From Lottia gigantea (taxonomy: Eukaryota; Mollusca; Gastropoda; Lottiidae), in contig NW_008710115.1 in assembly GCF_000327385.1 (NCBI RefSeq), forward strand, positions 847,236-911,235: a stretch of DNA of 64,000 nucleotides, given 5' to 3'. Below the pieces are notes generated by a model. The model saw nothing but the letters and a program-made list of their open reading frames with translations. It did no database searches and had not been told where the DNA came from. This document shows, piece after piece, positions 1-64,000 of this stretch. Both the position numbers and the translations under genes were made by a program. Within the stretch, counting starts at the first letter, position 1. Each line of letters begins with the position of its first letter.

Positions 1-1900
1 AAAGATGATCGATTGACTGATTGAAATGATTTCTATAGATATTTTTATCCTAGTATCACAACATTATTTTTAATTGACTGTTAATTGAAATGTACTTAAA
101 ACATTTTTCTAATCCCTCAAGTATTAAGAATAGATCTTTACAGCTAATGTTTTATCAATGCTTGTACTCACAAACAAACTATTTGTTTTTATATATTATT
201 CTATACTTTTGACAGTTATGATGCCTCTGATGTTAAACGCAGAGTGATAACGTATACTTTGGTCGCTTCGTTCCTCCACTCAAATCGGATTTAGACAAAT
301 TCTAATAAACAAATAATTATTGTATTGACTTATCTATAAAAATATATTGACAAGTTATTGATAAATATATATTACATTCAAAAGGTCCGTTGTGGGATTT
401 GAAATGTCTTGTTGCGTGGAGAACAAGTTGAATGCTCTGAAACACTGATTTATTTCCTCTCGAAGATCCCTACTTGAGAGTTTCTATCTAACACCCAATA
501 ATTTTCAGCTTTTTCAACATTCTTTCACATAATTTAATGTTTATTGTATCTCCATAAGACTGTAATTGCTAACTACAAAAAAGACGAAATAATGTATGGC
601 TCTTGAAATAGAAATTAAAAATGATTTGGCAGTCTTATGGCTTTTACAGGGTTAAAAAGAAAAAAAAGCTTAAGTTTATTTGAAACACTTCGCATGTTAA
701 CAAATCCACAAGGTGAAACTTGGCATGACGTAAAAAAGTGATATGTAATAAGTAATTAAAAAATTCTTCTAGAAATTTTGTACGGCAAGATTTGATTTGT
801 TTAAACCAGATGGTCGTGGCTTATTTTAAGAATAAAATTTCAAAGAGAGTTTTCACTAAATAATTTGTAAGGTAGTAGATTTTTGACAACTTTAATCTTT
901 GTAATGAAGGTGTATGTTATGTTATTTATATTATGTTATTTAATATTTTAAGATTTATATCAACATACATAATCTTTTCATGTTTATGCCAATTATCGCA
1001 CGCATTTATGAAGTTAAAAATCAGAACGAAAAATATGTTCCTGTTAATCATTTATCACCTGGTTTACACTGAATTAGGCAAATTTTTACTTTTTCGAAAA
1101 GTCTCTTAATTTACTCATACTTATTATGTATTATGCTAGGTTCCTACTATTAGGATTCGCTGGAAGTATAAAATTGTTATCTTATTTCACTAATCGTGAT
1201 TATCCTACCAGGTCTTCAAATCGATCGCGGCAATCGTGTTAATATTTAAAAAATTTTGAACGGTTTAAAGATTTTTTAACATCAACACGATCCATTGTCA
1301 ATCTGTATCATCATATTAGAACGTGCTGTTTCGTAACAAAGCGCGATGGATCGCATCTAATCGTGCTTCAAAATAGTAGTGATCTGGCTGAACATAGACA
1401 AGACAATTACGTTCCAACAGTGGCACGATACGATCAGAGCTGATCGTGAAATTTCTCTGAATTCGGTTTAGATACGATTAATTCGTCTCGTATGCGATCT
1501 GGTCACGATTTGTAAATTTCGTACCAGCTCGTGCCAGATCGAGACTCATTCGAGAGCTCAAACGGAACAATCATATCTAGACGTGTATTGACACCAAGAA
1601 TTAAGCACTCGTGAACAGATCGCATACGAGAGCAACAAATCGTTTCAAAATGTGTTCACTCGTTTCACATACCTAGGATTTCAGAGAAATTCCATGATCA
1701 GCTACCATTGGCCAATCGTGTCGTTGGAAACGGATCACATGAAAGTGGGAACCTCGCAATAATATTCATAGGGGCTGCTTCCCTGCGTTAGATCGGCGGC
1801 TAATTTAAATGCTTTACTGTTAAAAAAAACCCAACTTTTTATGATGGTAATCTTTACTTCTTGGCTTTGTAGTTAATTGTATTCTCATTTCTATTTTCAG
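1..1900 (+). other. 3' part of the last intron of prostanoid receptor-like gene 1
   Basis: This stretch precedes the terminal coding exon at 1901 and ends in a good acceptor (pyrimidine-rich run, then ttttcag at 1894-1900). In the neighbouring paralogue the matching intron is 2.6 kb, so the upstream exon is expected just outside the left edge. I see no coding potential here. The only recognisable content is the inverted-repeat element at 1129-1764. Confidence 0.7.
1129..1764. mobile_element. MITE-like element with imperfect terminal inverted repeats
   Basis: The left end reads tattatgctaggttcc (1129-1144). The right end, ggaacctcgcaataata (1748-1764), is nearly its reverse complement. The match continues weakly inward for another 15-20 bases. 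The inside is unusually CpG-rich for this window and is full of atcgtg/cacgat words on both strands. A second internal inverted repeat pairs ctcgtatgcgatctggtc (around 1490-1505) with gaacagatcgcatacgag (around 1613-1631). There is no open frame, so this is a non-autonomous DNA element of about 0.63 kb. The family is unknown. Confidence 0.6.
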
Positions 1901-2371
1901 TTTTATGTGTTATTGTGCCAAACGAGTTTAGTTGAAACTATAAACACAGATAAAGCTGGTTTACTCATGGTACGGTTCGCTTCGTTTAATCCCATCTTAG
2001 ATCCTTGGGTTTATATACTATTTCGTCGTGAATTGGTGTGGAAGATTGTTGATGCTATCAAATGTTTTCTCAGAATTGAACCAAAGCCAGTAAATGTGGA
2101 AGGTGTGCCGGTAAAACAATTCCAGGATGAGGAATATACTTGTTTAGACTTTTGTTGGCATTGTATGTGTGAACCTCCTACGCCGCGACCTAACAATACC
2201 TATTATACTCAATCCAGGGCAGCCAGTCAGTATAATCGCTCACCATCATATATCAGAAGACTCAGTGAAAATGTTTATGGTAACGGAGGGGTGGCAGTCA
2301 ATTTATTAGATGCCAAACCTTCTCCAGCAGATCAAGCTGTGTTGAAAGCTTTTACACGAAGTAAAGTTTAG
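1901..2371 (+). CDS. Prostanoid receptor-like GPCR 1 (EP4-type), terminal coding exon
   Basis: The exon carries TM7 and the cytoplasmic tail of a class A GPCR. Seen: after the acceptor at 1900 the phase-0 frame gives the end of TM6/ECL3, then LLMVRFASFNPILDPWVYIL, then an amphipathic helix-8 region (FRRELVWKIVDAIKCF) and a tail of about 110 residues ending at the TAG at 2369-2371. The Arg in TM7 and the DPWxY motif in place of NPxxY are prostanoid-receptor hallmarks; in the family this Arg contacts the ligand carboxylate. The tail has a Cys cluster (CLDFCWHCMC), a candidate palmitoylation site, and RRLS, a basophilic-kinase consensus. The intron lies at the end of TM6, as in vertebrate prostanoid receptors and in the paralogue at 9692-13668. 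TM1-TM6 are outside the window. EP4-type is the best fit; the exact ligand is unknown. Confidence 0.88.
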   Translation, partial: FYVLLCQTSLVETINTDKAGLLMVRFASFNPILDPWVYILFRRELVWKIVDAIKCFLRIEPKPVNVEGVPVKQFQDEEYTCLDFCWHCMCEPPTPRPNNTYYTQSRAASQYNRSPSYIRRLSENVYGNGGVAVNLLDAKPSPADQAVLKAFTRSKV

Positions 2372-4220
2372 TTGTACTCAACAGGTGTCGATTGTCTTGC
2401 GATATGGCTTTGTTTATTCCACATAAAACACCTTATATCATTGTCTGAAACATAAAATATTTGCTATAGTAAGGTAAAATACCATTTATTATGAAGGTTA
2501 TGGAACGATTTAAATATGAAACTCACTCATCGTTGTAATAATATACCCGACGTTGAAAGGAACCATCATGATCCGTAAGAGGTTTTGTACCTTTGTTCGT
2601 TGTTCCCAAAATCCAGAATATCGACTAGATTATAACCCCACTATCTCAAGAAACATTTGACTTAACAACGTAATATTCTCATTTAAGTTGTATTTTTTCT
2701 GGATTAACCAAAGCTATAGACGGTTTATCGGAATGGTTCAGATAGAAATGTCCAAATGTACAGTCAAAGGCTTTGAACCTCTTATGATTCCCATTGATCA
2801 TCAGATACGAAACGAAAATATGAAGAGCAAATGTTATGATTTTGAACCAAAAATATATCATTTTAATCCGTAAAACAATTCTTGAATTTTAACTATTTAT
2901 AAAACGCTGTGATCAACAGTGGGATAAATTTATCTCAGAATCCCAACTAGAATTCAGATTTCTAATTTCTGGCGGTGTTCGTTTGAAAAGTAATTGAAGG
3001 GAGATAACCAATGGTGTCTAAGGACTACTTATTCTAGTAAACGACTATGTTTTCGAAGATTAGCTTCAACGCCGTGAAAACGCATATTACTTATAAATGT
3101 TTTCCTTTTATGGAATTTTAATTTTAAAATAAAGAAATCAAAACATGTATTTTCTTTCAGTTAACACATTTTTGAGAAACTTTGGCCTCATTCTGTTCAG
3201 ACAATTAAGACGGAAACTTATGTTACGGCATATTCGTGGAGCAACTTTCAGCATCATTCAGATGGATAATAATAATATGGCTATTCGGCGGTAAGAAATG
3301 TTAAACAGCAGGCTAATGCCAATGTCCTGGCAAAATCTTTCCTTTATACATATCGTATGTCGGTGCCTAATTAGGACACAAAAACATTCATAAAAATTCA
3401 TTTTCAGGTCGTCCTCGAGAACTAAACGATGCAGATGAAGAACGAAGGTACAAATATAGCTTGTTGCTAATTCTTCAGTTAAAATTCTTAAGGTGAAGGT
3501 ATATTTTTAACTTGTGCTAGAGGTAAAGATAAAATTGATGGTAAATATAGAAATACCAGTTTAAATGTTAAAAGGTAAACGAAAAAGTAATTGACTAATC
3601 TTAGAAAGAGGAAAACCATAACAATGTTTACCATCTTAAATAAAGTGTCAAATATTTAAAAAAAAATATAAAAATAGGTCATCAACTATACAACAACTGT
3701 GAAGGTAGGCTTAGATTGGCGGTGTTATTGGGATCTGGAAGTGGCGGCATTTGGAGAGTAAACCGACAAATACAAATCGCAGTCAATCAGTTGCTCGTGT
3801 TCCAGCCCTGCTCTGCTTACATGACTGTGAACGCTCGACTGCGCTGCTCTGCTCTTCCCTCTCCATACTGTAAACAAGCCCTTCTACTCTCACCGAGTAG
3901 TTGGAATCTGCTTCCATCGTAGTTGCCAGAAGTAAATGAAATTTCCCAAATGAACATTTTGGTTAAAAATGTCGATTTCGACGAAACGACGTAGTGTCTG
4001 GAATCATCTGTCGTCCATCTGAACCCTCCAGTATTTATTGTCAATCCTTATTCTTTTTTTTTATTATCAGACATGCTTGTTACAGATATCTAAATTTCAC
4101 AAAAATATTTTCTTCCGATGCTATGTAAAATTAGGAGTCCAAGTAGTTAAGATGAACTTCCAACAGGGTTGTTTCTTCTGATGAGGTTTTATCGTGAGAC
4201 CTAGTCGCTTAGAGTAGAGA

Positions 4221-4360
4221 CGCCGACTTGATTTTAAAAGAAATTTGACTTTGAGCTCAACCCTGCACTTTACTACAACGACAGGATAAAGAAGAAATCG
4301 GTTTATTGTTCGGAACTACATAGCTCAACTACCATAGGGACTGGTTGAACCAAGTCGGCG
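4221..4360. repeat. Short foldback, 10-bp arms
   Basis: cgccgacttg at 4221-4230 is the exact reverse complement of caagtcggcg at 4351-4360, and pairing continues imperfectly inward. The arms are GC-rich compared with their surroundings. It could be a decayed MITE or coincidence; no second copy was seen. Confidence 0.35.
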
Positions 4361-5570
4361 GGCCACCATTCCTTAGGGGGACACCTCGAAAATAAATTCA
4401 AAATTTACATATAACAACAGACTGAAAATTTTTAAATCTTCCATTAACAAGCATTAAGTTGACTTACAGAATGTCTCAGAATGCCGAAGAGCATATAAAA
4501 TAAGCCCACACTCCTGTAGTTGAGCCACTGCCACTTCAAGTGTGTTTTCACGTTTATTTGGTTGCTATTAGTCGATGATTAAGGATGCCCAGAATTGTTC
4601 TTGACACTTTCGTATTATTTAATTGGCATGATGAAAAAAAATACCCCAAAATTAATTGAATAACTAGGATTAGGAAGATTTAGTAAAGTAAATCTGATGT
4701 AAGGTGTTTGATGTTACAGAATCATCCTTCAAACATACCATCAACAGCTAAAGTAAATGAAGTTTGTTTGATTGAAACAGGTCTGTATGTAAGTTAAGGG
4801 TTACAGTGACATTTTCAACTGAAACAGTTGGGTGTAAATTGGTTTTTAAACACTAATGCAATTAGCAGTAACCGTGCTATTGCATTTGGATGAAACAAGT
4901 TGGTAAATACACCCTTTCTATCATGTCTAAGTTTAACATGTTTTTTGTAGTTTTCAGCCGGCAAAAATCGAGTTCAATGTTCATATACAAACTTCTATTA
5001 GTATTCTAGAACTAATTTTTCATTTGACTTAAAGTTACTGTTTTCGGTGTTAGCAATGATACAACCCAATTTTGTTGTTACCGAGTCACTTGACAAAATC
5101 TTTACTATTTTACCCCGAATCAGAAATTATTAAAGAGTCCTTTCGGTAAATAAAATTTCATACAAATCATCTGTGGATTTCCTTTAAATTTGACTCTTTT
5201 ACTGACTCTAGTTTCAAATTGCTTTTTCGACCGATCACAACATATTTCAAACTTGTTTCATGTTGAAATGTCTGGGATATCATCTTTTAAACCTATCACA
5301 GTTGTAAATGGTTTCGGAATCAACCCCAGAGATTCTTAATTAAAGAAAAATAGGAGTCAAGACTGAATTCTGTTATTCAAAGGAAATTATGCCGAAGAAT
5401 ACCAAACAATGTAAAAAATACAATATAATAACCATAAATATCATTTTCAAGTCTGAAAGCGACAACCTTCTTCTATAGTGGTACGATAGTATTGCGAGTC
5501 ATGGAGATTTTGCTATGTGTATTACATGAAGTTTGGAGATAACCTATAACAAGCTCCAATTCCAGATCAT

Positions 5571-5582
5571 ATGCATATGCAT
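5571..5582. promoter_or_regulatory. Candidate POU-dimer site (MORE palindrome)
   Basis: atgcatatgcat is a perfect match to the palindromic MORE element that POU/Oct homodimers bind. The palindrome extends to 14 bases (tatgcatatgcata). It sits between the two receptor genes, about 4.1 kb upstream of the second start codon. Function is inferred from motif identity only. Near matches occur by chance in AT-rich DNA, for example around 19115 and 40928. Confidence 0.3.
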
Positions 5583-5966
5583 AAGCCATAATTTGAAAAG
5601 TGTGAACATCGGTTATTCATAACTCAGCAAGGTTGGACGAGATCCTAGACGAGTATACCATCCACAAAAAATTCGCGAAGCTTTTCCATATTATGTCCCG
5701 CGGACTTTTACACACTCGTATTATAAAATTGAACCATAGTCAGTACACAAAGTTGGATGAGGATGTTTCCAATAATTCTTCATGATTATCAATAATTATT
5801 ATCGACTGTAACGGTATCATTTTCATTATTAAGATTAAGAACACCACGTTCTGAGATATTTTTACTTCTTCAACAATATACTTTGATAAAACTGTTAAAC
5901 ACTATGATAGCATAGAACATCAATGTTTGATCATATATCTCAACAAATGATTGTCTCAGATCTCCT

Positions 5967-6258
5967 CATCTTCACAAACTATTACGAACTTCGTCTTATA
6001 CCTTGACTGCAATAGCCACTAATGCAACAATTTAATTGGATTGTACGCTAGCCAATACAGCCAATTAGAGCCCTTAGAAGAAAGGCTGTAAACATTTTGG
6101 CTTTTTGTTCACAGACTTTCTGTCGAGGCTCCTAATAGGCAGTATTCGCAAGCGTACAATCCAATCAAATCGCTTCATTTACAAACTTCCATGGTACTAT
6201 GACTACTGAAGTCAAGGTATAAGTACGAAGGTCGTAATAGCTTGACATTGTGAAGATG
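5967..6258. mobile_element. Foldback family A, full-length copy
   Basis: The left end runs catcttcacaa..ctattacgaac, then ttcgtcttataccttgactg, then caatagcca. The right end is its reverse complement and closes with gcttgacattgtgaagatg at 6258. A second inverted pair lies inside (ggattgtacgct near 6039 against gcgtacaatcc near 6152). There is no coding capacity. Related copies or fragments occur at 17532, 28710, 41980, 47462 and 56205, so this is a multi-copy non-autonomous element. Confidence 0.8.
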
Positions 6259-7080
6259 GGAACTACTGTGCAATATAATTTTGAAATATATCTTTCTACT
6301 GTTTCTATAATTATTTGTTGTCTGATAAGTTTTGCTCACTATAAACAATAGCCTGTAACATTGTGAAGGAATTCTATCTTTAATTGAATGTGTGATATTG
6401 TTTCCTCCACGAAATGTCTTAACTTAATAAGATAAAAATCTGATCGATGGAATAATAAATTGAAATATTCACAGATTCGATGACATTCTTTAACACGATT
6501 TATCATAATGGAAATACTCTTATCGTGACTTGCTGAATTATAGAAAAAATACAAATTGTTAAGTCTAAAACATAAATATTTAATTCATAAGATGATTCAT
6601 ATGATACATTCAGACTATTTCGACTGGGGTAGATGTAATTGATTGTTCAGTTCTGGAAGATGAACTAAAATGATAAAGTGACATGCAAAATATTCTGGAT
6701 ATATTTACCAAGATCTGACCCACCAAATTCTTAAATGAAACAATGAATTGATAATATCATGAACATGACAGAAAAAGATTTTGTAGAGTGTTGCTATTCA
6801 ATTACAAATATATTATGTCCAACAGATTGTGTCTCAATACAAATTTATCGTGAAGTCAATCTTTGGCACCCTGACAATATAGTCGAGGGCATCACTCGAC
6901 CAAGGATATGCCGAGAAAAGTTTTTTGTTTTTTTTTTTACTGAGGAAAGGTAGTCCAAGCCATTGAAGACACACCCAAAAAATCTAACATGGATACTAAA
7001 ATTCATTGATTTGTTGTTTTCTTACAACAATGGGGGATCAACAACTCTGACCATTGAAATGTTATTAATTGGATAGTAAT

Positions 7081-7270
7081 GAGGTTTTCTAAAAAGATTT
7101 TTAAGTGTATCGGGGACATTGATACAATCAATTCGCACCATTCCAAATTATACTAAAACTAAGTGTTTGGTGATGTCAATAATCGTCGAAAAGTCTAAAA
7201 TGTGATAAGCATATTTTGCGATTAGTGATGTCATAAAACACTTGATTTCAGAGGAATTGCAAAATTGAAG
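7081..7270. mobile_element. Foldback family B, diverged copy
   Basis: It holds the block cggggacattgatacaatca, then attcgcaccattccaa, then actaaaactaagtgtttggt. The right half repeats this inverted (tgatgtcataaaacacttg..gaggaattgcaaaattg). The copy at 51096-51384 shares both halves with much better pairing. No open frame. Confidence 0.65.
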
Positions 7271-9149
7271 GGATACACATTATTGTTTTTGAATAAAATA
7301 ACCACTTCTTCATAATCCCTTTTCAAAATATCTACTGCAGCTGGTGAATATCAATATGTCTATAATTCCTACTTCCTTCATGGGAAATGCCATACTGACA
7401 TCTAATACTACAGATTGGTTACAATTTAACTCGGGAAATTCCACAATTTCTTTAAAATAACAGAAAATAGAGTATTTGCACATGATAGTACTGCATTGCC
7501 ATTGACGTAACATACATAGTAGGTTTTACTTAAGTGGTTTAAGACACTATTGTGGTTTTGTGCATACTGTTCCATACCATGGACTTGCTGTTACATTAAC
7601 AATGGATTGAAGGTTTTGGTTTTGTTGGTGACCAGACCAGGTATGATATGGGATTATTGATACAGTAAAAAACAGGAAGAGGCGAATTTTGTCCACATCG
7701 TGTTCGACCAGTAGACAAACTGGTATATGCTTGTTTGATTTTCTACTGTATCGTCCATCACACTCGACACCGCACTTTTTCTTTCACATGTTTAGCAATA
7801 AAGACAATTTACAGACATTTTATCGAGCAATTAAAAGGTACTATAACAGCTCCGTGTGATGCACTTGAAGGCACGTCGCTTAAGAAATGTGTTATAAAGT
7901 CTTTCAGTGTGTCATGCCATCGGAGAATTTTGAAACGTTATTCGTACAAGAGCTTTCGAAATATAAATATGTGTGATCGAATTGTAAGGTATTGCCATAT
8001 GTAAGGCGTATAAACCTGGTATTAACATGTATTAAATGTTATTTTTTACATCAAACACTCATCAGCACAGCTTCTTTCTATCTATTTTTGGCCATTTAGC
8101 CTTTAAGTCTCGATTTGTGTACTTGCATAAAATAGATGGTTACATTTTGATCAAGAAAAAAAATAAGGCAACGTGAGGTAATGTTTCATGTAGCAAAAGT
8201 GTGTTATCATAGAAGGGGATTAAGAGGAGAAAAAAAAAGAAAAACCATCGACCTGGTATGAATATTTCAAAGTTAGGCTTAGAGTCTTTCAGCCAGCTCT
8301 GGTAAAGTATTTCTTGTCGAGGATCGCATGTTATTACCGGGGTGTGTTTTATTTTCAAATTATTCGTTGCCTTTAAAAATGTATGTTAACCTATGAAGTT
8401 TAATGATATATTACTCATAGTAAAAAGGCTTTGCTTTTCCTGTTTGATGGGAAGGATCGATTGGCATTTCAAAGTTCTTGATTTACAGGTAACATTTACA
8501 GGATTCCACAACCTCCTTTTTTCTGATTTCTGTAGATGTTAGCAACGCCGAAGTATACAGACAGAAATATAAATCGATAGGCTGCCAATCTTTGTTTATA
8601 TTTTCCAATTAGTGTAAATACTGAAAATATAAACATATTTTGTTCAGATTGAAATAATCAGTGTAACTAAATGTTCTGTATGTTAGTAACAGTATTTTCT
8701 AGTATACTATCTATTACCAGTATATTTACAATGTAAACGTCAGACATACACATCTGTGAACCACGGGTACTCAAATACTAACTTGTTACTAATAGTGTCC
8801 TCGACATTAGTCAAGTTGGAAACTTTACAATTCTCAACCAGATTGGAATAGATTATATTAATTTACTCAGGAGGAGCAAATCGAATATAGATCAATTTAT
8901 AAGCAGATTCCTGATCGTTGATGTTGACTAGACCACCAATAGTTTTATTCTGTAATTACGTCGGGGCGTTCAAGTGATTGACTTGGAAATGCTATTTACG
9001 AACTTCAGGACGTCATTGATGAATAAACGACAAAAGTTAATTTTGAAAATTGATTGGCCAACCAATCAAGTGTAATGGTATCATCACGTGATTGATAAGC
9101 ATTTGTTTATCAAATTGAAAAGTGTTGAGAGACCAACCATTTAACCAAA

Positions 9150-9245
9150 AAAACAGAATCATCTAACTGAACCAATCCAACTAATACGACTACCAACAAC
9201 TGCGCTGGAAGCGAACGTTAACTTAATCTACACCAACCAACCTGA
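9150..9245 (+). repeat. Dispersed repeat D, copy 1
   Basis: The words ccaacta..acgactaccaacaact and cgctggaagcgaacgttaac occur in the same order here and at 29150-29235. The strand is rich in A and C (ccaaccaac). The family is not recognised. It lies 450-540 bases upstream of the second receptor's start codon, so it may overlap its promoter. Confidence 0.55.
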
Positions 9246-9691
9246 TGGACCAATACCAATGTCAATTGATGAAATATAATTTATCAAGCAAGTGTTTTCC
9301 GTTACAGAATTTCTGATATTTAGCGGACAAATTGAAGATTTGTTTGAATTCGAGTGGTTAAGAGTTAGTGGTGTTTACTAAAGGATAAAGCGTCACCAAT
9401 TCAGACTACTAATGAATTTACATGCAGGTAATGTAGAGATCAAGCAATATTAACTTTAATTTAACAAAGAAGATGTGAGATGAATAATTACCGACCTTTG
9501 GCTTAAAATTCTTTCTTTTTCACTTCAAGGTTACCTCAAGTGAGCTTTGTTTTATCCTTGAACAATTGGATTATACATTTCCCTAAACCTCGGCCAAACT
9601 AGACACGTTTTTATCGAGTAAAATATAAGTTAAGACTGTTGGACAGTTGCATACAAAGACGTATTTGTGAGGTTCGTCTACTATTCAGATA

Positions 9692-10522
9692 ATGGAAACA
9701 ACTGCGGTTGCGTTTCTGACTACGTTTGTTTCCAATGTTACTGTGTTTGATAACGTGACAGAAAATAGAAACGCAACGCTTTCTTCTTATAATGCTTTAT
9801 TAACAGTGACTGTTCCAACGTTAATGTTTGCTAGTGGTGTATTTGGAAACGTGTTGGCGTTGGTTGTTTTAGGAACTTCCAGAAAGAAACATAAAAAGAC
9901 AGTATTTTACAGATTAGTTGGAGCTTTAGCTTGTACAGATCTATTTGGAATTGTGTCGGTGTCACCAATTACTATTATTGTATATTCTACAGGACGAACA
10001 TGGGTCGGCGGACATCATTTGTGTAATTACTCCTCATTTATGATGATATTTTCTGGAATAGCTACATTACTGATAGTTGGTGCAATGGCACTTGAGCGAT
10101 TTGTGGCCATCATCCATCCTTATGCTTATGAAACGAGATTTTCAATTGGGAAAGTGAAGTATATTGTTATAGGAATATGGGGAACGTCGCTATTTATAGC
10201 TTTGTTACCAATGTTTGGACTGGGCGAAAATATTCTTCAGTATCCTGGAACTTGGTGCTTCTTTGACTATAAAAGCGACAAACTAACTGGGAAGATTTTT
10301 ACCTATTTTTATTCGTCTGTTGGTTTAGCTGTCATATTTTTAACTGCTATTTGTAATGTAGCTGTTATGATAGTGTTGGTTAAGATGAGGCAATCGGCTA
10401 AAGACATCAAACCATCAACATTAATTAAAAGACAGTCTAATAAATTAAACAGTGAGGTACAGATGATGATATTATTAGGTGGTATTATATTGGTATTTGC
10501 TACTTGTTATGCTCCACTAATG
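9692..10522 (+). CDS. Prostanoid receptor-like GPCR 2 (EP4-type), exon 1, residues 1-277
   Basis: A plasma-membrane receptor probably activated by prostaglandin-like lipids through G proteins. Seen: an N-terminal tail with three N-glycosylation sequons (N15, N21, N27); TM1 about 34-60 with GN at 52-53; TM2 about 74-98 with Asp83; TM3 with Cys111 and ERF (135-137) in place of DRY; ECL2 with QYPGTWCF (183-190), close to the QYPxTWCF signature of EP4-type receptors and holding the disulfide Cys189; TM5 about 203-230; a short third loop (231-255); and TM6 about 256-277. The exon ends in phase 0 at a gtaagt donor (10523). Together with exon 2 the protein is 450 residues; human EP4 has 488. The first ATG in frame was taken as the start. 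A ttcag at 9684-9688 leaves open a 5' UTR intron. It is a paralogue of the gene ending at 2371; EP2-like or another subtype cannot be excluded. Confidence 0.93.
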
Positions 10523-13146
10523 GTAAGTAACAATCATTACAAGTCTAAAACCATTAAAAATAAATATAAAAAAGCTATATGGACTCTCTAAAGGGGTTGT
10601 CAAAACCAATCGCAGAGTGGAAGGTTGAACATTGCTAGTGACACTTGCATTTTTTGTGACACTTGCATTTTTGTGAACTCAATAATTTCATAATTTCAAA
10701 TGGTTTGGTTCACGCATTGTTTGAGACATTTTGGGTTCCAATCGAAGGAATTTTTAACGTGTTCAGCCTCTGGCACACAGGGCCTTGGTCTCTTGTGACT
10801 TCAGAACGACAAGACGCTTATATTTTTTCAACTCACATGATAATATATAATATATCATACTGACTCCTCAGTATAATGCAAACGAACCTATAGGTGAACG
10901 TACATCCTCGTCTGGGACGAACGGACCTGATGTCCTTAGAGAGATCTAACGTAGTGTCATAGGAACATGTCAAATTGACAATTTGTAATTCTCGGCCAAT
11001 GGGGGAAATGAACAAATATATTGGCAAGACGTAAAATATGATTTATTCTAATTAAATATTGATAAAAGAATATAAAATAATCACGTATCATTATTTCCTG
11101 TGGTAATATGAGATGGTATTGATGAATCGTGAGCACCAATTTATGTCATGATTTTCCATTCAGATCACAGAGTAATTCTCGGGGTCAATAGTAAAGAGGA
11201 TAACCGTTCCAGGAACAGTTTTCTTGCATTTAAGGTTTACTGCTTGGTGATCATTGAAACGAATTTCTGGTCCCACTGACCCACTGCTCTTTGTTAGTAC
11301 AAGTTGGTTGATAATAGTAACTTTCAAGAGGGCCCTGCTTTAAAACACAAATTATACAATAGTATTGTTTATGCATGTTGGTAACATAGGAAACCATACA
11401 AAAACTTTAGTCTTATGATGTCAATATTTTGTTGTATAGTTCCAAGGTCAGATTGTTAATGTCAAATTTAAGTTTTGCGTTAATTTTCAACACTGAGTTA
11501 CAACATTTGCCAAATCCAGTATCTAAATCGAGGCTAAATGATTGGCATTGGCGTATCATAATTTTGTGTTTTTTATTTACATGGTCACCAGGTCAATGTT
11601 TTGTTCATAGTTGGAACTTTTGTTGAATAGCCTAATTTTAATGTCTTTGGAAAGCGAACGGAATGCACATTATATAATTTCTTTATTTGTCAAAACGGAT
11701 CAAACACAAAAAATACAAAGCAGGGTAATCTGCGCTAAAAACATGCATTAAAGTAACATGAGTATCCTGGAATATTTGGTAACTAACAAAAATATTCATC
11801 AAAATCTCTCTACTGCATTCGAGAGCCAAGAGCAATAACTCTAAAACTGTTCATCGAAATAAATCACACTCTATCAAAAAGAAAAATAAAATACACCATC
11901 AGAATCTGTCATGTTCACAATTGAGAAATTGTATTAACCAAGTCGAGGGCAATAACTGAATCTGATCAAAACTTTCTATCCCAGACTGAGTGAAGATGAT
12001 AAACGTACATATTATAATGTACATATTAACACTTTTAAATTTTCGGTTGTCTATTTTGGTATCACTTAAAATGACAGCAAACTTCACCAGAATATGAAAA
12101 CCATTTCAAACGCCAATTGGCTTTCCATTTTTTTTCTTTCATAAATCCTTGCCTCAATCAATAGTATTATGCATCTGGTAATAGATATTGATGATGGTTA
12201 ATCTTTCATCACTATTGTTAAGATAGGTATTCTAAAACCACATGATAGTTATATTTCACTGTGGATGGGATTACAAGAAACATCTACCCAGATAGCTATT
12301 GAGTTTATGTAGCTTATGCCTCGTTGATCTATTAAAAAGTGGACTTTAAATTGAGATTCCTAGCAAATTAAATCACGATGCTATCAAACAGCGCAGTATT
12401 GCAACATTGTCTATACAGGGAGCAGCTCTCTTGAATCTAACTTTTGCTATAATGTTTCAATTAAAAATGAAATATGTTTCATGGTGAACTAAAACGGACA
12501 CTTGTTCTAATTTTAATAGTCAAAAAACCAAACAGGTCACACGACAGAAATCTATGAAAAGTGTTTTAAGTGTAAACAAAGAAATCTTTCAAGTGACATT
12601 TATTTTTCACTGACCTTAATTAACATTAGAAATACCATGGTTGAACTTTCATAAAATTCGGTTAGTTGAGACAAACTATTTCCGTTCTGTTAAGCCAGTG
12701 CATACACCACTAACATCGTCATGAATTGGGTAACATTATTTTAGCTATTTTAATCGTCTTTTCTCACTTTTATATTCTTTAATAAGGCACGTTGAAGAAT
12801 GCGTATTTAACAAAAACTTCAAAAACGTGTGTTACTATGATTTGAGAAGGACGGCGCAGTGTTAGTCAAGGAAGCTACATGGCCGTTGCCAACCGACTTT
12901 CCTCTTGTTAAATAATATGTAAAGTGACTTTCAAAACATGCACGACTTTCCTGGGCCATATCAGAGGCGTCATTCTAACGAAAAAAAACCTCTTAAGCAA
13001 GAACATTAAAATGATACCAGACATTGGGTATCAAAAACAAAGTGTACTTTGTTACATTGTTTTTCTGGAGAAAAAGATGAATTTACGTTCCTTCTCAGAC
13101 GCCTACTGTTATTTAATTTCACCTTGTCTATATTTTCTAATTTCAG
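10523..13146 (+). other. Intron of receptor gene 2
   Basis: A 2624-bp phase-0 intron from gtaagt (10523) to tttctaatttcag (ending 13146). It interrupts the gene at the end of TM6, the position used in vertebrate prostanoid receptor genes and in receptor gene 1. No repeats or conserved elements were recognised in it. Confidence 0.88.
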
Positions 13147-13668
13147 GTTCGACTTGTCATCAACCAAACAGGACTACAACCAGTTAACCATGCGGTAGAT
13201 TTGTGGGCAATTCGTATGGCCTGTATAAACCAAATCCTTGACCCCTGGGTTTATATACTGTTCCGGAAAGAACTATTGAGAAAAATTTGGTCTATTCTGC
13301 ATTGTAAATCTAAATCACACGACAAACAAAATATAAATACCGCGTGGAAAAAAGACTTCAAAAGGGTCACCTCTTCATTACCGGAAAGTAAGGCACTTTG
13401 TAAGAACAAAGAAGATGTGGGTTGTCAAACGCTGCACTTTCTTAATGATTTACAGTGTTGCACGCCTTTGACAAAAAAACATTTAAGGAAAAGTAGTGGC
13501 AAATCATTGCTCGTACCTTTAACATCGTATAGCAAAAATGGCGACACTCAAAACGTACCTATGAACAGTGAGTTAAAGGAATTAAATGTTGATAATGAAG
13601 AGTATTATGAAGGTCAAGGTCATGGGTTGGCATCACTAAACATTCCAGAAAAGATTGCCTATCCATGA
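13147..13668 (+). CDS. Prostanoid receptor-like GPCR 2, exon 2, residues 278-450
   Basis: It continues exon 1 in phase 0 with ECL3 (VRLVINQTGLQPVNHAVD), then TM7 with LWAIRMACINQILDPWVYIL. Arg300 matches the TM7 Arg that binds the prostanoid carboxylate, and DPWVY (309-313) replaces NPxxY. Helix 8 (FRKELLRKIWSILHCK) leads into a basic, Ser/Thr-rich tail with scattered Cys that ends at the TGA at 13666-13668. The tail does not resemble that of receptor 1, so regulation and desensitisation may differ. The match to the 1901-2371 exon is clear in the membrane part only. Confidence 0.93.
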   Translation, partial: VRLVINQTGLQPVNHAVDLWAIRMACINQILDPWVYILFRKELLRKIWSILHCKSKSHDKQNINTAWKKDFKRVTSSLPESKALCKNKEDVGCQTLHFLNDLQCCTPLTKKHLRKSSGKSLLVPLTSYSKNGDTQNVPMNSELKELNVDNEEYYEGQGHGLASLNIPEKIAYP

Positions 13669-13747
13669 AGTTTCTTTGTAGTCATAATTTTGTCTAAAAC
13701 TCTTAAACACTGCTTTTTACGTTGTCGTACTTCTATTGTAATTTAAT

Positions 13748-13753
13748 AATAAA
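13748..13753 (+). promoter_or_regulatory. Candidate polyadenylation signal of receptor gene 2
   Basis: An AATAAA hexamer lies 80 bases after the stop codon. It is plausible by position, but AT-rich DNA produces this hexamer often. Confidence 0.5.
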
Positions 13754-14074
13754 AAGATGAAATGTCACAAACTTCTCAAAGCAAAATACATCCAAATAAT
13801 AGGTTTTTGGTTGGGGATTAAACAATTAGTAAACATATTAATATTTTAACAATATCTAGAACCTAGCTAGAGGGTATATAATTGGTAATTTCAAACATAT
13901 TTGTGTTTATCAATGCAGTCGGTTTTGGGATGGTTTTATAGCTTTAGACAAATTCTGATATTGTGGTCGCTTGTGGTTTACGCTTATCTTATTTTGTTGG
14001 GCTTTTCAGCTTTCTGATCCGAAGAACTCGCCCTAGAAATGTACACAGACTTATGGAATTCTGACATCACATAC

Positions 14075-14725
14075 GAGGTGTGACAAAAAAAGTTTTAGAA
14101 CTGGTGCCACAGATGATTATTTTCAAATCCAAGCTACTAATTATATAAGCTTTCCCCTTCCAAGTTTTACCGAGAAGAGGCGAGAGTTGTGTAATAAAAC
14201 TCATGGCTGCTACACAATGACAACACGCTTGCTCACAATTCCCTGGGCATCATACGCAGTTCCTGACCAAGAAGTGCATCGCCGTGTTCGAGCAACCTCT
14301 CTACTATATCGCCTTGGCTCCATATGATTTTTTTTCTTTCCCAAGATCAAGGGGGTCATAAGAGGATCTGTTTTGAAGACGTGGATGACACCAAGAAATC
14401 TGTGACCAAGTTGGCCCGGCCCAGGCACTTATATTTTGCCGTGCCGTACTCGGTCCGGACCGAGACCACCTCTTCTTGCGGGACTCGGCCACTTGAAACT
14501 AGTACGGTGCCGAGCCCTCTCAACCCGTTTACACAGCCACTTTTTTGTGCCGAACCGTACTCGGTCCGGACCTCGCCCGGATAAATCGTGGCTGTCTAAA
14601 CGCGGCTTATGGAGCTACTGAGAATGTCAGATCAATCCTTACAAGAGCCAATATGAGCGTAACGAGAAGGATGGGGACGTGGGGGATTACTTCGAAGAGA
14701 AAATCTTATACCCTTCGTAAAAGCA
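14075..14725 (+). mobile_element. Mariner-like DNA transposon relic
   Basis: The left end, tacgaggtgtgacaaaaaaa, resembles a mariner terminal repeat flanked by TA. The plus strand then encodes decayed transposase: WLLHNDNTLAH (from 14204), and after a frame change FLTKKCIAVFEQPLYY followed by IALAPYDFFSFP. These match the HDNA..H and PDLAPCDFFLFPKLK blocks, and the spacing between the two Asp residues (14219 and 14326) fits D,D34D. A further block (RICFEDVDDTKKSVTK) follows in another frame. After an insertion the C-terminal block ending GDYFEE appears near 14690. At least two frame changes, a large 5' deletion and a nested insertion make it inactive. No right terminal repeat was found. Confidence 0.75.
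14414..14585. mobile_element. GC-rich element nested in the mariner relic
   Basis: The transposase-like sequence stops after gtgaccaag and resumes after 14585. The interposed roughly 170 bases are far more GC-rich than anything nearby. They contain ccgtactcggtccggac twice, as direct copies (about 14445 and 14560). The first copy continues into a perfect 16-bp palindrome, ctcggtccggaccgag (14449-14464). Clear terminal repeats and target duplication were not resolved. A hAT-type non-autonomous element is one possibility. Confidence 0.5.
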
Positions 14726-15639
14726 GCGTTTTTATATTCCAAGCAAGTAGCTAATATTGGGTGTTCGCCCCGTTGAAATTTTTACCGACGGCGTTAAAAA
14801 ATATTTTCTTGAGTTCGTAATGACACTTCCATAAAGAGGCTATTGGTACTGTAATAATGTTTGTCTTAACCTTCATAACAACAAGCAACAGGTATTGCAG
14901 GGAAAGCTCGCCCCTAAATCACAGCTTATGCCAAGGCCAATCTGTGACTTGGTTTGTTAATTTGTCAGGGGGTTGGTGGTATATTACTTAGGTGCAAGAA
15001 CTCTTGTTGTGATTCTAGGTATAAATAAACACAATAACTTAAATTAAATTTGGGGTGTAAGCTGCCGTTATCAAGCGACTGTTACACATCTTTATTTCAA
15101 GTATTGCTGAAATTGAGTGAAATGGAATTTGAATCTATCTTAAGCAATATAAGGATGAGGTTTAGAAATATCTGGAAACAATTTAGAAGGAATTCTACTT
15201 GGAAGCAAAATTGATGGTAATGGGAAGTAACTCTATGTGTCCCTAACGAGGAATGAACCAGCAGGCCAATGTGTAGTGGTGTTCTCTCATTCACGACATT
15301 TTGTAGCAGCGCCTGTTAAACCTTCACATATCAATTTGTGAAATTTGACTCAAAGACTTTCGGCTTGTGGGAAAAACAACGTTGAAATTGATATGAACAG
15401 TGGAGAACCGCAGTCTACTCTCGCGAAAGTCGTTGTATTTCTATGCACTAAGCGCTTCATTATAGTTTGGAGACGGTTTGAACGTCAGACCGATGAATTG
15501 GAGGTGGAAAGAGACATACGGTTAGGAAGGAGTATCAACGAATGAGATTAGCTAAAAAGTCTGATACATCTGATGGTTGATGGAAACATTTAGTCAAAAT
15601 TCATTGTTAAAGAATGTTATGATCCGAAATGCTTTACAA

Positions 15640-15955
15640 GGGAACTGTGGTGGCTTAATGAGTTAGACGCTCCCTAGCAAACTTGCATGTCCAGGGTTAA
15701 ATCATAGAATAGGTCGAGATAATACCTTTGGATTTTCGGTTTCTTCTTGTCAGTGATGCAGATCGGATGTGTTGACATTGACAAACGTCTAGTCGGTCAG
15801 ACGGTACAATAAACCCGTCTTGTACTACAGGCTGTCCACGTTAACCAAATTTCGATGGTTGAAATTGGAAAAAGAGTAAGCCTTTGCAAAGAGCAAAATT
15901 TGGCGTTGCTCGTCTTTTTCAGTCCAAAGGGGTGCAGAAAAGTAAGACTTCATAC
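15640..15955 (+). mobile_element. tRNA-derived SINE, copy 1
   Basis: The head holds a polymerase III A-box-like segment (tggcttaatgagttagacg, about 15650) and a B-box-like segment (ccagggttaaatcat, about 15692), the spacing of a tRNA-derived promoter. The body (ttgtcagtgatgc, then gacattgacaaacgtctagtc) and the 3' part (tggcgttgctcgtc..ggtgcagaaaagtaaga) recur in the same order at 39755-39965, which supports a real repeat family rather than a lone tRNA-like sequence. Confidence 0.72.
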
Positions 15956-16357
15956 TCGAATTCATTGAAAAATGATTCAACGCAAGTTATGTCCCTTGAA
16001 AAAGAGATCCCACCAAAAGGGAACTTTGTAGAAGCCAAGTTAATCATAATTGTTGGTAATTGTGCATCAGATTTGTAAATGCTCTTGATTGTGTTTGTAT
16101 AGAAATAACTGTGGTGATCTTATTATATCATATATTAGAATTGAAATATCAATTACATATACCACCAGAAAAAAAGATTTTACAGAAGGGAATTTTCAGT
16201 CTGTAAAGAAGGTCATTTTCACCTGAATTTTCTGGGAGGAAGAGTGTCTATTTCAAATGTAAAATCACTGAAATTCTATTTACAATATTTATGAAATGGC
16301 AGAAAAAAATCTTTTTGGAACTGTGTTCTACTCTTCGAGCTGTTATAATATTACTAT

Positions 16358-16420
16358 ATCGCTCTACAATTGTTGCTTTTGGGCGCTATTTTAACAGTGA
16401 AAATATTTGTTATTGTGAAA
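16358..16420 (+). repeat. Short dispersed repeat C, copy 1
   Basis: cgctctacaattgt, then gcgctattttaacagtgaaa, then atatttgttattgt. The same blocks occur in the same order at 60887-60950 and inverted at 25483-25540. The length is about 60 bases. It is not recognised; possibly a MITE end. Confidence 0.6.
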
Positions 16421-16494
16421 TTTTTATTATAATATTAACTTTTAGAAAATACAGATAAATTTATATAATTTCACATAATAGTAGTGTATGTAAA

Positions 16495-16875
16495 ATCGAA
16501 CGCCATGACATGAGTACATTAGTTATTAAATGTATAACCGCTTATATTACAGTTGTCAGGCGGCCATTACTCTAATACTACTTCAAATATTTACCCAGCA
16601 CGCCCGCCATTATACTTTTCATGAAATATCCCATCGATCCAATATGGCGTCTACTTGAAAGCGAGTGAGATAGGCTGGCTGGGACTGGGGTAAGCTTTCT
16701 ATCTCACGTACAGCTCCAAATACTAAGTAAATAATCCACATAGTCTATGATTGATTGAAATGGCCATTTTTCTTCACCATTGAGCTTATTGTCAGATATA
16801 TTTAGCTGGAAGGTTGAAGGGCGGGGACGCCATTTTGTATACGTGCAATTCAGGTCGTGCAGGATATCTGAAAGA
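16495..16875. promoter_or_regulatory. GC-box/YY1-like regulatory island
   Basis: Within 380 bases there are several GCCAT/ATGGC words (ggcggccattac, cccgccattat, ccaatatggcgtc, gacgccattttg), the last next to gggcgggg. CpG is locally raised. This resembles a promoter, but no gene start is visible on either strand. It could be the promoter of a noncoding RNA or a decayed repeat. Confidence 0.3.
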
Positions 16876-17531
16876 AAAGAAGCATCATCAGCATATTTCT
16901 AACATGTATAATTTTCACTATGTCTTTTAAAATATCTGAGATAATTATTTTAGCTGGAGGAAGTTTGACAATATAGAATTACAGAGAGAATAGCTCGGGG
17001 TATTAGTTTTAATCATGTTTGAGAAAACTACACACATTCTTTTGATTTCAGAAGCTGGTCAATACTTGACCATCAGGCTGTATTCAACGGAGGAAATTGT
17101 CTGACGAATTTTATTGACTTGTCGTGCCCTTACAACAGATATTCTCCTTTTAAGAAGTTTTTTTCCTCGGAATCTTTATCGACCTCTCCTGACTAAATGC
17201 TCACGTTACAAAACAAATACAGATCTGTTCAGACAAACTTACAATAACAAGAATTTTGTATTGAATCAATCTCCCGTTCTACACAATAATTCCTTCAACA
17301 AAATCTACAAGTAGCTAATTTGTGGTAATCATAGAACACAGATACAAACTTCAATTAAATATTGAGACAGTTATTACATTTAAGGACGACCCGCCATACT
17401 AACACAATACTATTGTTAACAGTGGCACGTTAAATACAACGATCTACTTTTTATTAAACTACCATAAAAATTGCTCGATTTCCCTGCAAGCATTTTATTA
17501 CTTAATACCACTCCAAAAGACCTATGTCACC

Positions 17532-17580
17532 CATCTTCACAATGGTCAAGGTATTACGAACTTCGTCTTATATGACGGAT
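17532..17580 (+). mobile_element. Foldback family A, single terminal fragment
   Basis: catcttcacaatggtcaagg followed by tattacgaacttcgtcttat matches one terminal arm of family A. The partner arm is missing. Confidence 0.65.
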
Positions 17581-19966
17581 GTCACCAATAAACTTCATTC
17601 TCATACGTCCGTATCTAAAAACTGTTCTGAGCTCCATTAGGGCATAACAGTTAGTAATACATGGCATTCACCATTCTAGACATTTAGTACCAATTCGAGT
17701 CTGTCAACTCAGAATAATTATGGGAGAATTATTACAGAAAAAAAAATCCTTAAAATTTTGCAATCTGACCAATAGAAGATGAAACAGAAACGTCTATAGA
17801 TTTATAATTCAAGACAAACACTCTTGGTGGGAAGAATATGACAAAAGAACTTGAATGGTTATATAATCTTAAAGTGAAACGCTGATATCATCTATTCTGT
17901 TTGACGGGATCCCAAATAAAAGTTTATCTCGACCAATTTCAGCAGTTAAATAAAGTGAAAACGGTCTGTAACATCCAATATTTACCGAGGTGAAAATGAC
18001 ACTGTGTCTAGTTTATATAAATCTGGTGATAAAATGAAGATTATCAGCTCAACATTCCATCTGTTTGATAATTTAATTAAATTGAATATCGATTTACGTT
18101 TGATTCTCTATCTTAGTTCAGGTTCATCAAATACTTGAGACCAAAGTAAACACAGCACACTCTGTGGAATCCTTCGTTTACTGGTTTAGTCTCCAGATTT
18201 CAGTTAAAATATTGAAATTTTCCAGTCAATAGAACAGCATTATAGGAATTTCAAGTCACCATCACCAAGTGTTATTCGCCAACTAAATTATTCTGAATTT
18301 CTCTATTCATATTTAAGATTAACTATGAAGAAACTATGACGGACTTTGATATTTTAAACAAGAAAATGAATGTCTCTATGGTCTCAAGTTTCAAAGATTA
18401 ACATTAACGTTGTCGACATTTTATCTACCCATGTCTTTATTTGTCGTGCTATTGAACTTCTCTGTACAACATATCAAAATCTTTTTGCGTTTAAAATGGA
18501 CGTGTACAGTATTTTGATTTTGAAGATACATGGATTGTTCTTTTTCAAATTTCCATAACTTGATCTTAAACCGGAAGTGAGTGAACTATATTGCAAGTTC
18601 TACGCTAGCTCAATGGCCTCAAAAAACTCTTTTAAACTCCTCGTCTTCCTTTTTGTATTAAGGCCTTTAAAGACATAAATATAAAGATGTCCCTCCACCA
18701 GATGATTTGTACCGCCTTGTCCCTCCTCCCTTATCCTCTCAGCTACCCTCCTTCTTAACCTAACCCAACGTTAAGGAGCTTCAGCGTCTTCTATGTTGCT
18801 TAATACAATCTTCTTTAAATATTACATGGTTGATGCAACAACAAGCCCAAAGATAGCAATATGAGACACAGCTGATGGTTCATATATGACTCAGCTATGC
18901 CAACATCTTGCCTAGTCTGGACTCAAACATTATCAGCTGTTACTTTACATTATCAACAATATCTGAAAAAGAGAACAAAATCGATCAGTGAAAGCAAAAG
19001 AGCAAAAGAAACACAACCTTGGATGCTTCATTCTTCATTTTAAATGTCATTTTAACTCAGATATAAAAGTCGTTTCTGATAACATTTCTTGTCATAAAGA
19101 TATTGGAAAATACTGCATATGCATCGTCTAGGTTTATTTATGTCATTTGCAATGATTTTGCCTAATATAACGTAATTTTAGAACTGTAATCAAGTTATTT
19201 AAATACTTGGTCGAACTTACAGCAAAAGTTGACACCAGTTGCCATGAAAATCAACCACTGATGGCGAATAAAAACACTGAATTGTGAAATACAGAAAGAG
19301 ATTAAGATATTTCCTGTTTTCACACAGTTGGAGCTAATCAATTGTAGAATTAGATGAAAAGACTTGAAGTTGACGTGTAATAGAATAAGTAAACACATGT
19401 GACTCAGAATCAACTTGATACAGATAAAAGATCTGTCTTAAGTAAGCAAGCAGTTTAGAGGAACAAGTTTTACTCAGTAGAAATATATTGATTTGTATTA
19501 TAGATACTGACGAATTTTAGTTTTATCTTTTTCATTCTCTTGTTAATTATATATCATATTGAACCATTTTGCTTTTCAATTTTCTAAATATATAAAAAAA
19601 AATGTTTACTAGGCTATTTGAACATGAAATGATTGTCGATAGAGAAGCAAGAGTGATATACAGTTCAGGAAGGTTGAATGTACTTTGTTAAACCAGACTG
19701 CCCTTCAGTAAACGGAAAAAAACGATATATTAGCAAGTACAAAACACCGTTAAAAACATTAAAAACACTAGATAAAGGATTTTCAGCTATTTCATATATT
19801 TTGATATGACATTACCACCATCGGAGAAACGTTGAAGAGTAGCCAAATTCCTACAACCATAGCCATCTTCCAAAAATAATGAAATCCAGTGTGAACAAAA
19901 AACTTCTTCAAATGATCAATTGTCACTATTACCACTCTTCCTCATCACCTTTATCATCATCAGCAT

Positions 19967-20066
19967 CATCACTTATCAAAGTTAAAAATCAATCCACGAA
20001 TGTGAATGATATCATCATCATCATCATCATCATCACTTATCAAAGTTAAAAATCAATCCATGAATG
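19967..20066 (+). repeat. Trinucleotide microsatellite with duplicated flank
   Basis: An (atc)n run at about 20010-20035 lies between two copies of cacttatcaaagttaaaaat followed by caatcca[ct]gaatg. The unit of roughly 65 bases has been duplicated once together with part of the microsatellite. Confidence 0.8.
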
Positions 20067-23000
20067 ATACAGTTCAATTCTGTGCAATAGCAATATCAAT
20101 TTTTTCCCAAAGAAAAGCAAGATTTGATGGTTCGTCTCCATTTCAAAACCATTTCACCAATAACAAGCCAATCATAGAAATAATATTGACAAAGAAAGAT
20201 ACAGACTGCACCTTCTATATAGGTTATATTATTTGAAGAAACACTACATGAAAGAATGTCTGGGAAGAGATCTATACATTAGAACTGAATGCACTATGGA
20301 AGCCTTGTATAAACATCTTAACATTGCTAATTTCAAGTAAGTATCATTTTCAATATTAGAGACGCTTTTACTATCTTAAATAATCCATATTTGCCGAAGT
20401 AAGAAAAAATTGTTTTAAGTTTTCGCAATTATATCTGATGCATGAATAAGCCCGTATAGAAGGTATTTGAATTTGAAATCCTTACCCTGGCTCGAGTTAT
20501 TTTAAGCTGATCTCGAGCTGCAAGTCATTTTAATCTGAATTTTGTGGAAGATAGATAAATAGGCGAAAGGAAAGGTTAAGCCAGTGCTCAAAATGCAGCA
20601 AAAATAACCGTTCAGCATAAAAAATTAGGGCGAATTTATACTCAAAAACTTCTGTAAGTTCTGTTGGGTCACTTTGAGCTAAAAAGGTCGAAAAAGCATT
20701 TACGTACAATGTGCTCGGCTTAATATAATTTCAAATTTAATTGTACACAATAGTTTTAGATTCCTTTTCTCATAAATGTATCAATGCGTATTTCCAATAA
20801 GCAGAGCCAGCAAAGCCATACTTTCTTAATAAACGTGGTCTCATGAACAACTGAACCCTTTTCGGTTGCAACAAATGATTTTAGCATATGTTTGCAGCAT
20901 TGACAAGAGTTAACTTCACCACTTACCCCAAATTGTTCAGCAGTCAAAATCATTCCAGGTGTCTAGAAGAACTTTCAAGACATGACCATCTTAAGTTTTC
21001 TCACGAACCTAAGATATAGTAACTCTTAACCACACCTTGAATCATAATAACTTGCTACATTCTTGTATGTCATCTTATTTTATCATACTACTGTAGTGAG
21101 CTAATTCACAAGACATATCATCTTCAAGCTACTCGTGGAAACATGTTTAAACCAAACTTATCCAAATACACAGACTTGAACATTTCGCAATCATATCGGA
21201 TATTATATTATTAAGATATATTGTGTGGCTGAATATCATTGGTTAACTATTTGAGAGTAGAAGAACCTGAAATAGATATGATAACAGCAACCATGGTAAA
21301 GATGTGTTTTATTCGATATATGATCCTAATCAAACATTTTAAAACTGGGTTGTTGAGAGCACTGTGACGTTTACAGGCGTTATCACAAACATCTAAATAT
21401 TAACCGGATACGATGCAAGTTTTTTTTTTCATAACATTTTAGCGAATCATTCTTGAAACATCAATTGCTTCAAGTCAGTTTTGAAATCTAACCTTTGAAC
21501 TTGCAGACAAATAATCTTGTCATATAAGAAGAATGACCCTGCACGTGCGAAGCACAAGATCATTATCAAACTTCAAATCTGTTCAATTGTAAGCAATATT
21601 TTATGGTCGAAAACTTTAATTATGAAATAACCTGCTGACAATAATCGATACGAGCATGGTACGTTACAAGCGTGTACCAAGAAAGCATTCTCAGTCGAAT
21701 ATTTGGTTATGGGAACTGGATAAACAAACAGAAAATTAAAGTTATTTTAAAATAAATGTAGTCAAGTTACACAGAATCAACAATGTCAATCTAATTTAAT
21801 TTTCAAAAACCTTATAGTAATAGCCCTGATTTTTTTAAATGATTATATTTGATATTTAGTACATGCAATAACCTATTTGTTTTCATACTAAAGGGTTCTG
21901 GACTCCAAAGTTCATAAAATAAAGTTAATATTTGTTTTCAATCTATAGTCGTTAATTGAAACGGGAAGAGTGTATTTGGTTGTTAGATCAAAATGATCCC
22001 CAATAGAGAACGTTGGTTACCAAAACAAACCATGTATTGTGAAATGTTCAATGATAACACGAGATTTCTTTAAAAGCAAGACAAACCCACCCCAAAGATC
22101 GTGATGCATCAATAAGTAAATGTCGTCAGTTTTCTAAGTTATTTACTTACTAATATCGGTATAAAGAACTGGGAATTATTAATAAAAATTGGTTCAAATA
22201 ACTGACTGAACATTTTATTGTCCCAGTCATACATTCGACTTAATTGAATGTGAATAAAAATTCCAGTTGATTATAGCCAGCAATGTCATAGTGCATTTTC
22301 TCTATGTGGAAAGATCTTTCGTTATTGCACTTTGACCACACACGATAACAAATTCGGCACCTTTGAGACAGGTTTTATTAAGGAAGTTTTTGGGAAAGTC
22401 ATGAAACCTACATTGCAGTGGAATATAAAGCCATTATGATTTATGATTGGTTAAAACTCTTAATTATATGCAATAAGAATATAATGATATGATTATAATA
22501 CATTAGAAACACCAATTAATGAAATAGTTTGCTTAATTTGTTATTAAAAAACAAGGAAAACCATCTTTAAGCTTAAGCAGTCTGCAGTAGGAAATAAATA
22601 CTAGCAGTGCAATGTGCCCCTCTTGATTCTGTGTCTCAAAACCAGTGCGACTCTTCACGCGAAGACTCAAACACATATGATACGTTTCAAGTATTGTGTA
22701 TGCAGATCTTCACAAATATACATACTGGTAGCTAAACCATTCTTTTCTTGATGATATTTTGACGTTGCAGATTCGACAAAGAACAAATCAAAATCTCGCG
22801 GATGAGACTGTCCGAGGTTACCCAATAAGTTGATAAGTGGATAAAATGTTCATAAGAAGGAATCCATTTGTCCCGACTAATCTTTCATTATTATAATACA
22901 TGAATACATGTAATTAAATAACTCGCCAAGATCAGATCTTCAATGCTTTCATTATGTTAGTAAGATAATAATACTAAAACATAACAACATGTTGAAAACA

Positions 23001-24095
23001 TATTGACTTATTGAAATATATCTCAAATATGAAAATAAATAGTGAAAATTAATTGTTTTTACTGACTTGCAAAAAGGTGTGAATATTGCATTGCAAAAAT
23101 ATAGGTCAACCGGAAGTGTTATAAAAGTTGCTCAAGACGGAATATATATACTATTGAAACCATGGTTACATATGTAAATAAATAATTGTAACGTCTTGAG
23201 TATTTCTCATGACAATTCTATTCAAAACAATATGTTTCAATGCCAGACATTTTCGAATAATTAAATAAATACTTAATTACTTACGTAGACCTACATATTT
23301 CATTCCCAGGTCAGAGCAAGTCCATCCAGATATAAAAATGATATTCATACCATATACATCTATTAATATGTTGGAATATATTTGATTTAAAAGCACGTTT
23401 GGTCAACAAATTGTAGAAGAGATCTAAACATAGACAACTATGGCTGTACTCATTAACATTATATTTTATAACTCTGTAGGCGATATAACATTGATTTTTC
23501 TTGTTGATATAACTTAGCTAAATAGTCACGATCGTTTGTCAAGTTTAGAAGGCTCTTTACTTGCATTACAATCCTAAAACTAGGCATCGTTTACAATAAC
23601 ATCCCCTATTGTCCGAATATTTTAGGTTGCCATGGTAGCCGGCTACAATGCAAACAATATGAAATCGACATTTGATTGCACCTGTCTCTGAATATCAATA
23701 GAGCTACAATGTTCAGAATGGAAGTATATATACATAAAATTATTCATAATTACATCTAAATCTAACGCTTTTATTGGTAATAACAAATTTGCACAATTTT
23801 TTTTTAATTTTCTGCAAGATAATGAATTCTTAACTGTATTCTTTTGAAATCAAATATGACAATATACGCGAAAGAAACATGAAACAATTAAAATCAGGAA
23901 TAGTTTTTTTCCTTAAAACGATCCAAATGCCCAATACATTTAATATAATATTATAATTTGATTTTAATTTGAAACTCTGAAGTAACCTTGACTACATTTA
24001 TTACATAATTCTGTTGTTATTAAAACTAGGAATGCGCTTCTCTTTGACTACCCAGGATATCTCTGTCCTGTAGATTTTTTTGTCCATCGGTTTCA

Positions 24096-24176
24096 TTAAA
24101 GGGGAAGAAAAGGGGGTTTTATGTGTTTCGGGGACACCGATAGCAAAATTTTCAGAAATCTTTACAATCCCTTTAA
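24096..24176. mobile_element. Foldback family B, minimal copy
   Basis: It begins ttaaaggggaag and ends atccctttaa, with ttcggggacaccgatagc inside. This shares the family B core and its aaaggg/cccttt ends. At 81 bases it keeps little but the tips. Confidence 0.5.
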
Positions 24177-25482
24177 TGAATTGAAATATGATCAAATTTA
24201 AAATAAAAGTGAGAATTTTGGAATTCTGTTGGTTGACTAACATACTAATCAATTGAAAAATTGTTGTTTGAAAATTGGGCAAATTTGAGTCTCAATTTCT
24301 ATGGGGAAATTTTAAAATCATCTTATATTTCCATGCACTCCAAATATCTCCAACCTTTAGAAAATTATATTTTAGACTATGAATCTGAAACAACAGACAA
24401 AATTCAAAGTAAAATAGTATTTTTAAAGTAATTCTAATGTTTTGAGCGAAGACAAATATTCATTGAAATAATTTTGTATCTAAAAAACATACGTACAAGA
24501 AAAAACATGCAAAAGCTTCTCTGAAAAATATTTTTTCTATGTATTTTCTAACCTTTTAGTTTGTCTAGTTTTTTTTAGTTGATTGAACATCTTTACCAAA
24601 GCTTACAAAGCTCAATATTTAATTAATTTTAAGGGCGGTATTCTAAACAAATTATATCATAATACTTTTCATTATACGAATAACCATTATATGATTTTTT
24701 TTCAATATGCTCAGAGTGTATGTTTCAAAACAAAAATGCTACCAAAATTGTTTCTATCAAAGTATTTATTAAAACTATACCTTCGGAATAAGATGAAATT
24801 TTGTGCTTAAAATTTGTATGTACATGTTTATTACTTAAAACTTCATCAAATTTGTAAATTTATTATATATTCATACCGGATATCCGGTTGTAAATTGGGC
24901 AATATTCGAGGAATTTTAAAGAGAAATTCAATGTTATAACCCTGTGTATTTGACCAAACCAGACATTTTGGCTTTCGGTTATTTTCGTTTTCGGTAATTT
25001 TTTGCTTAATTTTTGAATCCTTTCTGAAATTTTATAGCTCTAAAGTGAATTACTTGGATAAATATTTTCAAACTCTTATTCAAATTTAACAGAAATGTTG
25101 GTAGAAAGGTATATCTATTAAACACGATGAAAAGAATAGTATTTTAATGTATATTTGTAAAGTACCAAGTACTAAAAAGAAATGTAAACTTAACCGTAAC
25201 CCAACTATAGTCAATTTAATTATCTCCTTTACAAACCCTCGTTCATTCTAGCTATTATTCACTGTAATACCTTAACAAAGCCACACAAACTTCAGAAAAA
25301 TTCTCAATTTGTTTAACATGTCATACACATCATCTTATCAAAACTTACAAACATTCTTTTATTCAAATACTTTATCAAATCCAAGTGTCTTATACACATG
25401 ATAATGGGGAAAATCAAAGTTTTGAAGTGCAAGAAACTTGTTTCATCAATGAAAATGCCAGATTTTGATAATTATCTGGTAC

Positions 25483-25540
25483 CATAATAACAATATTTTC
25501 ACTGTTATAATAGTGCTCTATACAATTGTAGAGCGATTTT
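25483..25540 (-). repeat. Short dispersed repeat C, copy 2
   Basis: Reverse complement of the block at 16358: the minus strand gives cgctctacaattgtatagag, then cactattataacagtg, then aaaatattgttatt. Confidence 0.6.
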
Positions 25541-25644
25541 CTAGTATAAATTTTAGATTTTTATTAATAATTATAATTTTTGTGTCGTCTTTGATAACAT
25601 AGTCAAACATAATCTGTAGATGTTATTCTAAAATAATTTTCATG

Positions 25645-25673
25645 AATAAATAAATAAATAAATAAATAAATAA
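25645..25673 (+). repeat. (AAAT)n microsatellite
   Basis: About seven uninterrupted copies of a 4-base aaat/aata unit. Confidence 0.9.
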
Positions 25674-27951
25674 CGGAATTTAATAATATGCCCATTTTTG
25701 AATTGAAAATGTTTATATAACATGATTAGGCAAAGATATGTTAGACATTATGTTCAGATATCAGTGAATGGGCATGAGACGTCACAAACCTTTATATGAT
25801 TTTCAATTTCAATATTTCTTAATTTATAATTTATTTCAATCCGCTTAAAAATAACTCAAGACTGCTGAATATAACAAATTTACCCTAAATCCATTTACAT
25901 TGCATGTATTTTAAATCTGAAAGTATTTTGTACCGAAAAGAAAAGATCGTCGATATATCCTTTTTAAAATCCGCAATCAAATTATGTCCGGAAGACTTTT
26001 TGCTAGTTTTTTTTGGTGAATGTTTGACTTATATCAATGTACTGTCTTATTAAATGATATAACATACATATGATACAACATTCAAAATTTTCATTTCAAA
26101 AAGAATTCTTAACCAACAAATGAATATTATGGATAATGGAGAAGTCAGGAATTTAAAATTATTTCAAATTATGAACCATTGCAGCATGCTTGCAGATTTC
26201 AATAAAATTCCATAAAACAAAATACGAAGGTTGGATTTCATACATGTTGACATAAATTCAACACCCAATAAAATTACAATGTTGCAAACAAGATACCCTT
26301 TATGTTCGACATAATTTGATCAAATGAAGTACAAGTTAAGTATATTTTTAATATATAACAGATTTCACTCTTTAGCCGTCATGCATCAATTCTTCTAATT
26401 TTCTGCTACCCCAGTTTCGCCCAAAAGCCTCTATTGAAAGTTGAAAATAGAAGATAGTCAATAGAATAAACATTATTTAGGATTACTATACAAGGGGACA
26501 ATCATAACTTTACGTTTTATTCAAAGCATTATATCTTTATGGGAATATAATAGAGGAGATCGCACCCAGTACACTACCTCGAACAGGAACTAAAATCCTT
26601 TCTATGAAATAATATAAGTATATATAATGATACAGGACATTAAGAAAATAACAGAGAATGTTCTTCAAATTTTCCACAAAATTGCTGTCTAATTCAACAT
26701 AATAATTCTAAAAATTACATATTTAAACTTGAAAACATGGGGTTAGAGAAGACGAAATGAATTGAAAAATACGAAAAAATTCACTTACCCTTTCTGGTAT
26801 TACAATGTCCTGAAACAGACGATTATTGTGAGCTATGGACACTATCAATATTAAAATGAGATCTGGCCAATAATTGGCTACATTTTACTTCAAATCGTTT
26901 GTTTAACGGCAGAAACGTGTCTATATCGAATCATGTCGGTGATCCCATACGAAATTGTCCTTACTCCCTATTATTTCCATTCATTCATAGAGTCACGACA
27001 CATATTTTGACAAGAGAAGACCTTATCAATCCCTTTCACCAATACATCAGAGCACTGTCTACAGTAAGACGAAATGAAGGAAATCGGTCGAAGTACGTCT
27101 TATGACGTCCAATCTGTTGGGCGTCAACCGAATTTTCAAATTCTATTGTGTCTTTCACACATTGAAATCAGCGTTTAATAAGTAATAATAAAAGGAGTTA
27201 TAACTGGTATAATGTATATTTATAAAGCATGGGCTGTTGAAGGGGTTTAAACTTTGACCACCCTATTCCTACAGAAAACTCCCTCTCAGCATTTTAAAAT
27301 CCTAAATGTGTGTACACTATGGTTTCCTATTACCCTATTTGATTTATATTAAATATCACTTATTATAACTTCAAGTAAACTATTATTCAGGTCATGTTTG
27401 TTCAATATTAAATATTAAATTTATCGTTCATAAGTTCAATATTCAAATCGTTCTTGAAATATGCATGTTATATCTATAAATGTCATTTTGGCCACGATTG
27501 GGAAACCGCGTCACCGCGTGCTTACTTGTGACCTAGACCAGTGCTTCTATAACAGTATCTCTTATTAACGCGTGGGATATCAAGCAAAAATACAAATAAA
27601 AATTTCAGTTTTTTATTAGTAGATTCCCCTCTGTAAAAGCTATTCACTTGAAGCGATACGACAAAATTCCAAGCATTCAGAAGATGTTATACTGCCCCAT
27701 TTCATTTAATGGTAAAATGACCCCATTTTTCCTCATTTCAATGATTTGTATGATTCAATTATTGAACTTTCTAATTTTGAAAATGGCCCGAAACTGGAAT
27801 GTTTACTCAAGACGGGTATAAAGCCAATGTGATTATTGGAAGGTTTTATTGAATAGGACAGTTACCGTCTGTAAAATGTTCTTATAATCACTATTTCATT
27901 CCCGCCATTTAATGATGGTGCACGTGCCGATGGAGGTTTTCTTACGACGTT

Positions 27952-27965
27952 GTTTCCATGGAAAC
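27952..27965. promoter_or_regulatory. X-box-like palindrome
   Basis: gtttccatggaaac is a perfect 14-bp palindrome of the type bound by RFX factors. Nearby are cacgtg (27931) and cccgccattt (27901). No gene start is seen close by, so a regulatory role is speculative. Confidence 0.25.
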
Positions 27966-28709
27966 CTTATAAATTAGTATAAGATCAAACGAAGAACTTT
28001 GTTTTGATAATCGAACTATTATTCAAAATATCATATATAATATTTTTCAGCGCTGTATATAATAATAATGAAAATGAAGCCATATTTTCTTGGTTGAGAC
28101 GAAAATTATATTAAAAAAAATTCTTATAACTTCCGACACCGCAATATTGCTGCAAGAGTAACAAAATACATTATTTTTACTATATATGCATGGTAAGGAC
28201 GTCGTTCAACGCTTTTCCATTCTGATGCCTGTATCCTCCAAAAATGTTGCCTGTTGGTTGCTACATTTGATGGTTTCGAAGGAATTTCCGAGTGATCAAA
28301 CAATACCATTGGATAAAAACCATAAAGCTTCTATTGCATAGACAAGCTATAATTTTTTTTATAGGCAGATCATTACAACTTGACAGTAATGTCATCAATA
28401 TGCCTAAGCATACCAAGTTGCATAAAGTTCGGATAAAAACTTTTGGCTCTAAAAGATAAATTTAACTCGTGGTTACTGATTCGAGGAAATTGGTGCATGT
28501 TCTATCTGGAATGTCACCTTTCAGTTAATATTACTAATACGTGAGCCGATAATAATTCATGTCAACATAATATCTTTAATATTTAACACTTTATATTATC
28601 TGAAGAAGGAAATTTTAAATATACTTTTAAGGGAAGTATTTTATCACAAAAAATATGAAAAGTAAAACCAGGTACGAATCTTTATAGACTTAAAAAAAAT
28701 ACTGACGTA

Positions 28710-29350
28710 CATCGTCACAATGTCAAGCTATTACGAAATTTGTCTTATACTTGACTGCAATAGCCAGCCTTCCTATATCACAGAATGCGGCGATTTGATT
28801 GGATTGTAAGTTAGCGAATACAATCAATCAGAGCCCTCGAAATATATTATGTAGACAATATGACCAATGGTTTACAGACATACTCGAAAGCTCTATATTT
28901 TGGCTGTAATCGGTAGCGTAGTTTTCCAACAGATAACAGATAATCTAACCAAACCAAACCAAACCAACGACTACCATTCGACTACCAATCAACAAGAAAT
29001 ACCATGATTAGAACGAGTTTGGAAGAATGAAGGAGACCGAGTAACTCACACCACATCCAGGGCCGAGTTTCACCGCCATGTCATTCGACCCGACCAGATG
29101 TAACGAAGAATCAACAACCAAACCAACAACACCGAATCATCCAATTTGATCCAATTCAACTACCAACTACTACGACTACCAACAACTACCTAGTTTGTGA
29201 TATCAGCATCCGCTGGAAGCGAACGTTAACTTGTCATCTACCTACCTACCTAGCGTATAATCCAATCAAATTTGCATTCTGTGATACAAAAAAGGTGCAG
29301 GGCTATTGTAGTCAAGCTATAATTCGTAACAGCTTGACATTGTGAAGATG
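28710..29350. mobile_element. Foldback family A copy with internal insertion
   Basis: Both arms are present: cgtcacaatgtcaagctatt then acgaaatttgtctta at the left, and agcttgacattgtgaagatg ending at 29350 on the right. The inner gattggattgtaag and gtataatccaatcaaatttg pair is also kept. The copy is about 640 bases against 292 for the one at 5967. The extra 350 bases are an unrelated A/C-rich insertion that includes repeat D. Confidence 0.75.
28925..29255 (+). repeat. Nested insertion carrying repeat D, copy 2
   Basis: A/C-rich sequence (aaaccaaaccaaaccaacg near the start, acctacctacctag at the end) separates the halves of a family A element. Its last third (29150-29235) has ccaactactacgactaccaa and cgctggaagcgaacgttaac, shared with 9150-9245. 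The boundaries are approximate. Confidence 0.5.
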
Positions 29351-30549
29351 GGTGAAGTATTGTTAAGTTTATCATAAAGTAGTTCTTGTTTGTAAATTTT
29401 GAATTTCAAGGCAGTTAACATTTTCAAAAGATCAAAAGAGAAAAAAATGATCTTTGTTCTTACATCGGTTGGACCCAAATTTGCAGTGACAAGCGTACCA
29501 GAATTCAACGCCCCGCAGCCTATTCTATGCCACTAAAGATAGAAAATACAAATCATATTTTTATTCCATATTTATTAGAAAATGTTCAATGTCCCCATGG
29601 ATAATACTCTGTCTGGACTTAATCTTGAAATAGTCGGTGCCAGAATCGATTGAAGAAGTATTTTTCACAATACAATTGATTCTTTACATATTATGTTTAT
29701 TGAAATGCCGAAATTCCAAATGATTGTATACCATTTTTTCACATTCGGTTTTCAGCTCTGTTGTCCGAGAGTACCTGTTCTTGTGTCCCCAATCTAAAAT
29801 GAAAGCCAATAGCTACAGAGAAATATTCTGTGCACGGTAGCATTTTTCTGGAATCAGAATGGTTTTCAATGCCCTTTAGTTAAATTAAAAAAAGTGGAAT
29901 CAATATGCACAAAGAGTGCAATAGTCATGGATACGTCTGAAAATATCAAACAATAATTTGACTGTTTAAACATGAATTCAATATTTTTACACTTATTAGC
30001 CCTATCTAATGTAAGTTTGTATTTTAGAAGACAATACAAGAGTCTGTTAAATGGTGTTTATCTTTGTCTCTTTCGCTTTGTTATATTGATTTGGTTATTG
30101 TTAATCTATTGATATCATAGCATCCTATTATCACAGTTGCTTTTTTCATATTGCAGAATTTAATGTCAGCAAATCACCCTATTAGACCTTTTGAAAAGAT
30201 ATGATTGAAAAAAAGATGGCTAACAATTCAGTAGCAATTCAAAATAATCTGGTTGTAGACACCATATCAATCTCAATGTCTATACAATTCTCTTTAAAAT
30301 ATCGCTGCGATAATTTTGGACTGCTTATTTTGACTCACAGAGTGTGGATATCGCTTGAATTGAGACTTGGGAAGATAGAGAAAAGGAAAGACCGAGAGAA
30401 TACCTGGCGAGAGGAGACAGAATATCTTGGCAGAGCAGTGTGGAAAAGGAAACAAGAAAAGGTAAGGGAGAACAGAGAAATTAAAGAGGCTAACAGAGAG
30501 TAGGAAGAAGAGACAAGGGAAGTAGATAGGAATAGATTTAGGAAGGAGA

Positions 30550-31365
30550 GACAAGGAAACAGTATAGATTTATGAAGAATATACAAGGGAAACAGTAGAG
30601 ATTCTTAAGGAAGATACAAGGGGAGAAGAAACAGTAGAGATTCATGAAGAATATACAAGGGAAGTAGAAACAGTAGAGATTTATGAAGAAGATACAAGGG
30701 AAGAAGAAACAGTAGAGATTTGGGAAGAAGATACAAGGGAAGTAGAAACAGTAGAGATTCATGAAGAATATACAAGGGAAGTAGAAACAGTAGAGATTCT
30801 TAAGGAAGATACAAGGGAAGTAGAAACGGTAGAGATTCATGAAGAATATACAAGGGAAGTAGAAACAGTAGAGATTTATGAAGAAGATACAAAGGAAGAA
30901 GAAACAGTAGAGATTCATGAAGAATATACAAGGGAAGTAGAAACAGTAGAGATTTATGAAGAAGATACAAGGAAGGACGAAACAGTAGAGATTCTTAAGG
31001 AAGATACACGGGGAGAAGAAACAGTAGAGATTCTTAAGGAAGATACAAGGGAAGAATAAACAGTAGAGATTCATGAAGAATATACAAGGGAAGTAGAAAC
31101 GGTAGAGATTCATGAAGAATATACAAGGGAAGTAGAAACAGTAGAGATTTGGGAAGAAGATACAAGGGAAGTAGAAACAGTAGAGATTCATGAAGAATAT
31201 ACAAGGGAAGTAGAAACAGTAGAGATTCATGAAGAATATACAAGGGAAGTAGAAATAGTAGAGATTCATGAAGAATATACAAGGGAAGTAGAAACAGTAG
31301 AGATTTGGGAAGAAGATAAAAGGGAAGTAGAAACAGTACAGACTCAGGAAGAAGATACAAAAGGT
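30550..31365 (+). repeat. 39-bp minisatellite, about 20 units, purine-rich plus strand
   Basis: The unit is gaaacagtagagattcatga followed by agaatatacaagggaagta, with recurring variants (cat/tat/ctt/ggg at one codon; aatat/agat). Since 39 is a multiple of three, both the plus frame (TREVETVEIHEEY) and a minus frame (FPCIFFMNLYCFY) stay open for long distances. The plus frame is broken by TAA at 31057. The minus frame runs 243 codons at 30538-31269. Neither has flanking exon structure or a recognisable start, so I call it noncoding DNA. The purine bias extends from about 30350 to 31440. Confidence 0.9.
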
Positions 31366-32389
31366 TTGAGAGGAATGAATTAGACAAGGGAAGGAGCTCA
31401 GGGAGTGAGTGTGGTGAGCTTGTAGGAGAATATACGGGGGTTCTGAGGATTTAAAAAAATTTCATAAGTAGTCTCAGTGGTCAAACCAAATGAAATTGTT
31501 GAAAATTCTTCCCTTGAAGCAAAACGTATATAAAACGTAACTATTTAAATTAAATCTTTCGATTCGCTTTTTTTAAAATATCGGCATAACTGTTCCTCCA
31601 ATGACGTTTAATGCCTTTTATTTCTAGATTTGGCATGGATTCTCATGAACATTATACAATTTGATTTATTCGCAAATCATGATAAATTTTTATTTGACTA
31701 ATCATAAGGAATATTGGATCGCAAAAATTAAAAAAATAAACTACTCCTCCTGTGTTGTGGACATATTTGATCTTAGCTGGCAAGAAAGTTATATGTTATG
31801 AATATTAAAACATTTTAGAAGCCTTTCAATTTACTATAAAGATAGCTGTTCTTCAGTATTGGATTTACTAAGTTCATTAAAAAAACAGATAATTACGGAC
31901 GATCGCTTTGATTAATGAAGATTGTAAGCCTTTCTTATGATATTTTTGGAAAAAAAACACCCACGCCTTTGAATTAGTTTAAGACATTCCCAATTATATT
32001 TTTTGTATCCCCCTATATCAAGATAATGATGCCCATGGGCCTCATTACGTTTTGTATAGATTAACTGTGTTCTGTTTCTGTCATTTATATTGAGTTACTT
32101 CCCATCTATCACAATTTGGAAAATCAGGGCTAAAAGCCCAGACCACAATAAATTAATACTGGTGTGTTTAATGGGGGATAAGTCTTCTTTGATATAGAAT
32201 TCAGACTGCAAATAACAAAATTATCAAATTTATTGAGAGGTGTATCTGTCGAAACGAACCCTATTAAAAATATTAATATCTTTGGGGTTTTTCAAAAACC
32301 ATTTGCTAGGAGCTTAATATAAGCAACCAAGTTCAGTACATTCCATTTTAAAAATTCAAAACGAGAAGTAATGGTGAAGTTTTCCGCAT

Positions 32390-32539
32390 GACGGTTCTGA
32401 AGTTACCCACGTGACTCATTGGTTGTGGCAATGGCGGTGACGCTAAAGTTGTTTGAAAAGAACGGGATATATTTACTTGAGAAATAACTGGAAATAACTT
32501 GGATAACTTTCTTCATTTTAACATACAGTGCGCAATGAG
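32390..32539 (+). promoter_or_regulatory. Candidate promoter and 5' noncoding exon of the LAP-family gene
   Basis: cacgtgactcattgg at 32408-32422 joins an E-box, an AP-1 site (tgactca) and an inverted CCAAT box. It is followed by aatggcgg (YY1-like) and tgacgc (CRE half-site). About 100 bases later atgag|gtaatt offers a 5' splice site at 32540. From here to the LAP start codon CpG is rare, as expected for the start of a methylated transcription unit in an invertebrate. Splicing from here to the acceptor at 47635 is inferred, not shown. Confidence 0.4.
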
Positions 32540-35500
32540 GTAATTATTGAACTGTTTGATTAATTTATTACTTTTGTTTAATTTACAAATTTTGTTATTT
32601 TATAAAAAAAACAACACTCTATCAGTTCTCTATATAAAAAGACAGTCAACAAAGTATAACACACTGTTGTTCAAAGTATTACTTCTATCGTTTACTGAAA
32701 GCTTTTGTATGTATTACTATCTCACTGGTAGTAATCATGAGAGTTGAGATCTCCAGTTATGATGGAACTTGGAATTTGAGTACCGTACAGAAAATGTATT
32801 CAATATTGAAACCAATAATGGTACTCGAAAATTTTGAATTGAAGTCACATTAAATTGAAAAATAAAACTTTTCAATGACAACTTTGTCTTTGCATACGGT
32901 TGGGATTTTCATCATTCTAAAAAGTGAGTTTAATGCAAGCTACAGCAACTCTCTTGGAGCAACTCAAATGCTGTTTGTTGCTTGTGGAAAGGCTCTGAGA
33001 CAAATTGTCCAATATGTTAATCGAATTTTGTGAAAATATAAATTGGGTAGTTCTTTAAGGAGTGGAAGAAAACTTCTAATGTAAAATGAAAATCTTGATA
33101 TTTGTCAAAGTAAAGAATTATCATGTAGACATCTTGGTATTATCATAATAAAAGTTGACTTTGGTTGTGGAGGTGGATCACAAAGTGGATTGTCAATATT
33201 AACATTACTAGCATGTCAAACACAGTAGAGGTCAAATTTACTTTTCTAAATACTTAGTGAGAAGTAAATTTACTTGGTGTTTAAACTAACTGTTAATTAC
33301 CTTCTACATGGTGGTTTGAAAGCTACATTTTCAACTACAAGCTGAATGTAAAATGAGGTACATCTGTTTTAAATGGAGACAAAATAAATAATATGATTCT
33401 ATTCATCTCTTTATCTTGAATTCCATTTACGTATATTACCAAATCCTTGTAAAAGTTATTAAAAAGAGTGTTTCCAATTCTAACCTTTGTCTGTCTTTGT
33501 AAAGACTTAAAGCATCTATTTGCACTATTTCTATGTCAGTGGTTACGTGTTATTCTAAAAAAAATGTTCACCATATAATGAGGTCTGATGCTCCAAATTA
33601 ATTGCAACCGAATATGATGTTTTGGTGAAAACATTGAAAACGTGCATTGTAGAATTACTAACAATACTAACTAATATTTTTTGTCTTTTGACACAATGGG
33701 CTTTTCACTTTTGAAATGATAATGTGTTCAATGTTCCATTCCAAAGCATTTCTAAAAATGATAATACAATGGAAATAACTACAAACTTAAATGTTATAAT
33801 CCCTTAAAAAGCAAAAGATAACACATCATTTTCATCTTTTATTGGACAAATTGATTTGCTTCACCTTCTGTAGACACAATCTTTTGAAGATTAACACTTT
33901 ATTTTATCACTTGTTTTATCTAAAGTGATCTTCATATTATCATTCCATCATTTCATTCTTTTGTAAAAATCAAGCTTTCACTTGAACTGTGACTTAGTCA
34001 TTAAACCATTACTAATGTATAGAAAAATAGTTTGTATAATGTTAAGACACTGTTAGAGTTCTTACATCACCTTGTGATTAGGATTAATAATTAAAGGTGT
34101 TTAACTTTAAGGTAGATTTGTTTAATGGTTTACCTTTCCTAATGTCTTCCTAATAGGTCATATCTCAACTGGCCATGGAATGAGAATTTTTTTAACTTTG
34201 AAGGATTTAAATAAAGACATTTTTTGTTTTTTTTTTAAATTCAATGGCTTTATGATATTGCATTACATTTTCGACTTGTTTTTTCAAATTTATGTTGAAT
34301 GGTTGTTTGTTTTATCAATTGTCAATTTGGCAATACCATATGTACCACTTGAGAACAGTTGAAAACTGGGAATTATTTAGTAGAGTTGTCTAATTTATGT
34401 TATCAAGTTATTTGATCAGATTGTGGCCAAAAGAATACTACTTGATATGTAAACAACTGTTATCTTCTAAACATGTATTTAATTATTTTGGTTAATTAAA
34501 CAAACTCGTTAATAAGTAACACCTGATTAATTACAAGTTAATTATCAGGAAAGGTACAGGTAGAAAGAAAAGTTCAAGTTAAACACACCTGAGAGATCTT
34601 ATACTTTAATATCTTACACAAAATAAACAACCATTATCCAGCTTGTGTGAGCTATTAATGTAAACTCTACTATACTTGAAATGGCTAGGCAAATGGTAGA
34701 GAGGTTCACAATGTCCTTTGAAGGTATACAAGTATTCTGATCTTTTCATTAGAACACCAGTAAACTCTGTGTCAAACTACACAGATGGCTTTCTTAAAAG
34801 TTAGTTCTATTTTCTTACGTGCAATCTTTTTTCTTCATAAAAAGTGAAGTTCATTGTGGTTAAAAAGTAAACATTAGTGTTTCAAGGTAACTTCAACCTG
34901 CTATGAAAGTAGAATTTTGTAATTTATTTCTGTTCGACACAATGCCAAATATATTTTGACAAAGGGTTTAGTTGTGGTTTTCCATAAAAAAAAAGAGCAG
35001 GTAATTTTGGTTCTCTGTGTTCTTTTCAAATCCAGTTTCTTCTTTTGTAAAGTTGTAAACCAGACGTCAATGGTAATTTTTATTTCTCAAAGCATTGTGA
35101 CAAATGCAAAATGGTTAGGTTCAGGTCTCAGAAGTTCTTGCTATTAATAGGCCTATTTTAAAATATTTTAAAAATGACAAGCTTATCTCTCATGATCCTC
35201 AATATCAATATACATGTTCATCATTTCTTACATGTTTTTATTTTGACATCTTTAGTTTGTCATCACTATTGCAAAATTGCTAAATTTACACAATTGATAG
35301 AAGGTTGGAATGATACAAATAGATGTCATAAACAGTTCTGATACACATAACACGTTTTGAAAACCTCTTTACAATCCCCAGAAATTGAATACTTCTTCTT
35401 TGTATGTATAAGACTGAAGTATATTTTGATATCACTATAGTTGATTAAAATATAATATGACAAATCAAGCTATATTTGGTGTTATGTTATAAAATTAGGG

Positions 35501-38500
35501 ATTAACTAGTTTGTTAAGAAAATAAGACACTTCTGTTGTTCTTCACACTGGGGTACAGAATTCAAGGTTCACTTGTAAAATCTCTCCCTCGTGTGGTAAC
35601 AAATAAATTTCAATTTGTTCTCTCAACTAGTAAATCCCTCCAATCTTATTTCAGCATGCAATAGTGATTAACTGGGTTAAAATGCCAATAAAATATAAGG
35701 TTGTCATTTGATGGCGGATGAAGCTGGGATTACGGTTGTACTTAGGAATATCTGAACAGTAAAATATCCGGAATAATTTTCAAAACAGAACTTGAACTAT
35801 CCATTTCTACTAGATTTATTTTTAATGGTTTCAGCATCAAGTCAAAGCTTATATTAATCTGTTACCAAATATACTTATAAGCCATCTTGAAAACAAGGAC
35901 TTCCTCAAATATATTTTTAAAAAGTATGATTCATGTTCTTCATGATAATTTGAGTTTTTTTATGATAGAATGTCTATTTTAAAATGCTTTTAAGATACAG
36001 AGATTACTGATAGAACATTTTCTGTGTTAAATATTGTCATTATTGTGTGATGTACATTAAGCTTAAAAGTTTAACATAGCATAAAACTAATATCAGCATC
36101 CATCTTAAAAATCAAATACTTAAAAAATCTACATTTTTGAAGAAAAAAATGATATGCTTTGTTTACTGTATAATTAGATCAATATAAATACCAGTGAACT
36201 CCAGTCAACATTTTGAGGATTGTCCCATTAATTTTATGGCTGTGGATTCATATTACAGTGATATTAAGAAATTGTGCCCAATAGCATAGCTGTACAATGA
36301 GGACAAGAGACAAAGAGGTAGGTTTAATATAATGTGACTTGTAGATTTATTGAGATTAGAGTTAAACTAGTATACTGTTGTAGTGACTACAGGTTTACAA
36401 CTACTTTAGTTTAAACAGTCACTCATAATTACTACAAAGGGATATATACCTGTCTAACATATACATTGGAAGTATTTGGTGTATTATTAATGGAATTCAA
36501 TGAAAATGTTTTGATACAACTGTAATTGTTTATAAGTTAACATGAATTTTCAAATGGTTGATATGTACCCTGCGATATTATACTCACTGAAATAAAATAA
36601 CAAGAAGTAAATTATACCAGCAGTTAGATTGTATATAGGTAGTGGATTTCAGGTGTATTTTAAAATTTTTGGCGACAATACATGTACCTTATCAGTATTC
36701 CATGTGATATTCAGTAATATAGAGTGATTCAGTACCTTTTCTAACAGTAGAGGTTTTAAGAAGGGAATACCTGTGTTTGTTGTTAAGCTATATAAAGTTG
36801 TGTTTGTGTACAGTTAACATTGTGACTAGACTATTTTATAATGTAGACTGTGGATACTAGGCCCTAAAATTTAGAATGTTACAAGGCCCATGAGAAGGAT
36901 TATAAATAGCTCTCTGGTTTACAACATTTTGTAACAGAATTTGGATGTGTTTGTAAGACAGAAGACTCATTTAGGAAAGGATCTACATATACTTTCTTCA
37001 AAATGTGTTTTTGATGTGGTGTTGACTGTTTTGTTTACACTTGCTATAGGAGGTATATTTTATTCTAGATGTGTTATTAGATTATATTGAGTGTTCAGTG
37101 GAAATTATCAACATCTGTAGTAATTATATATATGGATGAATTACTTCAATAATTGTGATATTTATATTTGAATTGAAAAATATGTAAAACAGGTCCAGGT
37201 ATGTAGATATGTATTAATTTTTACAAGTTTTATGAGATTTTGATAAGCATATTGAATATGGAATATTTCATATTTCCTGACTATTAAACTGTTCAATTTT
37301 TGTCATTAAGGGTGCTGTGCCTAATTTCTAGATCTTAAGCACATCAGACAGATCTTGGTAATACTACTAAATGACACCAACACCCAAGAATAAGTTATTA
37401 GAGATGGAATAAATATGAGCTTAAAAAAGTTTGTCAGAATATGTTCACCTAGATAGATTTAGTGGTCTAATTATTGTTTACTATCTTACAGAGATAAATT
37501 TTAACTATCCATATCCTTTCCCAGAGAATAAATCTGACTTCCTGTTCTCACACAATGCAACAAAAATATACAGACAATGTATCACTTCCAAGATGTTTTT
37601 AGTGATCTTGTGTGCATATATCATCAATAACAAGTGAACAGTTTGAAAGTGAGGACTCTTTTATTGAATTGCTAGAAACCAAACTCTGAAAATTCTGAAA
37701 AAGAATATAAATGTTGAGATGACTAGGTTTTGTTTTTAAATGAAAGGTTTGGAAATTGAGTTTCTTGTTTCAACACTGTAGATATTGATTTGTGGACCAG
37801 TGAATATTGAATTTTGATTATCTATTCAAGATTTAAGTGGCTATATAATAGTAAATATTTGCTATCATAATTCCCTTAAAACAAACCTCACAGTAAAATG
37901 ACATGTGTAATATATTTTGATTTTTGTATAGAAATTAATTTTTCATTACTTGACATGAATATCAGTAAGTGATATACGATTTCTTCTGCTGATTTGAATG
38001 TTACATTTGACAAGTTTTAACAGCATTTATTTCAGATCATCAACATATGTATTGTTGTAAACCTTTTTTGTGGAAGAATTCAATGTAATTTGAAGTTCAG
38101 GAAAATCTTAGATGTTTAATGTTGAAGGCAGGCTCTGGTTAACAAACAATGCAGTAATTGGCAGCCCCTGGAAACTACTGGATTTTCTTTGACTGCTAGC
38201 TTATCAGATCAATTGCTTGACTTGGCTCTGAGATGACTGAAATTGCATTTTTAGCAGTTGACATCAGTTGCTGATCTTATCAGGTGAGCAGACTGAATCT
38301 GCAAGACTATTTGATTGTAATTGACCAAAGCATATGCGATAGATACTTTTAATTGCTAGTAGACGTTGGCTTAATGTTATCAGAAAAACATGATATGAAA
38401 TATCTAGATCTGTTTTTCAACCTTCTTTCTGTTTCTAGCAGAAAATATCTGAATTTTGACAATAAAAATTAGTTATAGGGTAGTAAGAATAATGATTAGT

Positions 38501-39754
38501 GAGATATATTATATATATGATAAGAGATAATCCATCTTTACCTACATGTATATATCTATTAGGGTTCTTACACCTCATTTACCTTGTATAATGGAAATAG
38601 TTTATCTCTCAATTTGTCCCACTATGTACATTCCCTGGGATGTTTTGTATTCCATTACATACAAATTTTTCATTTGAAAATTTAAAGTCCATTTAAGAAG
38701 TAAGGATACCTGAACAATGTATGCCTTTGTTTCATCTCTTCACATCTAACATGTTCTAAAGAAATAGTTCCAAGAGTTTTTCTTGAAGATTCCTTGCTCC
38801 ATCAGGACAATGCTGTGCAATCATTGATAAACTCAGAAATGGTTGAAAATAGAAAAAGTAAAACTGCATTCTTTATAAGAATAGCAACTTAAACTTGAAT
38901 TGTCTAGATTGGATGGAATGCTGAAAATATATGATAAAAAAAAGGTCAAGACAATCTCACATCCAGGTTCACAAATTTTTCAATGTAACTTAGCTAGTGA
39001 TGTCAATATTTCAACTCTCTTTTCATCTTGGCCACAACTCGTCCAGAATTGGTTAAAAAATCACCAAAAACAGAAAGAAAATAGTGAATTGTACTTTATT
39101 TGAAAGATTTAATCGAAGGTTAACCCTGTGAAAAAGAGCCCTGAGAAAAGTCAGATGAAAAAGTCACAGACATGGTGATTATGATATGTCTGCCTCAGTG
39201 GTTGATGATAAAAAACTCATCATTAATCTTAAATCATCAGGTTAATATTAGTATGTCCCGGAGCATGATAAATGGTGGGGATTACAGCAGCAATTTATTT
39301 AGTGATTACAAAGTGAACTAAATAAATAAATGTCAATCTGTTTTCTTGTTAGTATTAAAAAAGCAGTTGTTCTGTCATTATTATTGCCTAGCCTGGGGAC
39401 ATTTTCATTATAAGCTTGATTTATCATTGTTTTAATGGGATGATATATAAAGGTGTGATAAAATAGATAATCTACAAGGTATTTAATCTTTATCTATCTA
39501 TTGTAACTTAGTACTACAAGTATTCTCTATTTTAATAACTTGACCTTAAAACTCAACCCTTACCAAACCTAAATATATTACTACACTATCATAGTGAGAA
39601 AACTATTTATCTTTGAATTCAATCATTTTATTTTTGAAAAGAAAAATCAATTACTCTGAAAAGTACTGCCAGTTTTTTCCTGCACTACTAGTGTATGTCT
39701 GAAAATTTCTGTTTTTCTATCATTTTGAAAAGTTCTACCTTTTTCAACCCATTT

Positions 39755-39965
39755 TCCCCTTGTCAGTGATGCTTGAGGATTGACATTAAAAAAGCGTCTA
39801 GTCAATGGCACCATTCTATGCACATTAAAGATCCTTTGACAGTTGGAAATTAAAAAAAGTGTAGGCTAATGCTGTTGTCCAAATGAAGTTTTCCTCGCAG
39901 CACACTGCATGGCATTGCATCTCTTCTTTAACCCAATTAGGTGCAGAAGAGTATGAGGTACAATT
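39755..39965 (+). mobile_element. SINE, copy 2 (5' truncated)
   Basis: It shares cttgtcagtgatgc, then gacattaaaaaagcgtctag, then a 3' part (tggcattgcatctcttcttt, then ggtgcagaagagtatga) with the SINE at 15640, in the same order. The tRNA-like head is absent. The middle has atgcacattaaagatccttt, a block I associate with invertebrate SINE bodies (memory, not checked). Confidence 0.65.
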
Positions 39966-40844
39966 GATACAAATTTTTAGTGTATATCTGAGTACTAAAA
40001 GTCTCTACCTCAAGTTCAAACAGTACTTGTATTTACAGTTTTTTCTATTTTTCCTATGATTTCTTAAAAGTAACTCCTAAATCCTCTTTATTTCTGAATG
40101 ACTGGTAGGGTCTCCCTTCTTTTCTGTTAAAAAGTGTCAGGAGCTAGGTTGAGCTTCTCTGTTTCTTGGCTGATGATAATGAATGTTGTACATATAAAAT
40201 AATTATCTCTAATTAATATCAGTGATATAATGGTAGGTAATTTGATAAATCACCTCATTTGGAATTTTCACTACTTTCACACTGCAGCTGTCAGCTTTGT
40301 CAAATAGACATTCAATGTGATTTCAAGGCAAGTTTCAGGGTATTAAGACTTAGTATTAGCTCATGCTTGACAAACATACACATGTCGGGTAAATATCAAA
40401 CACAAATTACCTTCTAATGTTTTATTTTTAACAGTTTAAGTTTGACGTAACTCTGTCCTGTTTTAATTTCTAATGTTTTAACTTCATTTCAATTTATTTG
40501 ATGTAGAATAGAAATGAAACTCCATCATTTTTCTCAATTCATTCAAGTTTATTGATCTTATTAATATAGTAACTGCAGTTTTTGTGATTAACAATAAATA
40601 ATTTACTTTTCTGTTGTCTTAAGACAATTCACGAATCAATAAATAGTACTTACGGACAGTTCTATTGCTAAAAGTTATGTTAACAAACTAAATCTATAGA
40701 TTTAGATTCTAAATGAATTGACAGTCTTTTGCTTGTATTTGTAACAACATTGATTATTATGTATTATAACAGTCAACAGAAATGGCTATTTTCCTAAAAC
40801 AGTTAAGGTTTTCTAATGTTTCTAATGACTTATTTGCCGTAAAA

Positions 40845-41275
40845 CATATATCTTATGAAAATCTAGCTAGTTCAGCATAAAACGTGTATTTCATGAGAAT
40901 TTGGCTTGTCAAGATTCAGGGTGAAACATGCATATGTATCTTATGAGAATCTGACAAGTTGAGAGCATGATACATATATCTTATGAGTCTGGTGGAAACA
41001 TGTCTTGTGAGAATCTGGCTAGTTGAGAACATGATACATATATCTTATGAGTCTGGTGGAAACATGTCTTGTGAGAATCTGGCTAGTTCAGCATGAAAAA
41101 TGTTTATCTTAATATGAGAATCTGGCTAGTTCAACATGTATCGTATGAGAATTTGGTTATTGCAGCTTGAAACATGTATTTTTACAGAATCTGGCTAGAT
41201 CAACTTGAAATACATACTCATTAAAAATCTTGATACAGTTTTTATGAGAATTTGGCTATTGCATCTTGAACTAGC
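40845..41275 (+). repeat. Degenerate tandem array
   Basis: Diverged units built on tcttatgagaatctggctag followed by ttcagcatgaaacatg, about 35-65 bases each. One block, gagtctggtggaaacatgtc followed by ttgtgagaatctggctag, is duplicated exactly near 40984 and 41048. Confidence 0.8.
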
Positions 41276-41979
41276 TGAACTTTACAGCTTCTGACAATTC
41301 AGATAACTTGAGCTTAAACATTGTCTTTAGTGATTTGTCAATTCAACCCGTTCTCACAAAGTTAGGATTAAATTTGAAGTGTAACCCATTGTACACAAGA
41401 AGAATTTGAACAAAAGATTTTACGATTTTACCTAAGATAGATAGGGGGTAAGATAAATATAGGGTATGACAGGTAAATTATAGGTGTTTTGTTTATTAAA
41501 CTATGTGTTAACTGCTGATATGATGTTATAAACTACCGGCAACTACAGAATATAGATTGTTTAGATTATTCTTATGGTTTTTCTACACGCACGTATTTTT
41601 ATCTTCAATTTTATGGCCATGGTTATTAGATTTCTCACTCCAATCTAAATAAAAGAGAAAATATTTTACCTACATCGAACTAGGCAGTGAAATTTTGACA
41701 CTAAGTTACAAAAACATTAAACTTTTATTTTCATTAAAAAGGTATTACACATCGAAATTTACAAAGATATATATAGTTTACTGACTTCATAGCTTTATAG
41801 ATGGAGTTTGCATTTTTCCGCCAGACTAGCTTTATTGCTGTGTTGATGGTTCCTTATAGGAACTTCCTATGCTTTATTTGGAACTATGTCTCATTTTGCT
41901 CAAAGTCATCATCAATAGATATGATCCTTGTCATAAGTTAGAATTTTTGGTCACTTTTCAAGGTCTTCAAGGTTAAATT

Positions 41980-42185
41980 CATCTTCATAATGTCAAGCTA
42001 TTACGAAAATTGTACTAATGCCTTAACTGCAATAGCCATTATTCTTGTATTCAAGAATGCAGTGAAATGATTGGATTGTAGGCCTATGATTTGCCTATTC
42101 GATAGCGTACAATCCCATCAAATCGCTTCATTTACAAACAAAGTACAAGAAAGGCGGCTTTTGTCAAGGTATAAGTCTGAGAAGG
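41980..42185. mobile_element. Foldback family A, truncated copy
   Basis: The left arm is catcttcataatgtcaagc then tattacgaaaattg, with ctgcaatagcca; the inner pair is ttggattgtagg and gcgtacaatcccatcaaatc. The right arm stops after gtcaaggtataagtctga, without the tip. Confidence 0.7.
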
Positions 42186-45100
42186 AAAAATGGCAAAATG
42201 GTAAACTGAAACAAAGGACACTAACATTTAAAGGCTGCCTAAATTCCAGGATGTTTGTCAAATTATGGGAAATTTAATTTTTGTAATGTGTTGCAGAAGC
42301 CACTATTTATTGTCTTCAGAGCTCAGAAAATCAATTATTTTGTATATAAACTGAATGTTAAATTCTGTTTATTTGTAGATGTAACAGACTATATTATGAT
42401 ATGTAATTGAAATGGTTAACAACATTATTCAACATCAGGTAACATCTACTTTTACATTTCATTTTCTATTTAATATGAAGGACTTAGAACTCCATTGATA
42501 TCATTTCATTTCTATTTTCTTATATAGATATAGTTGATTCTATTGACATTATAGTTTTAGTGTGAAAAGCGAGTTTATGTTTTTCATTTGGCCTTACTAC
42601 TTTTATCCAAAAAATGGACTGGGGCTAAAAATACTACCTGGTTTAGATCAAAGTTGCTTATGCCATGCCTTGAAGCTAAACCTCATTGCTAAATGCTTGT
42701 ATATCTCAATATTGAAAGTTGAAACAGTATAAGACAATAATCATGATTCATTTAAATAGAATGAAGAGGATATTCAAGTAAATTTAAGATACCGTTATCT
42801 GAAATATGATATCTCTTATGGGTAAACTTTTTGTACAAAAACTGCTAGATTATGTCGGCCTACTGGATTAAATATAGTGAGATATAGGTATATATGTCTG
42901 CTTCATGCAGTGATATTTAAAAACTTGTCAACAAAACTTCAACAAGTATTGATGTGGAACATTGACTGGTTTCATACCCTATTATAAACGTTATATAAGA
43001 ACTTGATCTCAAGATGCATGGTCACGGTAATAAAATCACATTACCTCTCTATTTAAAAAACTCTGATATGTCAAGATGATTTTCAAAATATCAGATTACA
43101 CCAGTCTAGATTTCTAAAAAGTTGACAAAGAAACTTGAATGTTTATATCATACAAGACTTCACCTGTCATTTCAGTATAACTCATAGGAATTTATTTCAA
43201 CAATGTTTCTGCATTATATACATAATTATATATAGATAAATATTGAGATATTTTAAAAGTTATGATTACTAGATAAGGAAAATAGTCACCTAAGTTAACC
43301 TGAATATAACAATTAAGAAAGCCCTGTATATTTGTGGTATTGTGCACAGTTTTTGTGATAAAAGAAAATTATATTTTTCACCAAATGTTCGTCAGTTAAT
43401 ATTGACAGTCTGCCATTGATTGCTGATGGTGGAAGTTGCTTATATGGAAGACTGATTCCAGTTTGGATCAAGGATTATGAATCCAGTTGTCAAAGACAGC
43501 AATGCTTTGAAATTGTCCTGTAAAAGCCAATTATGACTTGAATTTAATTGCAAGGAAACATTGAATTGGTCTGGATCATACAACTTTCATTAAAATTCAT
43601 ATTTACAGTAAATTATCGTTGCTTGAAATATTTGAGGAAATTAAATTAAATTAGACTTATACAATATTGTTGAGATCATACCAAGCCTGTCTGTAGAAAC
43701 AAGCTGACTTAAACTGCAAAAAACTCTAAGAAACAATTATATGAAAAGTTAACTTAAAACCATGTTATTTATGAATTAATAATGAACATGTCTAGTCTTA
43801 TTATATTGAAATATATAGAAATATAATATTATAATTAGATATAATTTTAGTTTCTGATAAAAAGAAACTAATTATTAGATTGACTATGAGAAGTATTAAT
43901 TCTAAAAAGTTGATTTCTACCTACATTCATTATTATTCAAATCTAGTCATACAGAAATATTAAATTGATATATATTTTACGGGCTCCTGGGCAAATTGCC
44001 GAAATTTGTAAGCCTGGTTTGAGTGTGAAACTTTATACATGGTGGATTTCTATTGATGATCCGTAGTTAATTGTTTGATTGTCAACTGTTTTGTTGTATG
44101 AAAAGATTATTCAGAGATCAAATCAACTGGTTTATTCACATTTCTTCTAAAGGATATTTGACCATAATATTTTTCAAGTCGTGGGACCAATACTAGGGTT
44201 AATGTATGATAGTTAGTTATTGTATATAGAGAAGTTTAACTGACCCTGACTGTATTTTCACTCCTATGTGACAATAATTTTGATGTTTTGTTAGAAAATG
44301 TATCTGGTTAAGAAAGGATCAATATGATTTGTTGTAGATGGAGAATAAATTGTATCAATCCATTCTCTGGATCAGGTAGTTCTTTATAATTATTTATCTC
44401 TTTGGCTCCACAGGATATTTTGTCAGGGCAAAAGGACGCCTTGTCAAGGAAATGTGATTTTTTTCAGTTAAATGAGAATTGGTCCTATAGAATTATCCCT
44501 CTTTTGATCATATTATGATTTTCAATTAAGTTTTTTTCATATAATATGAATAAACTTACAGAAATAATAAAGAAACAGATGTGAACTGTTTGTAGTAAAA
44601 CTGAGTTGAAAGACACAATGGCAGAGTGACAACTGTTTTAGAAAGAGGTTTTCTAAAAAAATTTGTGTGTGTCGTAGACGCTGCTTTTTGCCATTCCAAT
44701 GGTTAATTTTGTGCTTTCGACAACTCTTTTTGACAATCATTAAGTTCTGTGTTCGAATCTTTGCTGTTTCTTAAAAAAACATTCTTGATAGTTGTCCCTA
44801 ATTTTGGCAAAATTTTTGTAAATGGTTGTAGAGTTTAATTTAGTACCTATTAAAATGTTTAGTTACTAAACTAATATAATGATAAAACTACCCTGTCAGG
44901 TACTAGTTAATCTCGGTACATATTACTATCCCTTTCATCTCTTCTAATCATGTGTGACTAACAACGGTCAATATACTGACCACTTGACTAGATTGACCAG
45001 TTTCACAAGTAAATAATATATTTAGTTAGTACCTTGCTTAGAAACTGTATCACGTATTTCATTCAGTCAATGGATTCTTTATTGTGGTATAATTGACTAT

Positions 45101-45539
45101 TTTCATTGATTATAGTAATGATATTGCATTTCATTATAAAGCCGATCATATACTTGTATGATATGATATGGCATTAGTTGCAGAAACATTTAGTCATCAA
45201 ATGTATGATATCGTAAGTATTGTGGTTGGATGGGAAAAAGCCTATTAAAAAAGATTAAAAAGTCAAAATTTTAATCCTGCACAATAGTGTTTACAAACAG
45301 TGCAAGTCATGAAAGAATTGACATTAGTACCTTCTAGGTGCGTGACAGTATTTTGTCTCTAAACTTTGAATAAACATTGGCATCAGGCCAACACTTTTTT
45401 GTCAAATTTTGGTAGTTCTTGACAGTGGTCTTTAAGATTTAAAGGATTTCTGCTAATTTGAAGACGCCTTCTAGAATTTTAGTCAAAGGTGTTAACTTGC
45501 TTAAACAGGGTGTTAGTCAAGAAGTTAGTAATGTCAGGA

Positions 45540-46675
45540 AATTTTATTAGATATGAATGTATTCCAATATGATGGTAAGTTATTAGTAATGTCAAGTCAA
45601 ATTCTATAAAATATGTATTCAATTATGATTCAAGAAATTCTATAAAATATGAATGTATTCTAGTGTTAGGGTGTATTGAGAGGAGTCTCAATGAAAGCAC
45701 TGGCCTAGGTCACAGAGCAATAGATAAGTCTATTAATTATGTGAAAATTAGTTAGTCTTTAGTATGATTTTGGTTGAAAAGACACACATACACTGCATGT
45801 TATATAATATACTGTATATAGCTATGGCATGATGGTGAGTTGTAAGTATTATCAGGAAGTTCTATAAAGTATGAATGTTTCTAGTATGATGGTAAGTTGT
45901 AAGTATTGTCAGGAAGTTCTATAAAGTATGAATGTATTTTAGTATGATGGTGAGTTGTAAGTAATGTCAGTAAGTCCTATAAAGTATGAATGTATTCTAG
46001 TATGATAGTGAGTTGTAAGTATTGTCAGGAAGTTCTATAAAGTATGAATGTATTCTAGTATGATAGTGAGTTGTAAGTAATGTCAGTAAGTCCTATAAAG
46101 TATGAATGTATTCTAGTATGATGGTGAGTTGTAAGTATTATCAGGAAGTCCTATAAAGTATGAATGTATTCTAGTATGATAGTGAGTTGTAAGTATTGTC
46201 AGGAAGTCCTATAAAATATGAATGTATTCTAGTATGATGGTGAGTTGTAAGTAATGTCAGGAAGTCCTATAAAGTATGAATGTATTCTAGTATGATGATG
46301 AGTTGTAAGTAATGTCAGGAAGTCCTATAAAGTATGAATGTATTCTAGTATGATAGTGAGTTGTAAGTATTGTCAGGAAGTCCTATAAAGTATGAATGTA
46401 TTCTAGTATGATGATGATTTGTAAGTATTGTCAGGAAGTTCTGTAAGATATGAATGTATTCTAGTATAATGGTAAGTTGTAAGTATTGTCAGGAAGCTCT
46501 GTAAGATATGAATGTATTCTAGTATGATAGTGATTTGTAAGTATTGTCAGGAAGTCCTATAAAATATGAATGTATTCTAATATGATGGTGAGTTGTAAGT
46601 ATTGTCAGGAAGCTCTGTAAGATATGTATGTATTCCAGTATAATGGTAAGTAATGTCAGGAAGTCCTATAAAATA
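45540..46675 (+). repeat. 58-bp minisatellite, about 14 good units
   Basis: The unit is agtatgatggtgagttgtaa, then gtattgtcaggaagtcctat, then aaagtatgaatgtattct. Units from 45820 to 46670 are close to each other; 45540-45690 is a diverged leading edge. Each unit has ggtgagt or ggtaagt followed directly by tgtaagt, i.e. two 5' splice-site consensus words. Confidence 0.92.
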
Positions 46676-47461
46676 TGAGAATATTTGGCATTACCTTGAT
46701 CGACTTAATGGTTTAGCTTTGTATAGATACCAAAAGCTATGCCAAATTGTCACTGTGAAAATTCTCAAAATGGAGCAATTCCCATGGAAATCGACATTAT
46801 ATGTCTGGCCCTATCCTATCAGAGGAACTGGCTACACTAATCCATGTCAGGTTTCAATACTAGCTGATATACAGTAGTAGAGTAGCAAACAGTTGAAATA
46901 GTTAATTTCTACTGATTAGGTTTGTTCTTAGCAAATTGACTCTTAATAATGTTCATCAAAAAGTGTATTTCAAACATCATATGCCAATTATATCAATTGA
47001 TATATGAAAGTTATGCTATTTAGAAACTAGAATGTAAAGAGATAATATAAGTTGAAATCAGTACATGTAATAATGTCTATATATTTTCTGATAACAATAT
47101 TATTAGCCCAATTTGATTGTATACGATTAGTTTTATAAGTGCACCTCAATATTTTAATAGAATCTTAAGTCAATGTTTGAATTAGGTTGGTTATGTTAAG
47201 GTTGAAATGAACTGAATAAACAGGGTCAAAAGAAAATTATATTTTATCTTAGGTTTAACAAATTATGTTCATACACCATAATTATACACATAGAGATTTT
47301 TTTAAAAATGTGAAGAAAGTTATGGTAGAATGTGAAATCTGTTCATAGCAGGTATAGAAAGTTCTCTTAACCATGGTTGTGATTATATACAATATTATTG
47401 TATTCATATATCTGATATTGGGACCTAAGTTAAAATGAAAAAAGTAAAGAGTTGTCATCTA

Positions 47462-47530
47462 CATATTGTCAAGCTATCAAAAACTGTCTGTTATACCATG
47501 ACTTCATCAGGCACTTTTCTTGAACGGGTA
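47462..47530 (+). mobile_element. Foldback family A, terminal fragment
   Basis: attgtcaagctatcaaaaac, then tgtctgttataccatgactt, resembles one family A arm. It lies about 110 bases before the first LAP coding exon. Confidence 0.45.
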
Positions 47531-47643
47531 TCTCATAGGTTTGTAATTGCAGAAATTCGATTGTTTCCAAATGGCTGAACAAAATGATACTTGTTTCACA
47601 AGTAACTACATGTATAACAATATTTGATATTACAGGTAATAAA

Positions 47644-47817
47644 ATGGCAGGATTTGTACGGAAATGTCCCTGTCTTAAACCACAGATAGAAGATGATGTA
47701 ACAGTATTAGATTATAGACATTGTAGTCTAGCTGATGTACCTGGTGAAGTTTTTAATTTTGAGAGAACTCTGGAAGAACTATTAACAGATTCTAATCAGA
47801 TTAGAGATTTACCAAGG
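47644..47817 (+). CDS. LAP gene coding exon 1, residues 1-58
   Basis: Start [13 protein letters not shown], then [20 protein letters not shown], then [20 protein letters not shown]. The family has LEELYLDANQ where this protein has [10 protein letters not shown]. The start was chosen by alignment with LRRC7/Erbin and by the acceptor at 47635. It ends phase 0 at gtaagt. Confidence 0.92.
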
Positions 47818-50800
47818 GTAAGTAGTATTTTTCATGTTTAAATGAGTTTATAAAATTGTTGCAATGGGAATGCCTTCCTGAGTATTTCTATTTTGTAGAG
47901 AATTAAAGCTGCATATTTGCATGTTCTGAAGTAAAATTACATCAGGCATCCCTTTACAGGAATTTATTGAGTCAAAGGTCGTCATAGAGAGAAGATTAGT
48001 AGACCAAGGGCAGAAGAAGAACATTATTGAGGACTTTTAAGACAAAGCATATCATTGAGGACTTATGACAAAGCACATCATTGGGGACTTAAAACAAAGC
48101 ACATCATTGGGGACTTAGGACAAAGCATATCATTGAGGACTCAAGACAGAACACATTATTGAGAACTTAAGACAGAACTCATCATTGAGAACTTAAGACA
48201 GAACACATCATTGAGGACTTAAGACAGAACTCATCATTGAGAACTTAAGACAGAACTCATCATTGAGAACTTAAGACAGAACACATCATTGAGGACTTAA
48301 GACAGAACTCATCATTGAGGACTTGAGACAAAGCTCATAATTGAGAACTTAAGACAGAACACATCATTGAGGACTTAAGACAGAACACATTATTGAGGAC
48401 TTGAGACAAAGCTCATAATTGAGAACTTAAGACAGAACACATTATTGAGGACTTAAGACAGAACACATTATTGAGGACTTTAAGACAGAAGACATTACTG
48501 AGAACATCTTTGACATCCTTAGGTCAAAAATTTTTTTTTACCAAAATCATTGATTCAGACATACAAGTTTTTTTGTAAGAACTTGAAATGATGACAAGTA
48601 GACATATTGGCGTACTCTTAAGCTAGAAAGATGAAAGTTTATTATTATTTTAAACATGTTAGTGTATACAAGTCATGTAGTTGATGTAAATTTAAAGAAT
48701 GTGTAGATGTTGTATTGATTTAATAGAATTTATAAACCAGATGTAGATAATGAGTTTGGCACATGCTGCTAATCAGACATCATAATTACATTATTTAAAA
48801 ATATTCTTTTAAATTTAACTGGATATTGTATTGGGTTGCTGAATATTCCATTCGTGTCTTCATAAACTTGAAAAAATATTTTATTTTAGTCAAAGAGACT
48901 TTTTTATGATTTTCCTTAACGAACATTGGTAAAATATCCAACTTCATTAAATTTTAAGGGTCGTGAGTCATTTTCATATTTTTGTGATGGCAGCTTCTTC
49001 GCCTAACTTTACTGGTCAAGGCAAAGATTTTGTGGTTGACCAATGCAACAAAAGATTCTGCAAAAGTGATCACTATTTTTGCGAGTTATCCTATTGTCTA
49101 ATTTGATAAAGGTAGCTGAAAGGATAGAGGATAACAGGTACTAGTGTAAAGTGACAGGGATATCTTCACTTAAGGGTTAGATGTCAAGATTGAATGCTAA
49201 ACTTAAGATCTTGAGTTTGTTCATTGTCAGATATTAAGCCCTAGGAAATAATACTAGACCTCATGTTGATCAGTAAGGTTTTTTCCTATTAAAATAGACA
49301 AATTGTACTGTATTTGTTTGAAAAATCTGTGCGAAAAGTTGTTAAACACACTACAATTTCCAGAGTTAAATCTGTGAAGGTTACATTTTGTTAATTAAAC
49401 ACACCAGACACGTTTCTAGTTAAAATCAACCTAAATAGTCTGTTTCAAAACATCTTTATTTTCTCTTTAAATATATTAAAAAAACAGTTGGCTAGATAAC
49501 TTTACAAACTTTGTCTGGTATTTCATTATAAATATTTTCTTTGTTTCATTGTTAGAACCCTTGATTATTTCTTAGAACTGCTGAATTTTCATGGTTCTTT
49601 TATAAACTTATACCTTTGTCCTACACATAATATAAATCTCTGAAAAACTGATAGATTATTATCTGTGAATGCCTTAAGTTGTCTTTACAATGATGTTTTT
49701 CTTTACCTTTCATAATTTTGTCAGGGACAGTTGATTTTGAGTTTTACATTTAACAAGACCATATCTTTCTTTATTCTGAAATATGCAATCAGCACTTATA
49801 AATAGATGTGAGTGAGAAGATAGTGCCATAATATATAAAAAAAATGTAAAAATCACAGTTTGTAGATAATTGTATTTATAAGAACTATTTTATTGTTATG
49901 ATATCAAGATATGAACTTACAGGAACTATTTAATTTTATTTACAGGAACTATTTAATTGTATTTACAGAAACTATTTTATTGTATTTACAGGAACTATTT
50001 CATTGTTATGGTATTGGAAAGTTAAGATGTTCATAGTCCCTGTTCATTTACTAAAGACTAAATAATTGTACTTACAGGAACTATTTTATTGTATTTACAG
50101 GAACTATTTTATTGTCATAGTATTAGAACGACAAGATGTTCATAGTCCCTGTGCATTTACTAAAGACAATAATTGTACTTACAGGAACTATTTTATTGTA
50201 TTTACAGGAACTATTGTATTGTTTTTACGGGAACTATTTTATTGTATTTACAGGAACTATTTTATTGTCATGGTATTAGAAAGTTAAGTATTAGTGACAA
50301 TGAGATTATAAATATACCACCAGCTATCTGCAGTCTCAATAACCTTGAAGAACTCAACTTCAGTAAAAATGGTAAGATTTGTCTTATTTTCAAATGTTAT
50401 TTACATAAATCTGAAGACATCTTGTGTCCAGAAACATTCCTTTGGTGTCAGTGGAAAGGTCATTCTCAGATACAATTCCTGCTAATTCATGGAACTCAGC
50501 ATACCAAGTATTTAAGTTTTAACCATGTCTTATTATCTTAGCCTTGTCTAGGTTGCAGGTCTCAGTCATTTAAGTAGGTTTTGTTAAGTATGACTAACAA
50601 ATGCAAGACAATTCCATTAATCAAAATCTTGTCCATAACATGGCAAAATCCAGAGTAAAATAAAATACCATCATGTGTTTCGAAAAGGCATGGTCTGCTT
50701 CGTGCGCAACACCCATCCTACTATAGGTCAACCAGATCAATTTATGTCCTACCAAACAAATTGGCCAATATGCAAGTTCCAGAAGTTGGCTTTATATACC

Positions 50801-53800
50801 ATACAATTACAATATTCCTATTCTTAAAAGACTTTAAATGAAGTCAGTTGTGTGAAGAATGAAATCAAAATTAAAATGAGGTTGTATATGTATATGAATT
50901 TGAATAATTATTGTGTACTTTGCAATATTATTTGCAACCATTTCAAAAAGAAGTGAACCTTGAAATTTGTTAAATTAACTATGAGATGAGAATACATCTA
51001 GTATAAGACGTAAATAAAATCTTAATAAGAATGATGGTATAATGTAAAATAATACTAGTTATATATATATATGATATGTAATATGGTGTATTTTAAAGGG
51101 TTTGTTAAAAGGTTTTCTAAATTTGTTATGTGTATCAGGGACATTGATAGCATCAATTTGCACCATTCCAATTTTCGATCAGACGTCTGTGGTTCCTGCA
51201 ATTCCACTAAAACTAAGTGTTTGATGACGTCACTTATCACGATGTGCCTTATGTGATATAGTGTAATTGTGGTATCATATACTTAGTTTAAGTGGAATTG
51301 CAGGAACCACAGACTTCTGATTGCAAATTGATGCTATCAGTGTCCCCATAAAAAAATTAAACCATATCTACAATGCCTTTAAGTCAGAAAGATGGTATAT
51401 GTAAAGTAATACTAGTTTTATAAATGATATATATGTAATATTCTGTATTTTAAGTTGTAATTCACTAGACTACATATTGTCTAATATTTTAATAGCTTAA
51501 TATTGAATTACAATTACACCTCTCAAATCATGTCAAAACACTCAAATATTTTCTATGCTCTAATAAAGAATTATTGTATTCCAATGTAGTTAAACCCGTA
51601 TTTTATAGTATTTATCATTATTCTCATGTTCATTATAAACTTTTAACTACTGACCTATCTTTCTTCTGATCTGAACTTAGTTACTCCCTTAAACTTAGCT
51701 TATTCTATTCTTACCTATATTATAATAGAATAGTTTTTTTCTTTAGGTTTGAATAGATTCTATTCATATATTTCATAATAATAATGTTTGATTTCAAAAC
51801 AGTGCATTCTAAAGTTCAATTGTAGTTTAAAAGCCTTATTATAACTAGAATTCTATTCACATTTTATGACAACATAAAAGAGATAGGGACTTAATAGCCT
51901 AGAAATTTTTGCAATATGTTAAGGAATTTGATTAAAATGTAGCCATGTTTCCCCAATTTTCTGCTTAATCTCTGATCTGACTTAGAAAGTGTCTACTATT
52001 AACCATTTGTTTTTGATTGATAAGTTCTACATTATGGTGTATTCTGGTTAATATTTGGCTGAACACAACTAAGAGAAGAATTTCTTCAGATCATGGATAA
52101 TGGTTGTAGTATACTGCAGATATAGCATGAAACTAAACATCTTTATTTCATCCAGATTTAAGAATTAAGATATGTAAAAAATCAGAAACTCATACCTATG
52201 ACCTATTTTAGAATAATTTTTGTCTAGTAAAGGTTTTCAATCTTGATTATAAATTTGCAAAACAGGCCAAGATTTATAGCTAATGTAAAATATATGCAAT
52301 ATATATTGTTTTGAAATGTAACATAATATAATAAAAGTTTTATGATAGATAATTAGAAAAATAAAATACATATATGCTAGTACACGTATTACTATATATC
52401 AAGATAACCAAATAGTTTGTACTTATTCGTAATAACTTCTAATACTTCTTTACATTACCATTTGACAATTTCTTTTATCTTTTTTGTAATGTTTTCTTTG
52501 ATGTTTAGAGTGAATAATATTGGTATAATTTGTATTTAATAATGTTCAATTTGTAAGATTACATGGGGATCAATCATATGTATGTAGTAAATAAAATAGA
52601 GACAAACTATAAGAATAGGCAAACAGACCATAATTTTCTTATCAATATAATCTGTGTAATATTGTTTGTCCTGTTTAAAAGGTTGTAATAATTGTATGTG
52701 ATAAATATCTTGAATAACTGTCAGTTTCTCTAGGCTAATTGTACGACAACAATCTTCCCCCCACTATATTTGATGGTAAAAACTGATTTGATTGAAAAGA
52801 CATAAAACATGAAAGGAAAGATTAAACATTTGACGAAGGATGTTGAAGTTATCGATGGTGAACGAGTAGACTGATTTTATAAGAGAGTGGTTGACAAGTT
52901 CATTCTATTTATCTATTTTTAAAAATTTGTTATTTTACTTTTATTTTTGTTTAATTTGCCAAAGAAATGCACTTGACTGCACCAAATTACACTTTCATTC
53001 TTTAAAGATATATTTTATCACTGATTTCCTTTGATACATGTCTGGGTGAGGTCTAGTCAAGCAGAAAAATTCAAATTGAGCTGTTTGGGTATGCTTGTTA
53101 AACATTAACACCTATTGACACAAACACCTTTTTTAATATGAGACAAATTATAATCAATGTCAATGTGTAGTATTATATAAATGCTTAGTGCCAGAAGTTT
53201 CTTTTCATAATCTTATATATTATAGAATATGATTATCTACTATTAGGTTATTTAAATTGTCTGACAGCAATAAGAGGGCAATTCTTCTGAGTATTTTAAA
53301 TCAATAATATTTTTGCTACATAAGACATCAACATTGATTAAAGGCCATATTGTGTCATTTTTGGGGGTTGATTTGGGTCTTGAATATATAAATAGTCTAA
53401 CTAGACCTGCAGGAAAATCGCATAATCCCTTCAAATATACTTCAAACTAGAAACTTCACTTTCTTTTTCTATGTGTGTCTTTTCTGTATGCAGGGATTTG
53501 AAGACTCAAATTTCAAACAGTGAGCTGTGAATACTAATAGTTATTAACTTAGATATTTCTTGTTTCTGAGACTAAAGTATGATTGTTCAAAAGGATGGCA
53601 AACCTGTCCTTTAAAATTAGTTTGAAAATAGATTGATGTGATTCCAAAGAAATATTTTACCCTTTTTATACGCCCACATCTCTCTTTGTGGACGTATATT
53701 GTCGGCACCCCTGTCCGTCTGACTCGAATTTGAGCTATTTTCGACCGTTAGAAGCAGAGTTATTGCTCTTGCCCCAAAATCTTGAATATTTACCATCCGC

Positions 53801-56800
53801 ATGCCGTGGTGGGCGTATATGGCTGTGGCCCACTATCTTTGTGGGTACTATTCTGATTTTTTGTCCTATATATCTGTGATTAACACAGATTACCTACAGA
53901 TTATAATATAAAAGACCAGTTAATGATATTATAATTCATTCAAGAGCTCTGTTGTTAACCATGACCTAATATATATTTTGTTGTAGGTGTAATAGATGTA
54001 CCTGAAACTATAAAACAATGTAAATTATTATCTGTGATAGATGCTAGTGTTAATCCACTTGGCAAGTAAGTCAACCTTTTTTTTAGTATACATTGTTTAT
54101 TTTTACAGTTTACATACACACCATTTTATATTACTCTGTATCACATTGGTGATGTTTCTAATAACTATATATACCGGTAAAATGTCAGATTCATCAAAAA
54201 TGTCACTTAATATTGAATTCATAAAGTTACTCATAAATGAAAAGATTCCTGAATGATATGCCGTTTAAGAATTCTAAAAACTAGAAAGAGTAGTGATCAT
54301 TTGTTGTACATTAGAATCTCTAAGAGATCTGAGAAATGAAACAAGTCTGCAACAATTGATAATGCTTGGGTTATACAGACAGTTTTTGTTCAGGATTTTT
54401 TGTTGCAGACAAGAGTTTCACTGAACACCTGTTGGCACACAAGCAAACAGAAAAACTCCAACCTGCAGTTTTCAGCTGTGTCGATAATCATGTGATTGAA
54501 GTGAGAAGGAATCTCATTCTGACGCTTTGTGAACAAATTTGGTAACAAATATCAAATTGGTTTAATGTCATAAATTCTGTTGGCAATGCGGTAATATTGT
54601 CATGGAAGTTCAGGCACACATGAAATTTAACTCAAGATTTCTGTGGGCAACAAAAATCGACAACAAAAATATTTTGTGTGTAGTCCCCAGTATTACACAT
54701 CATCCATACTTTTCTTAATTCATATTTTATGTGTGTTTAGATTTTCTTCATATTTTTGATATTTTGACTTAAGTCCATTGTCAAATAAACTTATCATATA
54801 CTACTAGATTTGATAAATTTTATAAATTTGATAGTCGTGTAAACTGTCTTATTAAATAAACACAAAGATTAATTCAATGGAGATAAGGTTGTGTTTTAAG
54901 GTTTATAAATTCCAATGAGAGGGTGGGTTTGTATTATTGTACTCTATCATTGTCCAGTTTGTCAACTATTGTTACTTTCACTGTAATTATCATTATATAA
55001 AATACCAGCTATTCACTCTGACAACTAGCCATACTTTACTAACAAGAAATCTGTCTCCTTTTAATTTATTTCAAAATTTAATTTACAATGTTTGTTCTTT
55101 GCCAAGAATGAAGGCTTAAGAACCTAAGGTTGAAAAAAAGTTATTTGGATGAGCTATAAACTTTGATACATGTATTCCTTAAAAAAATGTATATATTGTT
55201 CTGACACAGTTTTGCTCTTTGCCAACTTCATGTAATTTCCATTCTTCAGTATCGTATAAGCTATCGAAATTTATAATGTAAAATTCCACTAAATTTGTTT
55301 AAATTTTACTTTCAGACTTCCTGATGGTTTTACTCAGTTACAGAATTTAACCCAACTATATTTAAATGATACCTTCTTAGATTATCTACCTGGTAGTTTT
55401 GGCAGGTAAGTTATGAGATAACTTTTTATAGGTTGAAAATTTAGAATCATTATCTTTACAAATTTATAGTAGCTGGATTTGCTAAGATTTTTTATACATA
55501 TTTACAACTTTTCACCAATGATTTTCATAGTCTTATCCTTACCACTGATTCTTATGTTTAAATCCTTACCACTGATTCTCGTGTTTAAATCCTTACCACT
55601 GATTCTGATGTTTAAATCCTTACCACATATTCTCATAATCAAATCCTTACCACATATTCTCATGGTCAAATCCTAAACACAGATTCTCATAATCAAATCC
55701 TTACCACAGATTCTCGTGTTTAAATCCCTACCACATATTCTCATAATCAAATCCTTACCACATATTCTCATAATCAAATCCTTACCACAGATTCTCATAA
55801 TCAAATCCTTACCACAGATTCCCATGTTTAAATCCCTACCACATATTCTCATAATCAAATCCTTACCACAGATTCTCATAATCAAATTCTAAACACAGAT
55901 TTTCATAATCAAATCCTTACCACAGGTGCTCATTATCAAATCCTAAACACAGATTCTCATAATCAATCTTTACTACAGGTTCTCATAATCCAATTTCAGA
56001 CTGACCAAATTAAAAATTTTTGAAATAAGAGAAAATCATTTGAAGACTCTACCTCAGTCATTTAGTAGATTGATAGAAATAGAGAGATTAGATATTGGTA
56101 ATAATGAATTTACAGAGTTGGTAAGTTGTCAATAGATTATGTAGATTACTTAATCATCTGATAATACAGGGTTCTTATTATGTGGTAATGCTGAACTGGA
56201 AATTAATAGCTGAGCATACTGCAATAGCCACCTTTCTTGTATCACAGAAGTTTGTAAATGCAACAAATTGGTAAGAATAAAGCAAATTAGAGTCCTCGAG
56301 AGAAAGTTTGTGCACAAAAAGCCATAATTTTTTACGGTCTGTCTGAGGGCTATGTTTAGTTGTATTCACTGGCATATATTCCAATTTATTCGCTGCATTC
56401 CATGATATAAGAAAGGTAACTATTACAGTCAAGGTATAAGACAAGGTTCTAATAGCTTGGCATTGTGAAGATGAAGCTGAGCTGAATTTCATTAGCTGCT
56501 ATGTATTGCCCAAATGTTATTTTGTGTTTTGCTTTGCTGTTCAGATTATTGTACCAGGGTTTTTTATTATTATTTGTAATATTCATAACTTTATTTTTCA
56601 GCCAAAATGTATAGGAAGTTTAGTGAAATTATCTGAGTTATGGTGTGATAGTAATCAGATTAAAGATATACCACAGGTTAGTTTCATTTACTTCAACAAG
56701 ATATCTTTTGTCCTGTATTGGACATCTTTGAGGTAGCATATGAATCCTGATTCCCGATTTAAGGAACATGTGTGTCCAAAATAATCAGTGTTTGAATGTT

Positions 56801-59800
56801 AAATAGATGACTCATCTTTTCTTGAAACTCTGTCATAAATATAAAAGACATATATGATAGAAATAGTATTTCTAGTTTGAGGTATATTTGAAGGAATGAT
56901 GCGTTTTTCGTACATTTCTAGTACTCCTGAAGACTATTTACATATATTCAAGACCCAAAAAACACCTGTGAACCATATTGTTTAAGATAATTGGTGTCAT
57001 ATATATAGCTTTAATTGATTTGAATTCTCCAAAAAAAGAAATAAGTACTACATCTTTTGAATATCATATGTTATGAATGTTCTACTTTCAGTCCATTGGG
57101 AATTTGAAGGAATTGATGTTCTTAGATGCATCTAAAAATAGAATAAAGACCATTCCAGATGAAATTGAAGGATGTAGTTCATTAGCTGATTTACATTTAA
57201 CATGTAATAGATTAGAGGAATTACCAGAAACATTAGGTATGGTTTTTATTTCTGGCCTTCTGAGATGAAGCTCCTGCAAATGACCATTTATGGCGCTATT
57301 TTGGAGGTTCAACAGCTTGACAACAATGATAAAATTAGCTAAATTGAAAGTGTTGTACGAAAAATAAGGCATGATGATTGAATTGAATCTTTTTCTTATT
57401 TGAGAGATAATTGCACACTGTACAATGTTGCTCGTCTTCAATTGCTCAATTTGGTGCAGAAAATTAAAAACTCCATTCATTTCATTTCATTTATATGATT
57501 TTCACCAAACATGTATTGTTTAAAAGTTAACAGCGTCAGCAAGTGTCAAAATTTCACTTAAAACCTAAACTTTCTCAGGTTTTGACGCCTGGCTCCCTTG
57601 TGTCTACGTTAAAATCTTGAAGTTGATTTCTTACTTTCTTTTGCAGGCAATTTAAGTAATTTAACAACATTTAAAATTGATGACAACCATTTAACAAGTC
57701 TACCTAAATCTCTAGGAGGGTAAGTTATTCTGTCTAGGGAATACATGTTGTTGTGTCAAGCTTTAATTTGAGAAAATATGTCAAGAAGTTTTGCATCAGA
57801 AAAAGACAGAGATTAATTATATACAATATAGAAAATCTTTAAAAAAAATGGGAAAAGTTTGATAATTTACATTTTAAAAGTTAGACTTGTTGGATTTTAA
57901 ATATTTTTGTGAAATGGGACCTTGTTTGAAGTAAAATTACAAAATGTACAACTACTGCCCTGTATAACTGTTGTCTAGTAACAATACTGATTATTTTCAG
58001 GTTAACATCACTATCAGAACTCAATGTTAGTACTAATGATTTAGAAGCATTACCACCTACTATTGGTTTTCTTAGAAATCTTAGAACATTTTATGCTGAT
58101 GAGAATCTTTTAGAAATTCTGCCATCTGAGGTTAGTATATTATATACACATATATATCTACATTAAAGGGGAAAAATGGTTGTAGATTTTTAATGACATG
58201 GCAAGATATCCATGACACACAACTATATCTTCACAGTGCCAGTATTGTATGTTCAGTAAATGACATTTATAGATAGAATATTAAATAAAAAAGAACACTA
58301 TTATTGATATACTACTCCTTCCTTTAATTTTTTCAATGTATTTTTTCCTGTATGTGAATTGAAATGTTGCAAAAACTAAAGGAAGGAGTAGTATAATATC
58401 CATAAATTATGACAATATCAAATTTTTTTTGGGCCCCTAAATTTGAAAAATCATTCACTATTTCTAGAATTATCCCTCATTATAGATTATTAATTTTAAC
58501 TGTGTCATGTAGGCCTATGATCAATTTAATTAATTTACAAGGCTTAAAGCTTATTTTAAGTAAAAAAGAATCAATTTGGAGTTTCAAATCATGAATTTAC
58601 GCGCTTTGGAAAAATCTCCCGACTTTTCACCCAATCTCCAGATTTTTCAAGGCAAATCTCAAGATTTTTTTTCCTGACCTGTACACATGTATGACCTCAT
58701 TATGCTTTAAAACAGACATTAATAGGCAGACACTAAACAGCATGAATATCAAGTGACTGGATTGTGCTTTCTATTAGCATTGTTCCAGTCTAAGAAAACT
58801 GTTGATTTCATTTAATGAAAATTGAATCGTTTCACATCTTGTGTATATATTTGATAATGTATGAACAATATTATAATTTTAGCTTGGTAGTTGTAATGGA
58901 TTAACAGTTTTATCACTACGTAGTAACAAGTTGACCTATATACCAGATGAATTGGGTCGAATACCAAAATTACGAGTCTTGAATCTGAGTGATAACTTTC
59001 TCAAATATTTACCATTTTCTGTGGTGAAATTAAAAAATCTTCAAGCATTATGGTTGACAGAAAATCAGGTAATAGTAATCATATTGATATATAGTGATAT
59101 TAGTTTGTTATCACCTTACTTAGTGGTGCAGATTTTGTACTTACTTTGAAAAATTGAGGTTTTGAATGTTACAGACTGTAAAAAAACAGTTGAAAAAAAG
59201 GAGACTGTCCTCTGCCAGGCAAGAGTCTGAGATGTTCAACCTCATAAATCAGTTATTAGTCTTTCAGTGTCAGAAAATTGTTACATAATTCTCATTCATC
59301 ACAAGAGTTACCAGTAATGTTGAGATATCTAATAAATTTTTTCTCCAATTACAAAAAAGGAAAAAAAAAGAAAAAGGGTGAAAACAATACAGCTTCGAGC
59401 TCGCACAGATCTGTCAGCTTCCGAGCTATCTTATGCCCTCTATAATTTCAGACAAAACCGTTAATAAGTTTACAGTCAGAATATGATGAAGAAAGTGAAC
59501 GTAAAATATTAACATGTTATTTATTACCTCAGCAACCATCAAACTATACAGGTTGGTTCTTTTTATTATAATTTATCTCCACATTCTTACATTTTCTCTT
59601 GTGTTTGTTGGTTCATAATTCATTTTGGCCTGTAAGAAGGCTTTAATTTTGATCAGATTCTTTAAAATTTGGTATGTGTGTTGGTGAAAATTGTTTCTAA
59701 TGTTAATTTAGCTTAAAATTTGCTTAGTTTTGTTATTTATTGGGTAAAAAAGGCTTTTTTGAAGAGAGGAGCTAAGGGCAAATTCGATAATTGGGCAATG

Positions 59801-62800
59801 CATTTTTAGCAACTGTATTAGTTTTGCAAAAGATTTTACCTACCCAGAGAAAAATATTTGAGTAAACAGTCAAATTTTTCTCAATTTTTCAAAAACCAAG
59901 AAAAATTAACATAGGTGTTATTTTTTAGCTGATGAAAAAGATGGTGACACAGATAGTTTTCATCCTTCTATATGGGAGGAAGAGAGGGGACGTAGACAGA
60001 AAATACAGTTTGAATTTGGTGAAGATATCAATGATAATGTAAGTTGTGTTTGTATTATTGGTTGCACCAAGTTCAATATCACCAAGTTATTGTTCTAAGC
60101 ATTGTTCTTATGTTGTATTAACACTAAAAACTGTTATAGTTCTTTGTTTATAAATTTGATACAGTTATAGATACCCGGTATTTAATTTCTCCTAATACGA
60201 TCTAAAGACATTTTTAAGGCAGGGGAATATTTTATAAGTTCGACCAAATTCTTCATTCTTGAGGAATATGGGTAATCAATTCATTTGGACCAACTGTAGG
60301 TCAACTTCTAGCATTGGTTTTGTTCCTATTTTTTCATCAGATTGATTTCATTGCATGTAAGATGAGAGTTGATTTTTAAACAGAATTTTAGGAAATATTA
60401 CTAATGTCACGAGAAGCTATCTAAGATACTATTTAGATTGAAATCAAATTGATTTTAATTCCAATTAAACAGGAACATTTAGTAAGACGACCAACTCCTT
60501 ATCCAAAAGATTTACGAGAGAAGGCTAGACATGCTAGAAATCTGGCGTTACGTCAAACACTAGGAGATAGAGATTATGAAGAAGGACAAGAGAATTATGG
60601 ATTTGAACATGAGGTAATTCTATGTGGCCTTGATATAAACTGGCTTGGCTTTGGAACATAGCTAAATAAAAAGATGATCTCACAGTGTGCTTTGCTAAAA
60701 TATATTCTAATGATAAAATTCTAAAAAATCTAATTTTCATTTGTTTGTGATATAATTAAAGACATTATTAAAACATAACTTGTTGTTAATCTGTGTTTAA
60801 CGCTAGGCGTTCTTCAGACAACTCAGATGATCGCATAGTGTGAAACTCTGAGTTACAACATGATTCAACTTCTGTTTTGATATTTCTAAAGCACTCTACA
60901 ATTGATGTAATGAACACTATATTAACAGTGAAAATATTGTATTATTGTAAAGACTAAAGACTGTTATTTCTACTATTGCATGTTAAAATAGTTGCATTTT
61001 GTTTACTTATACTTTCGTGTGGAAATGTTGTCACTAAGAACATTTATAGACTAAAATTGGTCTATGAGAAAGTTGTTATTTTTACTCCATATCAAATGTG
61101 ATTTTAACACCATTGATTATTTGCTATTATAAACATATTTTAATATATTAACATTTAAATTGACCTGTCATCTATTATTTTTGGATTTTTGTTTTTGTCT
61201 GTGGCTTCATTTTTTCAATATTGTGTGAAGTGAGAAATTTAACTGTTTTATTAATCAGAAAATTATAAAATGGAAAAACAGAAATGAAAACATTTTTCAA
61301 AATTTATAAAGAAAATTTATTACAAATGAATCAATTGATATTTTGAACTATACAAAAATTTTAACTTCAATTTTCACAACAAAAAAAAACCCCAAAAATT
61401 CTTATCTTCTTTGATTTACACTTTGCATTCATATGAAACATTATGAAGTCATCAAATCAAATGATTAGAAATTTGTAAATATTTATAAAGTTGACAGGTC
61501 AAATTGTTTGTGATGTTATATCTAACATTATTAATTTGTTGGCAGGGTGGTTTAAAAACACGAGATATATCACCTCACCGTGGTCATAGGGACATTAAAC
61601 CCTCATCACCATCCTCCTCCTTACAGGAAACACATAGATTATATAGATATGATAAGGTAAGAACACAAAAACACATAGATTGTATAGAAACACATAGATT
61701 ATATAGAAAAACATAGATTATATAGAAGCACATAGATTTTATAGATATGATAAGGGAAGAACACATAAACACATAGATTATATAGATATAATAAGTAAGA
61801 ACACAAAAACACATAGATTTTATACAAACACAGAGATTATATAGAAACACGTAGATTATAGAGAAATACATAGATTTTATAGATATGATAAAGTAAGAAC
61901 AAGGAAACACATAGATTTTATAGGAACACATAGGTTATAAAGATATGATAAGGTAAGAACAAGGAAACACATAGATTATAAGGAAACACATAGATTATAT
62001 GAAAACACATAGATTACATGGAAACACATAGATTATATGGAAACACGTAGGCTATATACGTATGATAAAGTATAATTATATTAGAATTGGAAGAGTATTG
62101 ACTTTACTTGTTAATTCTATTTCCAGGAGAAGTTGATAAAAGATAAAGCTAGAATTCAACAACGTCATTCTGCTGAACATGATGATATGGTTTTAAGATC
62201 TCCAAAACCTAAACGCCATTTACTAGAAGGAAGAAGCCATAAAAAAGGTTAGAACACCTGATGATTTAAGTTATTTGGCCATGTTTCTTAGGATTTATGT
62301 TTCTGAACCAATTAATAGTCCCAAAAGTCATTTCATAATATTTTATATGCACTGAACTATCAGTGAAAATATGATTTTATACCTGGATTATTTTGTTGTA
62401 TTTCCAGGTTTAGGTGATCAACCATCAACTAGAGCCAGACGTCCTGGTTCAAACCCTGAAATACCTCAATCTATAATAGATTCTAATAGTGCTAAAACAG
62501 GACATAATTCTGCTGAATGGCAATTTGATGCGTTAAATTATAAACAATTGCGTTATCATCATAAAGGACATAAGAAACGTATGCGAGACTATGATTCCGA
62601 TACAGGTTACCGTAGTGATCAGGATATAGTTCGATTCCATAATCAGTATTTACATCATGGTAATAATAACAATAATAATCATAATCCACAACCTTTACCT
62701 CAATCTTCTAGCAGACGACGTTCTCGAGATACAGCAGGTTATGGAAGTGATCTTGAATCATACGTCAGTCAAACTCGTAATGCTGCTTACAAACACATTC

Positions 62801-63941
62801 CATTAACTCAACAATATGGTGCTCAAAGTGTTCCTTACGATTTGAATTCTAGGAATTTGGAATGGAGAAAAAGTGATAATCAGTCCCGCAGTAATTCTAA
62901 AAACAGTGTTCAAAATTATGATTACCATCCTCATCCACATAATGCACTTCTACATTCAAACACAAAACCTGTTCATGTTGATGTACATTCAGGCAGTGCT
63001 GATCATCTTCATGTTGATCCAATCAACAGTCGTGATAATTTGACTATCAACACAACGAACATGTTACCTAGTCCGTCCCCTAGTTTATTTCAACGTAGCC
63101 GTTTTATTGATCAGAGTACTCCAGTTTGTGTTGAACCATCACAAGATGGACACCTGTCTTCTTCATCCAGTATTGAAGAAAACAATAATGGGAAAGATTG
63201 GAAACGAGAATTATATACTTTGAGGGAAGAAAATTTGGCTACATCCAATCCAAAGTTGAATTATGTAAGTATCAAAGTCTCTTTATAACAAATATTCATT
63301 GTGTGTATTCTTATTATCTTCAAAAACTTGGCAGTCCAATGGGTGTCATGTGTGGCAGAGGATTTCTCTCTTTTGAAACAACTGATACTTTTCACAATTG
63401 GTGAGCCCAATTTAACCATCACAATTTTCCTTTTTTCAGTCTAGTCAGAGTATTGAAGGAGCCTCATCTATCCCACCACCATATCAACCAGCACCACCAT
63501 ATCACAAACAACCACATACACCAACAACTGACAGACGTTACTCACAATCACCTAGAATTCCTAATTCTCCACGTGCTGTCAGTGTAGAAAGAAGTCCATC
63601 AAATGTAGATAGATCATTCCAGCGAGATTTAGACTTTTGTTTACAAAAACGATTATCAGATCCAAGTATAAACCTACTGACCCATCAATTCAGTGAAATG
63701 GGATCACCATCCATCAGACGCACAAACCGCTCTGGGTCCTGTGAAATGTTAGATCACGATAATGTCCGTGCTCATACTCTACCTACTAATATGTATGATA
63801 ATGGTGTTATGAATAGATATGAAGATGTAGCGATGTATAAAAGTGATCCTCCATCCCAAGTTTCCAGTTCAACTGACAGTGGTTATGGCCACAGTCATCA
63901 AACATTTGATAGAGCAAACGAATTCTTCCACAAATACTCAG
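47644..63941 (+). CDS. LAP-family scaffold protein (LRRC7/densin-180 or Erbin-like), 17 coding exons, 3' end outside window
   Basis: A membrane-associated scaffold of the LRR-and-PDZ (LAP) family, which organises cell junctions, polarity and synapses. I joined 17 exons at consensus GT..AG sites with consistent phases to give 1044 complete codons. Seen: an N-terminal CPC (Cys8, Cys10) at the place where Erbin and LRRC7 have palmitoylated Cys; leucine-rich repeats about residues 25-400, each about 23 long, aligning exon by exon with human LRRC7 and Erbin with no repeat missing; a LAP-specific region with QQPSNY and [20 protein letters not shown] (compare [10 protein letters not shown]); [10 protein letters not shown] (compare KRYPTPYPEDL); then a long Ser/His/Asn-rich, disordered-looking tail. 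Several LRR words ([28 protein letters not shown]) favour LRRC7 slightly over Erbin; invertebrates may have one pro-orthologue. The window ends before the expected PDZ domain. Confidence 0.93.
47818..50253 (+). other. LAP gene intron 1
   Basis: 2436 bases, phase 0. It contains a 26-bp minisatellite (48028-48505) near its start and the splice-acceptor array (49870-50270) at its end. The 1.3 kb between them shows nothing recognisable. Confidence 0.85.
48028..48505 (+). repeat. 26-bp minisatellite, about 18 units
   Basis: The unit is aacacatcattgaggactta followed by agacag, with variants (gaact, attattg, gagaac). It starts about 210 bases after coding exon 1. The units are contiguous with no spacers, so it is not CRISPR-like. 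Confidence 0.92.
49870..50270 (+). repeat. 23-bp array made of the exon 2 splice acceptor and exon start
   Basis: The unit, tttacaggaactattttatt plus gta, equals the 3' splice site (ttacag) plus the first bases of exon 2 (gaactattttattgt). I count about eleven units, the last being the true border at 50253/50254. Two upstream units (about 49987 and 50098) run on into copies of the next exon bases (gttatggtattggaaagtta and gtcatagtattagaa), followed by a shared spacer with gatgttcatagtccctg. The array therefore grew by nested duplication across the intron-exon border. Confidence 0.93.
50254..50371 (+). CDS. LAP gene coding exon 2, residues 59-98 (LRR)
   Basis: [20 protein letters not shown] then [19 protein letters not shown], matching [20 protein letters not shown] in LRRC7. 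The true acceptor is taken as the last copy in the array because only it is followed by the full LRR. It ends phase 1 before gtaaga. Confidence 0.92.
51096..51384. mobile_element. Foldback family B, best copy
   Basis: The left arm is aaagggtttgttaaaaggtt..., cagggacattgatagcatca, atttgcaccattcc, ctgtggttcctgcaattcca, and then aaactaagtgtttgatgac. The right arm repeats it inverted (tggaattgcaggaaccacag; attgatgctatcagtgtccc; near 51361-51384 catatctacaatgccttt). The transcript would form a hairpin of well over 70 paired bases. Non-autonomous and non-coding. Confidence 0.85.
53667..53819. mobile_element. Small foldback with TATACGCCCAC ends
   Basis: tatacgcccac (53667-53677) and gtgggcgtata (53809-53819) are exact inverted repeats around 130 bases of CpG-rich DNA (ggcacccctgtccgtctg), in contrast to the CpG-poor intron around it. 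It looks like a recent non-autonomous insertion. From memory, similar cgcccac-ended repeats are common in molluscs; not verified. Confidence 0.7.
53987..54065 (+). CDS. LAP gene coding exon 3, residues 98-124 (LRR)
   Basis: [20 protein letters not shown] then SVNPLGK; compare GVQEFPENIKCCK..EASVNPISK in LRRC7. Enters in phase 1 and leaves in phase 2 at gtaagt. Confidence 0.92.
54066..55315 (+). other. LAP gene intron 3
   Basis: 1250 bases ending in ttactttcag. No repeats or conserved elements were recognised. Confidence 0.85.
55316..55405 (+). CDS. LAP gene coding exon 4, residues 124-154 (LRR)
   Basis: [20 protein letters not shown] then [10 protein letters not shown], almost residue for residue [20 protein letters not shown] in LRRC7. 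Phase 2 in, phase 2 out. Confidence 0.94.
55540..55998 (+). repeat. 27-bp minisatellite running into the exon 5 acceptor
   Basis: The unit is attctcataatcaaatcctt followed by accacag, about 17 copies filling most of intron 4 (55406-55999), with gtgttta and ggtca variants. The real acceptor, ctcataatccaatttcag, is the diverged end of the last unit. Each unit itself ends in a weak acceptor-like ccttaccacag. Confidence 0.9.
56000..56120 (+). CDS. LAP gene coding exon 5, residues 154-194 (LRR)
   Basis: [20 protein letters not shown] then [20 protein letters not shown]; compare [20 protein letters not shown] in LRRC7. Ends phase 0 at gtaagt. Confidence 0.93.
56205..56472. mobile_element. Foldback family A, copy in LAP intron 5
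   Basis: The right arm is complete (cagtcaaggtataagacaag, then gttctaatagcttggcattg, then tgaagatg). The left arm begins only at ctgcaatagcca, so the tip is lost or diverged. The inside is diverged from the copy at 5967. Confidence 0.7.
56602..56676 (+). CDS. LAP gene coding exon 6, residues 195-219 (LRR)
   Basis: [20 protein letters not shown] then KDIPQ. Phase 0 on both sides, exactly 25 codons, close to one LRR unit. Confidence 0.9.
57092..57236 (+). CDS. LAP gene coding exon 7, residues 220-268 (two LRRs)
   Basis: [20 protein letters not shown], then [20 protein letters not shown], then LEELPETLG. Phase 0 in, phase 1 out at gtatgg. Confidence 0.92.
57647..57719 (+). CDS. LAP gene coding exon 8, residues 268-292 (LRR)
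   Basis: [20 protein letters not shown] then KSLGG; compare LTTLKVDDNQLTMLPNTIGN in LRRC7. Phase 1 in, phase 2 out. Confidence 0.92.
58001..58130 (+). CDS. LAP gene coding exon 9, residues 292-335 (two LRRs)
   Basis: [20 protein letters not shown], then [20 protein letters not shown], then PSE. Ends phase 0 at gttagt. Confidence 0.92.
58307..58396. repeat. Perfect-stem hairpin in LAP intron 9
   Basis: atactactccttccttta (from about 58309) and taaaggaaggagtagtat (to about 58394) pair perfectly over 18 bases around a loop of about 50. TA flanks both ends, as in Tc1/mariner-type miniature elements. A tiny MITE is likely; a precursor of a small RNA is possible. Confidence 0.6.
58883..59068 (+). 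CDS. LAP gene coding exon 10, residues 336-397 (last LRRs)
   Basis: [20 protein letters not shown], then [20 protein letters not shown], then [20 protein letters not shown], then NQ. The strongest match in the gene to LRRC7 ([24 protein letters not shown]). Phase 0 on both sides. Confidence 0.95.
59452..59551 (+). CDS. LAP gene coding exon 11, residues 398-431
   Basis: [20 protein letters not shown] then [14 protein letters not shown], the LAP-specific stretch after the LRRs (compare SKALIPLQTE..NYMFPQQP). Phase 1 out. Confidence 0.92.
59929..60038 (+). CDS. LAP gene coding exon 12, residues 431-467
   Basis: [20 protein letters not shown] then [16 protein letters not shown], matching [20 protein letters not shown] in LRRC7. 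Ends phase 0. Confidence 0.92.
60473..60613 (+). CDS. LAP gene coding exon 13, residues 468-514
   Basis: [20 protein letters not shown] followed by [19 protein letters not shown]. The RPTPYPKDL core matches the conserved YPTPYPEDL of the family; the rest is charged and probably helical. Confidence 0.9.
60614..61545 (+). other. LAP gene intron 13
   Basis: 932 bases, phase 0, ending ttgttggcag. It contains repeat C copy 3 (60887-60950). Confidence 0.85.
60887..60950 (+). repeat. Short dispersed repeat C, copy 3
   Basis: aaagcactctacaattgatg, then aacactatattaacagtgaa, then aatattgtattattgt; same block order as at 16358. Confidence 0.6.
61546..61656 (+). CDS. LAP gene coding exon 14, residues 515-551
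   Basis: [20 protein letters not shown] then [17 protein letters not shown]. Ends phase 0 at gtaaga. No strong similarity outside the frame and splice sites; supported by phase consistency with its neighbours. Its last 30 bases are the seed of the array that follows. Confidence 0.82.
61625..62065 (+). repeat. Array made of the exon 14 end and its splice donor
   Basis: Units combine aaacacatagattatataga with, at intervals, tatgataaggtaagaac, which is the last part of exon 14 plus its 5' splice site. Copies of the donor part recur near 61750 (gataaggg), 61786 (aataagta), 61888 (gataaagta), 61947 (gataaggtaagaac, identical to the real one) and 62065 (gataaagta). The array fills most of intron 14 (61657-62126). 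Confidence 0.92.
62127..62247 (+). CDS. LAP gene coding exon 15, residues 552-592
   Basis: [20 protein letters not shown] then [20 protein letters not shown]. Basic and charged; phase 0 in, phase 1 out. Confidence 0.85.
62408..63264 (+). CDS. LAP gene coding exon 16, residues 592-877
   Basis: A large 857-base exon encoding a low-complexity tail rich in Ser, His, Asn and Arg. It includes a run of six Asn ([13 protein letters not shown]) and the related motifs DTGYRSD and [11 protein letters not shown], with a basic RRRSRD between them. No globular domain is seen; it corresponds in position to the variable linker of LRRC7/Erbin. Phase 1 in, phase 0 out at gtaagt. Confidence 0.92.
63440..63941 (+). 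CDS. LAP gene coding exon 17, residues 878-1044 (not the last exon)
   Basis: Begins [20 protein letters not shown] (Pro-rich, with PPPY, a WW-domain-type motif), continues Ser/Arg-rich, and has STDSGYGHS near the end. It leaves in phase 1 at gtgaga (63942), so the gene continues beyond the window. Confidence 0.88.
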
Positions 63942-64000
63942 GTGAGACAAATTTTTTTATTGTCATGGCCAAGAATTGACATGTTCCCATACAACACCAT

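Follow-up and report, generated by a model that had tools for sequence, protein, structure and literature searches.

A minisatellite built on the exon 2 splice acceptor of a LAP-type gene in Lottia gigantea

The LAP-type gene and neighbouring repeats

The DNA analysed, a stretch of 64,000 nucleotides with low G+C content (the window), carries on its plus strand an LRR gene of the LAP type. Its exons were placed by hand, and joining the first seven of them results in one open LRR protein. Judged by the phases, at least one exon is missing from the model between 57236 and 58001 and one more is probably missing between 59068 and 59929. The model leaves out 5′ untranslated exons, and no exon numbers are used beyond the seventh. 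The NCBIfam comparison of the protein returned bacterial LRR families only, all under the cut-offs, and a scan with the protein of exons 1 and 2 found no relative.

47644–47817, plus strand: first coding exon, ending in phase 0 (AGG, followed by GTAAGT)
50254–50371, plus strand: exon 2, LRR
53987–54065, 55316–55405, 56000–56120, 56602–56676, 57092–57236, then others, plus strand: further hand-placed exons

Several repeats lie in and around the gene. Array E (45829–46651; 58 bp, 14 copies) is located upstream of the first coding exon and its unit contains strong donor-like words (ATGGTGAGTTGTAAGT); this array might sit at a 5′ untranslated exon. An array of 21 units of 39 bp, a period divisible by three, occupies 30556–31360; it has long open frames on both strands and a strong G and A strand bias. 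Between 51140 and 51350 an imperfect inverted repeat was detected, with arms of approximately GGGACATTGATAGCATCAATTTG and AAATTGATGCTATCAGTGTCCCC, which looks like a small non-autonomous mobile element. The repeat at about 53665–53820 is presumably one known from bivalve genomes, which, like the low G+C content, would fit a mollusc.

Array B at the exon 2 acceptor

Exon 2 begins at 50254 with GAACTATTTTATTGT, encoding ELFYC. The intron in front of it ends in a tandem array that is composed of the intron tail and the start of this exon.

49883–50253, plus strand: array B, ten tandem copies of the intron tail and exon 2 start, in 23-bp and longer composite units
49992–50026, plus strand: long copy of the exon start (identity to exon 2: 32/36)
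50101–50135, plus strand: long copy of the exon start (identity to exon 2: 31/36)
50225–50230, plus strand: TTACGG, unit near the real acceptor in which the AG is lost
50248–50253, plus strand: TTACAG, the real exon 2 splice acceptor

The earlier note had described about eleven tandem 23-bp units of acceptor and exon start, and ten copies plus the real exon were indeed recovered, exon 2 proper being the eleventh copy of the series. With TTACAGGAACTATTTTATTGT and up to three mismatches, 11 matches were obtained in the window, all of them within 49876–50268, while 100 shuffles gave none. The junctions end at 49882, 49922, 49945, 49968, 49991, 50077, 50100, 50184, 50207, 50230 and, for the real exon, 50253. 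Each 23-bp unit consists of eight intron bases (A[CT]TTACAG) and 15 exon bases, the latter identical to the start of exon 2. TTACAG is intact in eight of the ten upstream copies, the exceptions being TTATAAG (49882) and TTACGG (50230). Two of the units exceed this length, at 86 and 84 bp, which leads to a higher-order period of 107–109 bp. The longer, decayed copies of the exon start that the note had seen in two earlier units are those listed above, and the identity of both to exon 2 is far above chance. A third long copy, more decayed than the others, seems to lie at 49883. The array B unit had no exact match in viral contigs.

The note's proposal that the splice acceptor and exon start gave rise to the array is supported by local alignment: array B and exon 2 scored 55, compared to a shuffle maximum of 30, and the match covers exon bases 1–35, starting exactly at base 1. 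The 15-base identity of unit and exon does not by itself give a direction, and an intronic minisatellite that predates the exon edge might have had one of its units recruited as the start of exon 2. However, the exon 2 start aligns without gaps, through the exon junction, with solved LRR proteins, and Pfam LRR_8 runs over the junction of exons 1 and 2 as a single stretch (residues 41–97). Moreover, the long copies contain exon bases lying outside the 23-bp unit. Since exon 2 encodes a normal, gapless LRR, the exon has, by sequence comparison, seeded array B and is older than the array. An origin of exon 2 from an older repeat, which the note had named as one finding that would overturn its proposal, was thus not borne out, and we give it only a very slight chance.

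Tandem arrays are easily misassembled, and this has happened to one boundary-spanning minisatellite of amphioxus in a draft genome (PMC3087553), so that copy number or order might be wrong here as well. Against this, the differences among the copies of array B follow an order: there are long units, decayed units and one distinct copy at the edge. The exons on either side also give one open protein when joined. An assembly artefact is very unlikely.

Decoy acceptors and the choice of the splice site

To judge the acceptors, a weight matrix was used that had been built from 13 other acceptors of the same gene and thus reflects one gene only. The real exon 2 acceptor scored 14.1 and the intact TTACAG copies 9.2–14.4. 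None of 520 other intronic AGs reached the score of the real acceptor with this matrix, the maximum being 13.2. Because their scores match that of the real site and other intronic AGs score lower, the copies are genuine acceptor look-alikes, to a simple matrix as good as the real site. The ladder of decoy 3′ splice sites upstream of the real one, which the earlier note had pointed out, is accordingly present.

50185–50253, plus strand: 69-base stretch added if the decoy acceptor 50184 is used; open, not LRR-like

As the note had claimed, use of the AG at 50184 would add exactly 69 bases and no stop to the reading frame. It is the sole stop-free decoy among the eight intact ones: those at 49968 and 50100 are in frame, yet run into stops, and the remaining five cause a frameshift, so that seven of the eight lead to stops or a truncated protein. 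By contrast, the suggestion that the 23 additional residues correspond to one LRR did not hold. Their number follows from 3 × 23 bp = 69 bases, which is true for any 23-bp repeat. The insert gave no match to an LRR in a best-stretch comparison, and with it the Pfam LRR_8 match across the junction is lost.

The 46 bases preceding the real exon 2 AG contain no other AG, because the copy at 50230 has lost it. A yUnAy-like TTTAC, 26 bases upstream of the real AG, is a branch-point candidate by motif guess only. Together, the AG-free stretch and TTTAC could favour the real acceptor.

The quality of the decoys, which lie far above other intronic AGs and equal the real site by matrix, and the open frame obtained from 50184 might be taken as signs of a functional splicing device, in which decoy use, above all of 50184, is regulated, or in which the decoys retain parts of the spliceosome and modulate gene output. 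A precedent would be human IFI6, in which, according to PMC4526556, repeat units further downstream serve as alternative donors. On the other hand, the only open insert lacks LRR character and disrupts the LRR_8 match over the junction, the other seven intact decoys result in truncation, and in amphioxus comparable arrays have been reported to leave splicing undisturbed and apparently normal (PMC3087553, PMC3902484). Furthermore, nine of the ten copies keep the AG, which does not set these positions apart from neighbouring columns; thus, there is no sign of selection on the decoy AGs, either way. Functional use of the ladder, while conceivable, lacks support and is in our view improbable.

Relation to known minisatellites and probable origin

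The earlier note knew of no described class of minisatellites seeded on a splice site. Such a class has, however, been described: in amphioxus, minisatellites spanning intron-exon boundaries were named mirages, with Adh3 and the globins BflGb6 and BflGb9 among the cases (PMC3087553), to which troponin C and the similar case of PGBD5 were added (PMC3902484). They occur at 5′ and 3′ boundaries, have units of 10–160 bp and are unstable in length, and the mechanism behind them was called unclear (PMC3087553, PMC3902484). In human IFI6 (6-16), a minisatellite supplies multiple splice donors (Turri et al. 1995, in the form cited in PMC4526556). A literature search combining mirage, minisatellite, splice and exon returned the amphioxus work only (PMC3087553, PMC3902484), and no paper linking mussels, minisatellites, introns and splice sites was found by the search.

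What array B and the amphioxus mirages have in common are tandem repeats that span a boundary, splice signals in the copies and an array bordered by the real exon. The unit of array B holds the intron end and the exon start, and many of its copies keep the AG signal. It differs from the amphioxus cases in residing in a LAP-type gene and in combining a 23-bp unit with longer composite ones. Array B is thus real and was correctly described, is mostly explained by known processes, and belongs to the mirage class.

Two further arrays in the gene touch splice sites.

55521–55999, plus strand: array C, about 18 units of 27 bp, running up exactly to the acceptor of the exon starting at 56000
61628–61656, plus strand: source of array D, the amplified exon end, followed by the donor GTAAGA
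61657–62070, plus strand: array D, copies of the exon end and splice donor on the intron side

In array D, the last 29 bases of the exon 61546–61656 recur together with the donor GTAAGA (score 53, null maximum 31). Its copies include a perfect decoy donor (61953), two weaker ones (61795, 61893) and one that is dead, GGAAGA (61755); reading through from the exon into the array leads to a stop after 19 codons. With the exon end and intron start in its unit and the GT signal kept at 61953, array D is a mirage too and the mirror image of array B, at a donor instead of an acceptor of the same gene. It resembles the IFI6 minisatellite, whose units also carry splice sites; the IFI6 repeats are donors while array B provides acceptors, and alternative use of downstream units is reported for IFI6. 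The units of array C end in CACAG, CACAT or CACTG, and its last decoy, 21 bases upstream of the acceptor, would bring in a stop. Its best exon match lay within the shuffle range; array C therefore abuts an acceptor only and has no exon-derived unit.

An exon-derived origin was also considered for arrays A (48021–48502), E and F (40939–41088) and was rejected for these as well as for array C, their best matches being at or near shuffle level. The exon alignment of array E (29, null maximum 28) is long, gapped and off-centre from any exon edge.

Of the four long arrays in the gene, three touch a splice site. The probability of this arrangement is about 1e-5 if arrays are barred from exons and 7e-3 if an exon overlap of up to 45 bases is allowed, both values coming from a post hoc test on a single gene. 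Many tandem arrays are present in the window, and several have no placed exon next to them; together with the larger value of the post hoc test this is what might be expected if an ordinary intronic minisatellite merely happened to end at an exon and the contact with the splice site were meaningless. Mere adjacency, however, would not give the exon-derived bases inside the units of arrays B and D. Chance placement is therefore disfavoured for these two and possible for array C; as an account of array B it is highly improbable.

For array B we consider it quite probable that a boundary-spanning minisatellite arose on the 3′ splice site of exon 2 by duplication and slippage and that its last acceptor is mainly used; its mode of birth, the choice of the splice site and its neutrality are what we infer here, while its anatomy, its seeding on the exon, the quality of the decoys by matrix and the outcomes for the reading frame follow from the analyses above. 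The word ATTGT occurs on both sides of the exon 2 splice site at an offset of 23 bp, the period of the array, and is the longest direct repeat bracketing the junction among the offsets of 15–59 that were tested. For this test, a single-copy junction was reconstructed by joining the real exon to the intron tail found in a long unit. Since it was taken from inside the array and is not independent of it, the ATTGT argument is suggestive and no proof. Short direct repeats and slippage are an established start for minisatellites. The agreement of the 23-bp period with the spacing of ATTGT suggests ordinary slippage. The intron tail and about 36 exon bases may first have been tandemly duplicated as a block, and slippage between the two ATTGT words would then have generated the 23-bp units. 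Within the intron, copies would pile up, as an intact exon is still obtained when splicing uses the last AG; any copies within the exon would cause a frameshift and be purged by selection. The last acceptor would mainly be used, perhaps aided by the loss of the AG at 50230, and use of a decoy, presumably at a low level, would mostly give truncated messages. Duplication of splice-competent sequence inside a gene is likewise the basis of the Rogers model of intron gain (in the outline cited in PMC3087553). Unlike in that model, the repeats here are in an existing intron and no new intron was seen.

What is new is that boundary-spanning minisatellites are now seen in a LAP-type gene, which has one at an acceptor and another at a donor. 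A plausible route of birth is offered by the short direct repeat on either side of the junction, whose spacing equals the unit length exactly. Eight near-identical acceptors upstream of a single real one constitute a natural experiment on the choice of splice sites. It may even be that splice junctions nucleate minisatellites in this lineage, outside the cephalochordates, repeatedly and at acceptors as well as donors, and that the spliceosome chooses among near-identical sites largely by position, although we consider this broader proposal rather doubtful. If such nucleation were true, the LAP-type gene would serve as a natural test case for how splicing finds the correct copy.
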